NCBI RefSeq assembly: GCF_018130785.1
Contig: NZ_JAFCJT010000034.1
Coordinates: 1-64,000, forward strand
DNA length: 64,000 nt
Origin: Bradyrhizobium liaoningense
GTDB taxonomy: Bacteria; Pseudomonadota; Alphaproteobacteria; Rhizobiales; Xanthobacteraceae
Direction of reading: 5' to 3'
The position numbers were made by a program, and so were the translations under genes. Below the pieces are notes generated by a model. That model ran no database searches, was not told the origin of the DNA, and was given only the letters and a program-made list of their open reading frames with translations. The first letter of the stretch is position 1; every line of letters starts with the position of its first letter. This document shows, piece by piece, positions 1 through 64,000 of the stretch.

Positions 1-71
1 AGTGGGAGACACCCAAAGAATCCAGTTCCAACCGCTTCGCAACGCCCATCCGCCGCCATATGCGATTCCCC

Positions 72-90
72 TACCCCTCCAGGGGAGGGT
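72..90. repeat. GC-rich imperfect inverted repeat
   Basis: A short C-rich run followed by a G-rich run lies just beyond the stop codon of the minus-strand binding-protein gene. It could form a small stem at the end of that transcript, but there is no clear T-run, so a terminator role is only a guess. Nothing else is visible in bases 1-98. Confidence 0.3.
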
Positions 91-98
91 AAGAGAGA

Positions 99-1070
99 TC
101 AATTCGTCGGCAGCGGCACCTGGTCGTCGATCAGGGCATCCAGCGTCGCCTTCACGTCGACCTTGGCGTCGACGACGCCGGCCTGTTGCAGGGCGAGGCC
201 GGCGGCGAGGATCGATTCGCGCTGGGGCGCGCCGATGCGGCTGTGGGTGAGCTCGGTCCGCTCCTTGAGCTGCCTGTCGACCACCGGATCCGGCAGCTTC
301 GTGACGGCGATGAAGGTCTTCTTCAGCTCGTCGTAATTCGCCAGCGAATATTTGCGCGCCTCTTCGTACACCGCGAGCACGCGGCGGGCGGCGTCCGGAT
401 AGTCCTTCAGGAACTGCTCGCGCACATTGAGGATGCCCCAGGTGTTGGCATCGGCCTTGCGATAAAACAGTTTCGCACCTTCCTCGACCTCGGCCTGCGC
501 CATCATCGGATCGAGGCCGGCCCAGGCGTCGACGTCGCCGCGGATCAGCGCGGTCTTGCCGTCGGCGTGCTGGAGCAGCACCGGCGTGATGTCCTTTTCG
601 GTGAGGCCCGCACCTAGCAGCGCGCGCACCAGGAAGATGTGCGGATCGGTGCCGCGCGTCACCGCGACGCGCTTGCCCTTGAGATCGGCAACGCTCGCGA
701 TCTTGGAATCCTTGCCCGTCACCAGCGCCGTCCATTCGGGACGCGAATAGACGTAGATCGACTTGATGGGGTTGCCGTTGATGCGGGCGACCAGCGCCGC
801 CGAGCCCGCGGTCGAGCCGAAATCGATCGAGCCGGCATTGAGGAATTCGAGCGCCTTGTTCGAGCCGGCCGACTGCACCCAGGTGATGGTGATGCCGTCC
901 TTGGCGAATTCCTTTTCCAGAAGCCCCTTCTGCTTCAGGACCATCGACACCGGGTTATAGGTCGCCCAGTCGATGCGGATTTCTTTCAGCGGATCCGCCG
1001 CCCGTGCCGCAGGGGTCAATGCGAGCGCAACAGCTCCCGCCAACAGAATGCGTCGTGTAATCCCGGTCAT
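99..1070 (-). CDS. ABC transporter substrate-binding protein, aliphatic sulfonate/NitT-TauT type
   Basis: Predicted periplasmic receptor of 323 residues that would deliver a sulfonate, taurine-like or nitrate-like solute to an ABC importer. The N-terminus has an RR followed by a hydrophobic stretch ending in ARA, a typical signal peptide. The body has the SsuA/TauA-like pattern: an NxxS near residue 40, a GSNKALE stretch, a GSIDFG motif, and LKGKRVAVTRGTD near the middle. A longer frame begins at 1094, but GGAGG lies 7-8 bases ahead of the ATG at 1070, so I chose that start. The permease and ATPase partners are not in the window and may lie to the left. The exact ligand cannot be read from the sequence. 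Confidence 0.85.
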   Translation of the reverse strand: MTGITRRILLAGAVALALTPAARAADPLKEIRIDWATYNPVSMVLKQKGLLEKEFAKDGITITWVQSAGSNKALEFLNAGSIDFGSTAGSAALVARINGNPIKSIYVYSRPEWTALVTGKDSKIASVADLKGKRVAVTRGTDPHIFLVRALLGAGLTEKDITPVLLQHADGKTALIRGDVDAWAGLDPMMAQAEVEEGAKLFYRKADANTWGILNVREQFLKDYPDAARRVLAVYEEARKYSLANYDELKKTFIAVTKLPDPVVDRQLKERTELTHSRIGAPQRESILAAGLALQQAGVVDAKVDVKATLDALIDDQVPLPTN

Positions 1071-1090
1071 GCCCAGCCTCCTCAAAAACT

Positions 1091-1107
1091 TCATTGTTTT
1101 TCAATGA
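1091..1107. promoter_or_regulatory. 17-bp perfect inverted repeat upstream of the sulfonate-type binding protein
   Basis: TCATTG and CAATGA flank five T bases, 21-37 bases ahead of the chosen start at 1070. It could be an operator or an mRNA leader hairpin. It also covers the alternative start codon at 1094, which argues against that start. The intergenic stretch to glnD (1108-1258) shows nothing else distinct. Confidence 0.3.
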
Positions 1108-1258
1108 GTTATTTCTAGAGGTCAACGAGAAAATCGCTGTCCCGAAAGCCCCTCGGCTGAGAACAATTTTGCCGGAGGCCGGCCTTTTCCAGCATGGAAC
1201 GACTATTGCCAGAGAATGGCGGGTGACAGCGCCTGTCACCTCTTATATCCGGTGAGAC

Positions 1259-4048
1259 ATGGACAGCGTCGCGACTGAGCACAAGCCAGAGGTAGACGAT
1301 CGCTTCGACACCGCGCGGATCACCGCCGCGGTCGATGCGCTTGCCGAGAAACATCAGGGACGTGAGGACACGTTCCGCACGGCCCTGGCGCAAATGCTCA
1401 AGGCCGAGCTGATCGCAGCGCGCGCCGCGGCGCAGGCGATCCTGCTGAAGGATCGTCACGGAAGGCGCTGCGCCGAACGGCTGTGCCACGTGCAGGACGA
1501 GATCATCCGCATCCTGTATTCGGCGGCGACCCGGCATCTCTACCGCTCGCCGATCCCGAGCGGCGCGGAGCGCATGGCGGTGGTCGCGACCGGCGGCTAT
1601 GGCCGCGGCCTGATGGCGCCGGAATCCGACATCGATCTCCTGTTCATCCTGCCCTACAAGCAGACCGCCTGGGGTGAGCAGGTCGCCGAAGCCATTCTCT
1701 ACTGCCTCTGGGACATGGGGCTGAAGGTCGGGCACGCCACGCGCTCGGTCGATGAATCGATCCGGCAGGCGCGCGGCGACATGACCATCCGCACCGCGAT
1801 CCTGGAGACGCGCTTCCTCACCGGCGACCAGCCGCTCTATGACGAGCTGGTCGCGCGCTTCGACAAGGACGTGGTGCAGGGCACGGCGTCCGAATTCGTC
1901 ACCGCAAAGCTCGCCGAGCGCGAGGAGCGCCACCGCCGCGGCGGCCAGTCGCGCTACCTGGTCGAGCCCAACGTCAAGGACGGCAAGGGCGCCTTGCGCG
2001 ACCTGCACACGCTGTTCTGGATCGCCAAATACGTCTACCGCGTTCGTGATACCGACGAGCTGGTCGAGCGCGGCGTGTTCGACGCGCAGGAATATCGCAC
2101 CTTTCGCCGCTGCGCCGACTTCCTCTGGTCGGTGCGCTGCAATCTGCACTTCTACTCCGGCCGCGCGGAGGAGCGCCTCTCCTTCGACCTCCAGCGCGAG
2201 ATCGCGGTCCGGCTCGGCTACACCTCGCATCCCGGCATGCAGGACGTCGAGCGCTTCATGAAGCACTACTTCCTGGTCGCAAAGGAAGTGGGCAATCTCA
2301 CCGCCATCCTCTGCGCCAAGCTCGAGGACCAGCAGGCCAAGCCCGCGCCGGTGCTCAGCAGGATGATGGCGCGGCTGCGCCCCACTCCCGCGAAGCGCCG
2401 CGTCCCCGACAGCGACGACTTCATCGTCGACAACAACCGCATCAACGTCGCCGCGCCCGACGTGTTCAAGCACGATCCGGTCAATTTGATCCGCATCTTC
2501 CGCCTGGCGCAGAAGAACAACCTCGCCTTCCATCCGGACGCGATGCGCGACGTGACGCGCTCACTCGGCCTGATCAACGCGCAGCTTCGCGAGAACCCGG
2601 AAGCCAACCGGCTGTTCATGGAGATCCTGACCTCCGACAACGCCGAGATCGTGCTGCGTCGGATGAACGAGACCGGTGTGCTCGGCCAATTCATCCGCGC
2701 TTTCGGCAAGATCGTCTCGATGATGCAGTTCAACATGTATCATCACTACACCGTTGACGAGCATTTGATCCGCTGTGTCGGCTTCCTGCAGGACATCGAG
2801 CGCGGCGGCATCGAGGAATTTACGCTCGCCAGCGATCTCTTCCGCAAGATCCGGCCCGAGCACCGTGCGGTGATCTACATCACGACGCTGCTGCACGACA
2901 TCGCCAAGGGCCGGCCCGAGGATCATTCGATCGCCGGGGCCAAGGTGGCCCGGCGGCTGTGCCCGCGGCTCGGCTTCAGCGCGGCCGACACCGAGCTCGT
3001 GGCCTGGCTGATCGAGGAGCATCTGACGATGTCCACGGTCGCGCAGTCGCGCGATCTGTCGGACCGCAAGACGATCGAGAATTTCGCCGCCGTGGTGCAG
3101 TCGGTCGAGCAGATGAAATTGCTCACGATCCTGACCACCGCCGACATCCGCGGCGTCGGCCCGGGCGTGTGGAACGGCTGGAAGGCGCAGCTCCTGCGCT
3201 CGCTCTATTATGAGACCGAACCGGTGCTGACCGGCGGCTTCTCGGAAGTCGACCGCGGCAAGCGCCTGACGGCCGCCTACGCCGAATTCCGCATGGCCTT
3301 CGCCGAATGGCCGGTGGACGAGCTCGATGCCTATATCGGCCGGCACTATCCCGCATATTGGCTCAAGGTCGAGCTGCCGCGAAAGATCCGCCATGCCCGC
3401 TTCGTCCGCTCCAGCGAACAGGCCGGCCACAAGCTCGCGATCAATGTCGGCTTCGACGAGGTGCGCGGCGTCACCGAGCTCACGATCTTCGCCGCCGACC
3501 ATCCCTGGCTGCTCTCGATCATCGCCGGCGCCTGCGCCTCGGCCGGCGCCAACATCGTCGACGCGCAGATCTACACGACGACCGACGGCCGCGCGCTCGA
3601 CACGATCTCGATCTCCAGGGAATACGACCGCGACGAGGACGAGGGCCGGCGCGCCACACGCATCGGCGAGATGATCGAGGACGTGCTGGAAGGCAAGCTG
3701 CGTCTGCCCGAAGTGGTGGCGCGGCGCACCGTGCGCAGCAAGGCGCGGCCGTTCGTGATCGAGCCGGAAGTGACCATCAACAACCAGTGGTCTGACCGCT
3801 ACACCGTGATCGAGGTCTCCGGCCTCGACCGCCCCGGCCTGCTCTACGAGCTGACCACCGCGATCTCGAAGCTCAATCTGAACATCGCCTCGGCCCATGT
3901 CGCGACCTTCGGCGAGCGCGCCCGCGACGTGTTCTACGTCACCGACCTCCTGGGCGCGCAGATCAACGCGCCGACGCGCCAGTCCGCAATCAAGCGCGCG
4001 CTGACCCACGTGATGGCCGCCGACAAGGCGGTTCAGCCGGCGGCGTGA
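1259..4048 (+). CDS. glnD: [Protein-PII] uridylyltransferase / uridylyl-removing enzyme GlnD
   Basis: Bifunctional cytoplasmic nitrogen sensor that uridylylates PII proteins when glutamine is low and removes UMP when glutamine is high. The 929-residue protein has the family's order. The nucleotidyltransferase domain carries GGYGRG at about residues 112-117 and SDIDLL at 123-128. A PII-uridylyltransferase helical region follows, then an HD domain with LLHDIAKG near residue 545. Two ACT domains lie at about 735-815 and 848-925, the second with SGLDRPGLLYELT. Length and catalytic residues are intact, so it should be fully active. A modest GGTGAG precedes the ATG. It stands alone between a binding-protein gene and an alkyltransferase gene. 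Confidence 0.97.
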   Translation: MDSVATEHKPEVDDRFDTARITAAVDALAEKHQGREDTFRTALAQMLKAELIAARAAAQAILLKDRHGRRCAERLCHVQDEIIRILYSAATRHLYRSPIPSGAERMAVVATGGYGRGLMAPESDIDLLFILPYKQTAWGEQVAEAILYCLWDMGLKVGHATRSVDESIRQARGDMTIRTAILETRFLTGDQPLYDELVARFDKDVVQGTASEFVTAKLAEREERHRRGGQSRYLVEPNVKDGKGALRDLHTLFWIAKYVYRVRDTDELVERGVFDAQEYRTFRRCADFLWSVRCNLHFYSGRAEERLSFDLQREIAVRLGYTSHPGMQDVERFMKHYFLVAKEVGNLTAILCAKLEDQQAKPAPVLSRMMARLRPTPAKRRVPDSDDFIVDNNRINVAAPDVFKHDPVNLIRIFRLAQKNNLAFHPDAMRDVTRSLGLINAQLRENPEANRLFMEILTSDNAEIVLRRMNETGVLGQFIRAFGKIVSMMQFNMYHHYTVDEHLIRCVGFLQDIERGGIEEFTLASDLFRKIRPEHRAVIYITTLLHDIAKGRPEDHSIAGAKVARRLCPRLGFSAADTELVAWLIEEHLTMSTVAQSRDLSDRKTIENFAAVVQSVEQMKLLTILTTADIRGVGPGVWNGWKAQLLRSLYYETEPVLTGGFSEVDRGKRLTAAYAEFRMAFAEWPVDELDAYIGRHYPAYWLKVELPRKIRHARFVRSSEQAGHKLAINVGFDEVRGVTELTIFAADHPWLLSIIAGACASAGANIVDAQIYTTTDGRALDTISISREYDRDEDEGRRATRIGEMIEDVLEGKLRLPEVVARRTVRSKARPFVIEPEVTINNQWSDRYTVIEVSGLDRPGLLYELTTAISKLNLNIASAHVATFGERARDVFYVTDLLGAQINAPTRQSAIKRALTHVMAADKAVQPAA

Positions 4049-4073
4049 GTGGCGGCGCGCGTCTCTCTCCTCT

Positions 4074-4113
4074 CGTCATTCCGGGCTCGCGCTTCGCGCG
4101 CCCCGGAATGACG
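4074..4113. repeat. Dispersed palindrome (CGTCATTCCGGG family)
   Basis: CGTCATTCCGGG and CCCGGAATGACG face each other around a GC-rich alternating core between the convergent glnD and ogt-type genes. It resembles REP-type intergenic palindromes and may also stop transcription from both sides. A degraded relative is at 19984-20023. Confidence 0.7.
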
Positions 4114-4139
4114 ACGGAGAGGTTCGCGGACGCTACGCC

Positions 4140-4670
4140 TCAAACCTCCACGCCCTCATGCCGCAGCAGCCAGCGCTTGCGCTCGAGGCCGCCACCATAT
4201 TTGACCAGCGAACCATCGGCACCGATCAGGCGATGGCACGGCAGCACCACGCTGATCGGGTTGGAGCCGTTGGCGTGTCCAACGGCGCGAATGGCCTTCG
4301 GCATGTCGATCCTAGCGGCCAGCGCGCCGTAGCTCATCGTGGTGCCGGCGGGAATGTGTACAAGCGCGTTCCAGACCTTCTGCTGGAACGGCGTGCCGGC
4401 GATGCGCCATGCGACGCGCGAGAGCTGGCCGAGATCGCCTTCGAAATAGCCCGAGAGCGCAGTCCGGATCTCCGCCGGCGCGGGTTGATCGCGGAGATCC
4501 ACCGTACCGTAATGCAGGCGCAACAGCTCGCGCATGCGGTGCTCGTAATCGTCCCAGTCGAGCGCGCGTAGCGCACCCTCGGCATCGGTGACGAGCAACG
4601 CGGTCCCGATCGGCGTCGTCAGACGATCGAGGCCGAAGCTTACTGACGGTTTGGTCGATCGAGCGGGCAT
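4140..4670 (-). CDS. ogt: Methylated-DNA--[protein]-cysteine S-methyltransferase
   Basis: Suicidal DNA repair protein that moves an alkyl group from O6-alkylguanine to its own cysteine. The 176-residue protein has the active-site PCHR motif near residue 144, the helix-turn-helix region with GTTMSYGALAARI, and the ending LVKYGGGLERKRWLL that closes the fold. The short N-terminal domain with no second methyl-acceptor or AraC part makes it the Ogt type rather than full Ada. A GTG start at 4694 is possible, but the ATG at 4670 gives a normal N-terminus. Its 5' end faces the DUF1304 gene. Confidence 0.93.
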   Translation of the reverse strand: MPARSTKPSVSFGLDRLTTPIGTALLVTDAEGALRALDWDDYEHRMRELLRLHYGTVDLRDQPAPAEIRTALSGYFEGDLGQLSRVAWRIAGTPFQQKVWNALVHIPAGTTMSYGALAARIDMPKAIRAVGHANGSNPISVVLPCHRLIGADGSLVKYGGGLERKRWLLRHEGVEV

Positions 4671-4762
4671 TGCGACACCAGGCCATCGAAACACATCATC
4701 GCACTTGCCATGCCGGCCGTGCTAACGTCCACCCGAAAGCTGACGCTTTTGGGGGGCTCAAC

Positions 4763-5125
4763 TTGATCTGGATCGCCAACATCCTGGTGGCGCTGGTCGC
4801 CGCACTGCACGCCTTCTTCCTGATCCTGGAGATGTTTCTCTGGGACAAGCCGCTGGGCTTGAAGGTTTTTCGCAATACGCCTGAGAAGGCCGAAATCACG
4901 AAAGTGCTGGCGGCCAATCAAGGGCTCTATAACGGCTTCCTCGCTGCCGGCCTGATCTGGGGCCTCGCCCACGGCAACCCGGCCTTCGCATTCCAGATCA
5001 AGGCATTCTTCCTGCTCTGCGTGGTCGTGGCCGGCGCCTACGGCGCGGCGACCGTCAGCTCGCGCATCCTGATCGTGCAGGCGCTGCCGGCGGCGATCGC
5101 GCTGGTTGCGCTGTTTCTGACCTGA
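4763..5125 (+). CDS. DUF1304 family membrane protein
   Basis: Small integral membrane protein of 120 residues with about four transmembrane helices, the first starting right at the N-terminus (IANILVALVAALHAFFLILEMFLW). The W..IANILVxLVAxLHxxFxxLEMFLW start, the AANQGLYNGFLA loop and the AGAYGA stretch are typical of DUF1304. The function of the family is unknown. The frame is open back to 4670, but that part reads across the promoter of the neighbouring gene. A TTG at 4763 preceded by GGGGGG gives the usual family N-terminus, so I start there. Confidence 0.8.
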   Translation: MIWIANILVALVAALHAFFLILEMFLWDKPLGLKVFRNTPEKAEITKVLAANQGLYNGFLAAGLIWGLAHGNPAFAFQIKAFFLLCVVVAGAYGAATVSSRILIVQALPAAIALVALFLT

Positions 5126-5258
5126 GACGCTTCGGCGCAGCGCCGCGATCCTTGCGCGGCACCTCGCCTTCCTCCACACTCTCCGGCAGCGATGGCGACC
5201 GTTGCAATCAACGGGAAAAGACCGTCGACCGGAAATTCCGTCAGGAGGAACAACCAAG

Positions 5259-6500
5259 ATGAACAATCGCAGAGCCTTCATAGTTGCCACGGCGGCGCTC
5301 GCCTTCGCGTTCTCCGCCAGCCAAGCCCCCTTCAATCAAGCCCTCGCCCAGAAGAAATACGACACCGGCGCGAGCGACACCGAGATCAAGATCGGCCAGA
5401 CCGTGCCGTTCTCCGGGGCCTATTCCGTCTACGCCAATATCGGCAAGACCCAGGCCGCCTACTTCAAGATGATCAACGATCAGGGCGGCATCAACGGCCG
5501 CAAGATCAATCTGATCCAGTATGACGATGCCTATTCGCCGCCGAAGACGGTCGAGCAGGTGCGCAAGCTCGTCGAAGGCGACGAGGTGCTGTTCACCTTC
5601 CAGATCATCGGCACGGCCGCGAACGCCGCCGTGCAAAAATATCTCAACGGCAAGAAGATCCCGCAGCTGCTGGCCTCTACCGGCGCCGCACGCTTCAACG
5701 ATCCGCAGAACTATCCCTGGACCATCGCCTACAATCCCAACTACGTGTCCGAGGGACGCATCTACGCCAAGTACATTCTCGCCAATCACCCCAATGCCAA
5801 GATCGGCGTGCTCTACCAGAACGACGACATGGGCCGCGACTATCTCGCCGGTCTCAAGAGCGGCCTCGGCGACAAGGCCGCCAAGATGATCGTCGGCGAG
5901 GTGTCCTACGAGGTCACCGACCCGACCGTCGACTCGCAGGTGGTCAAGCTGAAGTCGCTCGGCGCCGATCTCTTCTACGATGCCTCGACGCCGAAGTTCG
6001 CGGCGCAGGCCATCAAGAAGGTGGCCGAGCTCGGCTGGACGCCGGTGCACATCCTCGACATCAATGCGAGCCCGATCTCGGCGACGCTGAAGCCGGCCGG
6101 CCTCGACATCTCCAAGGGCATCATCTCGACCCAATACGGCAAGGAGCCGAGTGACCCGCAGTGGAAGGACGATCCGGGCGTGAAGGCGTTCTTCGCCTTC
6201 ATGGACAAGTATTTCCCCGAAGGCGACAAGCTCAACACGGTCAACACCTATGCTTATTCGGTCGCCGAGCTGCTGACGCAGGTGCTGAAACAGTGCGGTG
6301 ACGACCTGTCGCGTGAGAACGTGATGAAGCAGGTCGCCAACATCAAGGACTTCACCCCGAGCTTCGCGCTGCCCGGCATCAAGATCAACACCGGACCGAA
6401 CGATTATCGCGTCAACAAGCAGATGCAGATGATGAAGTTCAACGGCGAGCGTTGGGAGCTGTTCGGCCCGATCATCGAGGACAACGGCCCGGCGGGTTAG
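5259..6500 (+). CDS. ABC transporter substrate-binding protein, branched-chain amino acid (Liv) type, copy 1
   Basis: Periplasmic receptor of 413 residues with an N-terminal signal peptide ending near QALAQ, then the Leu/Ile/Val-binding fold: SDTEIKIGQTVPFSG, NDQGGINGRKINL, a TFQIIGTAAN hinge region and QNDDMGRDY. The mature sequence is very close to the next gene, so the two are tandem duplicates. AGGAGG sits 10-15 bases ahead of the ATG at 5259; the frame is open further upstream without a better start. No permease or ATPase is next to it, so it must work with components encoded elsewhere. The ligand may be an amino acid, amide or aromatic acid. Confidence 0.88.
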   Translation: MNNRRAFIVATAALAFAFSASQAPFNQALAQKKYDTGASDTEIKIGQTVPFSGAYSVYANIGKTQAAYFKMINDQGGINGRKINLIQYDDAYSPPKTVEQVRKLVEGDEVLFTFQIIGTAANAAVQKYLNGKKIPQLLASTGAARFNDPQNYPWTIAYNPNYVSEGRIYAKYILANHPNAKIGVLYQNDDMGRDYLAGLKSGLGDKAAKMIVGEVSYEVTDPTVDSQVVKLKSLGADLFYDASTPKFAAQAIKKVAELGWTPVHILDINASPISATLKPAGLDISKGIISTQYGKEPSDPQWKDDPGVKAFFAFMDKYFPEGDKLNTVNTYAYSVAELLTQVLKQCGDDLSRENVMKQVANIKDFTPSFALPGIKINTGPNDYRVNKQMQMMKFNGERWELFGPIIEDNGPAG

Positions 6501-6506
6501 GGACTA

Positions 6507-6568
6507 CGTAGGGTGGGTTAGCCCTGCAGATGCGCAAAGCGCATCTGCTCGGCGTAACCCACCCTACG
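6507..6568. repeat. Dispersed palindrome (CGTAGGGTGGG family) between tandem binding-protein genes
   Basis: CGTAGGGTGGGTTA pairs with TAACCCACCCTACG across a core that is itself palindromic (AGATGCGC/GCGCATCT). It lies six bases after the stop of copy 1 and could end or stabilise its transcript. Relatives with a GGGTGGGCAAAGGCGC arm occur at 19346-19442 and 31402-31470. Confidence 0.8.
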
Positions 6569-6693
6569 AACTGCGCGTGCCCGCCGACCTTGCGTTGCAG
6601 CAACGCCTCCTCCACACTCGCCTCAGCGGCGACGTTCGGTGCGCATGAGCGCCCCGGACAGATCGCCGGCAATAACAGCTGAGGAAATTGCGA

Positions 6694-7920
6694 ATGAGGA
6701 ATGGAATGCTGCATCTGGCCACGGCAACGGCGCTGACCCTGGCGCTGTCGGCCTCTGCGGCCAATGCCCAGAAGAAATATGATCCGGGCGCCAGCGACAC
6801 CGAGATCAAGGTCGGACAGACCATGCCGTTCTCGGGCCCGGCGTCCGCCTATTCGTCGATCGGCAAGACCCAGGCCGCCTATTTCAAGATGGTCAACGAC
6901 CAGGGCGGCATCAACGGCCGCAAGATCAACCTCATTCAGTATGACGACGCCTATTCGCCGCCGAAAGCCGTGGAGCAGATTCGCAAGCTCGTCGAGAGCG
7001 ACGAGGTGCTCCTGACCTTCCAGATCATCGGCACACCCGTGAACGCGGCCGTGCAGAAATATCTCAATTCCAAGAAGGTGCCGCAGCTGTTCGCGGCGAC
7101 CGGCGCTTCGCGCTTTACCGACCCGAAGAACTTTCCGTGGACGATGGGCTTCAATCCGAACTACTTCGTCGAAGGCCGCATCTACGGGCAGTACATCCTG
7201 AAGGAGCATCCGAACGCGAAGATCGGCGTGCTCTATCAGAACGACGACCTTGGCAAGGACTATCTGAACGGCATCAAGGCCGGCCTCGGCGACAAGGCCG
7301 CCAAGATGATCGTGACCGAAGCGTCCTACGAGGTCTCAGATCCCACCGTCGACTCCCAGATCCTCAAGATCAAGGACGCCGGCGCAGATCTGTTCTTCAG
7401 TGCCACCACGCCGAAGCAGGCCGCGCAGGCGATCAAGAAGATCGCCGAGATGGGCTGGCATCCGGTGCAGATCGTCGACATCAACGCCACCTCGGTCGGC
7501 GCGGTGCTGAAGCCCGCTGGCCTCGATGCCGCCAAGGGCCTGATCAGCGTCAACTACGGCAAGGAACCGCTCGATCCGACCTGGAAGGACGACCCGGGCC
7601 TGAAGAAGTATTTCGACTTCATGGCCAAGTACTATCCGGACGGCGACAAGGATTCGAACTTCAACACCTACGGCTACAGCACGGCACAGCTCCTGGTCCA
7701 TGTGCTGAAGCAGTGCGGCGACGACCTGACGCGCGAGAACGTCATGAAGCAGGCCGCGTCGCTGAAGGACGTCGTCAGTGACACTGCGCTTCCCGGCATC
7801 AAGGCCAACACCTCGCCGACCGACTACCGCGTCAACAAGCAGCTTCAGATGATGAAGTTCAACGGCGAGCGCTGGGAGCTGTTCGGCCCGATCCTGGAGG
7901 ATACGGGGCCGGCCGGCTAG
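6694..7920 (+). CDS. ABC transporter substrate-binding protein, branched-chain amino acid (Liv) type, copy 2
   Basis: Tandem paralogue of the preceding gene, 408 residues, with a signal peptide ending at SAANAQ and a mature part that can be aligned with copy 1 almost without gaps. Shared blocks include SDTEIK(I/V)GQT, YDDAYSPPK, KQCGDDL(S/T)RENVMKQ and the C-terminal MMKFNGERWELFGPI. GAGG about ten bases ahead supports the ATG at 6694 over a TTG at 6688. The 193-base gap contains its own GC-rich upstream region, so the two copies may be expressed separately. Differences cluster in the central segment, which could mean a different ligand preference. Confidence 0.88.
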   Translation: MRNGMLHLATATALTLALSASAANAQKKYDPGASDTEIKVGQTMPFSGPASAYSSIGKTQAAYFKMVNDQGGINGRKINLIQYDDAYSPPKAVEQIRKLVESDEVLLTFQIIGTPVNAAVQKYLNSKKVPQLFAATGASRFTDPKNFPWTMGFNPNYFVEGRIYGQYILKEHPNAKIGVLYQNDDLGKDYLNGIKAGLGDKAAKMIVTEASYEVSDPTVDSQILKIKDAGADLFFSATTPKQAAQAIKKIAEMGWHPVQIVDINATSVGAVLKPAGLDAAKGLISVNYGKEPLDPTWKDDPGLKKYFDFMAKYYPDGDKDSNFNTYGYSTAQLLVHVLKQCGDDLTRENVMKQAASLKDVVSDTALPGIKANTSPTDYRVNKQLQMMKFNGERWELFGPILEDTGPAG

Positions 7921-7945
7921 TGGTTGAAAACAACTGCCTCAACGA

Positions 7946-8030
7946 CGTCATGCCCGGGCTTGTCCCGGGCATCCACGTTCTTGGAGCGACAACGAAGGCG
8001 TGGATGGCCGGGTCAAGCCCGGCCATGACG
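7946..8030. repeat. Dispersed palindrome (CGTCATGCCCGGGC family)
   Basis: CGTCATGCCCGGGCTTG at the left and GTCAAGCCCGGCCATGACG at the right form the outer arms, with an inner pair ATCCACG/CGTGGAT. It fills the space between the convergent binding-protein and DUF1330 genes. A short relative lies at 28286-28316. Confidence 0.75.
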
Positions 8031-8056
8031 GCGGAGGGAGATGCGCGCAGAGACGT

Positions 8057-8482
8057 CTACTCCGGTATCTCCCCAAAATTCTTCCCCACCGGCAGCACCG
8101 CGTGCCGGATCAGCCGTGAATCCTCCACCGCGGCCTGCCGATGCTTCACCGCCTCGCGATAGACGGGATCGCGGATCATCTCGACGAAGGCGGCGACGCT
8201 TGGATATTCGGCGATGAAGCAATGGTCCCAGCGCTCGGCCTCGGGGCCGATCAGCATCAGCTCGAATTTGCCTTGCCAGACAATGCGGCCGCCGAGGCGC
8301 TCGAACACCGGGCCGCTCTCGCGGCCATAGGCCGCATAAGCTTCCGCGCCGCTCGCCTTGCGGCCGTCGGGATAGGCCGCCTCTCGGCGCAAACGCACCA
8401 GATTGAGCATGTGGATCGGGCCGGGGCGGTCGTTGTCCCGGAACTGCGCAAAAATCTCCTTGGTCGGATCGATATGGCCCAT
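8057..8482 (-). CDS. DUF1330 domain-containing protein
   Basis: Cytoplasmic protein of 141 residues with the dimeric alpha-beta barrel pattern of DUF1330. Features are HMLNLVRLR near residue 24, the AYAAYGRESGPVFERLGGRI block, the FELMLIGPE strand and YPSVAAFVEMIRDPVYREAVKHR. The family has no settled function; relatives are small stand-alone enzymes or binding proteins. AGAGGG sits a suitable distance ahead of the ATG. It is a single gene, divergent from pbpA. A second, shorter DUF1330 protein is encoded at 50641-50934. Confidence 0.85.
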   Translation of the reverse strand: MGHIDPTKEIFAQFRDNDRPGPIHMLNLVRLRREAAYPDGRKASGAEAYAAYGRESGPVFERLGGRIVWQGKFELMLIGPEAERWDHCFIAEYPSVAAFVEMIRDPVYREAVKHRQAAVEDSRLIRHAVLPVGKNFGEIPE

Positions 8483-8650
8483 GCCGGTTCCCTCTTGTTT
8501 TATGCGGACAATCCTAGCTCTGCCGCTTCGCCAGCGGAACTGCGGCAGGCGAATGCCGCACCTCCTAATCGCGCGTTAAGCTCTGGGTAACCGGGCCTTA
8601 AACAGCGACCGCTAGCGTGCGGCGGGGCGGGATGATCGGGCGTTTTGCGT

Positions 8651-10864
8651 ATGGGGTTGGGAAAGAAAAAAGGTGGGCGGAAGGAGCCGTTGTTCGGCTT
8701 GCCCGCGGCGCTCGCCGATCTGCGCCTGACCGCGGCGGATCGCATCCCCAACGCCGAGGACAAGCCGAAGAAATCCACGAAATCATCCGCCAAGCGCAAG
8801 AGCGATGATGCCGGCGACGAGCCGCCGCGCGAGCGGAAGACGCAGGCCGGCCGCAGCGGCGCCAAGCGCCGGTCGAAGGCGGGCGGAGGGTTCAGCCTCG
8901 GCCGCCTGGCCTATTGGGGCGCGGTGCTGAGCCTGTGGGGCGTGATCGCCGTGATCGGCCTCGTGATCTATGTCGGCGCCCATCTGCCGCCGATCCAGTC
9001 GCTGGAGATTCCCAAGCGTCCGCCAACGATCCAGATCGTCGGCATCGACGGCAGCATGCTGGCGCAGCGCGGCGAGATGGCCGGCGCCAATGTCTCACTG
9101 AACGATTTGCCGCCCTATCTGCCGAAGGCGTTCATCGCCATCGAGGACCGCCGCTTCTATTCGCATTTCGGCATCGATCCGGTCGGCATCCTGCGCGCGC
9201 TGGTCACCAACGTGCTCCACCGCGGCGTCTCGCAGGGCGGCTCGACCTTGACGCAGCAGCTCGCGAAAAACCTGTTCCTGACCCAGGAGCGCACCATGCA
9301 GCGCAAGCTGCAGGAGGTGGAACTGGCGATCTGGCTGGAGCGCAAGCACTCCAAGAACGAGATCCTGGAGCTTTATCTCAACCGCGTCTATTTCGGCTCC
9401 GGCGCCTACGGCGTCGAAGCTGCCGCGCAGAAGTATTTCGGCAAGTCGGCCAAGAACGTGACGATGGCGGAGGCCGCGATGCTTGCCGGCCTCGTCAAAT
9501 CGCCCTCGCGTCTTGCGCCAAATCGCAACCCTGAAGGCGCGGAAGCGCGTGCGAAGGTCGTGCTCGCGGCGATGGCGGATGCGAAATTCATTACCGACGC
9601 GCAGGCGCAGGCCTCGATCGGCCATCCCTCCTACAATGTGAAGCCGGTCGGCGCCGGCACAGTCAACTACGTCGCCGACTGGATCGGCGAGGTGCTGGAC
9701 GATCTGGTCGGCCAGATCGACGAGAGCATCAAGGTCGAGACCACGATCGATCCGAAGCTTCAGAGCGTGGCGGAAGCCGCCATCATCGACGAGCTCGCAG
9801 CCAAGAGCGTGAAGTTCAATGTCAGCCAGGGCGCGCTGGTGGCGATGACCCCCGACGGCGCCGTGCGCGCCATGGTCGGCGGGCGGAACTATTCCGACAG
9901 CCAGTACAACCGCGCGGTCACTGCGAAGCGCCAGCCGGGCTCCTCCTTCAAGCCGTTCGTGTACCTGACCGCGCTCGAGCAGGGGCTGACGCCTGATACC
10001 TTGCGTCAGGACGCGCCGATCGAGGTCAAGGGCTGGAAGCCCGAGAACTACACTCACGAATATTTCGGCGCGGTGACGCTGACCCAGGCGCTGGCGATGT
10101 CGCTCAACACGGTCGCCATTCGCCTCGGCCTCGAGGTCGGGCCGAAGAACGTGGTGCGCACCGCGCACCGGCTCGGCATCTCCTCGAAACTCGAGCCCAA
10201 TGCCTCGATCGCGCTCGGCACCTCCGAAGTCTCGGTCGTCGAGCTGGTCGGCGCCTACACACCCTTCGCCAATGGCGGCTTCGCGGTGACGCCGCATGTC
10301 GTCACGCGGATCAGGACGCTCGGCGGCAAGCTGCTCTACATGCGCCAGCCGGACGAGCGCAACCAGGTTATCGACCCGCGCTATGTCGGCATGATGAACG
10401 CGATGATGCGGGAGACGCTGATATCGGGCACCGCCAAGAAGGCGGAGATCCCCGGCTGGCCCGCCGCCGGCAAGACCGGCACCAGCCAGGATTATCGCGA
10501 CGCCTGGTTCATCGGCTACACCGCCAACCTCGTCACCGGCGTCTGGCTCGGCAATGACGACAACTCGCCGACCAAGAAGGCGACCGGCGGCGGCCTGCCC
10601 GTCGAGGTCTGGTCGCGCTTCATGCGCACGGCGCACGAGGGCGTGCCGGTGGCAGCCTTGCCGAACTCGCAAGCGAATTGGGGCCTGTCGAACCTCGCGC
10701 AGGCGGCGTCGCAGGTGTCGCCGCCGACAGCGGCGGCGCCCGGACCGGCACCGGCCAACAACGGCGGTTATCGCCCGCCTCCGACGCGCGCCAATGTGCG
10801 GCCGGAAGCCGCCGCAGGGCTCGACGGCTGGCTGATGGACCGGTTGTTCGGCGGAAACCGGTAG
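8651..10864 (+). CDS. Penicillin-binding protein 1A (bifunctional transglycosylase/transpeptidase)
   Basis: Class A PBP of 737 residues that polymerises and cross-links peptidoglycan on the periplasmic side. A basic, Lys/Arg-rich cytoplasmic tail of about 80 residues precedes one transmembrane helix (about 85-112). The GT51 domain shows EDRRFYSHFGID near residue 164, GGSTLTQQLAKN and LYLNRVYFG. The transpeptidase domain shows the nucleophile motif SSFK near residue 430, SLN near 485 and KTGTS near 608. The tail is Pro/Ala-rich. The start is the ATG at 8651; a TTG at 8645 is in frame. The family name is secure, the gene symbol (mrcA, ponA or pbpC) is not. Confidence 0.94.
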   Translation: MGLGKKKGGRKEPLFGLPAALADLRLTAADRIPNAEDKPKKSTKSSAKRKSDDAGDEPPRERKTQAGRSGAKRRSKAGGGFSLGRLAYWGAVLSLWGVIAVIGLVIYVGAHLPPIQSLEIPKRPPTIQIVGIDGSMLAQRGEMAGANVSLNDLPPYLPKAFIAIEDRRFYSHFGIDPVGILRALVTNVLHRGVSQGGSTLTQQLAKNLFLTQERTMQRKLQEVELAIWLERKHSKNEILELYLNRVYFGSGAYGVEAAAQKYFGKSAKNVTMAEAAMLAGLVKSPSRLAPNRNPEGAEARAKVVLAAMADAKFITDAQAQASIGHPSYNVKPVGAGTVNYVADWIGEVLDDLVGQIDESIKVETTIDPKLQSVAEAAIIDELAAKSVKFNVSQGALVAMTPDGAVRAMVGGRNYSDSQYNRAVTAKRQPGSSFKPFVYLTALEQGLTPDTLRQDAPIEVKGWKPENYTHEYFGAVTLTQALAMSLNTVAIRLGLEVGPKNVVRTAHRLGISSKLEPNASIALGTSEVSVVELVGAYTPFANGGFAVTPHVVTRIRTLGGKLLYMRQPDERNQVIDPRYVGMMNAMMRETLISGTAKKAEIPGWPAAGKTGTSQDYRDAWFIGYTANLVTGVWLGNDDNSPTKKATGGGLPVEVWSRFMRTAHEGVPVAALPNSQANWGLSNLAQAASQVSPPTAAAPGPAPANNGGYRPPPTRANVRPEAAAGLDGWLMDRLFGGNR

Positions 10865-11364
10865 CTTTGAGCTGAGGTCCCCAGGGCCTCAAAACAAAAA
10901 ACGCGAAAACAACCCCATGCACAGTAGCCGGTGATATCAGGCGTAATGCGCGGTGGATTGTAGGAAACGTTTGATGCGGTGGAGCAAATCGGGCCTGCCG
11001 CGCAATCATCGCGAGATTGGGCGGGGATCGTGCAAAGCACGCTGACGTCGCTCTCCCCGCCGCCATTCCCCGCCACCGGGTCTCGCCTTCGGCGAGCCCG
11101 ATGACAGGCTCCAGCGGGGAATCCAGTACACCGCGGCCCATCGGTTTAATCACGACAGCCTCTGGAATACTGGATCGCCCGCCTTCGCGGGCGATGACAT
11201 CTTTCTAGGCTTCGGCAAGTCCTGCCTATGGCGGCAAGATTTACCGACGCCGGGAAGTTGCTGAACGCCAAAACACCAGTGTCTTCAAGTCTCCGCAATC
11301 GGCCCGGGATTTGCTCTCTTAGGTTGAGTCCCGACGATTCGGGTTTAGTGGGAAGGAGCGTTCC
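10865..11364. other. Intergenic stretch, 500 bases, no gene seen
   Basis: No frame with coding character was found between the PBP gene and the unknown gene at 11365. It holds a weak stem just after the PBP stop (10873-10891), the composite palindrome at 11062-11199, and an unremarkable run leading to the ribosome binding site of the next gene. Confidence 0.6.
11062..11199. repeat. Composite dispersed palindrome (GGAATCCAGTA family), copy 1
   Basis: A longer element whose core runs from GGAATCCAGTA to TACTGGATCGCCCGC, flanked by CATTCCCCGC on the left and GGGCGATGACA on the right. The core CCGCGGCC...TCTGGAATACTGGAT is nearly identical to the copy at 12465-12567 and recognisable at 58682-58783. 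This copy has an extra GGGTCTCGCC/GGCGAGCCC inner palindrome. Confidence 0.75.
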
Positions 11365-12024
11365 ATGATTTCGGGCCTGTTCAACGCGGCATCGACCTAT
11401 CTGCGTCCCGCATCAACGTTCAATTCAAACGCGACATCGGATGGCCTGTCGGAGGTGCCGGCTGCGACCGACGCCCCGACCGGCGACGCCGGAATCAAGG
11501 TCTCGGAACTCAAGCCGCTGCAAGGCGCCAAGCCGATATCGGTGGCGGATAATCCTCACCTGCGCGACCTCATGGCAACGAACTGGCTGAGGACCAACGA
11601 CGCGAGCGCGACTCAACCCGCGGTCTCGGACGATGCACCTGAGAACACCTATGCTCAGGTGAAGGTTGACGGCAAGGTGGTGGCCACTCTGTACAATGGC
11701 GGGTCCTCGACGATGACCAACGCGGCAGCCGCAAAGATCGGCAAGCTGGAGGATCCTCCGGGTCTGAGTGGACCGGATCTGGCGCAATGGCGGGCCGACA
11801 GCTACGCCAAGCTGCTTGGCGGCACCGTCGAAAAAGCTTCCACCGCGATCACGCAATCGCAATGGACGCCGCGTGAGAGCAGCTCTGCGACCTATAGCCG
11901 CGAGCAACTCGACGCGGCCTTCCAGGCCATGCTGGCCGAGGGCCAGAAGGCCGCTGCGCAACTGCAATCGTCCTATCTCGCCTCACGCACGCAGTCGGGG
12001 ACAAGTGCCGATATCAGCGCCTGA
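11365..12024 (+). CDS. Hypothetical protein, Ser/Thr/Ala-rich
   Basis: Unrecognised protein of 219 residues. It begins MISGLFNAASTYL, has no classical signal peptide or membrane helix, and is rich in Ser, Thr, Ala and Gln over the whole length. A central segment (TYAQVKVDGKVVATLYNGG) looks like a small beta hairpin, and the last 60 residues look helical. GGAAGGAG lies just ahead of the ATG, and codon use is normal for the window, so it is a real gene. The reading frame continues with coding character after the TGA (see 12025-12345). Low charge at the N-terminus is compatible with non-classical secretion, but I have no motif for that. Confidence 0.7.
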   Translation: MISGLFNAASTYLRPASTFNSNATSDGLSEVPAATDAPTGDAGIKVSELKPLQGAKPISVADNPHLRDLMATNWLRTNDASATQPAVSDDAPENTYAQVKVDGKVVATLYNGGSSTMTNAAAAKIGKLEDPPGLSGPDLAQWRADSYAKLLGGTVEKASTAITQSQWTPRESSSATYSREQLDAAFQAMLAEGQKAAAQLQSSYLASRTQSGTSADISA

Positions 12025-12345
12025 CCTGAGAGATGGTTTGAGGACGCGCGGCATCTGGACGAAGAATTTTGTCAAAGCACATCAACCAACGCGGCCGACG
12101 TCTCGGACGGCGTCATCAACAGTGGCGTGTCGATCTCCAATTTCTTCCTGGGCGGCAACAATGTCATCGAATACGCCATCGGCAGCGATGGGGCCGGCTA
12201 TGACCTGACGACGCTGCTTTCCCCGTCGCCTTTGGCGAAGGCGGCAGGACCACAGGCCTTGGCAGACCACGCCCCCGTCTCCTTCGACGGTCATGAGCTC
12301 CAGCAGGTACACGCGCTCCCGCTCCAGCACGATCTTCTGGTTTAG
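12025..12345 (+). pseudogene. In-frame remnant downstream of the Ser/Thr-rich gene
   Basis: After the TGA at 12022-12024 the same frame stays open for about 106 codons with GC-rich third positions. It encodes protein-like sequence such as DEEFCQSTSTNAADV and SISNFFLGGNNVIEYA. The first half looks more like real coding sequence than the second. There is no good ribosome binding site for the first usable start (GTG at 12127). It may be a decayed second half of the upstream gene, the remains of a paralogue, or a read-through extension. I do not recognise the family. Confidence 0.35.
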
Positions 12346-12464
12346 CTACGGGACTACGGTGCGAGAAATGCCGGCGACCGGCTGATCGCCCCGATTGCCG
12401 GTCGTTCGCGTTTTAGAGCGTTTGGGATCGGATGTGCGCGCGCAGAAATCGCCTCGTTCTCCGC

Positions 12465-12567
12465 TGTCATTCCCCGCGAAGGCGGGGAATCCAGTACGCC
12501 GCGGCCTCTCGATTCAATCACTACGGCCTCTGGAATACTGGATCGCCCGCTTTCGCGGGCGATGACA
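12465..12567. repeat. Composite dispersed palindrome (GGAATCCAGTA family), copy 2
   Basis: TGTCATTCCCCGCGAAGG at the left matches the inverted end GGGCGATGACA at the right only in part, while the CCAGTACGCCGCGGCC and TCTGGAATACTGGATCG core matches copy 1 at 11062-11199 closely. Two copies lie only 1.4 kb apart, on either side of the Ser/Thr-rich gene and its remnant. Confidence 0.8.
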
Positions 12568-12593
12568 CTTTCCAAGATGGCTGGCAGCGAGGC

Positions 12594-13349
12594 CTAATCC
12601 TCGACCCCATACCGATGCAGGTCGTTGCCGTGCGTATCGAGCCACTTCTTGGCGCGCTCCATCGACGGGCAGACCTTGCCGCAGACGCGCCAGAACCGCG
12701 CGGAATGGTTCATCTCGACGAGATGGGCGACCTCGTGGGCGGCGAGGTAGTCGAGCACGAAGGGCGGCGCGAGGATCAGGCGCCAGGAGAACGACAGCGA
12801 GCCCGCCGAGGTGCAGGAGCCCCAGCGGCTGGACTGATCGCGGATCGAGAGTCGCTTGACCCTGACACCAAGCTCGGCGGCGTAGGCTTCCGCCGAACGC
12901 TGGAGATCGCGGCGCGCCTCGCGCTTGAGGAAGTCGCTGACGCGGCGGTCGACATGGTCGTGTCCGCCGGCGACGCAGAGAATGCGTTCGCCGCTGTCGC
13001 GCGTCTCGGTCCACACCGTGCCACGGGTGCCTGCGCGATGAACGATGCGATGCGGCGTGCCGCGAAGCGGTATCACTGTGCCAGGCTGGAACGGCGCAGC
13101 CTTCGGCAAACGGCCGAGACGTGCCGCGATCCACGCACCGTGACGCGAAGCGAAGTCTTTCGCTTCGGCGAGCGTGCCGCGCGGCGGGATGGTGAGGATA
13201 GCTTCGCGATCGCTCGGATGAATTCTGAGCGTGTACCGGCGCGCCCGGCGGTGCCGGCGCAATCGGATCGCAAAAAACTGCGATCCATGGGTGATGACGA
13301 GGGTCTTCGGTTCGTGGGGCCGACGATAGAGGAGTGCGCGGGTGGCCAT
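12594..13349 (-). CDS. YgjP/SprT-like zinc metalloprotease (M48-type, DUF45)
   Basis: Predicted cytoplasmic zinc-dependent protease of 251 residues. The zinc site is AAHEVAHLVEMNHSARFW in the C-terminal third, which fits the HExxH plus NHxxxFW signature of the YgjP-like DUF45 family. The upstream block SRWGSCTSAGSLSFSWRLILAP is the other family hallmark. The frame is open back to 13433, but that N-terminus reads MICFCAERF and has no family likeness, so I start at the ATG at 13349 (MATRALLYRR). A downstream start cannot be excluded. The substrate is unknown. It is a single gene between two repeat-rich gaps. Confidence 0.85.
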   Translation of the reverse strand: MATRALLYRRPHEPKTLVITHGSQFFAIRLRRHRRARRYTLRIHPSDREAILTIPPRGTLAEAKDFASRHGAWIAARLGRLPKAAPFQPGTVIPLRGTPHRIVHRAGTRGTVWTETRDSGERILCVAGGHDHVDRRVSDFLKREARRDLQRSAEAYAAELGVRVKRLSIRDQSSRWGSCTSAGSLSFSWRLILAPPFVLDYLAAHEVAHLVEMNHSARFWRVCGKVCPSMERAKKWLDTHGNDLHRYGVED

Positions 13350-13439
13350 GTCTGTCAGTCCGGGGGGCAGGAGGGCGCCCGGATTCTGCCATAACCGCCG
13401 CCAGGGAAAGCGCTCGGCGCAAAAACAAATCATTTGCCC

Positions 13440-13625
13440 AATATACAGCGGTCTAGCGTCCGGGAGACCCTACAGACTGGGGTTGGAACCCGGTTTTTTC
13501 GCCCCCGCTGGACGCATGCGGCACCCCCAAGGGGTGAGGTGGGACTCACTCCTATAAAGCTACCTAAATACCGCGAATCTGGAGGGAACTCGCCCCTGCC
13601 GGAACCTGCGGCAGGGGGGCGATTT
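13440..13625 (+). ncRNA. Candidate structured small RNA, family not recognised
   Basis: A non-coding stretch between the protease start and the phaZ 3' end. It has a GCGGT/ACCGC pair closing an interior of about 120 bases (13449 to about 13574), GC-rich complementary runs inside (CCGGG, CCCCC/GGGGT, GAGT/ACTC), and the stable stem 13593-13617 followed by a short T run. I see no ribosome binding site or protein-like frame. I compared it by eye with tmRNA, 6S, SRP RNA, RNase P and common riboswitches and could not match it. The strand is inferred from the terminator-like stem. Confidence 0.35.
13593..13617 (+). terminator. Stem-loop, possible intrinsic terminator of the candidate RNA
   Basis: CCCCTGCCG pairs perfectly with CGGCAGGGG over a seven-base loop. 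It is followed by GGCGATTTTC, a weak T run for the plus strand. It could equally be a free-standing repeat. Confidence 0.45.
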
Positions 13626-13652
13626 TCAGCGGGAAAGCCGAAAAACGCGGTC

Positions 13653-13746
13653 AGAGCCGTTCCGATGGAATCGGAATGGCTCTGGATTCCTATTTTGACG
13701 CGTTTTCTTTACGCGAACCGGTCGCCACTTCGCTCGAAAACGCTCT
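13653..13746. repeat. Dispersed rhizobial element (AGAGCC...GAAAACGCTCT)
   Basis: Starts with AGAGCCGTTCCGAT, contains a TTGACGCGTTTTCTT run and CGCGAACCGG, and ends with CACTTCGCTCGAAAACGCTCT-like bases. From memory this wording is frequent between genes in Bradyrhizobium. Its right end supplies the last bases of the phaZ stop codon. Confidence 0.65.
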
Positions 13747-15073
13747 ATTCGGCCGCAAGAGCCTGCAACGAGGTCGGATTCGCAGCCGAGACCATGAAGT
13801 CATGGATGCGCGGCACGATTTCCGACTTGAAGCGCGAGCCGTTGAACACGCCGTAATGCCCGACGCCCTTCTGGACGTAATGAACGCGGCGGTGATCGGG
13901 GATCGAGCTGCACAATGTGTGCGTTGCTTCGGTCTGACCGAGCCCGGAGATATCGTCGTTCTCGCCTTCGACCGTCATCAGCGCGACGCGCGTGACCTTC
14001 GAGGGATCGACGCGTGTTCCGCGATGGGTCATCTCGCCTTTCGGCAGCGAGTGCTTCACGAACACGGTGTCGACCGTCTGCAGGTAATACTCGGCGGAGA
14101 GATCCATCACCGCGAGATATTCATCGTAGAAGTCGCGATGCTTGTCGACGAGGTCGCCGTCGCCCTTCACCAGATTGGCGAACAGGCGCTTGTGGGCGTC
14201 CATGTGCCGGTCGAGGTTCATGCTGATGAAGCCGTTGAGCTGCAGGAAGCCCGGATAGACGTCGCGCATCATGCCCGGGTGCGGGAACGGCACCTTGGTG
14301 ATGACGGTGTTGCGGAACCAGTCGATACCGCGCTCCTGGGCGAGCTTGTTCACCCCGGTCGGATTGCGGCGGGTGTCGATCGGGCCGCCCATCAGCGTCA
14401 TCGAGGTCGGCACGAAGGGGTCGCGCCGCGCTTCCATGATCGAGACGGCGGCGACGACGGGAACGGAGGGCTGGCAGACCGCCATGACATGGGTGTTGCC
14501 CCCAAGGACGTGCAGCATCTCGATGACGTAGTCGATGTAGTCGTCGAGATCGAAGCGGCCCTCGCTCAGGGGCACCATGCGGGCGTCGGCCCAATCGGTG
14601 ATGTAGACCTCATGCGCCGGCAGGAACGCCTCGACCGTGCCGCGCAGGAGCGTCGCGTAGTGGCCGGACATCGGGGCGACAATCAGCACGCGCGGCTGCG
14701 GGCTGCGCAAGGGACGGGCGAACTTGCGATCGAAGTAGAGCAGCTTGCAGAACGGCTTTTCCCAGACCGAGCGGACCTCGACGGGGACGCGGATGCCGTT
14801 GACCTCGGTGTCGTTGAGGCCCCATTCCGGCTTGCCGTAGCGGCGCGTGGTGCGTTCGAACAATTCACAGGCCGCGGCGACCGACTTGCCGACCTCGGTG
14901 CGCGTCCACGGATTGAGAGGATTCTGAAACAGGAGCTTGGTCGCGTCGGTGACCGCACGCGCCGGATTGAGAGAGGCCTGGGCCATCTCGTACATCCAGT
15001 ACATCGGCGTCGTCAGGACCGGACTGCCTTCAGCCGCCAGGGGCGGCGCGCCGCCAAACTCACCAATAGGCAT
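13745..15073 (-). CDS. phaZ: Intracellular polyhydroxybutyrate depolymerase PhaZ
   Basis: Cytoplasmic enzyme of 442 residues that breaks down native PHB granules to oligomers and 3-hydroxybutyrate. The lipase-box equivalent is VCQPSVP with the nucleophile at Cys200, as known for the intracellular type (a Cys in place of Ser). Other family blocks are the N-terminal MYWMYEM, PMSGHYATLLRGTVEAFLP, YITDWADAR and the C-terminal GVGHYGVFNGSRF carrying the histidine. GAGGAA precedes the ATG. The stop TAG overlaps the end of the repeat at 13653-13746. No other pha gene is adjacent; the esterase at 25364 is a different type. Confidence 0.93.
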   Translation of the reverse strand: MPIGEFGGAPPLAAEGSPVLTTPMYWMYEMAQASLNPARAVTDATKLLFQNPLNPWTRTEVGKSVAAACELFERTTRRYGKPEWGLNDTEVNGIRVPVEVRSVWEKPFCKLLYFDRKFARPLRSPQPRVLIVAPMSGHYATLLRGTVEAFLPAHEVYITDWADARMVPLSEGRFDLDDYIDYVIEMLHVLGGNTHVMAVCQPSVPVVAAVSIMEARRDPFVPTSMTLMGGPIDTRRNPTGVNKLAQERGIDWFRNTVITKVPFPHPGMMRDVYPGFLQLNGFISMNLDRHMDAHKRLFANLVKGDGDLVDKHRDFYDEYLAVMDLSAEYYLQTVDTVFVKHSLPKGEMTHRGTRVDPSKVTRVALMTVEGENDDISGLGQTEATHTLCSSIPDHRRVHYVQKGVGHYGVFNGSRFKSEIVPRIHDFMVSAANPTSLQALAAE

Positions 15074-15194
15074 CGTTATATTCCTCTTCGCATCGCAGCA
15101 TACTGCCGAATGCGTAATATTGCGTCAATGCATGGTTCCGTACATCTACGTGCCCTGAACGGCCAAACCAGCATGAATCCACGGGAAAGTGAGG

Positions 15195-16013
15195 TTATTC
15201 GCCACTCGAGAGCAGCGAGCCGTGCTTCTTGGCGCTCCGCAAAAGGGCAAGGAATGCCCCAAAAGATGCAACCAGCAACACCACATTGATGGCCAACGCG
15301 CTCAACATCAGATCGGTCCTGAGGGTGTGCTCGATCAGGAGCGCCCGCATTCCCTCGAACACATAGGTCGGCGGCAGCGACCAGGCGACGTATTGCAGCC
15401 ATCCCGGCAGCACGCTGACGGGATAGTAGACGCAGGCGAGCGGCATGATCGCGAACATCAGGGTCCAGACGATGCTCTCGGCGCCAAGGCCGTTGCGCAG
15501 CACCAGGCCCGAGACGAAGATGCCGACCGCCCAGCTCGTGAAGATCAGATTGCAGAAGAACGCGATCAGCGGCAGGCCGAGGGCATAGACGTTGAAGTGA
15601 AACAGAAACAGCGCGAGCAGCGTCATCGGGATGACGCCGATCGCGAGCCGGATCATGCTCATGATCATCAGCGACAGCAGAAACTCGATCGGCTTCAAGG
15701 GGCTCATCATGAGATTGCCGATGTTGCGCGCCCACATCTCCTCCAGGAACGAGATGGAAAAGCCGAGCTGGCCGCGGAACAGGATGTCCCAGAGGATGAC
15801 GGCGCCGATCAGCGTGCCGCCGGCACGCGCGAAGAAGTTGGCGTTCTCGGCGATATAGAGTTGGAGAAAGCCCCAGGTGACGACCTGGAGCGCGGGCCAA
15901 TAAAGCAGCTCGAGCAGCCGCGGCCAGGACGACATCAACAGATACCAGTAGCGCAGGATCATCGCGCCGATGCGATGGATGGAAATGCCGCGATGGAGGG
16001 TGAGGTCGGTCAT
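15195..16013 (-). CDS. ABC-2 type exporter permease
   Basis: Inner membrane component of 272 residues with about six transmembrane helices and the ABC-2 pattern. It has a cytoplasmic N-terminus (LHRGISIHRIGAMILRYWYL), a loop EEMWARNIGNLMMSPLKPIEF after the second helix (the conserved coupling region), and a C-terminal WSLPPTYVFEGMR before the last helix. The frame reaches 16049 but then reads into a repeat, so the ATG at 16013 is preferred. It pairs with the ATPase gene upstream at 16297-17100, on the same strand. The cargo cannot be deduced; drugs, lipids or polysaccharides are all possible. Confidence 0.88.
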   Translation of the reverse strand: MTDLTLHRGISIHRIGAMILRYWYLLMSSWPRLLELLYWPALQVVTWGFLQLYIAENANFFARAGGTLIGAVILWDILFRGQLGFSISFLEEMWARNIGNLMMSPLKPIEFLLSLMIMSMIRLAIGVIPMTLLALFLFHFNVYALGLPLIAFFCNLIFTSWAVGIFVSGLVLRNGLGAESIVWTLMFAIMPLACVYYPVSVLPGWLQYVAWSLPPTYVFEGMRALLIEHTLRTDLMLSALAINVVLLVASFGAFLALLRSAKKHGSLLSSGE

Positions 16014-16023
16014 TGGGAGAGCC

Positions 16024-16102
16024 CGTAGCCCGGATGAGCGAAGCGACATCCGGGACTTTGCTTAGCGCGTTCCCGGGTATCGCTACGCTCACCCGGGCTA
16101 CG
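16024..16102. repeat. Dispersed palindrome (CGTAGCCCGG family)
   Basis: CGTAGCCCGGATGAGCG and CGCTACGCTCACCCGGGCTACG-like arms face each other. It lies inside the ABC exporter operon, directly ahead of the permease start, and the long form of the permease frame reads into it. Confidence 0.75.
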
Positions 16103-16108
16103 ACAGCT

Positions 16109-16257
16109 GTCATCCCGGGGCGCGACGTAGTCGCGAGCCTGGAATCCATAGCCACATGCCGCCGTTGTGGGGCGAGACCGGTAACCCCGCGTCTTCGCAA
16201 AATCCAATCCTGTGGTTATGGATTCCGGGCTCGCGCTCCGCGCGCCCCGGCATGACG
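16109..16257. repeat. Dispersed palindrome (GTCATCCCGGGGCGCG family)
   Basis: Outer arms GTCATCCCGGGGCGCG and CGCGCCCCGGCATGAC, with a second inner pair GGAATCCATAGCCAC/GTGGTTATGGATTCC. It follows the previous repeat with only six bases between, so the operon gap of 283 bases is almost wholly repeat. Confidence 0.75.
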
Positions 16258-16296
16258 AGGCTCCATCCGGGCCACGATCCAGACGCGAGAGCCCAC

Positions 16297-17100
16297 TCAC
16301 CTCGCCGCCTCCTTCGCGCCGTTCACCCGTCCGCGCGCGACGTCCAGGAACACCTCCTCCAGCGTGGTGCGGTTGTAGCGCGCCATGATGGCCCCCGGCG
16401 TGTCGTCGTCCTCGATGCGGCCGCGCTTCATGATGATGACGCGGTCGCACAGTCGTTCGACCTCGAGCATGTTGTGCGAGGCCAGAAGGATGGTGGCGTT
16501 GTTCTCCCTGCGATAGCGCTCCATATGCGCCCGCACCCAGTCGGCCGTATCCGGGTCGAGCGAGGCGGTGGGCTCGTCCAGCAGGAGCAGCTCGGGCTGG
16601 TTGATCAGCGCTTTTGCCAGCGCGACGCGGGTTTTCTGCCCGGCGGAGAGCTTGCCGTTGGCGCGGTCGATGAATTCGGTGAGGTCGAGATCGTCAGCGA
16701 GCTTCGCGATGCGGTCAGGAAGGTTCTTCACCGCGTAGAGCTTGCCAAACACGGTGAGATTCTGCCGCACCGTGAGCCGCATCGGCATGTCGACATAGGG
16801 GCTCTCGAAATTCATCCGCCCCAGCACCGCCGCGCTCTCATCGGGCATCCGATGTCCGAGCACCCTGACGCGGCCGGAGGTCGGCAGCACCAGGCCCATG
16901 ATCATCGCGATGGTCGTGGTCTTGCCGGCGCCGTTGCCGCCCAGAAGCCCGGTGATGCTGCCGTGCGGCAGCGAAAATGAGATATCGTCGACGGCGCGGG
17001 TCTGCTTGTAGACCTTGACGAGGTGATCGACCGCAATCGCCGCGGAGGAGACGCGATCCGCGACAGTCGGCCGACTTGAAGCCTTGTCATTCTCGGTCAT
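16297..17100 (-). CDS. ABC exporter ATP-binding protein
   Basis: Cytoplasmic ATPase of 267 residues. Walker A is GGNGAGKTT at 54-62, the signature is LSAGQKTRVALAKAL, and Walker B is LLLLDEPTASLDPDTADWV. The RVRVLGHRMP and FESPYVDMPMRLTVRQNL segments resemble the NatA/daunorubicin-exporter branch that pairs with ABC-2 permeases. It is the promoter-proximal gene of the exporter operon, with the permease 283 bases downstream. The ATG at 17100 is used; the frame is open to 17199 without similarity. Its 5' end is divergent from regS, with 107 bases between the two start codons. Confidence 0.9.
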   Translation of the reverse strand: MTENDKASSRPTVADRVSSAAIAVDHLVKVYKQTRAVDDISFSLPHGSITGLLGGNGAGKTTTIAMIMGLVLPTSGRVRVLGHRMPDESAAVLGRMNFESPYVDMPMRLTVRQNLTVFGKLYAVKNLPDRIAKLADDLDLTEFIDRANGKLSAGQKTRVALAKALINQPELLLLDEPTASLDPDTADWVRAHMERYRRENNATILLASHNMLEVERLCDRVIIMKRGRIEDDDTPGAIMARYNRTTLEEVFLDVARGRVNGAKEAAR

Positions 17101-17207
17101 GCTGGGTCGTTCTTCTGCTATTGCAGCGGAGAGCGCAAGGCTTGTATCTCGGGTGGTTCCGCAAGCTCCGCGTTTGTGATCGAGAAGGCACCGCCACATT
17201 GGCCGAG

Positions 17208-18530
17208 ATGACCGAGACTGCCGATACCGACTTCCGCCACGCGCAGCGGCATATCCGCCTGGACACGATCCTGCGGCTGCGCTGGCTCGCGGTGCTCGGC
17301 CAGCTTGCGGCGATCTTCATCGTGGCGCAGGGGCTGGAGTTCAACGTCGAGATCATCCCCTGCGTCAGCATCATCGCCCTGTCGGCCGCGCTCAATCTGG
17401 CGCTCCAGACCGTGTCCAACCCGATGCAGCGGCTGGAGCCGATGCAGGCGGCCGGACTGCTCGCGTTGAACATCGTGGAGCTGGCGGGGCTGTTGTTTTT
17501 CACCGGCGGACTGCAAAACCCGTTCTCGTTCCTGTTCCTGGCGCCGGTGCTGATCTCGGCCACCGCGTTGCCGGCCCGCTTCACCTTCGGCCTCGGCCTG
17601 CTCGCCGTTGCCTGCGCATCGGTGCTGTTCTTCTACCATCTGCCGCTGCCCTGGGATTCCGACGATCCGCTGGTGCTGCCCCCGATCTATCTCTTCGGCG
17701 TCTGGCTCTCGATCGTGCTCGCGATCGGCGTCACCAGTCTCTACTCGTTCCAGGTGACGGAGGAGGCGCGCAAGCTCGCCGACGCGCTGGCTGCGACCGA
17801 GCTTGTGCTGACACGCGAGCAGCATCTGACCCAGCTCGACGGCTTGGCTGCCGCAGCCGCGCACGAGCTCGGCACGCCGCTCGCGACCATCTTCCTGATC
17901 TCGCGCGAGCTGGAAAAGACGGTGAAGGATCCAGTTTTCGCCGCCGACCTGAAAACCCTGCGCGAGCAGACCCAGCGCTGCCGCGACATATTGAGCAAGA
18001 TCACCCAGCTTTCGTCCGAAGGCGCGCCGTTCGACCGCATGAAACTGTCGGAGCTGATCGAGGAGGTGGTGGCGCCGCACCGCGATTTCGGCGTCGACAT
18101 CAAGGTACGGATCGCGATCGCCGCGGTGGCCGAACCGATCGGCTCGCGCAATCCGGCGATCCTCTACGGTATCGGTAACATCGTCGAGAACGCGGTCGAT
18201 TTCGCCCACACCACGGTCGAGGTGAATGCATGGTGGAACAAGGACACGATCGAGCTCGTGATCTCCGACGACGGCCCGGGCATTCCGCCTGACATCCTGA
18301 ACCGGATCGGCGAACCCTATCTGTCGCGGCGGCGCAATGTGGATGACGGCGGCGGCGAGCGGCGTGGGCTCGGCCTCGGCGTGTTCATCGCGCGCACCTT
18401 GCTGGAACGCACCGGGGCCAAGGTCTCGTTTACCAATCGGACCTTTCCGGAGCACGGTGCAGTGGTCCATATCAATTGGCCGAGAGAGCGTTTTGAGGCT
18501 ATCGAGACGCTCGAAGAAACAATAGGATAG
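17208..18530 (+). CDS. regS: Redox-responsive sensor histidine kinase RegS (RegB/PrrB/ActS family)
   Basis: Membrane histidine kinase of 440 residues with six N-terminal membrane helices. The quinone-binding heptapeptide GGLQNPF is intact at 100-106. The H-box is AAAAHELGTPLATI with His219, the number known for RegS of Bradyrhizobium. The ATPase part has NIVENAVDFA, DDGPGIP and GLGLGVFIART. A cysteine near 258 (QRCRDIL) aligns by position with the redox cysteine of RegB, which is inference. In Bradyrhizobium RegSR activates fixR-nifA and other redox genes. The ATG start at 17208 agrees with this numbering; a TTG at 17199 has a better-spaced GAGAAGG. No senC is present. Confidence 0.94.
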   Translation: MTETADTDFRHAQRHIRLDTILRLRWLAVLGQLAAIFIVAQGLEFNVEIIPCVSIIALSAALNLALQTVSNPMQRLEPMQAAGLLALNIVELAGLLFFTGGLQNPFSFLFLAPVLISATALPARFTFGLGLLAVACASVLFFYHLPLPWDSDDPLVLPPIYLFGVWLSIVLAIGVTSLYSFQVTEEARKLADALAATELVLTREQHLTQLDGLAAAAAHELGTPLATIFLISRELEKTVKDPVFAADLKTLREQTQRCRDILSKITQLSSEGAPFDRMKLSELIEEVVAPHRDFGVDIKVRIAIAAVAEPIGSRNPAILYGIGNIVENAVDFAHTTVEVNAWWNKDTIELVISDDGPGIPPDILNRIGEPYLSRRRNVDDGGGERRGLGLGVFIARTLLERTGAKVSFTNRTFPEHGAVVHINWPRERFEAIETLEETIG

Positions 18531-18632
18531 GCCGCGACCTTGCGTCGCACAGCAGGGCCGATCGACTATTTGCGGCCTTGGCACCGCCTGATTGCGACGC
18601 CATATGTAGATGTGCAGAGAGAGGACAACACC

Positions 18633-19187
18633 TTGAACGCCATCGCCGAACTGAACGAACAGACCGACCGCTCGCTTCTCATCGTGGAGGACGACAAGCC
18701 GTTCCTGGAGCGGTTGTCGCGCGCGATGGAGACCCGTGGGTTTGCAGTGACGTCGTGTGACACCGTCTCGGATGGCCTCGCGCAGATCGGCAAGGCCGCG
18801 CCCGCATTCGCCGTGGTCGATCTTCGCCTCGGCGACGGTAACGGCCTCGACGTTGTCTCCGCGCTGAAGAAGAAGCGCCCCGAAGCCCGCGCGATCGTGC
18901 TGACCGGTTATGGCAACATCGCCACCGCCGTGACGGCCGTGAAGATGGGGGCGATCGATTATCTGTCGAAGCCCGCGGACGCCGACGACGTCGTCGCGGC
19001 GCTGCTGTCGACCAGCGCGGAGAAATCCGAGCTGCCGACCAACCCGATGTCCGCCGACCGCGTCCGCTGGGAGCACATCCAGCGCATCTACGAGATGTGC
19101 AACCGCAACGTCTCGGAGACGGCGCGCCGGCTCAACATGCACCGCCGCACGTTGCAGCGCATCCTGGCGAAGCGCGCGCCGAGGTAG
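18633..19187 (+). CDS. regR: Response regulator RegR (RegA/ActR family)
   Basis: Cytoplasmic response regulator of 184 residues and partner of RegS. The receiver domain has the acidic pair VEDDK, phospho-acceptor Asp63 in AVVDLRLGDG, Thr in VLTGYG and Lys in LSKPADADD. The C-terminal Fis-type helix-turn-helix (NVSETARRLNMHRRTLQRILAKR) is the highly conserved RegA/ActR DNA-binding end. The best start is a TTG at 18633 with AGAGAGAGG ahead; it places the acceptor at residue 63, as known for Bradyrhizobium RegR. The frame is open to 18540 but no better start is seen. It follows regS by 102 bases and is probably co-transcribed. Confidence 0.94.
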   Translation: MNAIAELNEQTDRSLLIVEDDKPFLERLSRAMETRGFAVTSCDTVSDGLAQIGKAAPAFAVVDLRLGDGNGLDVVSALKKKRPEARAIVLTGYGNIATAVTAVKMGAIDYLSKPADADDVVAALLSTSAEKSELPTNPMSADRVRWEHIQRIYEMCNRNVSETARRLNMHRRTLQRILAKRAPR

Positions 19188-19209
19188 TTTTCGCGCTCTA
19201 CACTCTCAC

Positions 19210-19333
19210 CGTCACCCTGAGGTGGCCGCCTCTTCGGCGGCCCTCGAAGGGCGGCGGCTGCATCGCGGCCGTGCATCCTTCGAGCCTCCCCATGGGACGC
19301 GTTGCGTCCCATGCCTCGCACCTCAGGATGACG
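19210..19333. repeat. Dispersed palindrome (GTCACCCTGAGGTG family)
   Basis: GTCACCCTGAGGTG on the left and CACCTCAGGATGAC on the right flank two further inner stems (GGCCGCC/GGCGGCC and GGGACGCG/CGCGTCCC-like). It lies downstream of regR. Confidence 0.75.
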
Positions 19334-19345
19334 GGATACAGATCT

Positions 19346-19442
19346 CGTAGGGTGGGCAAAGGCGCAACGCGCCGTGCCCACCATATCTCTCCGATCATGA
19401 TCGACTAGTTTGGTGGGCACGCTGCGCTTTGCCCACCCTACG
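19346..19442. repeat. Dispersed palindrome (CGTAGGGTGGGCAAAGGCGC family)
   Basis: CGTAGGGTGGGCAAAGGCGC pairs with GCGCTTTGCCCACCCTACG, with an inner GTGCCCACC/GGTGGGCAC pair. Together with the neighbouring palindrome it fills the 275-base gap between regR and the convergent mmcB-like gene. A partly decayed copy is at 31402-31470. Confidence 0.8.
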
Positions 19443-19462
19443 GCACCTGCGCTTGGGCTTCG

Positions 19463-19954
19463 CTATTCCCAAAACTCCGCGTGGCCCTGCGGATCGACCA
19501 GGCGGTTGATCCGAAGCGCTGCCGCCATTCCAAACCGCACGGTCATCTGCTTGCGCGTGGCAGCGGCAATCTTGTGCTCCGGCGCCTCGCACTGCATGTG
19601 CGCGCCATAGGCGTCCGCAATGATCAGGCCGGTGTCTTGCGGAAAGATCTCGCACGGCAGATCCTGCGTGAAGGCGAAGAACAGCCGGTCGCAATGGGCC
19701 CGGTATTCGTGCCATTTCTGGTCGGCCCGCAAATCCTCGACCGAGGACTTGATCTCCACGATCCAGATCTCGCCGCGCTCGTTGAGCGCCACCAGATCGG
19801 CGCGCCGGCCCGACGGCAGCGGCAATTCGCTGATGCAGGTAAAGCCGAGCGAGCGTAACAGCCGCGCCGTGCCGCGCGCGATCGCCAGCGCCGTCTCGGA
19901 CTGGCGGCGGTCGGATGGCGGAACAAGGGCGATGTTGCGGGCGATGCTGTCCAT
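19463..19954 (-). CDS. mmcB: MmcB family DNA repair protein
   Basis: Cytoplasmic protein of 163 residues that matches the MmcB pattern: LPLPSGRRADLVAL, GEIWIVEIKSS, DLRADQKWHEYRAHCDRLFFA and PQDTGLIIADAYGA. The E-x-K in VEIKSS and the upstream Asp form a PD-(D/E)xK nuclease-like core. In Caulobacter MmcB is part of the DNA damage response; whether it cuts DNA is not settled as far as I know. The ATG is preceded by a C-run rather than a purine-rich site, so initiation may be weak. The gene is a single unit. A translesion polymerase gene (dinB) is in the window but 27 kb away. Confidence 0.85.
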   Translation of the reverse strand: MDSIARNIALVPPSDRRQSETALAIARGTARLLRSLGFTCISELPLPSGRRADLVALNERGEIWIVEIKSSVEDLRADQKWHEYRAHCDRLFFAFTQDLPCEIFPQDTGLIIADAYGAHMQCEAPEHKIAAATRKQMTVRFGMAAALRINRLVDPQGHAEFWE

Positions 19955-19983
19955 GGGGGGAGATTAGCCGATTCCATTCCACC

Positions 19984-20023
19984 AGTCATTCCGGGCTCGC
20001 GCTTCGCGCGACCTGGGACGACG
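19984..20023. repeat. Degraded dispersed palindrome
   Basis: GTCATTCCGGGCTCGCGCTT matches the left arm of the element at 4074-4113, but the right arm (ACCTGGGACGACG) has drifted. It lies between the divergent mmcB and GH13 genes. Confidence 0.5.
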
Positions 20024-20113
20024 GCGAGTGTGAGGCACGCACGGAACCTCCCCTCCCCCCGGCACTTATCACGCAGCCGCCGCACCTCGGCGGAGCATCG
20101 AGGCGGCTCGCGC

Positions 20114-21787
20114 ATGATCGACGATCTCTGGTACAAGAACGGCGTGTTCTACTGCCTGTCCGTCGGCACCTATATGGATGCCGACGGCGACGGCGTCGGC
20201 GACTTCAAGGGCCTGCTGCGACGGCTCGACTATTTGCACGGGCTCGGCATCACCACGATCTGGCTGATGCCGTTCCAGACCTCGCCGGGCCGCGACGACG
20301 GCTACGATATCGCCGACTATTACAGCGTCGATGCCCGCTACGGAACGCTCGGCGATTTCGTCGAGTTCACCCATGGCTGCAAGCAGCGCGGCATCCGCGT
20401 CATCATCGATCTCGTCGTCAACCACACCTCGGACCAGCATCACTGGTTCAAGGAGGCGCGGCGCGACAAGAACTCGCTCTATCGCGACTGGTATGTGTGG
20501 TCGGACAAGAAGCCGGCCGGTGCCAACAAGGGCATGGTGTTTCCCGGCGTGCAGAAATCGACCTGGACGCGCGACAAGGAAGCCGGCGCCTGGTTCTTCC
20601 ACCGCTTCTACGATTTCCAGCCCGATCTCAACACCTCGAACCCGCATGTGCAGGCCGAGATCCTGAAGATCATGGGCTTCTGGATCCAGCTTGGCGTGTC
20701 CGGCTTCCGCATGGACGCCGTACCCTTCGTGATCGCGACCAAGGGTGCGAAGCTGAAGAAGCCGGTCGAGCAATACGACATGCTGCGCGCCTTCCGCGAA
20801 TTCCTGCAATGGCGGCAGGGCGACGCCATCATCCTCGCCGAAGCCAACGTGCTGCCGGAAACGGACATGGAATATTTCGGCCGCGATGCCGACCGCATGC
20901 ACATGATGTTCAACTTCCACGTCAATCAGCATCTGTTCTATGCGCTTGCATCCGGCGACTCGCGTCCGCTGGGGAAGGCGCTGAAGGCGACCAGGCCGCG
21001 GCCGGCCACCGCGCAATGGGGCCTGTTCCTGCGCAATCACGACGAGCTCGATCTCGGCCGCCTGACCAAGGCGCAGCGTGACATCGTCTTCAAGCGCTTC
21101 GGCCCCGACAAGGACATGCAGCTCTACGACCGCGGCATCCGCCGCCGCCTCGCACCGATGCCGGGCGGCGACCGCCGTCGGCTCGAGCTCGCCTACAGCC
21201 TGATGTGCACGCTGCCGGGAACGCCCGTGATCCGCTATGGCGACGAGATCGCGATGGGCGAGGATCTCTCCCTGCCGGAGCGCAGTTGCGCACGCACGCC
21301 GATGCAATGGTCGACCGAGCCGCATGGCGGCTTCACCAAGAGCAACAAGCCGGCATGCCCGGTCATCGACAAGGGTCCCTACGGCTACGAGCACGTCAAT
21401 GTAGCAAAGCAGCGACGCGATCCCAATTCCATGCTGAACTGGACCGAGCGCATCGTCCGCATGCGCAAGGAGGTGCCCGAGATCGGCTGGGGCGATTTCG
21501 CGATCATTCCGACGCGCGATCCCGCCGTGTTCATCATGCGCTACGACTGGCGCGACAATTCCGTGCTGTTCGTGCACAATCTGGATGAGAAGCCGCGCGA
21601 GATCGCGTTCTCGGCGGGACTTCCCGGCGACGCCGGCGCGCGCCTGATCAACCTGCTCGCGGAGGATCACAGCCACGCCGACAAGCGCGGCCAGCATCGC
21701 GTCGTGCTGGAGCCTTATGGATATCGCTGGTACCGCGTCGGCGGGCTGGATTATCTGCTGAAGCGGAGTGATATCGAGACGCGCTAG
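20114..21787 (+). CDS. GH13 alpha-amylase family enzyme, trehalose synthase-like
   Basis: Cytoplasmic glycosidase or transglucosidase of 557 residues. The four GH13 signatures are present: DLVVNHTSD, GFRMDAVPF (nucleophile Asp), IILAEANVLP (acid/base Glu) and FLRNHDELDL. The last motif and the start WYKNGVFYCLSVGTYMDADGDG resemble trehalose synthase (TreS, maltose to trehalose), but the usual C-terminal maltokinase is absent and the ending YGYRWYRVGG is amylase-like. Substrate choice is therefore open. The ATG at 20114 follows a GAGG. It converges on another GH13 gene (21928-23532), so the two share a locus rather than an operon. Confidence 0.85.
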   Translation: MIDDLWYKNGVFYCLSVGTYMDADGDGVGDFKGLLRRLDYLHGLGITTIWLMPFQTSPGRDDGYDIADYYSVDARYGTLGDFVEFTHGCKQRGIRVIIDLVVNHTSDQHHWFKEARRDKNSLYRDWYVWSDKKPAGANKGMVFPGVQKSTWTRDKEAGAWFFHRFYDFQPDLNTSNPHVQAEILKIMGFWIQLGVSGFRMDAVPFVIATKGAKLKKPVEQYDMLRAFREFLQWRQGDAIILAEANVLPETDMEYFGRDADRMHMMFNFHVNQHLFYALASGDSRPLGKALKATRPRPATAQWGLFLRNHDELDLGRLTKAQRDIVFKRFGPDKDMQLYDRGIRRRLAPMPGGDRRRLELAYSLMCTLPGTPVIRYGDEIAMGEDLSLPERSCARTPMQWSTEPHGGFTKSNKPACPVIDKGPYGYEHVNVAKQRRDPNSMLNWTERIVRMRKEVPEIGWGDFAIIPTRDPAVFIMRYDWRDNSVLFVHNLDEKPREIAFSAGLPGDAGARLINLLAEDHSHADKRGQHRVVLEPYGYRWYRVGGLDYLLKRSDIETR

Positions 21788-21809
21788 TTTGCTCCGCCAT
21801 TTCCACAAT

Positions 21810-21889
21810 CGTCATTGCGAGCGCAGCGAAGCAATCCAGAATCCTTCCGCGGGGACAGTCTGGATTGCTTCGCTACGCTCGCAATGACG
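21810..21889. repeat. Dispersed palindrome (CGTCATTGCGAGC family), copy 1
   Basis: CGTCATTGCGAGCGCAGCGA and its inverse (TCGCTACGCTCGCAATGACG) enclose an inner pair GCAATCCAGA/TCTGGATTGC. It lies between the two convergent GH13 genes. A second copy is at 62824-62911. Confidence 0.85.
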
Positions 21890-21927
21890 AGGAGAGAGCG
21901 TCGACCCCCCGTAGTCCGGGACGACAG

Positions 21928-23532
21928 CTAGATATGAGGCGGCATCACCACCACGCCCTCGTTGCCGCGCAGGTCCAGCACGCCTTCCAGCCTCTCGCCC
22001 TCGCGATCCAGGAACGTCGACAGCAAGATCTCGCTGCCGAAACGGATCGCGCTGGTGGTCACGGCGATGGGGTCGGGCCCGAGATTGAGCACGACGACCA
22101 CCGCCGTGCCCTCGGCCTCGCGGCGATAGACCAGCAGATCGCCTTGCGCGGCGATCGGATGATAGTCGCCCGCGACCAGCGCCGGAGAAGCCTTCCGCAA
22201 GGCAATCAGCCGCCTGTACAGGTTGAGGATCGAACGCGAATCGGCTTCGAGATTGGCGACGTTCTCGTGGATATGGTCCTCCGGCAGCGGCAGCCACGGC
22301 CTTACGCCGGAGAAGCCGCTGGCCGGCGACCCATCCCACTGCATCGGCGTACGACAGCCGTCGCGCCCCACCCCGATGCCGGGCACATTCTTCTCGAAGG
22401 GATCGCGCACGTCCTCCGGCGCGATCGCGAGCTGATGCATGCCGATCTCGTCGCCGTAATAGAGCGTCGGCGTGCCGCGCAGCGTCAGCAGCAGCATGGC
22501 GGCGACGCGGGCCTGCTCTGGCCCGACACGGCTTGCGACGCGCGGACGATCGTGATTGCCGAGCACCCAGTTTGGCCAGGCGCCCCTCGGCAGTACCTTC
22601 TCGTAATCCTCGACGATCTTCTCGATCGAGCGCGCGCTCCAGAACGTCGAGAGCAGCGCGAAGTTGAACGGCATCTGCGCGCCGGTGAGATCGTTGCCGT
22701 AATAGGCCATCAGCCGGTGCAGCGGCAGGTAGATTTCGCCGATCAGCACGCGGTCGCGATACGCGTCCGTGACGCGCCGCATCTCGGCGATGACGTCATG
22801 CACCTCCGGCTGGTCGGTGGAGTATTGCGTCAGGATCTTCTCGTTCGGCGGCCGGCCCTCGACGTAATGCGGGTTCGGCGGGTTATCGCGGAATTCGGCA
22901 TCCTTGATCAGGTGCCAGATCACGTCGACGCGGAAGCCGTCGACGCCCTTCTCCAGCCAGAACCGCATCACGTCGTAGATCGCCGCGCGGACGTCCGGAT
23001 TACGCCAGTTGAGGTCCGGCTGCTGGGCAAGGAAAGCGTGGTAGTAATATTGGCCCGTGGTCTCGTCGAATTGCCACGCGCTGCCGCCAAACTCGGACAG
23101 CCAGTTGTTCGGGACTCCCTCGTCGGCGGCCGGATCGCGCCAGACGTACCAGTTCCGTTTGGGATTATCGCGCGAGGACCGGCTCTCGACAAACCAGGGA
23201 TGCTGGTCGGAGGTGTGGTTGGGCACGAGATCGAGGATCAGCTTCAGGCCGTTGTCATGCGCAGCCGCGAGCAGCGCGTCGAAATCCGCCATCGTGCCGA
23301 ACAGCGGCTCGATGCCGGTATAGTCGGAGATGTCGTAGCCGAAATCGGCCATCGGCGAGGGAAAGATCGGCGACAGCCAGATCGCGTCGACGCCGAGCGA
23401 TTTCACATAAGGCAGCCGGCGCAAAATGCCGGCGAGATCGCCGACGCCGTCACCGTCGCTGTCCTGAAAGGAGCGCGGGTAGATCTGATAGAAGATGCCG
23501 TCGCGCCACCAATTGTCGCCGCCCTGAGCCAT
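21928..23532 (-). CDS. GH13 alpha-glucosidase / oligo-1,6-glucosidase type
   Basis: Cytoplasmic alpha-glucosidase of 534 residues. The N-terminus WWRDGIFYQIYPRSFQDSDGDG and the motifs DLVPNHTSD, GFRVDVIWHL (nucleophile Asp), LIGEIYLPL (acid/base Glu) and VLGNHDRPR fit the GH13 alpha-glucosidase group that acts on short alpha-glucosides such as maltose, isomaltose or sucrose. The frame is open to 23748, but only from MAQGGDNWW at 23532 does it look like the family, with GGGTGGGG ahead. It is convergent with the trehalose-synthase-like gene and divergent from the MBL hydrolase. Together the pair could handle storage and osmoprotectant sugars. Confidence 0.9.
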   Translation of the reverse strand: MAQGGDNWWRDGIFYQIYPRSFQDSDGDGVGDLAGILRRLPYVKSLGVDAIWLSPIFPSPMADFGYDISDYTGIEPLFGTMADFDALLAAAHDNGLKLILDLVPNHTSDQHPWFVESRSSRDNPKRNWYVWRDPAADEGVPNNWLSEFGGSAWQFDETTGQYYYHAFLAQQPDLNWRNPDVRAAIYDVMRFWLEKGVDGFRVDVIWHLIKDAEFRDNPPNPHYVEGRPPNEKILTQYSTDQPEVHDVIAEMRRVTDAYRDRVLIGEIYLPLHRLMAYYGNDLTGAQMPFNFALLSTFWSARSIEKIVEDYEKVLPRGAWPNWVLGNHDRPRVASRVGPEQARVAAMLLLTLRGTPTLYYGDEIGMHQLAIAPEDVRDPFEKNVPGIGVGRDGCRTPMQWDGSPASGFSGVRPWLPLPEDHIHENVANLEADSRSILNLYRRLIALRKASPALVAGDYHPIAAQGDLLVYRREAEGTAVVVVLNLGPDPIAVTTSAIRFGSEILLSTFLDREGERLEGVLDLRGNEGVVVMPPHI

Positions 23533-23717
23533 GCCGGAAACCCCACCCGAAAATCTGCGTCTCGCGCCAGTGAACGCGCAAGGAACGCCCCGGTTCAAGT
23601 TGGCGAGCCAATTGGGACGCCCGTGTGGCGGCAGGCGCGACTGTTCCCGGACGCGCTCCGGGTCGTTGGCACGAATCTTTTGCTTGGCGGCATGGCAAAA
23701 ATCGGCATTGTGGCGCC

Positions 23718-24398
23718 ATGACCGAGCAAAATGACACCCAGGATTCACAGCAGGCCAAGGCCGGCGCGATCATCGTCCCCGTGACGCTGTTCGAGCAGAA
23801 CTGCACCATCATCTGGGACGAGCCCGGCAAGAAAGCCGTGGTGATCGATCCCGGCGGCGACGTGCCGAAGATTCTCGACGCAATCAAGCAGACCGGCGTC
23901 ACCGTGGAGAAGATCTGGCTGACCCACGGCCATATCGACCATGTCGGCGGTGCCGCCGAATTGCGCGATGCCTTGAAGGTGCCGATCGAGGGGCCGCATG
24001 TCGCGGATAAATTCCTGCTCGACAATGTCGTGGAGAGCGGCGCGCGCTTCGGCATGACCGGCGGTCGCAATTTCGAACCGGACCGCTGGCTCGACGAAGG
24101 CGACAGCGTGTCGATCGGCGGCTTGACGTTCGACATTCTCCACTGCCCCGGCCACTCGCCGGGCAGCGTGGTGTTCTTCAACAAGGCGTTACGTTTCGCC
24201 CATGTCGGCGACGTCCTGTTCGCAGGCTCGGTCGGGCGCACCGACCTGCCCGGCGGCAGTCACGCCACGCTGATCAATTCGATCAAGACCAAGCTCTTGC
24301 CGCTCGGCGACGATGTCGGCTTCATCTGCGGCCACGGCGCCGGCTCGAGCATCGGCCAGGAGCGGATGACCAATCCGTTCATCACCGGCGAGATGTAG
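23718..24398 (+). CDS. MBL-fold hydrolase, hydroxyacylglutathione hydrolase-like (glyoxalase II type)
   Basis: Cytoplasmic metallohydrolase of 226 residues. The metal site THGHIDHVGG is near residue 75, CPGHSPGSV supplies the next histidine, HVGDVLFAGSVGRTDLPGG supplies the bridging Asp, and GHGAGSSIG supplies the last histidine. The GRTDLPGG loop and short length are like YcbL-type glyoxalase II relatives rather than full GloB, so the thioester substrate is uncertain. The ATG at 23718 has no clear ribosome binding site. It is convergent with the HxlR gene, with three bases between the stops. Confidence 0.88.
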   Translation: MTEQNDTQDSQQAKAGAIIVPVTLFEQNCTIIWDEPGKKAVVIDPGGDVPKILDAIKQTGVTVEKIWLTHGHIDHVGGAAELRDALKVPIEGPHVADKFLLDNVVESGARFGMTGGRNFEPDRWLDEGDSVSIGGLTFDILHCPGHSPGSVVFFNKALRFAHVGDVLFAGSVGRTDLPGGSHATLINSIKTKLLPLGDDVGFICGHGAGSSIGQERMTNPFITGEM

Positions 24399-24401
24399 GC
24401 G

Positions 24402-24770
24402 TTACTCGGCGGCCTCCGCCAACGCCGCCGTCTCACTGAGGTTGCGCTCGCCCCATTCGCGGATGGCCGCAACGACCGGCACAAAACTCTTGCCCTTGCG
24501 GGTCAGGCGATACTCGACCTTCGGCGGCACCTCGCCAAAATCCTTGCGGTCGATCAGGCCGCTTTGGGTCAGCGCCTTCAATTCGCGGCTGAGCACCCGC
24601 GGGGTGATCTCTGCGCTGCCCTCTGTGCCGCGCAACAGGCCGCTCCTGATCTCGCCATAGCGACGCGGACCGTCCTTGAGGTCCCAGACGATGCGGAGCT
24701 TGTACTTGCCGCTGATCATCTTCTGAAAGGCCGCAACCGGACAGGTGCGCGCCGGGTTTGCCCTTGCCAT
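24402..24770 (-). CDS. HxlR family transcriptional regulator
   Basis: Winged-helix regulator of 122 residues. The HxlR pattern is clear: CPVAAFQKMISGKYKLRIVWDL near the N-terminus with the conserved Cys at residue 10, RYGEIRSGL, ITPRVLSRELKAL as the recognition helix, and VPPKVEYRLTRKGKSF as the wing. A Cys at that place in related proteins senses reactive aldehydes, quinones or oxidants. Strong GGAGGAG precedes the ATG. It is divergent from a small unknown gene at 24902, with a direct repeat between them that is a likely operator. Confidence 0.92.
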   Translation of the reverse strand: MARANPARTCPVAAFQKMISGKYKLRIVWDLKDGPRRYGEIRSGLLRGTEGSAEITPRVLSRELKALTQSGLIDRKDFGEVPPKVEYRLTRKGKSFVPVVAAIREWGERNLSETAALAEAAE

Positions 24771-24817
24771 GTCGTCTCCTCCATGTGCGAGATGAAAATA
24801 GGAGCGACGCCGAAAAA

Positions 24818-24844
24818 GTCCATACTATCAATTTTGTCCATACT
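24818..24844. promoter_or_regulatory. Candidate HxlR operator: direct repeat GTCCATACT
   Basis: GTCCATACT occurs at 24818-24826 and again at 24836-24844, 18 bases start to start, in an AT-rich patch of an otherwise GC-rich region. It lies midway between the divergent HxlR gene (start 24770) and the small gene (start 24902). The placement fits control of both genes by HxlR; binding is inference. Confidence 0.5.
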
Positions 24845-24901
24845 TGCAGGATCGCACGCAAGCCGCAGATGATGACGCACATGATGAACAGGGAGCGTCA
24901 C

Positions 24902-25204
24902 ATGAAGCACTTCATGATCAGGTACGAATTCAGGAACGGCACGACGGAAGCCTGGCACCAGGAGATCGGCCGCTTCGTCAAGGCGATCGACGGCGATCCG
25001 GAGCTGAAGGGGCGGATCGGCTATCGCGTCCTGAAGAACCGCGACGACGGCAGCTATTTCCACCTCGCCAGCGTCACCGACGATGCCGCGCAAAAAGCGC
25101 TGCAATCCCGCGACTTCTTCAAGGCCTATCAGGAGATGACGCGGAAGGTCGCCGGCGGCGAGGTAACGGTGACGCCGATCGAATGGATCGATCAGACGGC
25201 GTAG
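24902..25204 (+). CDS. Small unknown protein divergent from HxlR, dimeric alpha-beta-barrel-like
   Basis: Unrecognised 100-residue cytoplasmic protein. It opens with a beta strand (MKHFMIRYEF), then a helix with EAWHQEIGRFVKAIDGD, a strand GRIGYRVLKN, a strand YFHLASVTDD, and a helix SRDFFKAYQEMTRKV before a last strand. That order is like the dimeric alpha-beta barrel of monooxygenase or stress-response proteins (ABM/EthD-like). GGGAG six bases ahead fixes the ATG at 24902, though earlier in-frame ATGs exist. It is probably the main target of the divergent HxlR regulator. Confidence 0.7.
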   Translation: MKHFMIRYEFRNGTTEAWHQEIGRFVKAIDGDPELKGRIGYRVLKNRDDGSYFHLASVTDDAAQKALQSRDFFKAYQEMTRKVAGGEVTVTPIEWIDQTA

Positions 25205-25218
25205 GCACAAACTCCGCT

Positions 25219-25357
25219 GTCGTCCCGGACAAGCGCAGGCGCAGATCCGGGACCATGGCCACAGGGAGAGGTTTGGCGAAGACTCGTCGTTCGGTACTTC
25301 GACCGGCCGCGATCGATAGATTCCGCGGCATGGGTCCCTGCGTTCGCAGGAACGACG
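25219..25357. repeat. Dispersed palindrome (GTCGTCCCGGAC family)
   Basis: Left end GTCGTCCCGGACAAGCGCAG and right end CCCTGCGTTCGCAGGAACGAC, with an inner GGGACCATGG/CATGGGTCCC pair. It separates the small gene from the convergent esterase gene and may serve as a bidirectional transcription stop. Confidence 0.65.
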
Positions 25358-25363
25358 GCGAGG

Positions 25364-26572
25364 CTACTTCATCAAACCCGCGGCGGTCAGCGCGCGCGTG
25401 ATGATCTGGCCGAGATCGAGGCCGCGAGCCTTCTCGCGCTTCAGCGCGGCCGGCTCTTCGGCGACTGCGGCGCGGATCGAGCGGGCGAGATGCGGTGCGG
25501 GTGAAAGCACCGGCTTCGACGTCGCGGGCGTCGACGTGGCAGGCTTCGACGTCGAAGACCCGGCCTCGATCTTCGTCCGGGCCGCGTCTGCAATCCAGCC
25601 GGTGAGGCCGAAGAACTTTGCGATGTGGTACGACGAGGAGATACCGGCCTCGATCAGGAACGCGCCTTCCAGGCCGTAGCGCTGATCATTGTCGGCGAGG
25701 CCGAGCGGCGTGCCATGCGCCATGTCGGTGATGGCGTAGGATTCGACCAGTGTTTCGCCGTCCTTGTTCCACCAGGCCTGGCGCGGATAGCCATCGACAA
25801 TGGTCTCCGCCATCGGCGCGGCCGGCAGATCATGCAAATCGAGCCACTGCTTGACGATCTCGCTGGCATTGCCGGGATTGACGGTGCGGTCGGCGCTGCC
25901 GTGCCACACCGATATCTTCGGCCACGGCCCGCGATGGTTCGAGGCACGCCGCACGAGATCGCCGAGTTCGCGCTCCGGCCGTGCCGGCGAATGGAACATG
26001 CCGTCCAGCGCCTCGCGCAGGTTCGAGGCGATGCCATAGGGCAATCCGGCGATCACCGCGCCGGCCGCGAAGACTTCAGGATAGGTCGCGAGCATCACCG
26101 AGGTCATGCCGCCGCCGGCGGACAGACCGGTGATGAAGACGCGCCTGGGATCGATGCGGTGCGCTTCGGCCATATGCGCGATCATCTCGCGAATCGACCG
26201 CGCCTCGCCGCCGTCCCGCGCAGTGTCTTCCGGATTGAACCAGTTGAAGCAGGTGTTGCCGTTGTTGATGCGCTGCTGCTCGGGCATCACCAGCGCAAAG
26301 CCGTAATGCTGCGCGAGCGTCGACCATCCCGCACCGAGATCGTAGCTTGCTGCGGTCTGGCCGCAGCCATGCAGCACGACGACGAGCGCGCGCGGCTTCT
26401 GGAGTTGCGCCGGCACGAACGCGAACATGCGCAAGTTCCCGGGATTGTCGCCGAAGCCGGTGACCTCTTCCAGCGGGCTGGACACGTCCGCGCTCCGGCC
26501 GAACTCGGCAAGGCGCAGACCATCCACCTTTGGCAGATGTCTCAAGAGAGCAAGATTTTTAGCAAGCGACAC
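25364..26572 (-). CDS. PHB depolymerase family esterase (LpqC/type 1 catalytic domain)
   Basis: Alpha/beta-hydrolase of 402 residues. The oxyanion region is VVVLHGCGQTAASYD, the lipase box is GLSAGGGMTSVM with the nucleophile Ser, and the Asp/His region follows in HGSADRTVNPGN and ITDMAHGTPLG. This is the family of short-chain PHA depolymerases and feruloyl-type esterases. The C-terminus is a low-complexity Ser/Thr/Pro/Lys linker (STSKPATSTPATSKP) followed by a helix, unusual and possibly a granule- or wall-binding tail. A GTG at 26572 with CAGGAG ahead is the best start; no clear signal peptide is seen, so location is uncertain. Confidence 0.85.
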   Translation of the reverse strand: MSLAKNLALLRHLPKVDGLRLAEFGRSADVSSPLEEVTGFGDNPGNLRMFAFVPAQLQKPRALVVVLHGCGQTAASYDLGAGWSTLAQHYGFALVMPEQQRINNGNTCFNWFNPEDTARDGGEARSIREMIAHMAEAHRIDPRRVFITGLSAGGGMTSVMLATYPEVFAAGAVIAGLPYGIASNLREALDGMFHSPARPERELGDLVRRASNHRGPWPKISVWHGSADRTVNPGNASEIVKQWLDLHDLPAAPMAETIVDGYPRQAWWNKDGETLVESYAITDMAHGTPLGLADNDQRYGLEGAFLIEAGISSSYHIAKFFGLTGWIADAARTKIEAGSSTSKPATSTPATSKPVLSPAPHLARSIRAAVAEEPAALKREKARGLDLGQIITRALTAAGLMK

Positions 26573-26711
26573 GGCAACTCCTGGCAGGCGACGTTCAACG
26601 TTCACCCAAACCAAATAGTTGCTGCGGTGCAAAATAAAAAGCCCGTGTGCTGTCAATCACCCGAAATCACGCAAAAATCCGCAGGAATCCGCATGAATTA
26701 ACCGCAATGCC

Positions 26712-28124
26712 TCAACTTCGTGCAGAGACGCGGCGCATCCACGCCAGAAATGCGGCGCAGATCGTGATTAACACCGCAAACGCGGCGAGCGAAACGAAGA
26801 AGCCTGCGCGCGCCGATTGCAGCGCTTCGATCGCAAAGAACGCCGCGCCGATTGCGGCCACTCCGGCCGCATTTCCGATCTGCGCTGTCGTGCCGTAGAT
26901 GCCGGACGCCGAGCCTGCCGCGACAGGCTTCACCGTCGAGAGCACCGCACCTGACAGCGGCGCCATCACCAGCCCCTGGCCGTAGCCGAAGATGATCATG
27001 GTCAGCGCGAGCGCGACCGGCGTCGGTGCATCGTCATGGACGACAAGAAGCGCAAGCGCCGCAAGGCCCGCAATCTGCAATGCGCAGCCTTCGATCAACA
27101 CCTTGGTCCCGCGATGGCGCGCCCGCGCGCCGCTGTGACGCGACGCGACCACGAAGGCCAGCGCGAGCGGAATGAAGGCCATGCCGGCCGCGAGCGGCGG
27201 GATCTTCAGGCCGCGCTGCATGAACAGCGTCATGACGAGATAGAATGAGAGATTGGCGACGAAGAAAAAGAACGCCGCGCCGAGCCCGCGCAGGAAAGCG
27301 GCGTCGGACAGCAGCGTCAGATCGATCAGCGGCATGCCGCCGGCGCGCGCAACCGCATGCTCGAGCTTCAAGAACGCGACGAGGATCGCGCCGCCGATCG
27401 CCATCACGGCCCATAGCCACGGCGCCCAGCCGACATCGTGACCGAACAGCAGCGGACCGATCAGGCACAGCAGCCCCGCGAACAGCACCATGCTGCCCTT
27501 GATGTCGAGCCGCGTGCCGGCCCGGCGCGGCGCCGACGGCATGATCCGCCAGGCGGTGGCCGCAATGACGAGGCCGCAGGGCACGTTGACGAAGAACACC
27601 GAGCGCCAGCCGGTACCGGCGAGGTCGATCGTGACCAGGAGACCACCGAGCAGAAAGCCCGCGGCGCCCGCAAGCCCGAGCACGATGCCGTAGACGGCGA
27701 AAGCGCGGCTGCGCTGTTCGTCGGTGAACAGCAGATGCAGCGTCGCCAGCACCTGCGGCACCATCAGCGCTGCAGTCGCGCCCTGCGCCAGCCGCGCGAT
27801 GATCAGCTCCGCGCCCGATTGCGCCAACCCGCACCACAGCGAGGTCGCCGTGAAACCGAGCACGCCGACGATGAATACGTTCTTCGTGCCGTGGATGTCG
27901 CCAAGGCGACCGCCCGTGACGACCAGCGTCGCATAGGCGATCAGATAGATCGCGATGACGGATTCGATCTGCGCCGGCGTCGCATGCAGGTCGACCGCGA
28001 TGGTCGGGATGGCGACGTTCACGATGAAGGCATCGACGCCGAACATGAACTGAGCGGCGACGACGATCGCCAGCACTCCCCAGCGGCGCGACGAATCGAG
28101 TTGTTTTGTGACGGTTTGATGCAT
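26712..28124 (-). CDS. MFS transporter, DHA2 (EmrB/QacA) drug:proton antiporter type
   Basis: Integral membrane protein of 470 residues with about 14 transmembrane helices. Family motifs are GVDAFIVNVAIPTIAVDLHA in helix 1 (the DHA2 D-x-x-I/V-V-N-V-A-x-P motif), YLIAYATLVVTGGRLGDIHGTK for motif A, and ARLAQGATAALMVPQVLA for motif B. It should export toxic compounds using the proton gradient. A frame from 28160 starts at TTG; the ATG at 28124 with GAAGG ahead is better. No EmrA-type adaptor is adjacent. Upstream is a 356-base gap to the LLM gene. Confidence 0.9.
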   Translation of the reverse strand: MHQTVTKQLDSSRRWGVLAIVVAAQFMFGVDAFIVNVAIPTIAVDLHATPAQIESVIAIYLIAYATLVVTGGRLGDIHGTKNVFIVGVLGFTATSLWCGLAQSGAELIIARLAQGATAALMVPQVLATLHLLFTDEQRSRAFAVYGIVLGLAGAAGFLLGGLLVTIDLAGTGWRSVFFVNVPCGLVIAATAWRIMPSAPRRAGTRLDIKGSMVLFAGLLCLIGPLLFGHDVGWAPWLWAVMAIGGAILVAFLKLEHAVARAGGMPLIDLTLLSDAAFLRGLGAAFFFFVANLSFYLVMTLFMQRGLKIPPLAAGMAFIPLALAFVVASRHSGARARHRGTKVLIEGCALQIAGLAALALLVVHDDAPTPVALALTMIIFGYGQGLVMAPLSGAVLSTVKPVAAGSASGIYGTTAQIGNAAGVAAIGAAFFAIEALQSARAGFFVSLAAFAVLITICAAFLAWMRRVSARS

Positions 28125-28480
28125 TTTCGCGCGAGCCTTCAGCGATTTATTTGCGCGCAAAGCTCGCAGATCGGCGTCATCGGTGCGATTACCTCCGAGG
28201 TAGGACTTGCCGCTTTGGCCCGATTGCTGTTGGTGCCGTGGGGCTTGATGACGCTGTAGCGGCGAGCTTCACCGCTCTGGCCTCTCGTCATGCCAGGGCT
28301 TGTCCCGGCCATGACGGCCGAGGGAGCGTGTGCGCACAAAATCGGGAGAAAAAGAAGAGAGCGGTCTTCGCTGCGCATGCCTGCATTCCGCCGCGCGGGA
28401 CACCGCGCGATTGCGTTCGCTATCGCCAGCACGTAGCCTCATCGCCTCAACAAACAGAAAATTCAGCCGGAGAGAACGCC
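28125..28480. other. Divergent intergenic stretch, 356 bases
   Basis: No coding frame was accepted here. It holds a short CGTCATG...CATGACG palindrome at 28286-28316 and must contain the promoters for the MFS and LLM genes, but I could not pick -35/-10 boxes with confidence. Confidence 0.5.
28286..28316. repeat. Short dispersed palindrome (CGTCATGCC family)
   Basis: CGTCATGCCAGGGCTTGTC is followed at once by CCGGCCATGACGG. It is a reduced relative of the element at 7946-8030. Confidence 0.6.
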
Positions 28481-29716
28481 ATGGCGCGCCTGAAGTTCGG
28501 AGCCTTCCTTGCCCCGCATCACCCGATCGGGGAGCATCCGATGCTCCAGTTCCGGCGCGATCTCGACCTGGTCGAGCAGCTCGACGCGCTCGGTTATGAC
28601 GAGTTCTGGTGCGGCGAGCATCATTCCTCCGGCTGGGAGATGATCGCCTCGCCCGAGATGTTTCTGGCCGCGGCCGGCGAGCGCACCAAGCGGATCAAGC
28701 TCGGCACCGGCGTGGTGTCGCTGCCCTATCATCATCCCTTCAACGTCGCCCAGCGCATGGTGCAGCTCGACCACATGACCGGCGGCCGCGCCATTTTCGG
28801 CTCCGGTCCCGGCGCGCTGGCGTCGGACGCGCACACGCTCGGCATCGACCCGATGACGCAGCGCGACCGCCAGGACGAGGCCATCGGCGTGATCCGCCGC
28901 CTGTTCAATGGCGAGCGCGTCACCGCGAAGAGCGACTGGTTCACCATGAACGACGCCGCGCTCCAGATCCTGCCCTTGCAGGAGGAGATGCCGTTCGTGG
29001 TGGCCTCGCAGATCTCGCCCTCGGGCATGACGCTCGCCGGCAAATACGGCATCGGCATCATCTCGCTGGGCTCGATGACGACGCAGGGGTTGATGTCCCT
29101 GCAACAGCAATGGCAGTTCGCCGAGGACGCCGCCAGGAAACACGGCACCAAGGTGGATCGGGCGAACTGGCGCGTGCTGCTGACCTGGCACCTCGCCGAG
29201 ACCCGCGAGCAGGCCCGCCGCGAAGCCGGCGCCGGCCTGATGCGCTGGCACAACGAATATAACGTCGGCACGCTGCAGCGGCCGGGCCTGACCGCGTTTG
29301 CCTCGCCCGACGAGGCCGTGGACAAGACCGCTTTCGTCGACGGCGCGGCCTCCGTCATCGGCACACCCGACGACCTCGTCAAGATGATCAAGAACGTGAT
29401 GCAGGTGTCGGGCGGCGTCGGCGCCGTGATCGGCTTCGTGCACGATTGGGCCAATCCCGAGAATACCCGCCGCAGCTGGGACCTGGTGGCGCGCTATGTC
29501 GTGCCCGAGATCAACGGCTATATCGATGGACTGCGCAAGTCGCAAAAGTTCGTGATCGAGAATCGCGCGATCTTCGAACGCGCCGGGCAGGCCGTGATGG
29601 CGAAGATCATGGAGAACGAGAAGGCTGCAGAGGCCCTGAAGGTGACCGGCGCCGGCCGCGTCGCCATTCCCGCCGTCAACGCCCCGGATTTGCAGAAGGA
29701 AGCGGCGAAGCGGTAG
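28481..29716 (+). CDS. LLM class flavin-dependent oxidoreductase
   Basis: Bacterial-luciferase-like monooxygenase of 411 residues that uses reduced flavin and oxygen. Typical segments are FGAFLAPHHPIGEHP at the N-terminus, GYDEFWCGEHHSSGWE, KLGTGVVSLPYHHPF, QLDHMTGGRAIFGSGPGA and IGTPDDLVKMIKN. The length and these blocks are closest to the alkanal/limonene monooxygenase group, but the substrate is not readable. CGGAGAG precedes the ATG at 28481. It is followed 138 bases later by a cytochrome P450 on the same strand, so the two oxygenases may serve one catabolic route. Confidence 0.92.
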   Translation: MARLKFGAFLAPHHPIGEHPMLQFRRDLDLVEQLDALGYDEFWCGEHHSSGWEMIASPEMFLAAAGERTKRIKLGTGVVSLPYHHPFNVAQRMVQLDHMTGGRAIFGSGPGALASDAHTLGIDPMTQRDRQDEAIGVIRRLFNGERVTAKSDWFTMNDAALQILPLQEEMPFVVASQISPSGMTLAGKYGIGIISLGSMTTQGLMSLQQQWQFAEDAARKHGTKVDRANWRVLLTWHLAETREQARREAGAGLMRWHNEYNVGTLQRPGLTAFASPDEAVDKTAFVDGAASVIGTPDDLVKMIKNVMQVSGGVGAVIGFVHDWANPENTRRSWDLVARYVVPEINGYIDGLRKSQKFVIENRAIFERAGQAVMAKIMENEKAAEALKVTGAGRVAIPAVNAPDLQKEAAKR

Positions 29717-29854
29717 GCCCGTCGGAATTACGCTTGTAACGACGTTCACAAGAAAGACATCCCGGCCTGTGCTATGCTGACCCCGGTCAGCTGGCGCGGG
29801 CCGTAGTCATCTGTGTTCGCGCGGCTGTTCGGTCGGTCAACCGGAGCAATCGTC

Positions 29855-31228
29855 ATGTCGATGCAGAATGTCGCCCCTGCGCTTCCGTTCATCGCGCCCA
29901 AGCGCAACGAGCTGACGCACATTCCCGGCGACGAGGGCTGGCCGATCATCGGCAAGACCTTTCAGGTGCTCGCCGACCCCAAGGGACATATCGAGGCGAA
30001 CGGCGCCAAATACGGCCCGGTCTACCGCACCCATATTTTCGGCGAGACCAACGTCGTGCTGCTCGGCCCCGAGGCCAACGAGCTCGTGCTGTTCGACCAG
30101 CAGAAGCTGTTCTCCTCGACCCACGGCTGGAACAAGGTGCTCGGCCTGTTGTTTCCGCGCGGCCTGATGCTGCTCGATTTCGACGAGCACCGTCTGCATC
30201 GCAAGGCGCTGTCGGTCGCGTTCAAGTCGGGGCCGATGAAGTCGTATCTGAGCGATCTCGACCGCGGCATCGCCGCGCGCGTCGCGCAGTGGAAGGCAAA
30301 GCCCGGCGAGATGCGGCTCTATCCGGCGATGAAGCAGCTCACGCTCGACCTCGCGGCGGCGTCCTTCCTCGGTGCCGATATCGGGCCGGAGGTCGACGAG
30401 ATCAACCGCGCCTTCGTCGATATGGTCGCGGCCGCCGTCGCCCCGATCCGCCGGCCGCTGCCGGGCACCCAGATGGCGGCCGGCGTTAAGGGACGCAAGC
30501 GCATCGTCGCCTATTTCCGCGAGCAGATTCCGCTGCGACGCGGCAATCACGGCGGCGATGATCTGTTCTCGCAACTCTGCCGCGCCACCCACGAGGATGG
30601 CGCCCTGCTCTCCGAGCAGGACATCATCGACCACATGAGCTTCCTGATGATGGCGGCGCACGACACGCTGACCTCGTCGCTGACCTCATTCATCGGCGAG
30701 CTCGCCGCCAATCCGGACTGGCAGGATAGATTGCGCGCCGAGGTTCTTGCGCTGGGGCTCGCACCGGGTTCGCCGAGCAGCTTCGACGACCTCGAAAAAA
30801 TGCCGCTGTCGGAGATGGCGTTCAAGGAAGCGTTGCGGATCAAGCCCCCGGTACCCTCGATGCCGCGCCGGGCAATGCGCGACTTCACCTTCAAGGGCTT
30901 TACGATTCCCGCCGGCACCGCCGTCGGCGTCAATCCGCTCTACACCCACCACATGAAGGACATCTGGCCGGAGCCGGATCGCTTCGATCCCTTGCGCTTC
31001 ACCGAGGAAGCCCAGCGCAACCGGCATCGCTTCGCCTGGGTGCCGTTCGGCGGCGGCGCGCATATGTGCCTCGGCCTGCACTTCGCCTATATGCAGGCAA
31101 AATGCTTCGCACGGCACTTCTTGCAGAACATCGAGGTGTCGCTGGAGCCGGGCTACAAGCCGGACTGGCAGATGTGGCCGATCCCCAAGCCGCGGGATGG
31201 GTTGAAGGTCAGGGTGAAGGCGGTGTAG
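29855..31228 (+). CDS. Cytochrome P450
   Basis: Soluble heme monooxygenase of 457 residues. The heme-ligand loop FGGGAHMCLG with the axial Cys is near residue 405, the I-helix oxygen-activation motif is AAHDT, the K-helix EALR follows, and PERF appears as PDRF. The sequence around VPSMPRRAMRDF and the longer length resemble CYP120- or CYP51-like bacterial P450s rather than the short CYP101 type. No ferredoxin or reductase gene is adjacent, so electrons must come from elsewhere. CGGAG lies ahead of the ATG. Confidence 0.93.
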   Translation: MSMQNVAPALPFIAPKRNELTHIPGDEGWPIIGKTFQVLADPKGHIEANGAKYGPVYRTHIFGETNVVLLGPEANELVLFDQQKLFSSTHGWNKVLGLLFPRGLMLLDFDEHRLHRKALSVAFKSGPMKSYLSDLDRGIAARVAQWKAKPGEMRLYPAMKQLTLDLAAASFLGADIGPEVDEINRAFVDMVAAAVAPIRRPLPGTQMAAGVKGRKRIVAYFREQIPLRRGNHGGDDLFSQLCRATHEDGALLSEQDIIDHMSFLMMAAHDTLTSSLTSFIGELAANPDWQDRLRAEVLALGLAPGSPSSFDDLEKMPLSEMAFKEALRIKPPVPSMPRRAMRDFTFKGFTIPAGTAVGVNPLYTHHMKDIWPEPDRFDPLRFTEEAQRNRHRFAWVPFGGGAHMCLGLHFAYMQAKCFARHFLQNIEVSLEPGYKPDWQMWPIPKPRDGLKVRVKAV

Positions 31229-31238
31229 CTCACATCTC

Positions 31239-31380
31239 TCGTGTCCCGGACGCGCTGCAGCGCTTGCGCTGCTGCGCAGAGCCGGGACCCAGAATCTTGC
31301 GATACTTTCAGCTCGGAGAGATGGGCCCCGGCTCTGCAGCGCACCGCTGAAGAAGCGCTGCGCTGCGTCCGGGGCACGAG
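31239..31380. repeat. Dispersed palindrome (CTCGTGTCCCGGACGC family)
   Basis: CTCGTGTCCCGGACGC at the left and GCGTCCGGGGCACGAG at the right, with inner GCAGCGC/GCGCTGC and CCGGGACCC/GGGCCCCGG pairs. It starts just after the P450 stop. Confidence 0.75.
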
Positions 31381-31401
31381 ACCTGCCGCGAGCGCTGGTC
31401 T

Positions 31402-31470
31402 CGTAGGGTGGGCAAAGGCGCGCAGCGCCGTGCCCACGATTTGCCGAGATGGAAAGAATTGGTGGGCACG
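31402..31470. repeat. Partly decayed CGTAGGGTGGGCAAAGGCGC element
   Basis: The left arm is as in 19346-19442 and the GTGCCCAC/GTGGGCAC inner pair survives, but the right outer arm is lost next to the SDR stop codon. With the palindrome at 31239-31380 it takes up most of this 256-base gap. Confidence 0.65.
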
Positions 31471-31484
31471 GCAGCCCGCAGCAA

Positions 31485-32324
31485 CTACGCCCCCTGATCG
31501 AACGCCTTGCGCATTGCGGCGTAGCCCTGCTGCTGCTGGCTCCAGTTGCGGCCGCCGGTGACGGCGCCGTCGACGACAAGATCGTGTCCGTTGACGAAGC
31601 TCGATTCGTCGCTCGCGAGAAACACCGCGGCCTGCGCGATGTCATCGGGAAGGCCCGCGCGCGGGATCGGCTGCGCGGTCTTGAACACCTCGCGCATCAC
31701 GGCCGGCGTCGCCTCCGCGGCATCGGTCGTGAGCCCCAGCGCCTTGCCGAAAATGCCGGTCGCGATCGCGCCGGGCGAGATCGAGTTGACGCGCACATTG
31801 GACTCGCCGAGCTCCATCGCCACGCATTTGGTGAGATGGATCACCGCCGCCTTGGCCGCGCCATAGACGACCGAGGAGGAAAAACCGGCAAGTCGGCCTG
31901 CGATGCTGCCATTGTTGATGATGCTGCCAGAACCCTGTTTCTTCATGACGGGCGCGGCGTGCTTCATGCCGAGCATGACGCTGCGTACCAGCGTCGCCAT
32001 CGCGGCGTCGAAGCGTTCGACCTCGAGGCTCTCGATGCCCCCGGTCTGCGCCGGGCCGCCGGCATTGTTGAACAGGCAGTCGATCCGGCCGAACTTCTCC
32101 ACCGCGAGCGCGATCAGCGCCTGCATCTGCGCTTCGACCGTCACGTCGGTCTGGCGGAAGATGCAGACGGCCCCGAGCTGCTTCGCCAGCGCCTCGCCTT
32201 CCGGTATGCGCCGTCCCGCGATCACAATTTTGGCACCTTCGGCAACGAAGACTTCCGCGGTTCGCAAGCCGATCCCGCTCGTCGCGCCCGTAATCACCGC
32301 AACCTTGCCATCCAGCCTGCCCAT
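31485..32324 (-). CDS. SDR family NAD(P)-dependent oxidoreductase
   Basis: Classical short-chain dehydrogenase of 279 residues. The cofactor motif TGATSGIG is at residues 12-19, NNAG at about 89-92, the catalytic Ser in INNGSIAGR and YGAAK at about 157-161, then ISPGAIAT. The Arg after the Gly-rich loop (AGRR) suggests NADP or NAD with loose preference. GGAG sits well ahead of the ATG. The C-terminus with WSQQQQGYAAM is an uncommon extension. It is divergent from the HWE kinase. The substrate is unknown. Confidence 0.9.
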   Translation of the reverse strand: MGRLDGKVAVITGATSGIGLRTAEVFVAEGAKIVIAGRRIPEGEALAKQLGAVCIFRQTDVTVEAQMQALIALAVEKFGRIDCLFNNAGGPAQTGGIESLEVERFDAAMATLVRSVMLGMKHAAPVMKKQGSGSIINNGSIAGRLAGFSSSVVYGAAKAAVIHLTKCVAMELGESNVRVNSISPGAIATGIFGKALGLTTDAAEATPAVMREVFKTAQPIPRAGLPDDIAQAAVFLASDESSFVNGHDLVVDGAVTGGRNWSQQQQGYAAMRKAFDQGA

Positions 32325-32503
32325 GGAATGCTCCTGTTCTCGAATGATTGGATGCCAAATGGCGGACGCCGATCGATTTCGGCGCCGCGACAGTCACTAT
32401 TCCTGCCGGTCCGCGACAAGGCAAGCTTTGCTTGTGCATGCGACATGCGTAACATTCCCGCTCCTTTCTCGATTTACGCGCGCATAGCGCAACCGGGCCG
32501 GGC

Positions 32504-33469
32504 ATGGAGAAGCTGATCGACGAATTCCGCAAGGGCTGGCAGGGCGTGGCGGCGCCATCGCTCGCTCTGAGCCTCGCTTTCGCGGTCGCCTGCCTGCTGG
32601 TTGCGACGCTGGCGCGCTGGGGTCTCGCGCATGTGCGGCCCGATGTCTACTTCACCCCGTACTTCCCGGCCGTGTTCTTTGCCGCCGCATTCGGCGGCTT
32701 GCGGATCGGCATCATCACGGCGCTGGTCGGCGGCGTGCTCGGCGTCGTCGTCAATTTCGGCGACGCTTTTGCCGATCGCTCCAGGTTCACCTTGCTGACC
32801 CTCTATTGGGGCGTCTCCGCGCTCACCATCTGGGGCGTCGAGCATTATCGCGCGATGCTGGCGGAGCAGCGCCGAATCTCCAAACGCCTGATCGAGGAAG
32901 AAGACTATCGCAAGCTGCTGGTCGACGAGCTCCAGCACCGGCTGAAGAACAAGCTGTCGACGGCGCACGCCGTGCTACACCAGGTGCTGCACGACCAGCC
33001 GCAGGTCTGGGCCCGGATCGATCCGCGGCTACGGTCGCTGGCCGCAACCGACGATCTGATCTCGCGGATCGACAAGGGCGGCTGCGATATCCGCGATCTC
33101 CTGATCGCGGAGCTCGGACCTTACGGGCATGTCCGCTTCACGCTCAACGGCGACCAGCTGTTCCTGCCGCCGAAGCTCGCGGTCACGCTGTCGCTGATGT
33201 TTCATGAGCTCGCCACCAACGCGGGCAAATATGGTGCGTTCTCCGCGCCGCGCGGATTATTGCAGGTGTCATGGACCGTCAGCGGCGACCGTCTGACCGT
33301 CACCTGGGATGAAACCGAGGGCCCGAGCATCGATAAGGTCTCCGAGCCCGGCTTCGGCACAAAGCTGCTGAAATCGGCGCTGTCAGCTTTCGACGGCAAG
33401 TCCGAGGTCTCGTATCTCAAGACTGGCCTGCATTGCATCATGCAATGCCGCATCCCGCAAAGCGGCTAG
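32504..33469 (+). CDS. HWE-family membrane sensor histidine kinase
   Basis: Membrane kinase of 321 residues. Three or four N-terminal transmembrane helices form a DUF4118-like sensor without a large periplasmic loop. The H-box DELQHRLKNKLS, the N-box HELATNAGKYGAF and the WDETEGP strand match the HWE group common in rhizobia, in which this group often works with general stress response regulators. The WDETEGP stretch deviates from the usual WxExGGP. There is no adjacent response regulator, so its partner is encoded elsewhere. It is followed by a GGDEF-EAL gene on the same strand after about 190 bases. Confidence 0.87.
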   Translation: MEKLIDEFRKGWQGVAAPSLALSLAFAVACLLVATLARWGLAHVRPDVYFTPYFPAVFFAAAFGGLRIGIITALVGGVLGVVVNFGDAFADRSRFTLLTLYWGVSALTIWGVEHYRAMLAEQRRISKRLIEEEDYRKLLVDELQHRLKNKLSTAHAVLHQVLHDQPQVWARIDPRLRSLAATDDLISRIDKGGCDIRDLLIAELGPYGHVRFTLNGDQLFLPPKLAVTLSLMFHELATNAGKYGAFSAPRGLLQVSWTVSGDRLTVTWDETEGPSIDKVSEPGFGTKLLKSALSAFDGKSEVSYLKTGLHCIMQCRIPQSG

Positions 33470-33661
33470 ACGCAAGCGAACGAGACGCGCGCTCCATGCG
33501 CAGTTTCGCCGGGCGCGTTGACGCCCTGTTAATGACGATGGGTCGCACGCGTCGCATCGCCGCAAAACACCCCCGTATTTCTGCTGACCCCTTAACCAAA
33601 CCTAAGAGGGAACTGCGCAAGATCGCGGGCATTGCAAAGGCGCGCTGAACCAACAAGATTC

Positions 33662-35407
33662 ATGACTTCTATGAACGACAATAGATATTCCGGCGCGAGT
33701 GAAGCCGAACTCGGATTTCTCAAGGAAATCGTTAGAATGCTGCCGGCTGGCTTGACCGTGCAGGACGCGCAGGGACAACTTTTGCTGGTTAACGATGTCG
33801 CGGCGGCGCAACTCGGCATGGACGGCAGCCGACCCTCGCCCGATCTGACGCCGCGCCGGGAAGCCTGCCAGCGGGCACTGAGGTCCGGCGAGGCGGTCAT
33901 CTCCGAGGAAGCGCTCCATGAGGGAGCCGCACGCCAGGTGCTGCTGACGACCCATCGCCCCGTTCGCCTGGCCGGACGCGAGCTGCTGATCTCGGCCTCC
34001 TCCGACATCACCGAGCAGAAGAATTTCGAGGATCAGCTGTTCCGCTCCGCCTATTTCGACGAGCTGACCGGCCTGCCCTCGCGGCGCGTGATCGAGCATC
34101 GTGCCAACAGCCTGCTCGCGAAGGATCGTAGCGGCGAGCGTTTCGCGCTAGCCTTCCTCGACGTCGACAATTTCAAGCACATCAACGACTATTACGGCCA
34201 CGCCGTCGGCGACGCGCTGCTGGTCGAGCTGTCGAAGCGGCTCGGGCGCGACCTGCGCGATTCCGACATGCTGTCGCGCATTTCCGGCGACGAATTCCTG
34301 CTGCTGCTCTCGCCGATCCAGAGCCAGGAGGAAGTCGCCGAGTTCATGCAGTCGACGCTGGAGCGGCTGACTGCGCCGTTCTTCATCGACAGTTCGGAGC
34401 TGTTCGCCTCCACCTCGGTCGGCATCAGTCTCTATCCCGATCACGGCCGCAGCTTCGAGACGCTGCGCCAGAATGCCGACATCGCGATGTACCGCATCAA
34501 GAATGACGGCAAGGGAATGGCGGCGTTCTTCGACGCCAGCATGGAGCGCGAGGCACAGGCGCGGACCAAGATCGAGCAGTCGCTGCGGCTCGCGATCCTG
34601 GAAAAGCGCTTCTGCTGCGCGTTCCAGTCCAAGGTCGACATCCGGACCCAGGCCGTGAAGGGCATCGAAGCGCTGGTGCGCCTGCGCGACGACGAGGGCG
34701 TGATCCAGGCGCCGGGCTCGTTCATCAACCTTGCCAGCGAATTGGGACTGATCGACGAACTCACCCATCTCGTGCTCGCCGAGATCGTCAAGTCGATCGA
34801 CCTGATCAACGACACCTTCGGCGCGGAAGCGACCATCAGCATCAACGTCGCCGCCAAGCAGGCCGGCAATCCCGAATTCATGCGCAATTTCGCCCAGGCG
34901 CTCGACGACACCGGCTTTCCGCAGCGCTTCATGATCGAGGTGACGGAAGACGCCTTCGTCGCCAAGAATCACTTCCAGGCCGAGATCCTGCCGATGTTCC
35001 GCAAGCTCGGCGTCGGCATCTCGATCGACGATTTCGGCACAGGCTATTCCTCGCTCTCGGCGCTCGCCGACATCACCGCCGACGAGATCAAGATCGACCG
35101 CTCCTTCATCACCGACATCCATAAGCGCCCGCGCAGCCAGGGCATCTTGCGCGCGATCGAATCCCTGAGCGAAGCGCTCGGCATGACCGTGATCGCCGAA
35201 GGTCTCGAATCCTACGAGGAGCTGGCCTATCTGCAGGCCGCGACCAAGATCCGCTACGCGCAAGGCTATTATTTCGCCCGGCCGATCTTCCTCGAGGAGC
35301 TCAAGCTCGCAACCCCCGCTTCCAGCGAGTCCCGCGCCAACGTGGCCAGCCGCCCGATGCAGCAGAACCGCCAGGGCTATTCGCGGGCCAACGGGTATCG
35401 GCGTTAA
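33662..35407 (+). CDS. PAS-GGDEF-EAL cyclic di-GMP signalling protein
   Basis: Cytoplasmic protein of 581 residues with a PAS-like domain (about 20-125), GGDEF domain (about 140-300) and EAL domain (about 310-560). The cyclase signature is SGDEF instead of GGDEF, while the inhibitory RxxD (RDSD) is kept at the right distance. The phosphodiesterase site looks complete: GIEALVR, NVAAKQ, EVTED, DDFGTGYSS, IKID, AEGLE and QGYYF. I infer c-di-GMP breakdown as the main activity, with weak or no synthesis. The start is the ATG at 33662 or 33671. No membrane segment is seen. Confidence 0.9.
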   Translation: MTSMNDNRYSGASEAELGFLKEIVRMLPAGLTVQDAQGQLLLVNDVAAAQLGMDGSRPSPDLTPRREACQRALRSGEAVISEEALHEGAARQVLLTTHRPVRLAGRELLISASSDITEQKNFEDQLFRSAYFDELTGLPSRRVIEHRANSLLAKDRSGERFALAFLDVDNFKHINDYYGHAVGDALLVELSKRLGRDLRDSDMLSRISGDEFLLLLSPIQSQEEVAEFMQSTLERLTAPFFIDSSELFASTSVGISLYPDHGRSFETLRQNADIAMYRIKNDGKGMAAFFDASMEREAQARTKIEQSLRLAILEKRFCCAFQSKVDIRTQAVKGIEALVRLRDDEGVIQAPGSFINLASELGLIDELTHLVLAEIVKSIDLINDTFGAEATISINVAAKQAGNPEFMRNFAQALDDTGFPQRFMIEVTEDAFVAKNHFQAEILPMFRKLGVGISIDDFGTGYSSLSALADITADEIKIDRSFITDIHKRPRSQGILRAIESLSEALGMTVIAEGLESYEELAYLQAATKIRYAQGYYFARPIFLEELKLATPASSESRANVASRPMQQNRQGYSRANGYRR

Positions 35408-35481
35408 CCCCGTCACACCGATTCCCCTTTGAAATTACTGCGCTTTTGGTAAGAAACAGGCGAACCTCCCCGAGGCGCGCC

Positions 35482-36917
<1,436 letters not shown>

Positions 36918-36924
<7 letters not shown>

Positions 36925-36935
36925 ATTTCGAGACA
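36918..36935. promoter_or_regulatory. Candidate upstream activator site, dyad TGTCT-N8-AGACA
   Basis: A perfect dyad with TGTCT and AGACA arms around eight bases, overlapping the stop codon of the enhancer-binding protein gene. It lies about 120 bases ahead of the -24/-12 promoter at 37045, a usual distance for an activator site. The spacing is not that of a NifA site (TGT-N10-ACA). Confidence 0.5.
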
Positions 36936-36939
36936 GCGC

Positions 36940-36966
36940 GTGTCTGGAGTCTCGGATTCCTGACAC
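36940..36966. promoter_or_regulatory. Second candidate activator dyad, GTGTC-N17-GACAC
   Basis: GTGTC and GACAC arms lie on opposite sides of a partly symmetric GGAGTC/GATTCC interior. It follows the first dyad by four bases, so the two could bind adjacent dimers of one activator, as is common for sigma-54 systems. Confidence 0.4.
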
Positions 36967-37044
36967 GGCGACATCGGCGTTCGCCCGCGGCATTTGCAGT
37001 GAAGCTGCCGCATTTTCAGCCATAGGGATGCAACACTCCGCATC

Positions 37045-37060
37045 TGGCGCAGGGCTTGCT
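37045..37060 (+). promoter_or_regulatory. Candidate sigma-54 (-24/-12) promoter
   Basis: TGGCGCAGGGCTTGCT matches the TGGCAC-N5-TTGCW consensus with one change in the -24 box, and GG and GC are exactly ten bases apart. It is about 210 bases ahead of the ABC binding-protein start and about 120 bases after the candidate activator dyads. Confidence 0.6.
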
Positions 37061-37268
37061 CTCAGCCGAGTTGAGGAAACGCATGGGCTGACGTGAAGCC
37101 AGGGAATCGTTAACGCGAATTGGTCGCGGCTTGCGACGATCCGGCACGCACGCGTCAAGAGACTGTCACATGCGCCTCGTGCAGGCTCCGCCGGAAGGTG
37201 GAATTGCAATGTTTGCACACTTGTGCAAATCGCTGTGGCCAAGGCAGTTCATTTAGGGAGGAACCATC

Positions 37269-38453
37269 GTGCGTCGATCGCTCATTCTCACAGCAGCCAT
37301 TCTCGGCCTGGCCGCGGGTGCCTCCGCGCAAGCCGACGACCTCAAGGTCGCACTGATCTACGGCAAGACCGGCCCGCTCGAGGCCTATGCCAAGCAGACC
37401 GAAACCGGCCTGCAAATGGGTTTTGAATACGCCACCAAGGGCACCATGACGCTCGACGGTCGCAAGATCGTCGTCATCACCAAGGACGACCAGGGCAAGC
37501 CCGACCTGTCGAAGGCCGCGCTCGCGGAAGCCTATCAGGACGACAAGGCCGACATCGCGATCGGCACGACCTCGTCGGCCGCAGCCCTCGCCATTCTCCC
37601 CGTCGCCGAGGAGAACAAGAAGATCCTGATCGTCGAGCCCGCGGTCGCGGACCAGATTACCGGCGAGAAGTGGAATCGCTACATCTTCCGCACCGCGCGC
37701 AATTCGTCGCAGGACGCGATCTCGAACGCGGTCGCGATCGGCAAGCAGGGCGTCACCGTTGCGACGCTGGCCCAGGACTACGCCTTCGGCCGCGACGGCG
37801 TCGCCGCCTTCAAGGAGGCGCTGGCCAAGACCGGCGCGACCCTCGCCGCGGAAGAATATGCTCCGACCAACACCACCGACTTCACCGCGGTCGGCCAGCG
37901 CCTGTTCGACGCGCTGAAGGACAAGCCCGGCCGCAAGGTGATCTGGGTGATCTGGGCCGGCGCCGGCAATCCGCTGGCCAAGCTTCAGGACATGGACCCG
38001 AAGCGCTACGGCATCGAGCTCTCGACCGGCGGCAACATCCTGCCGGCGCTCGCCGCCTATAAGGGCCTGCCCGGCATGGAAGGCGCGACCTATTATTTCT
38101 ATGAGATCCCGAAGAACCCGGTGAACGACTGGTTCGTCGCCGAGCACCAAAAGCGCTTCAACGCGCCGCCGGACTTCTTCACCGCGGGTGGCTTTGCGGC
38201 CGCGATGTCCGTCGTCGCCGCCGTCACCAAGGCGAAGTCGACCGACACCGAGAAGCTGATCACGGCGATGGAAGGGCTGGAGTTCGACACGCCGAAGGGC
38301 AAGATGGTGTTCCGCAAGGAAGACCATCAGGCGCTCCAGAGCATGTATCACTTCAAGGTCAAGGTCGATCCGAACGTCGCCTGGGCCGTGCTCGAGCCGG
38401 TGCGCGAGCTGAAGATCGAGGACATGGACGTTCCGGTCCGCAACAAGCGCTGA
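37269..38453 (+). CDS. Liv-type ABC transporter substrate-binding protein, operon gene 1
   Basis: Periplasmic receptor of 394 residues with a signal peptide ending at GASAQA. The mature part begins DDLKVALIYGKTGPLEAYAKQTETG, the usual opening of the type I amino-acid-binding fold, and has IGTTSSAAALAILPVAEENKK and QDYAFGRDGVAAF around the hinge. It is only distantly like the tandem pair at 5259-7920. GTG start with GGGAGG ahead. Its complete importer (two ATPases, two permeases) follows directly. The ligand is unknown; amino acids, amides and aromatic acids are all handled by this family. Confidence 0.9.
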   Translation: MRRSLILTAAILGLAAGASAQADDLKVALIYGKTGPLEAYAKQTETGLQMGFEYATKGTMTLDGRKIVVITKDDQGKPDLSKAALAEAYQDDKADIAIGTTSSAAALAILPVAEENKKILIVEPAVADQITGEKWNRYIFRTARNSSQDAISNAVAIGKQGVTVATLAQDYAFGRDGVAAFKEALAKTGATLAAEEYAPTNTTDFTAVGQRLFDALKDKPGRKVIWVIWAGAGNPLAKLQDMDPKRYGIELSTGGNILPALAAYKGLPGMEGATYYFYEIPKNPVNDWFVAEHQKRFNAPPDFFTAGGFAAAMSVVAAVTKAKSTDTEKLITAMEGLEFDTPKGKMVFRKEDHQALQSMYHFKVKVDPNVAWAVLEPVRELKIEDMDVPVRNKR

Positions 38454-38463
38454 GATCAAATCT

Positions 38464-38489
38464 CCTCTCCCCGCACGCGCGGGGAGAGG
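38464..38489 (+). other. Intercistronic stem-loop
   Basis: CCTCTCCCCGC and GCGGGGAGAGG form a perfect 11-bp stem around ACGC, ten bases after the binding-protein stop and ahead of the first ATPase gene. No T run follows, so it is more likely an mRNA-stabilising or partial attenuation element that raises receptor levels over the membrane parts. Confidence 0.55.
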
Positions 38490-38519
38490 ACCCCGTTCAA
38501 ATCCTCCAGAGTTATCCCG

Positions 38520-39284
38520 ATGGCCCTGACGCTAGAGACGCGCGACCTCACCATCCGCTTCGGCGGCCATGTCGCGGTCAACAGCGTCACCTGCACGTTC
38601 CGCCCGGGCGAACTCACCGCGATCGTCGGGCCGAACGGCGCCGGCAAGACCACCTATTTCAACCTGATCTCGGGCCAGCTGCGCGCCTCACGCGGCAGCA
38701 TCCTGTTTGACGGCGCCGACATCACCCAGCATTCCGCACCGCTGCGCACCCGCGCGGGCCTCGGGCGCGCCTTCCAGCTCACCAACCTGTTCCCGAACCT
38801 CACCGTGGAGGAGAACGTCCGCCTCGCGGTGCAGGCGGCCAGCGGCACCCATTACGACATGCTGCGGCCCTGGATGGTCCGCCGCGACCTGATCGCCCGC
38901 GCCGATGCCATCCTCGAACAGGTCGCACTCGGCAACCGCCGCGGCGTCGCCGCGACCGCGCTGTCGCATGGCGACCAGCGCAAGCTCGAGGTGGCGCTGA
39001 TGATCGCGCTGGAGCCGAAAGTGTTCATGTTCGACGAGCCGACCGCCGGCATGAGCATCGACGAGGTGCCTGTCGTCCTCAACCTGATCGCGCAACTGAA
39101 GCAGGACAAGAGCAAGATCATCCTCCTGGTCGAGCACAAGATGGACGTGGTGCGCTCGCTCGCCGACCGTATCATCGTGCTGCATAACGGGCAGCTCGTC
39201 GCCGATGGCCCGCCGGCCGAGGTGATCGCCTCGCCGATCGTGCAGGAAGCCTATCTCGGCGTTGCTCCAAAGAGTGCAGCATGA
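38520..39284 (+). CDS. Liv-type ABC transporter ATP-binding protein (LivG-like)
   Basis: Cytoplasmic ATPase of 254 residues. Walker A is GPNGAGKTTYFN, the LivG-specific insertion LTNLFPNLTVEENVRLAVQA follows, the signature is atypical LSHGDQRKLEVALM, and Walker B is VFMFDEPTAGMS. The signature variant LSHGDQR is usual for LivG. It overlaps the next gene by four bases (ATGA), which shows translational coupling. It works as the partner of the LivF-like ATPase. Confidence 0.93.
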   Translation: MALTLETRDLTIRFGGHVAVNSVTCTFRPGELTAIVGPNGAGKTTYFNLISGQLRASRGSILFDGADITQHSAPLRTRAGLGRAFQLTNLFPNLTVEENVRLAVQAASGTHYDMLRPWMVRRDLIARADAILEQVALGNRRGVAATALSHGDQRKLEVALMIALEPKVFMFDEPTAGMSIDEVPVVLNLIAQLKQDKSKIILLVEHKMDVVRSLADRIIVLHNGQLVADGPPAEVIASPIVQEAYLGVAPKSAA

Positions 39285-40003
39285 CCGATCTCCTAAAGCT
39301 CTCCGGCGTGCACACGCATATCGGCCGCTACCACATCCTCCAGGGCATCGACCTCGCAGTGCCGCAGGGCCAGACCACCATGCTGCTCGGCCGCAACGGC
39401 GCCGGCAAGACCACGACGCTGCGGACCATCATGGGCCTGTGGCAGGCCTCCAGCGGCGAGATCAGCCTTGCCGGCGAGCGCATCGAGAGCCGCGCCACGC
39501 CCGACATCGCGCGGCTCGGCGTCGGCTACGTGCCAGAGAGCATGGCGGTGTTCTCCGACCTCACGGTGAAGGAAAATCTGGTGCTGGCGGCGCGCGACGG
39601 GCCGCTCGACGATACCCAGCTCGACTGGATCTTCGGCTTCTTCCCCGCGCTGCGTCGGTTCTGGCTGTCGCGCGCCGGAAGCCTCTCGGGCGGGCAGAAG
39701 CAGATGTTGTCGATCGCGCGCGCCATCGTCGAGCCGCGCAAGCTGCTTCTGATCGACGAGCCGACCAAGGGGCTGGCGCCCGCGATCGTCATGGCACTGA
39801 TCGAGTGCCTGAAGGAGATCAAGCGCAAGGGCGCGACGATCCTGCTGGTCGAACAGAATTTCTTTGCCGCGCGCGAGCTCGGCGACAACGTGCTGGTCAT
39901 GGATAACGGCACCATCGTCCATCGCGGCGAGATGGCGGCGCTGGCCGCCGACGTGCCGCTGCAGGAGCGGCTGCTCGGCCTGAGCCTGGAGGCGCATCAG
40001 TGA
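39281..40003 (+). CDS. Liv-type ABC transporter ATP-binding protein (LivF-like)
   Basis: Second ATPase of the importer, 240 residues. Walker A is GRNGAGKTTTLR, the signature is LSGGQKQMLSIARA, and Walker B is LLLIDEPTKGLAP, the LivF form. The segment VGYVPESMAVFSDLTVKENL is also LivF-like. Its start overlaps the stop of the LivG gene and its own stop overlaps the GTG of the permease gene, so the three genes are tightly coupled. Confidence 0.93.
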   Translation: MTDLLKLSGVHTHIGRYHILQGIDLAVPQGQTTMLLGRNGAGKTTTLRTIMGLWQASSGEISLAGERIESRATPDIARLGVGYVPESMAVFSDLTVKENLVLAARDGPLDDTQLDWIFGFFPALRRFWLSRAGSLSGGQKQMLSIARAIVEPRKLLLIDEPTKGLAPAIVMALIECLKEIKRKGATILLVEQNFFAARELGDNVLVMDNGTIVHRGEMAALAADVPLQERLLGLSLEAHQ

Positions 40004-41010
40004 CTGAACTCGCCGCAAATGATCCGCTGCCGAAGCCGAAGCGCGATCTTGCGCCGATCCTGCTGCCGGTCGCACTGGCGCTTGCGATGATTCCCCTGGT
40101 CGGGTCACCCAGCACCTGGCTGACATTGACCGCCGCGAGCCTCGCCATGGGCATGATGATCTTCATCATGGCCTCCGGCCTGACGCTGGTGTTCGGCCTG
40201 ATGGACGTGCTCAATTTCGGCCACGGCGCCTTCATCGCTGTTGGCGCCTATGTCGCGACGCTCGTGCTGGCACCATTCGCGGCCTCGATGCAGGCGGATT
40301 CGCTGTGGATGAACCTTGCGGTGCTGGCGCCGGCGGCGCTGCTGTCGATGGCGGTGTCCGGCGCGCTCGGCCTGGTCGTCGAGCGCGTGCTGATCCTGCC
40401 CGTCTACGGCCAGCATCTGAAGCAGATCCTGATGACGACGGGCGGCCTGATCGTCGCCGAGCAGACGCTCTATGCGCTGTGGGGACCGCAGATCATCCCG
40501 ATGCCGCTGCCGACATCGCTGCGGGGCTCCTTCATCCTCGGCGACGTCGCGATCGCCAAATACCGCGTGCTGGCGATGCTGATCGGCCTCGCGGTCTTCA
40601 TCGCGATCCAGCTCGTGCTCAACCGCACCAAGCTCGGCCTTCTGATCCGCGCCGGTGTCGAGAACCGCGAGATGGTCGAGGCGCTCGGCTATCGCATCCG
40701 CCGCCTGTTTCTCGGCGTGTTCATGACGGGCTCGGCGCTCGCCGGCCTCGGGGGCGTGATGTGGGCGCTCTATCGCGAGCAGGTCCACGCCTCCATGAGC
40801 GACGACCTCACCGTCCTGATCTTCATCGTCGTCATCATCGGCGGCTTAGGGTCGATCGGCGGCTGCTTCATCGGTGCCATCCTGGTCGCGATGGTCGCCA
40901 ATTACGGCGGCTTCCTGGTGCCGAAACTCGCCCTCGTCTCCAACATCCTGCTGATGGTCGCCATTCTGATGTGGCGGCCGCGCGGCCTCTATGCGGTGAC
41001 CAGCCGATGA
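40000..41010 (+). CDS. Liv-type ABC transporter permease (LivH-like)
   Basis: Inner membrane permease of 336 residues with eight or nine transmembrane helices. The first 40 residues are a cytoplasmic, Pro/Lys-rich extension that many LivH proteins lack. Family motifs are MDVLNFGHGAFIAVGAYVA near the N-terminus, GVENREMVEALGYRI in the coupling loop, and FIVVIIGGLGSIGGCFIGAI near the C-terminus. GTG start overlapping the livF-like stop by four bases. Confidence 0.92.
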   Translation: MTELAANDPLPKPKRDLAPILLPVALALAMIPLVGSPSTWLTLTAASLAMGMMIFIMASGLTLVFGLMDVLNFGHGAFIAVGAYVATLVLAPFAASMQADSLWMNLAVLAPAALLSMAVSGALGLVVERVLILPVYGQHLKQILMTTGGLIVAEQTLYALWGPQIIPMPLPTSLRGSFILGDVAIAKYRVLAMLIGLAVFIAIQLVLNRTKLGLLIRAGVENREMVEALGYRIRRLFLGVFMTGSALAGLGGVMWALYREQVHASMSDDLTVLIFIVVIIGGLGSIGGCFIGAILVAMVANYGGFLVPKLALVSNILLMVAILMWRPRGLYAVTSR

Positions 41011-42092
41011 TGCTTCTCTCCGGCGATCCGCCGCGCAGCCGCGTCCTTACACTCCTGCTTGTCGTCATCATCCTGGCGCTGGCGGCGACGCCGTTCCTGT
41101 TTCCGGGCGCCAAGGCGCTGAACGTCGCCGCCAAGATCTGCGTCTTCGCCGCGCTGGTCGCCTCCTACGACCTCCTGCTCGGTTATACCGGCTCGGTGTC
41201 GTTCGCCCACACCATGTTCTACGGCATCGGCAGCTACGCCATCGCGATCGCGCTGTACGGCATGGGCCCGAACTGGGCCGCGGTCGCAACCGGCATCGTC
41301 GTCGGCCTGCCGCTCGCGGCGCTGCTCGCGCTCGCAATCGGCTTGTTCTCGTTGCGGGTCGCCGCGATCTTCTTTGCCATGATCACGCTCGCGGTCGCTT
41401 CCGCCTTCCAGGTGCTGGCTTCGCAATTGTCCTGGCTGACCGGCGGCGAGGACGGGCGCAGCTTCCAGCTGCCGGAGCTGTTGCGGCCCGGCACCGTGCT
41501 GATCTCCAAAAACCTGTTCGGATTCGAGATCAACGGCCGCATCCTGACCTTCTACCTGGTGTTCGCGATCTCCGCCCTGATGATCCTCGCTTTGTTGCGT
41601 GTCGTGAACTCGCCGTTCGGGCGCGTGCTCCAGGCGATCCGCGAGAACCGTTTTCGCGCCGAGGCGCTCGGCTTTCGCACTGTCTTCCATCTGACCTACG
41701 CCAACTGCCTCGCCGCGCTGGTCGCCGCCAGCGCCGGCATTTTGAACGCGCTGTGGCTGCGCTACGCCGGACCCGACACCTCGCTCAGCTTCTCGATCAT
41801 GCTCGACATTCTCCTGATGGTGGTGATCGGCGGCATGGGCACGATCTATGGTGCGATCATCGGCGCCACCATCTTCATCCTCGCCCAGAACTATCTTCAG
41901 TCGTTGATGGGCGTTGCCTCGAAGGCGGCGAGCGAAGCAGGCCTGCCGCTGCTGCCGGGGTTGTTGCATCCCGATCGCTGGCTGCTGTGGCTCGGGCTGC
42001 TGTTCATCGCCAGCGTCTATTTCTTCCCTACCGGCGTAGTCGGACGGCTGCGCCATGGCGGCGGCGACAAGAGTGCGGGCGCCTCGCATTAA
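41007..42092 (+). CDS. Liv-type ABC transporter permease (LivM-like)
   Basis: Second permease, 361 residues, about nine transmembrane helices. LivM signatures are YDLLLGYTGSVSFAHTMFYGIG, the coupling-loop AIRENRFRAEALGF and MVVIGGMGTIYGAIIGA. The ATG at 41007 overlaps the stop of the livH-like gene by four bases; the frame is open far upstream only because it runs antiparallel to normal codon use. It ends the transporter operon; the GGDEF-EAL gene starts 176 bases later. Confidence 0.92.
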   Translation: MMLLSGDPPRSRVLTLLLVVIILALAATPFLFPGAKALNVAAKICVFAALVASYDLLLGYTGSVSFAHTMFYGIGSYAIAIALYGMGPNWAAVATGIVVGLPLAALLALAIGLFSLRVAAIFFAMITLAVASAFQVLASQLSWLTGGEDGRSFQLPELLRPGTVLISKNLFGFEINGRILTFYLVFAISALMILALLRVVNSPFGRVLQAIRENRFRAEALGFRTVFHLTYANCLAALVAASAGILNALWLRYAGPDTSLSFSIMLDILLMVVIGGMGTIYGAIIGATIFILAQNYLQSLMGVASKAASEAGLPLLPGLLHPDRWLLWLGLLFIASVYFFPTGVVGRLRHGGGDKSAGASH

Positions 42093-42268
42093 GCATCGGT
42101 TAACGATGCAGCGCAGCGATTGCTGTGCGCGACGCACAACCGCGGCGCGATTCTCGTTTCGCTGCACAAGGGCCAGCTCGCGCAACCGGATTAATGCTTA
42201 GGTAACTGGCTTTCCTAAGGTTTGCGCCATTTGTGCGGTGTATTCCTGTCCCTCCAGGGAGGGGGGTA

Positions 42269-45200
42269 ATGCACCAGGTCTTTGCAGGGATCGCAGCCGG
42301 AATATCCCTAGCCGCGAGAGGCGGTTGGGAGGCCGCGACGCGGCGTGGTCCCGTCCTGTGGCTGACCCTGTGCGGCGTGTTGCTGGTCGCGGGGATCTTT
42401 GCCGTGACCGCCATGGCCGTCGGCGAATTCCGCGAGCGCACCCTGGCCAATCGCGAGCGCGAGCTGGAAAACACAGTGCAGCTGATCGCACGGCATTTCG
42501 ATCAGCAATTCCAGGATTCCGACATCGTCGCGGCCGACCTGATCGGGCAGATGAACCTGCCGGAGATCGCCTCGCCCGCGATGTTCCGCGAGCGCATGTC
42601 CGGAGCGGCCACGAACCAGATGCTGCGGAGCAAGATCAGCTCCGTGTCCTATCTCGGCGACATCGCGATCTACGATGCCGACGGCGAGCTGATCAACTGG
42701 TCGCGGGCCGAGCCGCTGCCCAAGATCAACGTTTCCTCGCGCGCCTACTTCCAGACGTTCAAATCCGATCCGATGGCCGAACCGGTCATCCTGGAATCCG
42801 TCCGCAGCTTCATCATCGGCAAATGGACCACGGTCGTCGCGCGGCGGCTGAACGGCGCAGATGGCACCTTCCTCGGCACAATGGTCCGGAGGATCGATCC
42901 GGACAGCTACCGCGAGTATTTCGCATCTGTCGCGCTTGCCGAGGGTACGGCAATCTCGCTGTTCGATCGCGAAGGCAAGATGCTGGCGCGCTATCCGCAC
43001 GTCGAAGAGCTGATCGGCAGGAATTTCAAGGACGCGCCGCTGATGCGCAAGATGCTGGCCGAGGGCGGCCGGCACACGCTGCGCGTCAAGGGTCCGATCG
43101 ACGGCGAGGACCGCCTTGGCTCGGGGGCCTCGCTGTCGCATTTCCCGCTGGTCATCGTCGCGACCAACACCACGAGCGCCGCGCTGGCCGACTGGCGCCA
43201 GCAGACCGGCTTCATGGTCACCACGGCAACGCTTTCGGCGATCGTGATCGCGTTGATCCTCTTCCTGATCATCCGCCAGATCAGCCGGCAGAACCGGGAA
43301 GCCCAGGAGCGGATCGAAGCGGAACGGCTGCGGCTCGACACCGCCCTGAACAACATGTCGCAAGGGCTGATCCTGTACGACGCCGCCGGATTCATCGTCA
43401 CCTGCAACCGCCGCTACTCCGAGATGTTCGGCCTGTCCCACGACGTCATCAAGCCCGGCTGTCACATCCGCGAGGCGATGCAGCATCGCAAGGAGCGTGG
43501 CGCGTTCGGCGGCGACGTCGAGGCATTTTGCACCGATGTGATGCGGGTCGTCGCCGAAGGCAAGGTTTCCAACAGGATCCACGAACTGCCCAACGGCCGC
43601 GCCTTCCAGGTCATCAACACCCCGCTGGCGCAGGGCGGATGGGTCGCCACGATCGAGGAAATCACCGACCGGCGCAATCTGGAGCAGGAACGCGACCGCA
43701 ACTACATGTTCCTGCGCGAGATCATCGATCACATCCCCTCGCAGATCACGGTGAAGGATGCCCGGACGCGGCAATATCTGCTGATCAACCGGACTGCCGT
43801 GGAGCAATTCGGCCAATCGAGTGAAGCCATCGTCGGCAAAACTCCCTTCGACATATATCCGGATGACGCTGCCCGGGTCGTCACTGACGACGACAGCAAG
43901 GCGCTGGAGGCGGCCGACGGATTGTTCAAGGACGAGCACGCCTGGCAAAGCCAGACCAAGGGACCGCGCTACATCACCTCGACCCGAATCGGCATTCGCG
44001 ACAAGTCCGGCGAGCCGCGCTACCTCATCAGCGTCGTCGATGACGTCACCGAGCGGCGGCGCGCCGACGAGAAGATCGCGCATATGGCGCATTACGACGC
44101 GCTGACCGACCTGCCGAACCGCACGCTGTTCCGCGACCAGATCGAGCGCGAGCTGACGAAGGTCGCCGGCGGCGAGCAGTTCGCGCTGCTGTATATCGAC
44201 GTCGACGAATTCAAGGGCATCAACGATTCGCTCGGCCATCACGTCGGCGATGAGCTGTTGAAGGCGATCGCGACCCGGCTGCGCGGCTGCCTCAAGAGAA
44301 ACGATTTGATCGCACGGCTCGGCGGCGACGAGTTCGCGGTGATCCAGACCGGCATCCAGTCCTCTGCGGACGTGCTGTCGTTCGTGACGCGGATCTACGA
44401 GGCGATCCGCCAGCCCTATCACTGCCTCGGCCATCAGCTCTCCACCGACGCCAGCATCGGCATCGCGCTGGCGCCGCAGGACGGTAGCGATCTCGACCAG
44501 CTCATCAAGCACGCCGATCTGGCGATGTACGGCGCCAAGGCCGAAGGACGCCGCACCCATCGCTTCTTCGAGCCGGAGATGGATGCGAGCGCCAAGGCGC
44601 GCCTGACCATGGAGCAGGATTTGCGCCAGGCGCTGGTGAATGGCGGCTTCGAGATCCACTACCAGCCGCTGGTCGATTTGCGCACCAACGACGTGTCGGG
44701 CTGCGAGGCGCTGCTGCGCTGGCGGCATCCCGAACGCGGCTGGGTGTCGCCGGCGGAGTTCATTCCGATCGCCGAGGATACCGGCCTGATCAACGAGCTC
44801 GGCGACTGGGTGCTGCGCATGGCCTGCAACGAGGCCGCGACCTGGCCGGCGGATGTGCGGATTGCGGTCAACGTCTCGCCGGTGCAGTTGAAATGCGACA
44901 CGCTGGCGCTGCGGATTGCGGGCGCCCTCGCCGCCTCCGGGCTCGCTCCCTCCCGGCTCGAGCTCGAAATCACCGAGGCTGTGCTGATCCGCGACGACGA
45001 GGCCGCGCTCTCGATCCTGCATCAGCTCCGTTCCATCGGCGTGCGCATCGCGCTCGACGATTTCGGCACCGGCTATTCCTCGCTGAGCTATCTGAAGCGC
45101 TTCCCGTTCGACAAGATCAAGATCGACCGCTGCTTCGTCGCCGACATCGCGGACGAGAGCGGCGCGCCGGTGATCGTGCAGGCGGTGGTGAACATCGCCG

Positions 45201-45379
45201 CGGCCAGCAACATGACCACGGTTGCCGAAGGCGTGGAGACCGAGGCGCAGCGCGAGATGCTGCGCGCGCTCGGCTGCACGGAGATGCAGGGTTATCTTTT
45301 CAGCAAACCGAAGCCGGCGACCGAGGTGCGAAGGCTGTTCGGCCCGACCGATGCCGCGCCGGTGGCGGCGGTGGCCTGA
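42269..45379 (+). CDS. Membrane Cache-PAS-PAS-GGDEF-EAL cyclic di-GMP protein
   Basis: Large sensor of 1036 residues. A first membrane helix (about 30-55) and a second (about 310-335) enclose a periplasmic dCache-type domain (SVSYLGDIAIYDADGE, VSSRAYFQTFKSDP). Two PAS domains follow, then an intact GGDEF domain (ARLGGDEFAVI; inhibitory site only KxxD) and an EAL domain with CEALLRW, NVSPVQ, EITEAV, DDFGTGYSS, IKID, AEGVE and MQGYLF. Both activities could be present. AGGGAGGGGGG precedes the ATG at 42269. The periplasmic domain would sense a small solute, possibly the ligand carried by the transporter encoded just upstream. It is coupled to the next gene. Confidence 0.92.
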   Translation: MHQVFAGIAAGISLAARGGWEAATRRGPVLWLTLCGVLLVAGIFAVTAMAVGEFRERTLANRERELENTVQLIARHFDQQFQDSDIVAADLIGQMNLPEIASPAMFRERMSGAATNQMLRSKISSVSYLGDIAIYDADGELINWSRAEPLPKINVSSRAYFQTFKSDPMAEPVILESVRSFIIGKWTTVVARRLNGADGTFLGTMVRRIDPDSYREYFASVALAEGTAISLFDREGKMLARYPHVEELIGRNFKDAPLMRKMLAEGGRHTLRVKGPIDGEDRLGSGASLSHFPLVIVATNTTSAALADWRQQTGFMVTTATLSAIVIALILFLIIRQISRQNREAQERIEAERLRLDTALNNMSQGLILYDAAGFIVTCNRRYSEMFGLSHDVIKPGCHIREAMQHRKERGAFGGDVEAFCTDVMRVVAEGKVSNRIHELPNGRAFQVINTPLAQGGWVATIEEITDRRNLEQERDRNYMFLREIIDHIPSQITVKDARTRQYLLINRTAVEQFGQSSEAIVGKTPFDIYPDDAARVVTDDDSKALEAADGLFKDEHAWQSQTKGPRYITSTRIGIRDKSGEPRYLISVVDDVTERRRADEKIAHMAHYDALTDLPNRTLFRDQIERELTKVAGGEQFALLYIDVDEFKGINDSLGHHVGDELLKAIATRLRGCLKRNDLIARLGGDEFAVIQTGIQSSADVLSFVTRIYEAIRQPYHCLGHQLSTDASIGIALAPQDGSDLDQLIKHADLAMYGAKAEGRRTHRFFEPEMDASAKARLTMEQDLRQALVNGGFEIHYQPLVDLRTNDVSGCEALLRWRHPERGWVSPAEFIPIAEDTGLINELGDWVLRMACNEAATWPADVRIAVNVSPVQLKCDTLALRIAGALAASGLAPSRLELEITEAVLIRDDEAALSILHQLRSIGVRIALDDFGTGYSSLSYLKRFPFDKIKIDRCFVADIADESGAPVIVQAVVNIAAASNMTTVAEGVETEAQREMLRALGCTEMQGYLFSKPKPATEVRRLFGPTDAAPVAAVA

Positions 45380-45380
45380 G

Positions 45381-46430
45381 ATGGCGAAGCCCAGGAAAGC
45401 GTCAGCGAAAGCCGTCGACGTCGCGGATTCCTATGCCGTGCGGCTGATGCAGCATCTGGTGGTGCCGACCTTCGTGATCGACCCCAGGCGCCGCGTCGTG
45501 ATCTGGAACAGAGCCTGCGAGCGGCTGACCGGCGTCCCCGCCTCGGAGGTGATCGGCACGACGAAGCACTGGCAGGCCTTCTACGAGACCAGGCGCCCTT
45601 GCCTCGCCGACCTGGTCGCGCTCGACCGTCCCGAGCAGCTCCCGGAGTTTTATTCGGAATATGCCGCACGCGGCCACAACGGGCTCGGCTTTTCCGCGGA
45701 GAACTGGTGCGTGATGCCCAAGCTCGGCAGCCAGCTCTATCTCGCGATCGACGCCGGCCCCATCCACGACGAGGCCGGCCATCTGATCGCCGTGGTGGAG
45801 ACGCTGCGCGACCTCACCGATCAGAAGCGCGCCGAGACGGCGCTCAAGGAGCTCGCGACCAGGGACGGGCTGACCGGCCTGTCGAACCGCCGCTCCTTCG
45901 ACCAGATGCTGATGAGCGAATGGGCCCGCGCCCAGCGGACGCAGAAGCCGATGGCGCTGCTGTTCGTCGACGTCGACCATTTCAAGCTGTTCAACGACCG
46001 GCATGGCCACCAGAGCGGCGACGAATGCCTGCGCGCGGTCGCGGATGTCGTCAGCCGCCACGCCCTGCGCCCGCTCGACCTCGCCAGCCGCTATGGCGGG
46101 GAAGAGTTCGCGCTGATCCTGCCGGACATGGATTGCGATGCCGCCTGCGCCAGCGCCGAGGAGATCCGCCGTGCCGTGATGGCCTTGGGGATCGCGCACG
46201 GCGCCGAGGGCGCCGGCGACCACGTCACCCTCCGCGTCGGCGTCGCCAGCCATATCCCCGGCGAGGCCGACGGCAATCCCGACCGCCTGCTGGGCGCGGC
46301 CGACGAGGCGCTCTATGCCGCCAAACGGCTCAGCCGCAACCGCGTCATCTGCGCCGAACGCGCGCTCGCCGAATTCGCAGGCCTCGGCCGGGAGCCGGTT
46401 CCTGGCCGCGCCGCCCGCAAATCGGCATGA
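45381..46430 (+). CDS. PAS-GGDEF diguanylate cyclase
   Basis: Cytoplasmic diguanylate cyclase of 349 residues. A PAS domain (about 20-155, VVPTFVIDPRRRVVIWN) is followed by a GGDEF domain with the active form YGGEEFALIL and an intact inhibitory RxxD (RPLD). This should make c-di-GMP with product feedback. The ATG is one base after the stop of the preceding GGDEF-EAL gene, so the two are translationally coupled and probably act on the same local pool. It ends 60 bases ahead of the tRNA gene. Confidence 0.92.
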   Translation: MAKPRKASAKAVDVADSYAVRLMQHLVVPTFVIDPRRRVVIWNRACERLTGVPASEVIGTTKHWQAFYETRRPCLADLVALDRPEQLPEFYSEYAARGHNGLGFSAENWCVMPKLGSQLYLAIDAGPIHDEAGHLIAVVETLRDLTDQKRAETALKELATRDGLTGLSNRRSFDQMLMSEWARAQRTQKPMALLFVDVDHFKLFNDRHGHQSGDECLRAVADVVSRHALRPLDLASRYGGEEFALILPDMDCDAACASAEEIRRAVMALGIAHGAEGAGDHVTLRVGVASHIPGEADGNPDRLLGAADEALYAAKRLSRNRVICAERALAEFAGLGREPVPGRAARKSA

Positions 46431-46490
46431 AATCTCCCGGCGAGAAGCGGTTGCCCGCCCCCCGCCAATCGGCTAAATGAACCTCGACTA

Positions 46491-46567
46491 GCACCCGTAG
46501 CTCAGCTGGATAGAGCGTTGCCCTCCGAAGGCAAAGGTCACACGTTCGAATCGTGTCGGGTGCGCCA
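46491..46567 (+). tRNA. tRNA-Arg (anticodon CCG)
   Basis: A 77-base cloverleaf. The acceptor arms are GCACCCG and CGGGTGC, the D arm is GCTC/GAGC, the anticodon stem is TTGCC/GGCAA with loop CTCCGAA, and the T arm is CACACG/CGTGTC-like with TTCGAAT. The CCA end is encoded. It reads the CGG codon. No integrase or repeat of the 3' end is seen nearby, so it has not been used for integration within this window. Confidence 0.97.
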
Positions 46568-46674
46568 TCCTGTGGCGCAGTTTTCCCAATCAACTCCTGC
46601 CCGGCGCGCGGCCGCCAACGGTTAGTGCCTCGCGTGCACTAACGCGAGACGTCTGCTCGACCCGGAGCACGCGC

Positions 46675-46884
46675 TCACGTCAGCATCGAGATGATCGACT
46701 GGATCTGGTCGGAGGCGGACGTCACCAGACCGTCGTATGACGTCTGGCCGTGCGCGGCAGCCTTCAGGATGCATTCGGCTACGGCCGCTTTCAGACCGAA
46801 CACCGACTGATGGGCCGGCACGCTCGCCATCACGGTCTCGAGGGCCTGGCGCATGGTCCGAATGAGCTCGGAGCTGTATTGCAT
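46675..46884 (-). CDS. Small hypothetical protein, 69 residues
   Basis: A short helical protein that begins MQYSSELIRTMRQALETVM and ends YDGLVTSASDQIQSIISML. From memory, proteins of this form (a helix with LIRxMRxxLxxVM, then AxxxILKAAAxGQTSYDGL) are common single genes in rhizobia, with no known function. GGAGG precedes the ATG at a good distance, so the gene is real despite its size. It lies between the tRNA and tspO. Confidence 0.75.
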   Translation of the reverse strand: MQYSSELIRTMRQALETVMASVPAHQSVFGLKAAVAECILKAAAHGQTSYDGLVTSASDQIQSIISMLT

Positions 46885-46978
46885 TGGCTGTCCTCCGCGC
46901 TCCCATATAGGAACGCGCGCCTAGGCTCGCCACTCACAAGCCTGAGATTGCTCTTTGATGAACCTTGGACAGATCGCC

Positions 46979-47422
46979 TCAATTCAAGCGCCAGATGGCC
47001 GCATTGAGCATGCTGGCAAAGGCGACCCAGGCTGCGTAAGGCACGAACAACGCGGCGGCCAGCCTGTCCCGTGACATCTCGAGACTGATGTAGGTCACGA
47101 TCGCGACGAACAGGCAAATGAGTATGACGAGCGCGGCTCCGATCTGGTGCATCGTGAACATCACCGGGGACCAGACGAAATTGAGCGCCAGCTGCGCGGC
47201 CCAGACCTGCATCGCTCGACCCGATGGCTCACGGCGAAAAGTCCGCCAGCCCGCAGCCGCGATCATGATGTAAAGGATAGTCCACGCCACCGGGAACGCC
47301 CAGTTCGGCGGCACGAAACCCGGCTTGGCAAGGGCCGCATACCATTCTCCTGGAAGATTGGTCGCACCGATCAACCAGCCGATGCCGACCACAGCGACGA
47401 CGAAGACCAATAACTGAAGCAT
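46979..47422 (-). CDS. tspO: TspO/MBR family protein (tryptophan-rich sensory protein)
   Basis: Membrane protein of 147 residues with five transmembrane helices. Family motifs are the WYAALAKPGFVPPNWAFPVAWTILY segment in two parts (KPGFVPPNWAF, then AWTILY), ALNFVWSPVMF and YAAWVAFASMLNAAIW. TspO binds porphyrins and regulates tetrapyrrole use under oxygen or stress in other alphaproteobacteria. GAGG lies six bases ahead of the ATG. It is divergent from dinB with only 43 bases between the start codons, so the promoters must overlap. Confidence 0.93.
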   Translation of the reverse strand: MLQLLVFVVAVVGIGWLIGATNLPGEWYAALAKPGFVPPNWAFPVAWTILYIMIAAAGWRTFRREPSGRAMQVWAAQLALNFVWSPVMFTMHQIGAALVILICLFVAIVTYISLEMSRDRLAAALFVPYAAWVAFASMLNAAIWRLN

Positions 47423-47465
47423 CCATCACCTCGCGCTTCGCTCTGCGCAATTGTATCATCCTTCC

Positions 47466-48566
47466 ATGAGCGAATCCGGCACGGAGACCGGCGAGGCCCC
47501 GCCCGTCCGCAAGATCATCCATATCGACATGGATGCCTTCTATGCGTCCGTGGAACAGCGCGACAATCCGGACCTGCGCGGGAAGCCGGTCGCAGTCGGC
47601 GGCTCCGCCGAACGCGGCGTCGTCGCGGCCGCCAGCTATGAGGCCCGCAAGTTCGGCGTTCGCTCGGCCATGCCGTCGGTGACCGCGAAGCGACAGTGCC
47701 CCGATCTGATCTTCGTCAGGCCGCGCTTCGAGGTCTACAAGGCGATCAGCAGGCAGATCCGCGACATCTTTGCCGAGCACACGCCTGTCATCGAACCGTT
47801 GTCGCTCGACGAAGCCTATCTCGACGTGACGGAAAACCTGCAAGGCATCCCGCTGGCGCGGGACATCGCGCTGCGGATTCGCGAGAAGATCAAAGCCGAG
47901 ACGGGCCTCAATGCTTCGGCGGGCATCTCCTACAACAAGTTTCTGGCCAAGCTCGCCTCCGACCATCGCAAGCCCAACGGTCAGTTCGTGATCTCGCCGG
48001 AGATGGGGCCCGCCTTCGTCGAAGCGCTTCCCGTCGGCAAGTTCCACGGGATAGGCCCGGCGACCAGTGCGAAGATGAATGCGTTCGGCATGTTCACCGG
48101 TCTCGACATCCGCAACCAGACGCTGGAGTTCATGAATGCGAATTTCGGCAAGTCGGGCGCGTATTACTACTGGATCTCCCGCGGTGTCGACGAACGGCCG
48201 GTCCGGGCCAACCGGATCCGCAAGTCCATCGGGGCGGAGAACACGTTCTCGACCGACCTCACCGAATTCGACGCGCTGGTCGCCGAGCTCAGACCTCTCG
48301 TCGACAAGGTCTGGCGCCATTGCGAGGCGACCGGCAACCGGGGCCGCACCGTCACCTTGAAGATAAAGTTTGCCGACTTCGAGATCATCACGCGCAGCAG
48401 GTCCGTCACAACGCCGGTTGCAGGCCGGGACGAGCTGGAACGGCTGGCGTGCGGCCTGCTCGAAGTCGAGATGCCGCTGCCCAACTCCGTCAGGTTGCTG
48501 GGGGTATCGCTGTCTTCCCTCCAGGACGGGGACGATCCGGAGCCGCAGCTGACTTTCGGCATTTGA
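47466..48566 (+). CDS. dinB: DNA polymerase IV (Y-family translesion polymerase)
   Basis: Error-prone polymerase of 366 residues. Active-site motifs are HIDMDAFYASVEQRDNP (first Asp pair), SLDEAYLDVT (second acidic pair) and the ASYEARKFGVRSAMPS fingers region. Helix-hairpin-helix HGIGPATSAKMNAFG follows, then the little finger domain. The C-terminus QLTFGI is a plausible beta-clamp-binding peptide. I saw no LexA-type site in the 43-base divergent gap. Bradyrhizobium often has more than one DinB, so this may not be the only copy. Confidence 0.94.
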   Translation: MSESGTETGEAPPVRKIIHIDMDAFYASVEQRDNPDLRGKPVAVGGSAERGVVAAASYEARKFGVRSAMPSVTAKRQCPDLIFVRPRFEVYKAISRQIRDIFAEHTPVIEPLSLDEAYLDVTENLQGIPLARDIALRIREKIKAETGLNASAGISYNKFLAKLASDHRKPNGQFVISPEMGPAFVEALPVGKFHGIGPATSAKMNAFGMFTGLDIRNQTLEFMNANFGKSGAYYYWISRGVDERPVRANRIRKSIGAENTFSTDLTEFDALVAELRPLVDKVWRHCEATGNRGRTVTLKIKFADFEIITRSRSVTTPVAGRDELERLACGLLEVEMPLPNSVRLLGVSLSSLQDGDDPEPQLTFGI

Positions 48567-48670
48567 ACCAGGCTGGAAGAGCCCCCGGCGGACGCGACAT
48601 CTTTATCCGGGACGCGGCTCCAAACCTGTCGTAGAGACATCCAATACGCTTTTTCGCGATTGATGTTGGA

Positions 48671-50083
48671 ATGCTTGCTCTATTGATACGCCTGGGATTG
48701 CGCTTTGAAGATCGCATCGAGGAGCGGCGGTTCGTCGACCAATACGTCCGCGGCAGTCTCGGGTGGACGCAGATCGCGATGCTGCTCGGCGCCGCCACCT
48801 ATGCCGGCTATACCATCTGGGATTGGGTGCTCTACCCCGAAGTCGTTCCGACCACGCTCGCCATCCGCGGCGGCACTGCACTGTTCGTGCTGCTGCCTTT
48901 GACCGCGCTGCTGTCACGGCGATGGATGAAGCCGTGGGCGGAGACGATCTTCCTCGTCTATTGCGTCATTCCCGGCTGCATCCTGCCGAGCATCTATCTT
49001 GTGCTGCCGTCAGGCTTCACGTTTGCCGCGCCCGGGATGATGATGATCATCCTGTTCGTCTCGACCATGCTGCCATTGCGGATCGGCTCGCTGGCGATTT
49101 TCTGCGCGCTGTCGTGGGTGGCGCTGATCGTCGCCGAGACGTTCGCGCCGACGCTGCCGACGGGCCTGAGATTCATCAATCATTCCCTTGTCGGGAACGC
49201 TTACGCATTATCGCTCTACGCCGTGGCTGCGCGCGAGTATCGCGCGCGGAAGCAGTTCCGAACGTCCGAGGCACTGCAACGGGAAAAGGAGCGGTCGGAG
49301 GCATCGCTACGCGATCTGCGCGCGACCCAGGAGCACCTCGTGCAGGCGGAAAAGCTCGCCTCGCTCGGGCAATTGGTGGCAGGTGTCGCGCACGAGGTCA
49401 GCACGCCGCTCGGGCTGGCCCTGACGACATCGACCACCATGCAGACTGATCTACAGACCATGGCGGATGCGTTGGGCGGAACGTCGGTCCGGCGGTCCGA
49501 TCTGACCAAGGGAATTGACCGGCTCAAGCAGGGCCTCGATCTGACCTTCGACAATTTGCACCGGGCATCTGAAATGGTGCATAGCTTCAGGCAGGTCGCA
49601 GTCAATCAGGCCGACGAGGACCGGCGCACGTTCGAGCTTCGGGATTGGTTGTCCGAATTGATGTCCAAGCTTGGTCCGCTGCTGTCGCACCATGCTTTGG
49701 CGGTCGACGTAAAGTGCCCGGCGGGGATCAGGCTCAACAGCTACCCCGGAGCGCTTGCCCAGGTGATCAGCAATCTTGCTCTGAATGCTGCCGGGCACGC
49801 CTACCCCGACAAAAAAGGCGGCAGGTTTGCAATCACAGTCAGCCAACCGGAGCCGAAATCGGTCCGCCTCGTCTGCGCCGATGAAGGCGTCGGGATCCCC
49901 GATCGACTCCAGGCGCACGTCTTCGATCCGTTCGTCACAACGAGTCGCGAAAGCGGCAATGCAGGCCTGGGGCTCCACATCGCTTTCAATCTGGTGGCGT
50001 CCTCGCTTAACGGGCGCCTGCGACTTGAGAGCAAGGCAGGTCCGGGGACCCAGATCGCCATCGAGATCCCGGTCGAAGCATGA
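48671..50083 (+). CDS. Membrane sensor histidine kinase
   Basis: Sensor kinase of 470 residues with six N-terminal transmembrane helices (about 30-205) that have very short loops, then a coiled coil and a HisKA domain. The H-box is VAGVAHEVSTPLGLALT. The ATPase domain has NLALNAAGHAYP (N-box), DEGVGIP (G1) and GLGLHIAFNLV (G2). There is no response regulator in the neighbourhood. The H-box Ser-Thr-Pro variant of the usual N-P is found in a minority of kinases that act on atypical partners. The signal is unknown; a membrane or redox cue is possible. Confidence 0.88.
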   Translation: MLALLIRLGLRFEDRIEERRFVDQYVRGSLGWTQIAMLLGAATYAGYTIWDWVLYPEVVPTTLAIRGGTALFVLLPLTALLSRRWMKPWAETIFLVYCVIPGCILPSIYLVLPSGFTFAAPGMMMIILFVSTMLPLRIGSLAIFCALSWVALIVAETFAPTLPTGLRFINHSLVGNAYALSLYAVAAREYRARKQFRTSEALQREKERSEASLRDLRATQEHLVQAEKLASLGQLVAGVAHEVSTPLGLALTTSTTMQTDLQTMADALGGTSVRRSDLTKGIDRLKQGLDLTFDNLHRASEMVHSFRQVAVNQADEDRRTFELRDWLSELMSKLGPLLSHHALAVDVKCPAGIRLNSYPGALAQVISNLALNAAGHAYPDKKGGRFAITVSQPEPKSVRLVCADEGVGIPDRLQAHVFDPFVTTSRESGNAGLGLHIAFNLVASSLNGRLRLESKAGPGTQIAIEIPVEA

Positions 50084-50140
50084 GGGTGACGGGATTTTTC
50101 AAACCCGCCACCGATGAGAGTGTCGATCCGCTTGGGCCGA

Positions 50141-50434
50141 TCAATGCCTCACGTGCTCGAACACGACGATCACGCCGGTCGGCTCGGGCTCGTGGGCCAT
50201 CAGGCGTGTCAGGTCGGCGTCGCTCCAGTCGGCGAGGCTGACGACTTCGCCGGTCTGGCGTTCGGCGTTGAGTGACGGCGTGGGCTCGAGGACCTTCAAG
50301 CCCCTCTCATCGACGAAGAAGGTGTGCTCGCCGAACATGCTGTTGAGCTGAGGCATCGCGGGATGCTCGTCGGGCAGCACCTGGGCGCCGAGTTGGTTGA
50401 CAGTCTGCTTCACCTGTTCGGATGTGAGCTTCAT
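50141..50434 (-). CDS. Small hypothetical protein, 97 residues
   Basis: Unrecognised cytoplasmic protein. The first half is helical (MKLTSEQVKQTVNQLG), followed by a strand-rich segment with HTFFVDERGLKVLEP and an acidic stretch ADWSDADLTRLMAHEPEP. No cysteine, membrane helix or known motif is present. GGAG six bases ahead sets the ATG at 50434; a longer form to 50581 is in frame but has no ribosome site. It is convergent with the histidine kinase gene, with 57 bases between. Confidence 0.65.
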   Translation of the reverse strand: MKLTSEQVKQTVNQLGAQVLPDEHPAMPQLNSMFGEHTFFVDERGLKVLEPTPSLNAERQTGEVVSLADWSDADLTRLMAHEPEPTGVIVVFEHVRH

Positions 50435-50640
50435 GGGCTGCTCCGTTTCTGTCGCGTCGGGTTTCATGGGTGTGAGCCAGAACGGGCGTTCCCTGCTCCG
50501 CTGTTCGCCTGGCTCAAATTCCCGAACGGGTGCTGCACACAAATGTTCCGGAAAAATGTATTTCGTGATTGCGCGTTGCACCTGCCGCGCTCACGGCACG
50601 AGATCGCCACACGATCTTCACGATCCAGCGTTCAGCAGCG
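50435..50640. other. Intergenic stretch, 206 bases
   Basis: No gene is supported here. It should carry the promoter of the small gene at 50141-50434 and the 3' end of the DUF1330 transcript. Two TTC-rich CACGATCTTCACGATCC repeats near 50610 were noted without an explanation. Confidence 0.4.
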
Positions 50641-50934
50641 CTAATCGACGGCTTCGACGATCCGGATGTCGCGGTCGGCGCCGTCTCCGAGCAGGTCATG
50701 AGCGACCTTGTAGGCGGGACTTTCATACGCCGCCCTGGCGCGCTCGACGCTGTCGAACTCAATGAGAACGACGCGTTCCATCTGACCATGCTCAAAAGCC
50801 GCAACCGGCATCCCGCGCGCAAGCACGCGTCCACCGGCGGCCTCGATGGCCGGACGTGACAGTTTGGCGTAGGCCGCCATGGCGTCGGGATTCCTGATCG
50901 CGCGGTAGGTGGCAACCCAATAGGCTTTTGCCAT
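50641..50934 (-). CDS. DUF1330 domain-containing protein, short form
   Basis: Protein of 97 residues that fits DUF1330 well: KAYWVATYRAIRNPDAMAAYAKLSRPAIEAAGGRVLARG is typical in layout, followed by RVVLIEFDSVERARAAYESPAY. The conserved pattern suggests the dimeric alpha-beta barrel fold with an active-site pocket of unknown chemistry. AAGGAG is ahead of the ATG at 50934. It sits 25 bases downstream of the glycosylase-like gene and is probably in one operon with it. Confidence 0.87.
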   Translation of the reverse strand: MAKAYWVATYRAIRNPDAMAAYAKLSRPAIEAAGGRVLARGMPVAAFEHGQMERVVLIEFDSVERARAAYESPAYKVAHDLLGDGADRDIRIVEAVD

Positions 50935-50959
50935 TCTTGTTCTCCTTGCTTCTCGTGAC

Positions 50960-51649
50960 TTATTGCTCGCTCCTGACCTCGCCGATCGACAGCGCGCAGA
51001 TGCGTGACAGATATGTGTAGGGCAGACCCGTCTCCTCGGCCCAGGCGTTGAACTGCGCCTGCACCTTGGCGAGATCGCCCTTGGACTTGACCTCTTCGGC
51101 GATGTCGAGGCCGGCATCGCGCAAGCAGGCGACGACGTCCTTGGAGGTGACAAAGCCGTCCCAGCCGACGAAGCGCAGCAGCATCTGGCCGGTGTTGCCA
51201 CCCAGGCGGCTGCCGCGCCTGGTGAGGAGGTCGAGCAGGCCGATCTCGTTGGATGGCGGCCATTTCGCCAGAAACTTGCCGAAGCTGCCGTGCTCTTTCG
51301 CGATCTCCTGGACGAAGCTGGCGTTGTCGCGCACCGACATGATCTTGGCGCCGTTGCGCACGATGCGCGTGTCGCGCAAGAGGCCTTCCCAATAGTCCTC
51401 GGGCTGGAAGGTGAGCTTGGCCGGCTGGAAATCCAGGAACGCCTCTTCAAAGCCGTCCCATTTCGCATCGATCACGCTCCAGGCGAAGCCTGCGCAAAAC
51501 ACCCGCCTGGTCATCTCGGCGAGGATGCGATCGTCGCCGAGCTTGGCCAACCCCTTCAGGTCGGGCTTGTCAGGCATCAGCTTGTCGAGCGCCTTGGGGC
51601 CGCCCTTGCGCTTCTCGGCGCGGGCACGAATGGTCTTGAAGGAGGTCAT
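50960..51649 (-). CDS. DNA-3-methyladenine glycosylase I-like protein
   Basis: Protein of 229 residues that resembles the Tag-type helix-hairpin-helix glycosylase fold. It has FCAGFAWSVIDAKWDGFEEAF (the substrate-pocket helix equivalent), NGAKIMSVRDNASFVQEIAKE and FLAKWPPSNEIGLLDLL. The four-Cys/His zinc site of true Tag is not evident, so it may act on other lesions or not be a glycosylase. The start is the ATG at 51649 (MTSFKTIRARAEKRK); 51694 is an alternative. It heads a two-gene unit with the DUF1330 gene. Confidence 0.72.
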   Translation of the reverse strand: MTSFKTIRARAEKRKGGPKALDKLMPDKPDLKGLAKLGDDRILAEMTRRVFCAGFAWSVIDAKWDGFEEAFLDFQPAKLTFQPEDYWEGLLRDTRIVRNGAKIMSVRDNASFVQEIAKEHGSFGKFLAKWPPSNEIGLLDLLTRRGSRLGGNTGQMLLRFVGWDGFVTSKDVVACLRDAGLDIAEEVKSKGDLAKVQAQFNAWAEETGLPYTYLSRICALSIGEVRSEQ

Positions 51650-51802
51650 GCGGACACCGCGTTGGGGGCAGGCCACGACATCAGAATTCGACAAACTGGT
51701 CCAGCCCCCCGCGATTGACGATAGACGCGGCCATTCTGGTCCGCTTCTTGCTTCGTAGCGACCTGGAATTCCCTGGACATTTCGATCTCGAATGGATTTT
51801 CA

Positions 51803-52630
51803 ATGCGCTGCCTGGTCGTGGCCGACCTGCACTACTCGCTGCCTCAGCTCGACTGGCTGGTCAGCGCGGCGCCGCAATTCGACCTCGTGATCTTTGCCGG
51901 CGATGCGCTCGACATCGGCTCGATGGTGGATTTTCGCGCGCAGATCGTAGTGGTGAAAAAATACCTCGCGCTGCTCGCGACGCGGACCCGCGTGATCCTC
52001 TGCTCCGGCAATCACGACCTCGATGAGCGCAATGCGGAGGGCGAGAAGATCTCGCGCTGGATCTCCGAGGTGCGAGAGCTCGGTATTGCCTGTGACGGCG
52101 ACAGTCTCACCATCGGCGACACGCTGTTCACGGTGTGCCCATGGTGGGACGGCCCGCTGGTCAAGCAGCGCATTGTCGAGCAGTTGCGCGACGCCGCGGC
52201 CAGTCGCCCGCAACGCTGGATCTGGGCGCACCATGCACCGCCGGCGAACTCGCCGACGAGCTGGGGCGGCAAGCGCTTCTTCGGCGATGTCGAGCTGGTG
52301 CAGTGGATCATGCAGTACCAGCCGTCGATGGTGATCTCGGGCCATGTGCATCAGTCGCCCTTCATCACGGATGGCTCGTGGTTCGACCGGCTGGGGCAGA
52401 CCTGGGTGTTCAATGCCGGCCTGCAACCGGGCCGGCCGCCGACGTATATCGTGCTGGATCTCGATGCGAGCAGGGCGTTCTGGCTCGCGGCGGGCGAGGC
52501 GCAGTGGATCGACCTCGACGCGCCGCTGAAACGGCCGGCCTCTTATATCGAGGAACCGCCCGACTGGCTCACGTCCTTGGATCGGATTGCCGATCCGAGC
52601 CTGGCGAGACATCAAGCGGCGGCAGGTTGA
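51803..52630 (+). CDS. Metallophosphoesterase
   Basis: Calcineurin-like phosphoesterase of 275 residues. All metal motifs are present: ADLHYS near the start (D-x-H), FAGDALD (GD), CSGNHDLD (GNHD), WAHHAPP (H) and SGHVHQSP (GHxH). The N-terminus MRCLVVADLHYS shows no signal peptide, so it is cytoplasmic. The substrate is unknown; nucleotides, phospholipids and lipid A precursors are handled by relatives. Its last 62 bases overlap the end of the convergent cNMP-binding gene. Confidence 0.88.
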   Translation: MRCLVVADLHYSLPQLDWLVSAAPQFDLVIFAGDALDIGSMVDFRAQIVVVKKYLALLATRTRVILCSGNHDLDERNAEGEKISRWISEVRELGIACDGDSLTIGDTLFTVCPWWDGPLVKQRIVEQLRDAAASRPQRWIWAHHAPPANSPTSWGGKRFFGDVELVQWIMQYQPSMVISGHVHQSPFITDGSWFDRLGQTWVFNAGLQPGRPPTYIVLDLDASRAFWLAAGEAQWIDLDAPLKRPASYIEEPPDWLTSLDRIADPSLARHQAAAG

Positions 52631-53057
52631 TCATGCTCTGGAGCACCTCGCCAACCATGGCGAGATGCGTGCCGTGGCCGGCATATTGCCGCTTGAGATC
52701 GGCCAAATAGGTGTTGGCTACGTTGAGCCGCTGCGCCAGCGTGCGCGCGAGCAGCAGCGCCACGTCCGGTTTCTGCAAGAGGAATGACGCCGCGTCCTCG
52801 AACTCATAGACGACCGAATCAGAGCAGGCCCGCACCGTTGCGGTATGCGGCAGTCCAAGAAGCACGGACATCTCGCCGAACACGGCACCGGGCTCGGCGA
52901 TGATGGCGACCACCGTATCGCTCTTGAGCACCTCAAGCTTGCCCTCTAGGAGCACGTAGAGGTGACCGCTGCTGGTGCCGCCCTCGGTGACGACGGACGT
53001 GCCGGCCGCAACCTGCCGCTCCGTTCCGCCGGTGCAATGATCCAGAACTGCGCGCAT
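52569..53057 (-). CDS. Stand-alone cyclic nucleotide-binding domain protein
   Basis: Protein of 162 residues with one cNMP-binding (Crp-like) domain and no DNA-binding domain. The fold is visible in VVTEGGTSSGHLYVLLEGKLEVLKSD, the phosphate-binding cassette region AVFGEMSVLLGLPHTATVRA and the C-helix region. GEMS-x-L-x-x-x-x-x-x-x-A is close to the FGE-[AL]-RTA consensus but lacks the Arg, so cyclic nucleotide binding is uncertain. GGGAG is better placed for the ATG at 53057 than for that at 53072. It overlaps the metallophosphatase gene tail to tail. Confidence 0.8.
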   Translation of the reverse strand: MRAVLDHCTGGTERQVAAGTSVVTEGGTSSGHLYVLLEGKLEVLKSDTVVAIIAEPGAVFGEMSVLLGLPHTATVRACSDSVVYEFEDAASFLLQKPDVALLLARTLAQRLNVANTYLADLKRQYAGHGTHLAMVGEVLQSMINLPPLDVSPGSDRQSDPRT

Positions 53058-53126
53058 CGCCGAAGCTCCCATCTCTGGGGATACCCATCGGGCGATACTA
53101 GAGCACGATCCGTGCCACGCGGCAAA

Positions 53127-53669
53127 TCACTGCGCGTCCGGCTGGCGCGACAGGCGCTTTGCGAAATGAACGGACTGCCAGCCTCCGAGGCCGGTCACCT
53201 CGAAGCCGGCCTTCTTCGCAAGGCCACGCATTTCGGCGTTGGCCCGCGCGGTCTCGGCCGCGATCATCTCATGACCGAGATGGCTCGCGTGCTTCTCCAT
53301 CGCTGTCATCATCTGCAGGCCCACGCCTTTACGCTGAAAGATATCGGCGACGGAGATGGCGAAATCGCCATGACGTGCGATCGCATCATAGGCGTATCGC
53401 GTTTCGCCGATGATCGTGCTCCGCCCTTCCTGCCTGAACTCGGCGAGCAGGGTGAAATGATCGGGATGGCTAACCTTGGCCACGCACTCAGCCGCGACCA
53501 CTGCGAAATCGGCGCGCGCCCCCATGAAGCGCTTGTTGCGCGTCGTCGTGGAAAGCCTCGTGAAATAGATCGAGAGGCTCTCGACGTCCGATGCATCAGC
53601 GGCCCTGATACAGATTGTGTCCTTTGCTTCGGTTGGTTCGACAACGGCATCCAGCAATAACTGCGACAT
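53127..53669 (-). CDS. GNAT family N-acetyltransferase
   Basis: Acetyltransferase of 180 residues. The acetyl-CoA binding motif is FQRKGVGLQMMTAMEKHA (R/Q-x-x-G-x-G/A type) near residue 120, with the preceding strand DFAISVADIF and the following AETARANAEMRGLAKKAGFEV. The N-terminal ICIRAADASDVESLSIYFTRLS is common to GNATs that are fused to CoA-binding domains in larger proteins. The target is unknown, protein lysine or a small molecule. The ATG at 53669 is preferred to 53705. It stands alone in a gap between the cNMP gene and the BchE-like gene. Confidence 0.85.
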   Translation of the reverse strand: MSQLLLDAVVEPTEAKDTICIRAADASDVESLSIYFTRLSTTTRNKRFMGARADFAVVAAECVAKVSHPDHFTLLAEFRQEGRSTIIGETRYAYDAIARHGDFAISVADIFQRKGVGLQMMTAMEKHASHLGHEMIAAETARANAEMRGLAKKAGFEVTGLGGWQSVHFAKRLSRQPDAQ

Positions 53670-53806
53670 GTGCGGGGCTCTCGGCAGGTTGCGCGGGTTG
53701 CACACCTAACCGAGGCCGCGCATTGCCGCTTGGACATTGCTGCCAATCTTGCGGCCGGAAACGAACAGCTCGTTGCCCTGTGCCGTGCCTCACACACCGG
53801 CCGCGT

Positions 53807-55333
53807 TCATGCGGCCTCGCGCGATCCGACGCGCCGTTCAGGCCTCGTCGCGGTCATCGACTGCTCCTCGGCGTCCTGCGGCGCGCCCCAGAACTCCCGC
53901 ACCGTTGGCCCCCATTTCAACCGACGCGCCCGCAGGAATTCCAGGATCTCGTGCGGCCAGACCCTGCGGCCCATCTGCGTGTACCAGCGCATGGCATGAC
54001 GCAATCCCGCGTCACGCTGAAACAGCACCCGCCAGATCGCCTTGGGACGACACTGCAACACCATTTCCGTGAACTTGAACCAGACCAACACCCGCCACGG
54101 CGCCATGTAACGTGTGGCGAGCACCTGATGCTTGTAGTCCCAGCGGCGACGGTCGGGCTGGATCACGCGGCGGTCGGCGGCCAGCCGGAAGTACGGCGTC
54201 CAGCGATGCGGCGTGACGTAGAGCAGCTGAACCTGATCGGGATCGTAGGCAAGCAGCTGCTTCAGGCCATGCCAGTGATCGCGATCGGTCTCCTCCTCGA
54301 ACCCGACCACCCAGGTCGCCATCGACAGGATGCCATGCTGCCGCAGCAGGCGAATGGCCTCGCGGTCGGTCGCGGCGGTCGCGCCCTTGCGGATCAGCTC
54401 CAGCGTCTTCTCGTCGGTGTTCTCAAGCCCGAGCAGGAAGCGCTGCCAGCCGGCCTTCTTGTAGAGATGCAGGATGTCGGCATCGCGCACGATATCGTCG
54501 GCGCGGGTCGAGCCGACCAGGATGAGGTCGACATTCTCGGCGATCAGCGCTTCGAGGAAGGCGCGCCACGCCTTCTTCGACACGGTCGGGTTTTCGTCGG
54601 CGAAGTTGATGACTTTCACGCCGTGCTCGCGGTGCAGGCGCGCTAGCTCCTTGGCGAAGCGAACGGGATCACGATGGCGCCAGCGTGTCCAGAAGCCGCG
54701 CTGGCCGCAATAATTGCACAGATGCGGGCAGCCGCGGGAGAACTGCACGACCACGGCACGCAGGCCGCCCCAATAGCTGTAGCGCGCGTGATCAATCAAT
54801 TCCCATCCGACGCGGTAGGCATCGAGGTCCGCGATGACGGGCGCCGGCGGCGTCGCGCGGGGGCCGGTGGCATCGCGAAACGCGATGCCGGCGATGCCGC
54901 CGAGATCGTGGCCATATTCCAGCGCGCGCATCAGGCGGCGCGCGGTCTCCTCGCCTTCGCCGCGCACGATCGCGCTGACATAGGGTTCATCACGCAGGAT
55001 GTCGCGCCAGTGATAGGTCGGAAAGACGCCGCCATAGACGACCAGTATGCGCGGCCTGGCCTTGACCAGGGCCTGCGCAATCTCCGCGATGACGGGATGT
55101 CCGGAGGTCGAGCCGGAATGGCCGAACAGCACGGCGTCCGGCGCGAAGCGGTTCGCCTGGCTGATGATTTCCGCGATCGGCATCGGGCCGAACTCGGCAT
55201 CGATCAGCCGCACGGTATGACCGTCGTCGATCAGCGGACCGCCGATCGCGAGCAGGCCGAGTGGCGGCAGATGATCGTCGGGGATCCTGCTGCCGATCGA
55301 GGGATGAGGCACGTTGACGAGAAGAACACGCAT
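53807..55333 (-). CDS. BchE-like B12-binding radical SAM protein (anaerobic Mg-protoporphyrin ester cyclase family)
   Basis: Protein of 508 residues. The N-terminal cobalamin-binding region reads SRIPDDHLPPLGLLAIGGPL and LIDAEFGPM, which is the wording I know from BchE. The radical SAM cluster motif is SRGCPHLCNYCGQ (C-x3-C-x2-C) near residue 205. The C-terminal domain ends WYTQMGRRVWPHEILEFL, also as in BchE. BchE makes the isocyclic ring of bacteriochlorophyll without oxygen. No other bch or crt gene lies in the window, so the real substrate may be another tetrapyrrole or something unrelated. It follows the isoprenyl transferase by 130 bases on the same strand. Confidence 0.82.
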   Translation of the reverse strand: MRVLLVNVPHPSIGSRIPDDHLPPLGLLAIGGPLIDDGHTVRLIDAEFGPMPIAEIISQANRFAPDAVLFGHSGSTSGHPVIAEIAQALVKARPRILVVYGGVFPTYHWRDILRDEPYVSAIVRGEGEETARRLMRALEYGHDLGGIAGIAFRDATGPRATPPAPVIADLDAYRVGWELIDHARYSYWGGLRAVVVQFSRGCPHLCNYCGQRGFWTRWRHRDPVRFAKELARLHREHGVKVINFADENPTVSKKAWRAFLEALIAENVDLILVGSTRADDIVRDADILHLYKKAGWQRFLLGLENTDEKTLELIRKGATAATDREAIRLLRQHGILSMATWVVGFEEETDRDHWHGLKQLLAYDPDQVQLLYVTPHRWTPYFRLAADRRVIQPDRRRWDYKHQVLATRYMAPWRVLVWFKFTEMVLQCRPKAIWRVLFQRDAGLRHAMRWYTQMGRRVWPHEILEFLRARRLKWGPTVREFWGAPQDAEEQSMTATRPERRVGSREAA

Positions 55334-55463
55334 GGACTTTCGCTCCCGCTTTGGTTGGCGTGATCGTCCGTCCCACTTCTATGAAGAAGCCCAATCCCCC
55401 GACTGAACCCGAAGACATCGCACGTGACTGCCGCGGAGACTCTTGCTCTGCTCCGCCTCGGCA

Positions 55464-56204
55464 TCACGCGCGGGAAAGTGAAGGCACCTCCTCCGGCATG
55501 ATGGCCTGGAGGCCGCCGAAGCGACGCTCACGGCCATGGAAGGAGGCTAGGGCCGCGGCGAGATCGCCCGAATCGAATTCAGGCCACATCCGCTCGGTGA
55601 AGTGCAGCTCGGCATAGGCGCCTTCCCAGAGCAGGAAGTCCGACAACCGCTTCTCGCCGGAGGTGCGGATGATGAGATCGACGTCGCGAAGGCCGGCCTC
55701 GCCGGTGACGAGCTGCGAGAAGGCTTCGCGGGTGAGGCTCGTCAGCGCCGCCGCCTTCGCTGCGGCGTTGAGGATGGCGTCGCGCGCGGAATAGTCGACC
55801 GCGATGCGCAGGTGCAGCGTGCTGCCCTGCGCGGTGGCGTCTTCCGCGCGCGCGATCGCATTGGCGATGCCGTCGGGCAGACGGTCGCGACGGCCGATCA
55901 CGGTGAGACGCACGCCGTTCCTGGCGAGGCTCTGCACCTCGTTGGCGAGATAGAAGCGCAGCAATGTCATCAGCGCGGCGACTTCGGTTTTCGGCCTGCG
56001 CCAATTGTCGGTGGAGAAGGCGTAGAGTGTCAGCGTCCCGATACCCTGCTTGGGCGCGGCCTCGACGATGCGCCGGATGGCCTCGACCCCGGCCTCGTGG
56101 CCGCGCACGCGCGACAGGCCGCGGCGCGTCGCCCACCGCCCGTTGCCGTCCATGATGATGCCGACGTGAAGCTTCTCGTTGCGAGAGGTCATGTCACTTT
56201 GCAT
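55464..56204 (-). CDS. Isoprenyl transferase (undecaprenyl diphosphate synthase family)
   Basis: Cis-prenyltransferase of 246 residues. Motifs are VGIIMDGNGRWA (catalytic Asp), GHEAGVEAIRRIV, LTLYAFSTDNWRRP, DLIIRTSGEKRLSDFLLW and YAELHFTERMWPEF. All catalytic residues are in place. The usual uppS lies in the frr-cdsA-dxr cluster, whereas this gene sits behind a regulator and a membrane protein, so it is probably a second copy with a special role. The ATG at 56204 is preceded by GGAGA and is itself the centre of a 17-bp palindrome. Confidence 0.92.
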   Translation of the reverse strand: MQSDMTSRNEKLHVGIIMDGNGRWATRRGLSRVRGHEAGVEAIRRIVEAAPKQGIGTLTLYAFSTDNWRRPKTEVAALMTLLRFYLANEVQSLARNGVRLTVIGRRDRLPDGIANAIARAEDATAQGSTLHLRIAVDYSARDAILNAAAKAAALTSLTREAFSQLVTGEAGLRDVDLIIRTSGEKRLSDFLLWEGAYAELHFTERMWPEFDSGDLAAALASFHGRERRFGGLQAIMPEEVPSLSRA

Positions 56205-56212
56205 TGCAAAGT
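56196..56212. promoter_or_regulatory. Operator palindrome ACTTTGCATTGCAAAGT over the isoprenyl transferase start
   Basis: A perfect 17-bp palindrome whose middle is the isoprenyl transferase start codon. A near-identical word lies at 57266-57282 ahead of the membrane protein gene. The likely binder is the winged-helix regulator encoded between the two sites. Confidence 0.65.
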
Positions 56213-56232
56213 CTCCAGTCAAAAAAGGGGGA

Positions 56233-56607
56233 TCAGGTCGAGACGATACCGAGACGGCCAAGCGGCGGCGCCTCGCGGCCAGCGGCCTTGGCAGCGTCGC
56301 GCACCAGCCGCTCGAGCACGGCGAGATAGTCGAGGAAGCGGCGGCGGCCGGCCCTGGTCAAGCGGCAGGTGGTGTGCGGGCGGTTGCCCTCATAGCCTTT
56401 GGTCACCTCGACGAGGCCGGCCTCCTGCAGCACCGCGAGATGCCGGCTGAGATTGCCGTCGGTGAGGCCGCAGAGCTGCTTGAGGTCGGCGAACGCCAGG
56501 CCCTTCGGATGCGCCATCAGCGAGGTCAAAAGCCCGAGCCTCGCCTTCTCGTGGATGACGCGGTCGAGCCCTTCATAGGAAAAGGGTGCGCTGTCAGTCT
56601 TCGACAT
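56233..56607 (-). CDS. Winged-helix transcriptional regulator (MarR/ArsR-like, single domain)
   Basis: DNA-binding protein of 124 residues. The core RLGLLTSLMAHPKGLAF, LKQLCGLTDGNLSRHLAVLQEAGLVEVTKG is a winged helix of the type with the LTDGNLSRHL recognition helix, followed by a wing with RPHTTCRLTRAGRRRF. There is no obvious sensor domain, so a small ligand or the membrane partner may control it. GGAG is six bases ahead of the second ATG (56607). Its start overlaps the end of the membrane protein gene by 14 bases, and the isoprenyl transferase follows 28 bases later. Confidence 0.85.
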   Translation of the reverse strand: MSKTDSAPFSYEGLDRVIHEKARLGLLTSLMAHPKGLAFADLKQLCGLTDGNLSRHLAVLQEAGLVEVTKGYEGNRPHTTCRLTRAGRRRFLDYLAVLERLVRDAAKAAGREAPPLGRLGIVST

Positions 56608-57211
56608 CATGGTCTCCGGACGCGAAATACAGAATGCCCGCCATCACCGACTGCCCGATCACGAAGGGCAGTCCCATGGTCCATGGCGACAGCGTGCGGG
56701 TTTGGCTCGCGAGCACCACGACCGCGAAGCCGGAAATAAAATACCAGGCGCCGGCGAGCGCGACGGTGCGCGGCAGCGAGCGGACGGAAGCAAAGATGCC
56801 GAGCGACACCAGGATCTGCCACAGGCCGGGCAACAGCCACAGCGTCTCGCTCGCGAACTTCCACATCACCACCGCGAGCAGCACGCCGGCGACACCCGCG
56901 GGCAGGAACTGCTCGACCGCCTGATGGATCATGGCGTCGGCCAGGCCCGAGTGATGGCGGCGCGAGCGCGCGCGCATCTCGATGCCGATCATCAGGCCGG
57001 AGAGCACCGCGGCCATTAACCAGCCGAAGAAGAAGGCGAGCGGTTCGCCTGTGGGATCGCCGAGCAGCCAGAATTGGAGGATTGCGGTGAGAAGCGCGAC
57101 AGCACCCGTCGCAGCTATCGTCGCCGGACCATAGCCGCGGAACGCCGTGCCCGCCGCGATCTGGTTGCGGATCGCCACGATGTCGGCCAGTGCCTTGTCG
57201 AGATCGCGCAT
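56594..57211 (-). CDS. Integral membrane protein, co-transcribed with the winged-helix regulator
   Basis: Membrane protein of 205 residues. A cytoplasmic N-terminus (MRDLDKALADIVAIRNQIAAGTAFRG in part) is followed by about six transmembrane helices. I do not know a named family; membrane proteins of this layout are commonly paired with the same type of winged-helix regulator, which suggests a shared job. Helix ends carry MRARSRRHHSG, a strongly basic loop. The start is the ATG at 57211. The operator at 57266-57282 lies 55 bases ahead. Confidence 0.75.
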   Translation of the reverse strand: MRDLDKALADIVAIRNQIAAGTAFRGYGPATIAATGAVALLTAILQFWLLGDPTGEPLAFFFGWLMAAVLSGLMIGIEMRARSRRHHSGLADAMIHQAVEQFLPAGVAGVLLAVVMWKFASETLWLLPGLWQILVSLGIFASVRSLPRTVALAGAWYFISGFAVVVLASQTRTLSPWTMGLPFVIGQSVMAGILYFASGDHDVED

Positions 57212-57265
57212 TGGCAACGCCAAAACCCCGCTCCGCCCCCATTGCCCGGGACTGCCCGGGCCGTC

Positions 57266-57282
57266 ACTTTGTACTGCAAAGT
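57266..57282. promoter_or_regulatory. Operator palindrome ACTTTGTACTGCAAAGT upstream of the membrane protein gene
   Basis: Matches the palindrome at 56196-56212 at 15 of 17 positions. A further half site (CGCAAAGTA) lies nearby at 57292-57300. The position, 55 bases ahead of the start, fits repression of the membrane protein, regulator and downstream genes by the winged-helix protein. Confidence 0.65.
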
Positions 57283-57412
57283 ATATCGCACCGCAAAGTA
57301 AAGGCAAGCCCGGACGTCGCCGCGAGGAGATCCGATTCGAACAAACAACTGTCGGTTGCGCCGCGCATCCTCCCGCGGATATGATGGGTCCAAAAGCGTT
57401 ATGGGGGATGGT

Positions 57413-58663
57413 ATGCGGCTTAAGTCGTTTGTCGTTGCGTCGCTTTTGCAGGTGAGTGTCGCCGGAGCAGCCCATGCGGCGGGGCCGTTCGGCTCCGTCA
57501 ATGTCGGCAACTGGATCGGTGGCGCATTCACCAACGACGAGACCGGTGCGTTCTCCCATTGTGCCGCGACGACCCCTTACGCCAACGGCGTGATTCTCGT
57601 CGTCGGCCAGAATGCTGCGGGCTCATGGATATTGAGCTTTGCGAGCCCCAGCTACCGCTTCAAACAGGGCGAGAACGCCGCGATCGACGTCATCTTTGAC
57701 GGACAGGAGCAGGCCAGGCTGTTTGCCACGGCCAATCAGCCGAACATGCTCTCATCCGTCATGCCCGCCAACGTCGTGCGAACGTTTCAGAAGGCAAGCC
57801 TGATGGTCGCGACGAGCGGCCGCACCGTCCTGAATTTCGACCTGACCTCGACCGGGCCCGTGATTGCGGCGCTGGCCAATTGCGTCACCAAGGTGAAAGC
57901 CGACGGGCTGAGCAAGGCTGGTGACTTCACAAAGGGCGCAGCAAGGCCCGCAGCCACGGCAGACAAGCAAGGCACGCCTCCCGCGGCCAAACCGGGGCGC
58001 ACCGGAAGCTTCAGCGGCACCGGCTTCGTGGTCAGCCCCAACGGACACATCGTCACCAACAACCATGTGATCAATGGTTGCGTCGGCGACATCAAGGGCA
58101 ACCTCACCGGTGAGGCCGCGGCGGTGCTGCGCGTCGTTTCGACCGACGCCACCAATGATCTCGCTTTGCTTCAGGCACCGTCGACGACGACATTCAAGGA
58201 TTTTGCCCGTATCCGCGACCGCTCGTTCCGCTCGGGCGATTCCGTCGTCGCGATCGGCTTTCCCTACCACGGCTTGCTCACCTCGGACTTCACCGTGACG
58301 ACCGGTATCGTGAGCTCGCTCAGCGGCATGCGCAACGACACGCGTTTCCTGCAAATCAGTGCCCCCGTGCAGCCCGGCAATAGCGGCGGCCCGCTATTCG
58401 ACACCACCGGCCAGATCGTGGGCGTGGTCACCGCAAAGCTCCCCGGATTGCGTATCGCCGCTGCCACCGGCAACATTCCAGAGAACATCAACTTCGCCAT
58501 CAAGACCGGGGCGCTGCGCGACTTCCTCGATAATTCCGTGGTGCCCTACCAGACTGCGGAACCGAAGGGCGAGCTCAAGACCACCGACATCGCCGGCAAC
58601 GCGCGCGCCTACACGATGCTGATCTCGTGCATCGGGACGGAGCAGGCGGACGCGAAGCGGTAG
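57413..58663 (+). CDS. Trypsin-like serine protease (S1C), periplasmic
   Basis: Secreted protease of 416 residues. The signal peptide ends at AAHAAG. An N-terminal domain of about 170 residues of unknown kind is followed by a Pro/Ala/Lys linker and the protease domain, with the triad His in TNNHVI, Asp in TNDLALL and Ser in QPGNSGGPLFD. There is no PDZ domain, unlike DegP/HtrA, so the N-terminal domain probably guides activity. The start ATG at 57413 has GGGGGA ahead; 57401 is an alternative. Divergent from the membrane protein gene, so the operator at 57266 could also act on it. Confidence 0.9.
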   Translation: MRLKSFVVASLLQVSVAGAAHAAGPFGSVNVGNWIGGAFTNDETGAFSHCAATTPYANGVILVVGQNAAGSWILSFASPSYRFKQGENAAIDVIFDGQEQARLFATANQPNMLSSVMPANVVRTFQKASLMVATSGRTVLNFDLTSTGPVIAALANCVTKVKADGLSKAGDFTKGAARPAATADKQGTPPAAKPGRTGSFSGTGFVVSPNGHIVTNNHVINGCVGDIKGNLTGEAAAVLRVVSTDATNDLALLQAPSTTTFKDFARIRDRSFRSGDSVVAIGFPYHGLLTSDFTVTTGIVSSLSGMRNDTRFLQISAPVQPGNSGGPLFDTTGQIVGVVTAKLPGLRIAAATGNIPENINFAIKTGALRDFLDNSVVPYQTAEPKGELKTTDIAGNARAYTMLISCIGTEQADAKR

Positions 58664-58681
58664 CTGCGGTCCAGCCTGCGC

Positions 58682-58783
58682 TGTCATGCCCCGCGAAGGC
58701 GGGGCATCCAGTACGCCGCGGCTTCTAGATTCAACACGACCGTCTCGGAGTACTGGATCGCCCGGTCAAGCCGGGCGATGACA
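58682..58783. repeat. Composite dispersed palindrome (GGAATCCAGTA family), copy 3
   Basis: TGTCATGCCCCGCGAAGGCG and GCCGGGCGATGACA ends surround CATCCAGTACGCCGCGG and GTACTGGATCGCC, the same core words as in the copies at 11062-11199 and 12465-12567. It separates the protease gene from the convergent DUF899 gene. Confidence 0.75.
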
Positions 58784-58815
58784 CCTTTGATGAGGGATCC
58801 GGCGTGCCCGCTCCC

Positions 58816-59550
58816 TCACCCGTGGCAGCACGCCCCCTTCGCCTGCGGCTCGTACTGGTCACGCAGGCGGACCCAGTCCATCGGATAGGGCAGCCCGTCC
58901 TCGTGACGGCCGAGCGGGGTGAGATCGAGGTACTGATAGGCCGCGTTCATCATGTCGAGACCGCGGGCGAAGCATGAATAGGTATGGAAGGTCTCGCCGG
59001 GGTCGCTGCGGTAGAACACGCTGATACCGGGAAGCTCCGGGCCGTAGAACGGCGTGGTGCCGAAATTGTATTTCGGCACGCCCTTGTCGATCTGCTCGCG
59101 CGTGAACGAGACCTCGAAGTCATAGTTGAAATCGTTGCCGCCCGACGAGACCCAGTCGAAGGTCCAACCCATGCGCTGCTTGAAGGCCTCGAGCTTGGCG
59201 CTGGGTGCCAGCGAGATCGCGACCGTGCTGGTGCCGCGCGCGGCGAGATGCGGCACCATGCGATCAAGTCCGTCGGCCCAGAACGAGCAGCTCTTGCAGG
59301 CAGCATCCCAGTCAGGCGCGAACATCACATGCTGCACCACGAGCTGCGGGCGACCGCCAAAGAGGTCGCCGAGCGTCACCTTGCCGTTCGGTCCGTCGAA
59401 CACATAGTTCTTATCGACCTTCACCCAGGGCAGTGCGCGGCGCTCCTCGGCGAGGCGCTCGCGCGCCTGGCTGAGCTCCTTCTCATGCGCGAGATGGGCC
59501 TTGCGGGCCGCGATCCATTGCTCGCGCGAGACGATCTGATGTTGCTGCAT
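58816..59550 (-). CDS. DUF899 family thioredoxin-like protein
   Basis: Protein of 244 residues with the DUF899 pattern. WVKVDKNYVFDGPNG opens the thioredoxin-like domain, MFAPDWDAACKSCSFWADG carries the C-x2-C pair, and WVSSGGNDFNYDF, FYRSDPGETFHTYSCFARG and YQYLDLTPLGRHE are the other blocks. The family is thought to be a redox-type protein but has no proven role. The C-terminus ends with a CCHG. GGAGG five bases ahead fixes the ATG at 59550. It follows the AHSA1 gene by 16 bases in one operon with the ArsR gene. Confidence 0.9.
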   Translation of the reverse strand: MQQHQIVSREQWIAARKAHLAHEKELSQARERLAEERRALPWVKVDKNYVFDGPNGKVTLGDLFGGRPQLVVQHVMFAPDWDAACKSCSFWADGLDRMVPHLAARGTSTVAISLAPSAKLEAFKQRMGWTFDWVSSGGNDFNYDFEVSFTREQIDKGVPKYNFGTTPFYGPELPGISVFYRSDPGETFHTYSCFARGLDMMNAAYQYLDLTPLGRHEDGLPYPMDWVRLRDQYEPQAKGACCHG

Positions 59551-59566
59551 GGCGTCCTCCATGGTG

Positions 59567-60046
59567 TCAGGCGACGAAGGCGTCGAGCTTGTCGAGGAAC
59601 GAGCTCCAGCCGCGCTGGTGATTGTCACGTGCGGTTTCGTTGAAGAACTGGGCGTGATGGAAGATCATCAGCGTGCCGGCGCCGTCGGGCTTCAGCGTGA
59701 TCGTCACCAGCGATTCGCGCTCCGGCGTCGAATGCCAGGCCCAGGTGAAGACCAGCCGCTCGTTCGGCACGACCTCGCGATAGATGCCGCCGGCCTCGAA
59801 ATATTCGCCGTCGTCGCGGATGAAGCTGATGCGATAACGGCCGCCATCGCGGACATCGAGCTCAGCTTCAAGCGTTGCCGGCTTCATGTTCGGCGGCCCG
59901 AACCATTGCGCTAGCTGCGCGGCCTGCGTCCAGGCGGCGTAGACTTTTTCCGGCCGCGCGCGGAGCCGGCGCGTGAGCGTGAGGCTTGGACGCTCGCTTG
60001 GACGTTCGGCTGTGCGGGGATCGGCGTTGACGGCTGCGTTGGCCAT
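59567..60046 (-). CDS. SRPBCC/AHSA1 domain protein
   Basis: Protein of 159 residues with the START-like fold of Hsp90 ATPase activator homologues: LTLTRRLRARPEKVYAAWTQAAQLAQWFGPPN, DVRDGGRYRISF, NERLVFTWAW and GAGTLMIFHHAQF, RGWSSFLDKLDAF. Such proteins bind hydrophobic ligands and are very often encoded next to an ArsR regulator. GGAGGAAG supports the ATG at 60046, which lies well inside the ArsR reading frame. Function beyond ligand binding is unknown. Confidence 0.92.
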   Translation of the reverse strand: MANAAVNADPRTAERPSERPSLTLTRRLRARPEKVYAAWTQAAQLAQWFGPPNMKPATLEAELDVRDGGRYRISFIRDDGEYFEAGGIYREVVPNERLVFTWAWHSTPERESLVTITLKPDGAGTLMIFHHAQFFNETARDNHQRGWSSFLDKLDAFVA

Positions 60047-60375
60047 GTCTCTTCCTCCACGAAGGCGGCAAGGCGTTCGAACTTCTCGGACCAGAACTGC
60101 GCGTAGCGATTGAGCCAGTTCATCGCCTGCTCCATCGGCTGCGCGGTGAGCCGGCAGGAGACCGTGCGTCCGGTCTTCTCCCGCACGATCAGACCCGCAT
60201 CCGTGAGCACGTCGAGATGCTTCATGATCGCCGGCAGCGAGACCGGAAACGGCGCGGCCAATTCGCTGACCGACAGGCCGTCCCGCTCGCCGAGCCGCGC
60301 GAGAAGGGCACGCCGCGTCGGATCGGACAGTGCCGCAAAGGTCCGGTCGAGCGTCTCGTCTCTATACTTAACCAT
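59911..60375 (-). CDS. ArsR family transcriptional regulator
   Basis: Winged-helix regulator of 154 residues. The core is RTFAALSDPTRRALLARLGE, LSVSELAAPFPVSLPAIMKHLDVLTDAGLIVREKTGRTVSC, the form usually found with AHSA1 partners and without metal-binding Cys. The regular domain ends near residue 110; the rest (a Pro/Ser/Arg-rich tail) is encoded by DNA that also codes for the AHSA1 start, so the genes overlap by 136 bases. Start at the ATG at 60375, which is in the middle of a long palindrome that probably serves as its own operator. Confidence 0.9.
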   Translation of the reverse strand: MVKYRDETLDRTFAALSDPTRRALLARLGERDGLSVSELAAPFPVSLPAIMKHLDVLTDAGLIVREKTGRTVSCRLTAQPMEQAMNWLNRYAQFWSEKFERLAAFVEEETWPTQPSTPIPAQPNVQASVQASRSRAGSARGRKKSTPPGRRPRS

Positions 60376-60390
60376 ATGGTTTAGTATAGA
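60361..60390. promoter_or_regulatory. 30-bp palindrome over the ArsR start codon
   Basis: Arms TCTATACTTAACCAT and ATGGTTTAGTATAGA differ from perfect symmetry at only one base pair. The ATG of the ArsR gene is within it. Binding by the ArsR dimer would block transcription or translation initiation of the whole three-gene operon. Confidence 0.7.
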
Positions 60391-60475
60391 CGTGAACGAA
60401 AAAGCGTCAAGCAGGAACCCGCGCGTCCGGATCTCCACGACTGCGTGATCACGCAGAGGTCGGTGTGAGGCACGA

Positions 60476-60736
60476 CTAGTATGGCGGAACGTACCGACCA
60501 CGTGACGGCTGAAGCGGAGGCCGTACGGCCATGTGGGCAGGATTTTGTGCGCAATAGCCCTTGCGGCCCGACGCACTCATCACGCACTGCTCGCGGGTCT
60601 GATAGGAACAGTCACCGGGATAGCCGTATTCCGAGTTCTGAATGCACCACGCGTAATCATAGTCCGCGCGCGCCGGGCTCCCGCCAGCGAGCCACACAAG
60701 GACTATGGTGCCCAGCACAAATTGCGCCTTGCGCAT
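60476..60736 (-). CDS. DUF3551 family small secreted protein, copy 1
   Basis: Protein of 86 residues. A signal peptide ends at SPARA, then a short mature part with DYAWCIQNSEYGYPGDCSYQTREQCVMSASGRKGYC split over four Cys residues, as typical for DUF3551 (YPWC...CxYxTxxQC...). The four Cys probably form two disulfides. Family function is unknown. GGGAG lies ahead of the ATG at 60736. A paralogue is encoded 116 bases upstream. Confidence 0.85.
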   Translation of the reverse strand: MRKAQFVLGTIVLVWLAGGSPARADYDYAWCIQNSEYGYPGDCSYQTREQCVMSASGRKGYCAQNPAHMAVRPPLQPSRGRYVPPY

Positions 60737-60852
60737 GACCGATCTCCCATGTTCGCCGCGCGACATGCGACCTCATAGAGGGAAAGGCTCGCGGAGCCGG
60801 TTTATTCCGGAACGATCGCGCAAAAATACGCGGCTGCGCAATGCGCGCGCGG

Positions 60853-61131
60853 CTAGTACGGTGCAACCTGCCGCGCGCGACGGTGCGGTCGAGGTTGCGG
60901 CTGCGGCGCCTGGCCATAGGCGACGCGCGGATTGGGCCCGCAGTACAAGAGTCGGCCGGACACGCTGGCCTGGCATTGCTCATAAGTGCTGTAGGCACAT
61001 TCGCCGGGATAGTCATACTCGCCGCCCTGGGCGCACCAGGGATAGTCGCGGGCCGCCGCAGGCGTGATGGTGACGAAGCCGGCAAGGACCGTCGCGCCCA
61101 GCGTCATCAGCGCCAATTGCGTCTTGCGCAT
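60853..61131 (-). CDS. DUF3551 family small secreted protein, copy 2
   Basis: Paralogue of the preceding protein, 92 residues. Signal peptide ending TPAAA, then YPWCAQGGEYDYPGECAY, STYEQCQASVSGRLLYC and a Pro/Arg/Gln tail. AGGAG eight bases ahead supports the ATG at 61131. The tandem arrangement implies a local duplication. The two genes may be read as one unit, but the 116-base gap could carry its own promoter. Confidence 0.87.
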   Translation of the reverse strand: MRKTQLALMTLGATVLAGFVTITPAAARDYPWCAQGGEYDYPGECAYSTYEQCQASVSGRLLYCGPNPRVAYGQAPQPQPRPHRRARQVAPY

Positions 61132-61226
61132 GATCCCAACTCCTCTCTTCACAGCGCGAGATACGCGCCATGTATCATCAGGTTTCGCCGCGCCGTTTTA
61201 TTCCAGATCAACGGAACGAAGTACGC

Positions 61227-61255
61227 AAGAAAAAGCCCTGCCGAACGGCAGGGCT
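61227..61255 (-). terminator. Intrinsic terminator of the Bug-type binding-protein gene
   Basis: On the minus strand AGCCCTGCCG and CGGCAGGGCT form a perfect stem around a short loop, followed by a TTTTTCTT run. It lies 25 bases after the stop codon of the gene at 61280-62254. Confidence 0.9.
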
Positions 61256-61279
61256 CCAATCGCAGGGATCACAAGATCG

Positions 61280-62254
61280 CTACTCGACCTTCAGGCCGGC
61301 GAACTCGACGACCTTCTTCCACTTCTCGGTCTCGGCCTTGATCTCCTCGCCGAACGCCTCGGGCGTCTGCACCCGCGGCTCGCCGCCGAGCTCGACCAGG
61401 CGCTTGGTCATGTCCGGCTCCTTCATGAGCGTATTGATCTCATTGTTGAGCTTGGCGATGATCTCCTTGGGCGTGTTCTTCGGCGCGCCCATGCCGAACA
61501 GCGCGCTCGCCTCGTAGCCCTTCACGGTGTCGGCGATCGGCTGCACGTCGGGCAGCTGCGACGAGCGCTCCGCGGTGGTGACGCCGATGGCGCGAAGCGA
61601 GCCGGAGCGGATGTGCTGGATGATCGAGGGCATGTTGTCGAAGATAACCTGCACCTGGCCGCCGAGCATGTCGGTGATCGCCGGCGCCGCGCCGCGATAG
61701 GGCACGTGCTGCATCTTGCAGCCGGTCATCGCCATGAACATCTCGCCGGACAGATGCACCGAGGTGCCGTTGCCGGACGAGGCCATGTTCACCTTGCCGG
61801 GATTGGCCTTCACATATTCGATGAACTCGGCGACGTTCTTGGCCGGAACGTCCTTGTTGACGGTCATCACGTTCGGCACCCGCTGGAACGAGGCGACCGG
61901 CGCGATGTCGCGCACGAAGTTGAATTTGAGGTTGGCGTAGAGCGACGCGTTGATGAAGTTGGCCGGATTGACCAGCTGCAGCGTGTAGCCGTCGGGCTCG
62001 GCATTGACGACCGATTCGGTGCCGATATTGTTGCCGGCACCCGGCTTGTTCTCGATCACGAATTGCTGGCCGAGCCGTTCCGACAGCCGCTGACCGATCA
62101 GCCGCGCCAGGATGTCGGTGGCTCCGCCCGGCGGATAGCCGACCACCCATTTCACGGGCCGGGCCGGATAGTCGGCGGCAAGGGCCTTCGACAGCGGGGT
62201 GGCTGCAAGCGGACTGGCTGCGAGCAGGCCCAGCGCGGTACGGCGAGTGATCAT
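61280..62254 (-). CDS. Bug/TctC family tripartite tricarboxylate transporter binding protein
   Basis: Periplasmic receptor of 324 residues. The signal peptide carries RR (MITRRTALGLLAASPLAATP) and may use Tat. Bug motifs are YPARPVKWVVGYPPGGATDILARL, FVIENKPGAGNNIGTE, HVPYRGAAPAITDMLGGQV and FGMGAPKNTPKEII. Rhizobia have many Bug receptors, few with TctAB next to them; here none is present. GGGAGAA lies ahead of the ATG at 62254. Its ligand, perhaps a carboxylate, is unknown. A good terminator follows. Confidence 0.92.
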   Translation of the reverse strand: MITRRTALGLLAASPLAATPLSKALAADYPARPVKWVVGYPPGGATDILARLIGQRLSERLGQQFVIENKPGAGNNIGTESVVNAEPDGYTLQLVNPANFINASLYANLKFNFVRDIAPVASFQRVPNVMTVNKDVPAKNVAEFIEYVKANPGKVNMASSGNGTSVHLSGEMFMAMTGCKMQHVPYRGAAPAITDMLGGQVQVIFDNMPSIIQHIRSGSLRAIGVTTAERSSQLPDVQPIADTVKGYEASALFGMGAPKNTPKEIIAKLNNEINTLMKEPDMTKRLVELGGEPRVQTPEAFGEEIKAETEKWKKVVEFAGLKVE

Positions 62255-62380
62255 CTCAAGGGTTCTCCCAACGTGTTGTTCTTGAAAGCCAGATGGCTTC
62301 AAAGTGGCGTCGACGCGGTTGTAACAAAGCTTGCCGCAGGCGGAAAGTGCGCCCGGCGCATCACGACGAAAGGATAAGGC

Positions 62381-62800
62381 ATGCCGGTCAAGGTCGAAGC
62401 CCTCGATCATCTCGTCATCAACGTCGCCGACGTCGCAGTGACCTCCGAGTGGTACCGCAAGATTCTCGGCATGGAAGTCAAGGTGTTCGACCCCGGCGGC
62501 GGCAAAGCGCCGCGGACTTCGTTGCAATTCGGTAACCAGAAGATCAACGTCCGGCCACGCGATGCCGACAAGGTGGAGTGGTTCACGGCGGACCATCAGA
62601 CCGCCGGCAGCGAGGACCTGTGTTTCCTCACCTCTGCCGGGCCCGACGAGGTGGTGGCGCATTTGAAGGCACATGGCGTCGCGATCGAGGAAGGCCCGGT
62701 TCCCAAGCAGGGCGCCCGCGGCACGCTGCGCTCGGTCTATTGCCGGGATCCGGATGGCAGCCTGATCGAGATTTCGTCGTACGAGGACGGTGGTCGATAG
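62381..62800 (+). CDS. VOC family protein (glyoxalase/dioxygenase fold)
   Basis: Metal-dependent VOC-fold protein of 139 residues. The paired beta-alpha-beta modules are visible in LDHLVINVADVAVTSEWYRKILGMEV and, for the second half, DLCFLTSAGPDEVVAHLKAHGV and RSVYCRDPDGSLIEISSY with the metal Glu. The His in LDHL is the first metal ligand. AAAGGATAAGG is ahead of the ATG. Relatives include lactoylglutathione lyase and fosfomycin resistance proteins; the substrate is not clear. Its start is 126 bases from the divergent Bug gene. Confidence 0.9.
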   Translation: MPVKVEALDHLVINVADVAVTSEWYRKILGMEVKVFDPGGGKAPRTSLQFGNQKINVRPRDADKVEWFTADHQTAGSEDLCFLTSAGPDEVVAHLKAHGVAIEEGPVPKQGARGTLRSVYCRDPDGSLIEISSYEDGGR

Positions 62801-62823
62801 CGCCAAGCTGCCGGCCCAAGCGC

Positions 62824-62911
62824 CGTCATCGCGAGGAGCCCTTGCGACGAAGCAATCCAGACTGCCCCCGCGGAGGCCAGTCTGGATTGCTTCGCTGCGC
62901 TCGCAATGACG
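62824..62911. repeat. Dispersed palindrome (CGTCATTGCGAGC family), copy 2
   Basis: GTCATCGCGAGG...GAAGCAATCCAGA on the left and TCTGGATTGCTTCGC...CGCAATGACG on the right. The left end has drifted by a few bases from the copy at 21810-21889. It lies between the VOC gene and the acyl-CoA ligase gene. Confidence 0.8.
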
Positions 62912-63025
62912 ATGGAGAGAGCGGACGCCACGCCCCCCAATTTGCGCCCCGCGCCATCCGATGGCAGGAAGACGCAATCATGAAAATGCAGCCGCCATCA
63001 AGATGCGGGCTGCACGGGAGGATTC

Positions 63026-64000
63026 ATGCCACTTCAACACACCGCAGCCGGACTCGTAGGGCCGTTCGACGGGCTCGACGTGCCCTGGCTGCTGAAGATG
63101 CGCGCAGAAGCGCGCCGCGATCATGCGTTCCTGATCTGGGCGCCGTTCGACGCGCCGGCGCGGCGCTGGAGCTACGGCGAGTTTCACGAGCGCGTCGGCG
63201 CGCTCGCGGCCGGGCTCGCCAAGCGCGGCGTGAAGCCGGGCGAATATGTTCTCATTCATCTCGACAATTGCATCGAGGCGCTGCTGGCCTGGTTTGCCAG
63301 CGTCGAACTCGGCGCCATCGCGGTGACCACCAACACCCGTTCGGCGCCGGCGGAGATCGAATATTTCGCCGATCATTGCGGCGCGGTCGCCGCGATCACG
63401 CAGCCGGCCTATGCCGAGATCGTCGCGCAAAACTGCCGCAACATCCGCTGGCTGGCGGTGACCTCGCACGATGCCGGCGCGGCGCCCGCGCAAGCGGTCT
63501 CACGCGGCGACAGTTTCGATTCACTGTTCGCCGACAGCGCCGACCGTCCCAGGCGCGCGACCGATCCGCTCGCGCCGTGCAGCGTGCAGTACACATCAGG
63601 CACGACCTCGCGTCCGAAGGCGGTGCTGTGGACCCATGCCAATGCGCTATGGGGCGCCAAGATCAACGCCGCGCATGAGGACCTTCACGCGAGCGACGTG
63701 CACCAGACCTATCTGCCGCTGTTCCACACCAATGCGCTGGCCTACTCGATGCTGGCAACGTTATGGGTCGGCGCGACCTGCGTGATCCAGCCGCGGTTCT
63801 CCGCGAGCCGCTTCTGGCGCGTCGCGCGCGAGCACGGTTCGACCTGGACCTCGACCATTCCGTTCTGCATGAAGGCCCTGCTGGAGCAGGAAATCCCGCG
63901 GGATCACAAATTCCGCCTGTGGGGCACCGCCATCAACGAGCCGCCGGCCTTTGCCGCCTTCGGCGTCAAGATCATCGGCTGGTGGGGCATGACCGAGACC
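63026..64000 (+). CDS. AMP-dependent acyl-CoA synthetase/ligase, 5' part
   Basis: N-terminal 325 residues of an adenylate-forming enzyme, cut by the window end; the family is usually about 540 residues. The ATP-binding motif is YTSGTTSRPKAV near residue 195, a relaxed form of YTSGTTGxPK, and the A5-like segment GWWGMTET ends the visible part. The N-terminus FDGLDVPWLLKMRAEARRDHAFLIW has no signal. GGGAGG lies ahead of the ATG at 63026. It should activate a carboxylic acid, possibly a fatty or aromatic acid, with ATP and CoA. The missing half prevents a closer call. Confidence 0.93.
   Translation, partial: MPLQHTAAGLVGPFDGLDVPWLLKMRAEARRDHAFLIWAPFDAPARRWSYGEFHERVGALAAGLAKRGVKPGEYVLIHLDNCIEALLAWFASVELGAIAVTTNTRSAPAEIEYFADHCGAVAAITQPAYAEIVAQNCRNIRWLAVTSHDAGAAPAQAVSRGDSFDSLFADSADRPRRATDPLAPCSVQYTSGTTSRPKAVLWTHANALWGAKINAAHEDLHASDVHQTYLPLFHTNALAYSMLATLWVGATCVIQPRFSASRFWRVAREHGSTWTSTIPFCMKALLEQEIPRDHKFRLWGTAINEPPAFAAFGVKIIGWWGMTET

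Follow-up and report, generated by a model that had tools for sequence, protein, structure and literature searches.

What does a winged-helix regulator do beside the genes for a membrane protein, an isoprenyl transferase and a BchE-like radical-SAM protein? The question arises from a 64,000 nt stretch of Bradyrhizobium liaoningense DNA (NZ_JAFCJT010000034.1; hereafter the window), in which four ORFs succeed one another on the minus strand. A preliminary description made from the letters had pointed to this row of genes, and all four ORFs were found where it had placed them. The features, following the minus strand, are as follows.

57302–57307, minus strand: -35-like element TTGCCT (predicted promoter, from sequence)
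57294–57299, minus strand: extra upstream half-site ACTTTG, 17 bp before operator 1
57280–57285, minus strand: -10-like element TATACT, its last three bases common to operator 1
57266–57282, no strand assigned: operator 1 (palindrome ACTTTGTACTGCAAAGT), in the promoter of the membrane protein gene
56594–57211, minus strand: membrane protein gene, 205 aa, predicted N-terminal helix and six long helices
56233–56610, minus strand: winged-helix regulator gene (HTH_34, PF13601), 125 aa
56221–56226, minus strand: T-tract between the regulator gene and uppS2
56213–56216, minus strand: Shine-Dalgarno GGAG of uppS2, from sequence
56196–56212, no strand assigned: operator 2 (on the minus strand ACTTTGCAATGCAAAGT, a palindrome), with the start codon of uppS2 at its centre
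55464–56204, minus strand: uppS2, a cis-prenyltransferase gene (NF011412/PRK14839 subfamily), 246 aa
53807–55333, minus strand: BchE-like B12-binding radical-SAM gene, 508 aa, the optional fourth gene

The regulator gene overlaps the preceding membrane protein gene by 17 bases. The 17-bp palindrome ACTTTGYANTRCAAAGT occurs exactly at 56196–56212 and 57266–57282, once over the isoprenyl transferase start and once ahead of the membrane protein gene, as had been reported. The uppS2 ATG (56204–56202) forms the centre of the former copy, with GGAG directly before it. No other match with up to three mismatches was found in the window, where 0.12 would be expected. A genome-wide search had been suggested as a check; across the whole genome (8,301,925 bases) the looser pattern ACTTTGNANTNCAAAGT had exact sites at the same two places only. 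Allowing two mismatches added two sites, each with one damaged half, so that neither search found a third good site, and the reversed control pattern gave 5 matches on each strand at this tolerance. We rejected chance as the origin of the palindromes, given the window expectation, their genome-wide rarity and the counts per locus in relatives (see below).

The uppS2 product is a member of the cis-prenyltransferase family (PF01255, NF011412). It scored 430 bits against NF011412 (cut-off 334), matched Pfam Prenyltransf, and aligned with E. coli UppS at the catalytic motifs. The enzyme had been described as a lipid-carrier enzyme at a non-standard location, and a second uppS near frr and cdsA was to be looked for. 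The canonical uppS was indeed found there, on contig C12, between genes that we take, by eye from their sequence, to be frr and a cdsA-like gene; uppS2 lies elsewhere.

The regulator belongs to HTH_34 (PF13601; 76 bits against a cut-off of 27), with a winged-helix fold as indicated by a structural model and a fold search. Its best match in both sequence and fold is the winged-helix protein PH1061 (1UB9). The membrane protein matched no family in Pfam or NCBIfam at the default threshold and gave weak, scattered matches at a lax one, and a fold search found nothing significant among solved folds.

The membrane protein profile matched in 31 of 347 Rhizobiales genomes. The uppS2 subfamily was found in the same 31 genomes, from 12 families, adjoining the membrane protein gene; it scored at least 313 bits in 30 of them and is a partial copy in the other (G028), the next score being 283 bits. 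The strong class of the regulator (at least 175 bits) was present in 25 of 297 genomes, which are those with the other two genes in that sample, and the next best score was 69 bits. A scan for the regulator found 127 loci, of which the best 80 were used (near loci), and 25 distant loci were also compared (far loci). All of the best 80 of 127 have the three genes in one order, with one (L064) including only the end of the first gene; its contig begins inside the membrane protein gene, and its operator 1 row is misplaced. The membrane protein and regulator genes lie side by side in 80/80 near loci (best 80 of 127) and 25/25 far loci. Membrane protein, regulator and uppS2 are a triad. A local accident of one strain was rejected, based on the 31 of 347 genomes, the regulator-scan loci and the far loci. 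In a sample of the phylum that drew partly on close kin, 9 of 299 genomes were positive, none outside the order. The preliminary description would have been undermined had the group not been conserved beyond the membrane protein and regulator, and uppS2 is conserved with them. The four-gene neighbourhood held for these three genes, but the radical-SAM gene is optional, being present in eight of the 31 triad genomes.

Both palindromes are kept across families, down to 47–50% membrane protein identity. With at most one half-site mismatch there were 157 sites in the 1,245,373 bases of the best 80 of 127 loci, and never more than two per locus. With up to two mismatches, operator 1 was present in 24 of 25 far loci and operator 2 in 20 of 25; 47 sites were found in these 298,455 bases, three of them off the two operator places. 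Among near loci with operator 1 (from the best 80 of 127), a TTG stands 15–18 bp before the -10 element in 79/79 (spacer 16 in 77), the -10 element is TATACT in 69/79, and the extra half-site ACTTTG is present in 64/79. The corresponding counts for far loci with operator 1 were 21/24, 6/24 and 9/24. Operator 2 lies exactly on the start codon in 79/79 near loci that have it (best 80 of 127), all with a Shine-Dalgarno-like sequence within 10 bases, and in 18 of the 20 far loci that have it. In L124 the ATG stands upstream and the palindrome is kept within the coding sequence, and in L133 it is kept with ATA instead of ATG. As the palindrome persists in these two loci, we rejected the idea that operator 2 is kept merely as a holder of the start codon. 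L122 has a degenerate operator 2. One of the far-locus comparisons was made without L123, which contains a stop codon, and L124.

The counterpart of the T-tract seen in the window is the tail of an intrinsic-terminator-like hairpin in several other genera. When this putative terminator region was folded for 14 near loci, z ranged from +1.3 to -2.6 and fell below -2 only in L070; a clear terminator-like hairpin in some other genera (L117, L125, L129, L131, L134) is not general.

We propose that these genes form a self-contained, autoregulated operon of membrane protein, winged-helix repressor, UppS2 and, optionally, the BchE-like protein, with two operators and release by a membrane signal, and we put the probability of this reading at about 0.63. 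The winged-helix protein would bind as a dimer to the palindromes, which are nearly identical. On operator 1 the protein would cover the -10 element and repress the whole operon. At operator 2, about 1.05 kb downstream on the uppS2 start, it would stop or occlude RNA polymerase arriving from upstream, which would leave uppS2 tightly off despite a basal level of the first two genes; a loop between the operators could contribute. The membrane protein would sense the membrane state or an isoprenoid lipid and withdraw the repressor from the DNA. UppS2 would then be switched on and draw farnesyl diphosphate into a Z-polyprenyl diphosphate. What was observed directly is the order and co-occurrence of the genes, where the operators lie and how well they are kept, the geometry of the promoter, the intactness of the catalytic motifs, and the disappearance of operator 2 in the three genomes where UppS2 is the only UppS found (see below). 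That the regulator binds and represses, that operator 2 acts as a block, what the membrane protein does, which signal it receives and what the enzyme makes are inferred. That the neighbouring winged-helix protein controls a second uppS, as predicted at the outset, is strongly supported by conservation, as judged from co-occurrence and from both palindromes being kept across families.

Where does the radical-SAM gene fit in? Its product has B12-binding and Radical_SAM domains (Pfam/NCBIfam) and exceeds the cut-off of the BchE model (TIGR02026, 538 against 481 bits). BchE, the anaerobic Mg-protoporphyrin monomethyl ester cyclase, has the same domain architecture, but the BchE-like proteins form a separate score class (406–566 bits, against 765–849 for true BchE), share 31–33% identity with each of six true BchE proteins, and are joined to them by a very long branch. 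They group in a separate clade, away from the high-scoring BchE class, and no Photo_RC protein was found in the genome. We therefore rejected BchE as the identity of the protein, which corrects the BchE label on a radical-SAM family in a non-phototroph. The placing of a BchE-like gene in the group stood up in part: it adjoins uppS2 in eight of the 31 triad genomes, but as an optional paralogue.

Could this enzyme modify the UppS2 product, in one pathway by which the operon makes a modified polyprenyl lipid? In triad genomes that have the gene, it lies directly after uppS2 in the same direction (8/8), it is enriched with the triad (8/31 against 13/316 other genomes, Fisher p 0.00015, kinship ignored), and the triad-linked proteins form one supported clade with one stray. 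However, 23 of the 31 triad genomes lack the gene (E <= 1e-70), a complete copy is present in only 18 of the best 80 of 127 near loci (L049 stops too close behind uppS2 for a full gene to be seen), and in 13 genomes that lack the triad it lies beside unrelated genes. The neighbours in these 13 gave no functional lead (Pfam covered 38 of 103 called neighbours, and 25 of 51 families were listed); among the families listed, shared neighbours occur mainly within one genome family and the families are otherwise diverse. No palindrome was found at the BchE-like loci of these 13 genomes. We consider a single pathway unlikely, if worth keeping in mind, and the proposed operon retains the radical-SAM gene as an option.

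The two operators could instead act through DNA looping, a regulator tetramer bridging operators 1 and 2 without an effect of operator 2 itself on elongation. In the lac system, operators are bridged by a repressor tetramer according to the looping model. Here, the spacing of 1025–1247 bp between the operators (near loci being the best 80 of 127), two strong sites with no third in the genome, and the extra half-site, which suggests a higher-order complex, would suit such a loop. Looping, however, has no need for the exact placement on the start codon in 79/79 near (best 80 of 127) and 18/20 far loci, and we think it rather unlikely that it explains operator 2.

The number of uppS copies provides a further line of evidence for the proposed repression. 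Nearly all of the 347 Rhizobiales genomes searched have a single UppS-type match. In triad genomes there were two in 28 of 31 and one, the triad copy, in the other three (G174, G272, G342), as counted by one search with the best seven candidates scored per genome. The far loci in which operator 2 is gone, L123, L132 and L136, are the loci of these three genomes. Three further genomes of their genus (G117, G196, G218) have two uppS copies and keep operator 2; G174, G272 and G342 being of one genus, the loss of operator 2 may be one event. In 1,928,619 bases of the 5.4 Mb of G174, the triad copy was the sole UppS-like match, and the frr–cdsA cluster is outside these stretches. The three genomes, apparently without another UppS, suggest that UppS2 could serve as carrier synthase. 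In two loci without operator 2 that were inspected base by base (L102, L103), the Shine-Dalgarno region and an ATG are still present. Two uppS matches were also found in three triad-less genomes (G161, G242, G275); a partial uppS2, as in G028, scores like a canonical UppS, and broken copies in triad-less genomes could therefore be hidden.

The three-genome result makes the proposed repressor operon slightly more likely, and both the single pathway and an activator slightly less likely. If the regulator were an activator, or if operator 2 mainly started a separate uppS2 promoter, the terminator-like hairpin and T-tract before uppS2 in L117, L125, L129, L131 and L134, which would weaken read-through, would make sense. 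Yet operator 1 overlaps a -10-like element, as is typical of repression, the space between terminator and start codon has room for a Shine-Dalgarno sequence only, and no -10/-35 pair for uppS2 was seen by eye. Moreover, an activator site should be kept where UppS2 is the sole UppS found, yet those are the very genomes that have lost operator 2; we regard such activation as improbable.

It is very improbable that operator 2 is an RNA hairpin hiding the start codon in uppS2 mRNA, with operator 1 the sole DNA site: by inspection the palindrome could form a hairpin that has the start codon at or close to its loop, and it lies exactly on the ribosome-binding region, but the same word lies over the -10 element at operator 1, it is kept in two distant loci with the start codon moved or changed, and in 21 far copies of operator 2 the changes at pairs 6–12 (seven A–C) and 1–17 (five G–T, five A–C) are one-sided, with none two-sided, while at operator 1 both pairs show a single two-sided change, one C–A being the exception. 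Both palindromes thus look like DNA operators rather than RNA hairpins, to judge by their letters.

What, then, might the repressor operon respond to? The gene arrangement alone argues that the membrane protein most likely relays a membrane or isoprenoid signal. More tentatively, and with doubt outweighing confidence, the membrane protein and repressor could together sense the state of membrane lipids or isoprenoids, as a one-component system of an undescribed kind. A disturbance in a sterol-like lipid or in isoprenoid flow would bring in a dedicated second cis-prenyltransferase, in some lineages with the BchE-like enzyme, and yield extra or altered polyprenyl carrier, the operator on the start codon being erased where the enzyme is the only one. 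All envelope polymers depend on the lipid carrier that UppS makes. A conserved second UppS under a private repressor with a membrane partner would mean that some members of the Alphaproteobacteria make more polyprenyl lipid, or an altered one, when it is needed.

In RNA-seq of hopanoid-depleted B. diazoefficiens, 'uppS' is reported as the most upregulated gene, given without a locus tag in the main text (PMC11005386). The triad is a candidate mechanism for this unexplained top hit, as far as that text identifies it. In 11 matched genome pairs, the hopanoid cyclase gene shc exceeded its family cut-off in 4/11 triad genomes and 2/11 triad-less ones (plus one below cut-off). Hopanoids therefore cannot be the general signal, and a hopanoid-specific role as a general rule was unsupported in these pairs.

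Our literature search returned mostly unrelated results, and neither this operon nor binding of the palindromes by the regulator was described in them. The triad of these soil and root-nodule bacteria, with its two matching switch sequences, suggests a circuit, so far undescribed, for turning on a spare lipid enzyme. How does it compare with known systems? UppS2 shares its family and intact catalytic motifs with canonical UppS (E. coli, 1JP3), but is 45% identical to the canonical UppS of its own genome (in the frr-uppS-cdsA cluster), and has another locus and its own predicted repressor. In the 69 uppS2 rows compared, from a selection of the loci, the D and S of DYS (NYG in canonical UppS) are present in 69/69, and the subfamily has two fixed arginines in IGRRDR, unlike canonical UppS. 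The regulator shares the winged-helix fold of PH1061, which is archaeal. In LytTR regulatory systems, a small DNA-binding protein is encoded with an overlapping membrane protein gene and controls its own promoter. The triad resembles these in its co-encoded, overlapping membrane protein gene (17 bases) and in the operator at its own promoter, but the DNA-binding domain is HTH_34 rather than LytTR, the membrane protein has no known family, and the putative target is a fixed metabolic gene. Finally, in the roadblock repression described for CcpA of Bacillus subtilis, operators downstream of the start site stop elongation (PMC3463425). Operator 2 resembles these sites, as far as they are described there, in its putative block to elongation downstream of the start site; CcpA, however, is a global regulator, whereas here the regulator is dedicated and the site lies exactly on a start codon within the operon.

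The four consecutive minus-strand genes of the preliminary description are present, from 57211 down to 53807, and run from the promoter through the membrane protein, the regulator and uppS2 (a second isoprenyl transferase gene) to the radical-SAM gene. A genome-wide search likewise bore out the palindrome described ahead of the membrane protein and over the uppS2 start, as exact copies occur at just these two sites in the 8.3-Mb genome.

Operon genes and predicted regulator sites (operators) in the window
57266-57282: operator 1, exact palindrome copy ahead of the membrane-protein gene
57211-56594, minus strand: membrane-protein gene, the first gene after the promoter
56610-56233, minus strand: winged-helix regulator gene (HTH_34, 76 bits)
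56196-56212: operator 2, exact palindrome copy, its centre being the uppS2 ATG
56204-55464, minus strand: uppS2, NF011412-type cis-prenyltransferase (430 bits; cut-off 334)
55333-53807, minus strand: B12-binding radical-SAM gene (BchE model, 538 bits; cut-off 481)

A trypsin/HtrA-like gene (57413-58663) is divergent from the operon, and the ~200 bases between them include operator 1. Neither Pfam nor NCBIfam has a family that the membrane protein matches at the default threshold; its seven-helix model (pLDDT 75) gave no significant hit to a solved structure. The regulator was modelled (pLDDT 82) as a winged helix and most closely resembles PH1061. The canonical uppS was located on a separate contig of the same genome, between frr and a cdsA-like gene (both named from sequence). 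UppS2 is 45% identical to its product and retains the catalytic motifs. It differs in having D and S in place of the N and G of canonical NYG (69/69 rows), and two arginines in IGRRDR are common to 69/69 rows.

The near loci are the best 80 of 127 from a regulator scan of a genome collection, mostly titled Bradyrhizobium. Membrane protein, regulator and uppS2 (the triad) occur in the same order in 80/80 of these, and the proposed grouping therefore holds for these three genes. It does not extend generally to the radical-SAM gene, which is full in only 18/80 and a remnant in 3/80 of these best loci. The other neighbours, in the same best 80 of 127, are variable: acetyltransferase (25/80), cyclic-nucleotide-binding protein (40/80), phosphoesterase (40/80), HtrA-like protease (57/80) and DUF899 (55/80). 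One locus, titled Frankia sp. RB7 (L054), has the same gene order and a regulator 94% identical to that of Bradyrhizobium; probably the record title is wrong or the assembly contaminated.

Across the order Rhizobiales, the membrane-protein profile matched 31/347 genomes (13 genera, 12 families), and the uppS2 subfamily, a distinct score class, was found in the identical 31 genomes, adjoining the membrane protein. Conservation thus reaches beyond the membrane protein and regulator. G028 has a partial uppS2 only, which taken by itself has a score like that of a canonical UppS. The strong class of the regulator, in 25 of a 297-genome sample, corresponded to the triad genomes of that sample; its scores are 175 bits or more, and the next one is 69. 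In the window's own genus, G171, G194 and G216 were without the membrane protein and had one uppS match each. Of a class sample, 5/337 were positive, three of them outside the order; of a phylum sample, 9/299 were positive, all inside it.

Allowing ≤2 mismatches in the 12 half-site bases, operators 1 and 2 were each found in 79/80 near loci, and in 24/25 and 20/25, respectively, of the distant (far) loci. At ≤1 mismatch, 157 sites were counted in the 1.245 Mb of the near loci: 77 loci had a pair, and the remaining 3 a single site. Among far loci, operator 2 is absent in L123, L132 and L136, degenerate in L122, and has 3 mismatches in L130. The −10 element before the membrane-protein gene has three bases in common with operator 1 and reads TATACT in 69/79 near loci; it is more variable in far loci (TATACT 6/24, TGTACT 6/24). 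A TTG lies 15–17 bp upstream of it (16 in 77) in 79/79 near loci, and a TTG is present in 21/24 far loci. An additional half-site occurs 17 bp upstream of operator 1 in 64/79 near and 9/24 far loci.

Operator 2 directly follows a Shine-Dalgarno sequence and has the ATG at its centre, which is invariant in 80/80 near loci, while the equivalent positions of operator 1 are variable. The start codon also centres operator 2 in 18/20 far loci having it. L133 retains the palindrome around an ATA centre, and L124 retains it within the gene, downstream of the ATG. Pairs 6-12 and 1-17 show one-sided changes only in 21 far operator 2 copies. These changes, and the palindromes kept in L133 and L124, make a DNA operator the better reading of the sequence than an RNA hairpin.

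A T-tract of at least five lies between the regulator and uppS2 in 74/79 near and 15/20 far loci. In L117, L125, L129, L131 and L134 it is preceded by an intrinsic-terminator-like hairpin (z −1.5 to −3.8), and the two together lie immediately ahead of the ribosome-binding site of uppS2. A significant hairpin is mostly absent in Bradyrhizobium, with z < −2 in L070 alone among 14 near loci. A repressor bound just beyond such a tract would be predicted to keep RNA polymerase paused there; PMC3463425 describes a precedent in repression by CcpA through roadblock at downstream sites.

Scoring 7 candidates per genome, we found two UppS-profile matches (E ≤ 1e-60) in 28/31 triad genomes and one in 3/31. 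The latter (G174, G272 and G342) belong to one genus and are rated 100% complete, and their match is the triad uppS2. If the canonical uppS is really missing from these genomes, the essential carrier has to come from UppS2; the frr–cdsA cluster of G174 was not found in the 1.93 Mb searched, of about 5.4 Mb. The triad loci of the three genomes, L123, L132 and L136, are those where operator 2 is gone and operator 1 retained, as expected if operator 2 holds uppS2 off. The three losses may be one event. A Shine-Dalgarno-like GGAGAC and the ATG persist at the former operator 2 place in the two of these loci whose bases were inspected (L102, L103). Three further members of the genus, G117, G196 and G218, have both uppS copies and retain operator 2.

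TIGR02026 matches fell into two classes, at 765–849 bits (39 places) and 406–566 bits (21 places, including the window's). The lower class is 31–33% identical to six members of the upper, across a very long, fully supported branch. It occurs in 8/31 triad genomes, each time directly after uppS2, and in 13/316 others (Fisher p 0.00015, uncorrected for kinship). The radical-SAM gene is thus a co-member in those eight, but no match (E ≤ 1e-70) was found in 23/31. Those linked to the triad group together in a supported clade that has one stray, L150. Remnants after uppS2 in L024, L035, L061 and L087 are signs of loss within Bradyrhizobium. No photosynthetic reaction-centre protein was found in the window's own genome, and the accessible part of PMC13142503, on BchE, held no usable signature. 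Given the score split, low identity and patchy presence, the gene is a paralogue of the BchE-like kind, which the operon has retained in some lineages and lost in others. The curated TIGR02026 cut-off lets in a large class with only about one-third identity to true BchE, and its members may be mislabelled by automatic annotation as chlorophyll-synthesis cyclases. In one family of triad-less genomes (L142, L143, L144, L147, L148) the BchE-like gene has conserved neighbours, four of which were named in L144: an AsnC-type regulator, a biopterin-dependent hydroxylase, an amino-acid kinase and an L-PSP-type protein.

What might the operon respond to? When B. diazoefficiens USDA110 was depleted of hopanoids, according to PMC11005386, the gene most strongly upregulated was uppS, which the text describes as an isoprenyl transferase and names without locus tag. 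A gene with its own repressor would be the likelier candidate for such extreme induction. Three near loci (among the best 80 of 127) are titled B. diazoefficiens, from strains other than USDA110. Since shc was above cut-off in 4/11 triad genomes versus 2/11 matched triad-less genomes (plus one below cut-off), the general cue, if the circuit answers hopanoid loss, would more probably be the state of the membrane or the flow of isoprenoids.

The operon with its two operators is real and widely conserved. That the regulator controls uppS2, as had been proposed, is well supported by this conservation; most likely the operon is a circuit that represses a second UppS and includes a membrane sensor. 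As anticipated, no description of this operon was found in the literature searched. Autorepressed operons with a membrane partner are a known kind; within it, this operon is new in the genes it comprises, in its target and in having an operator on a start codon.
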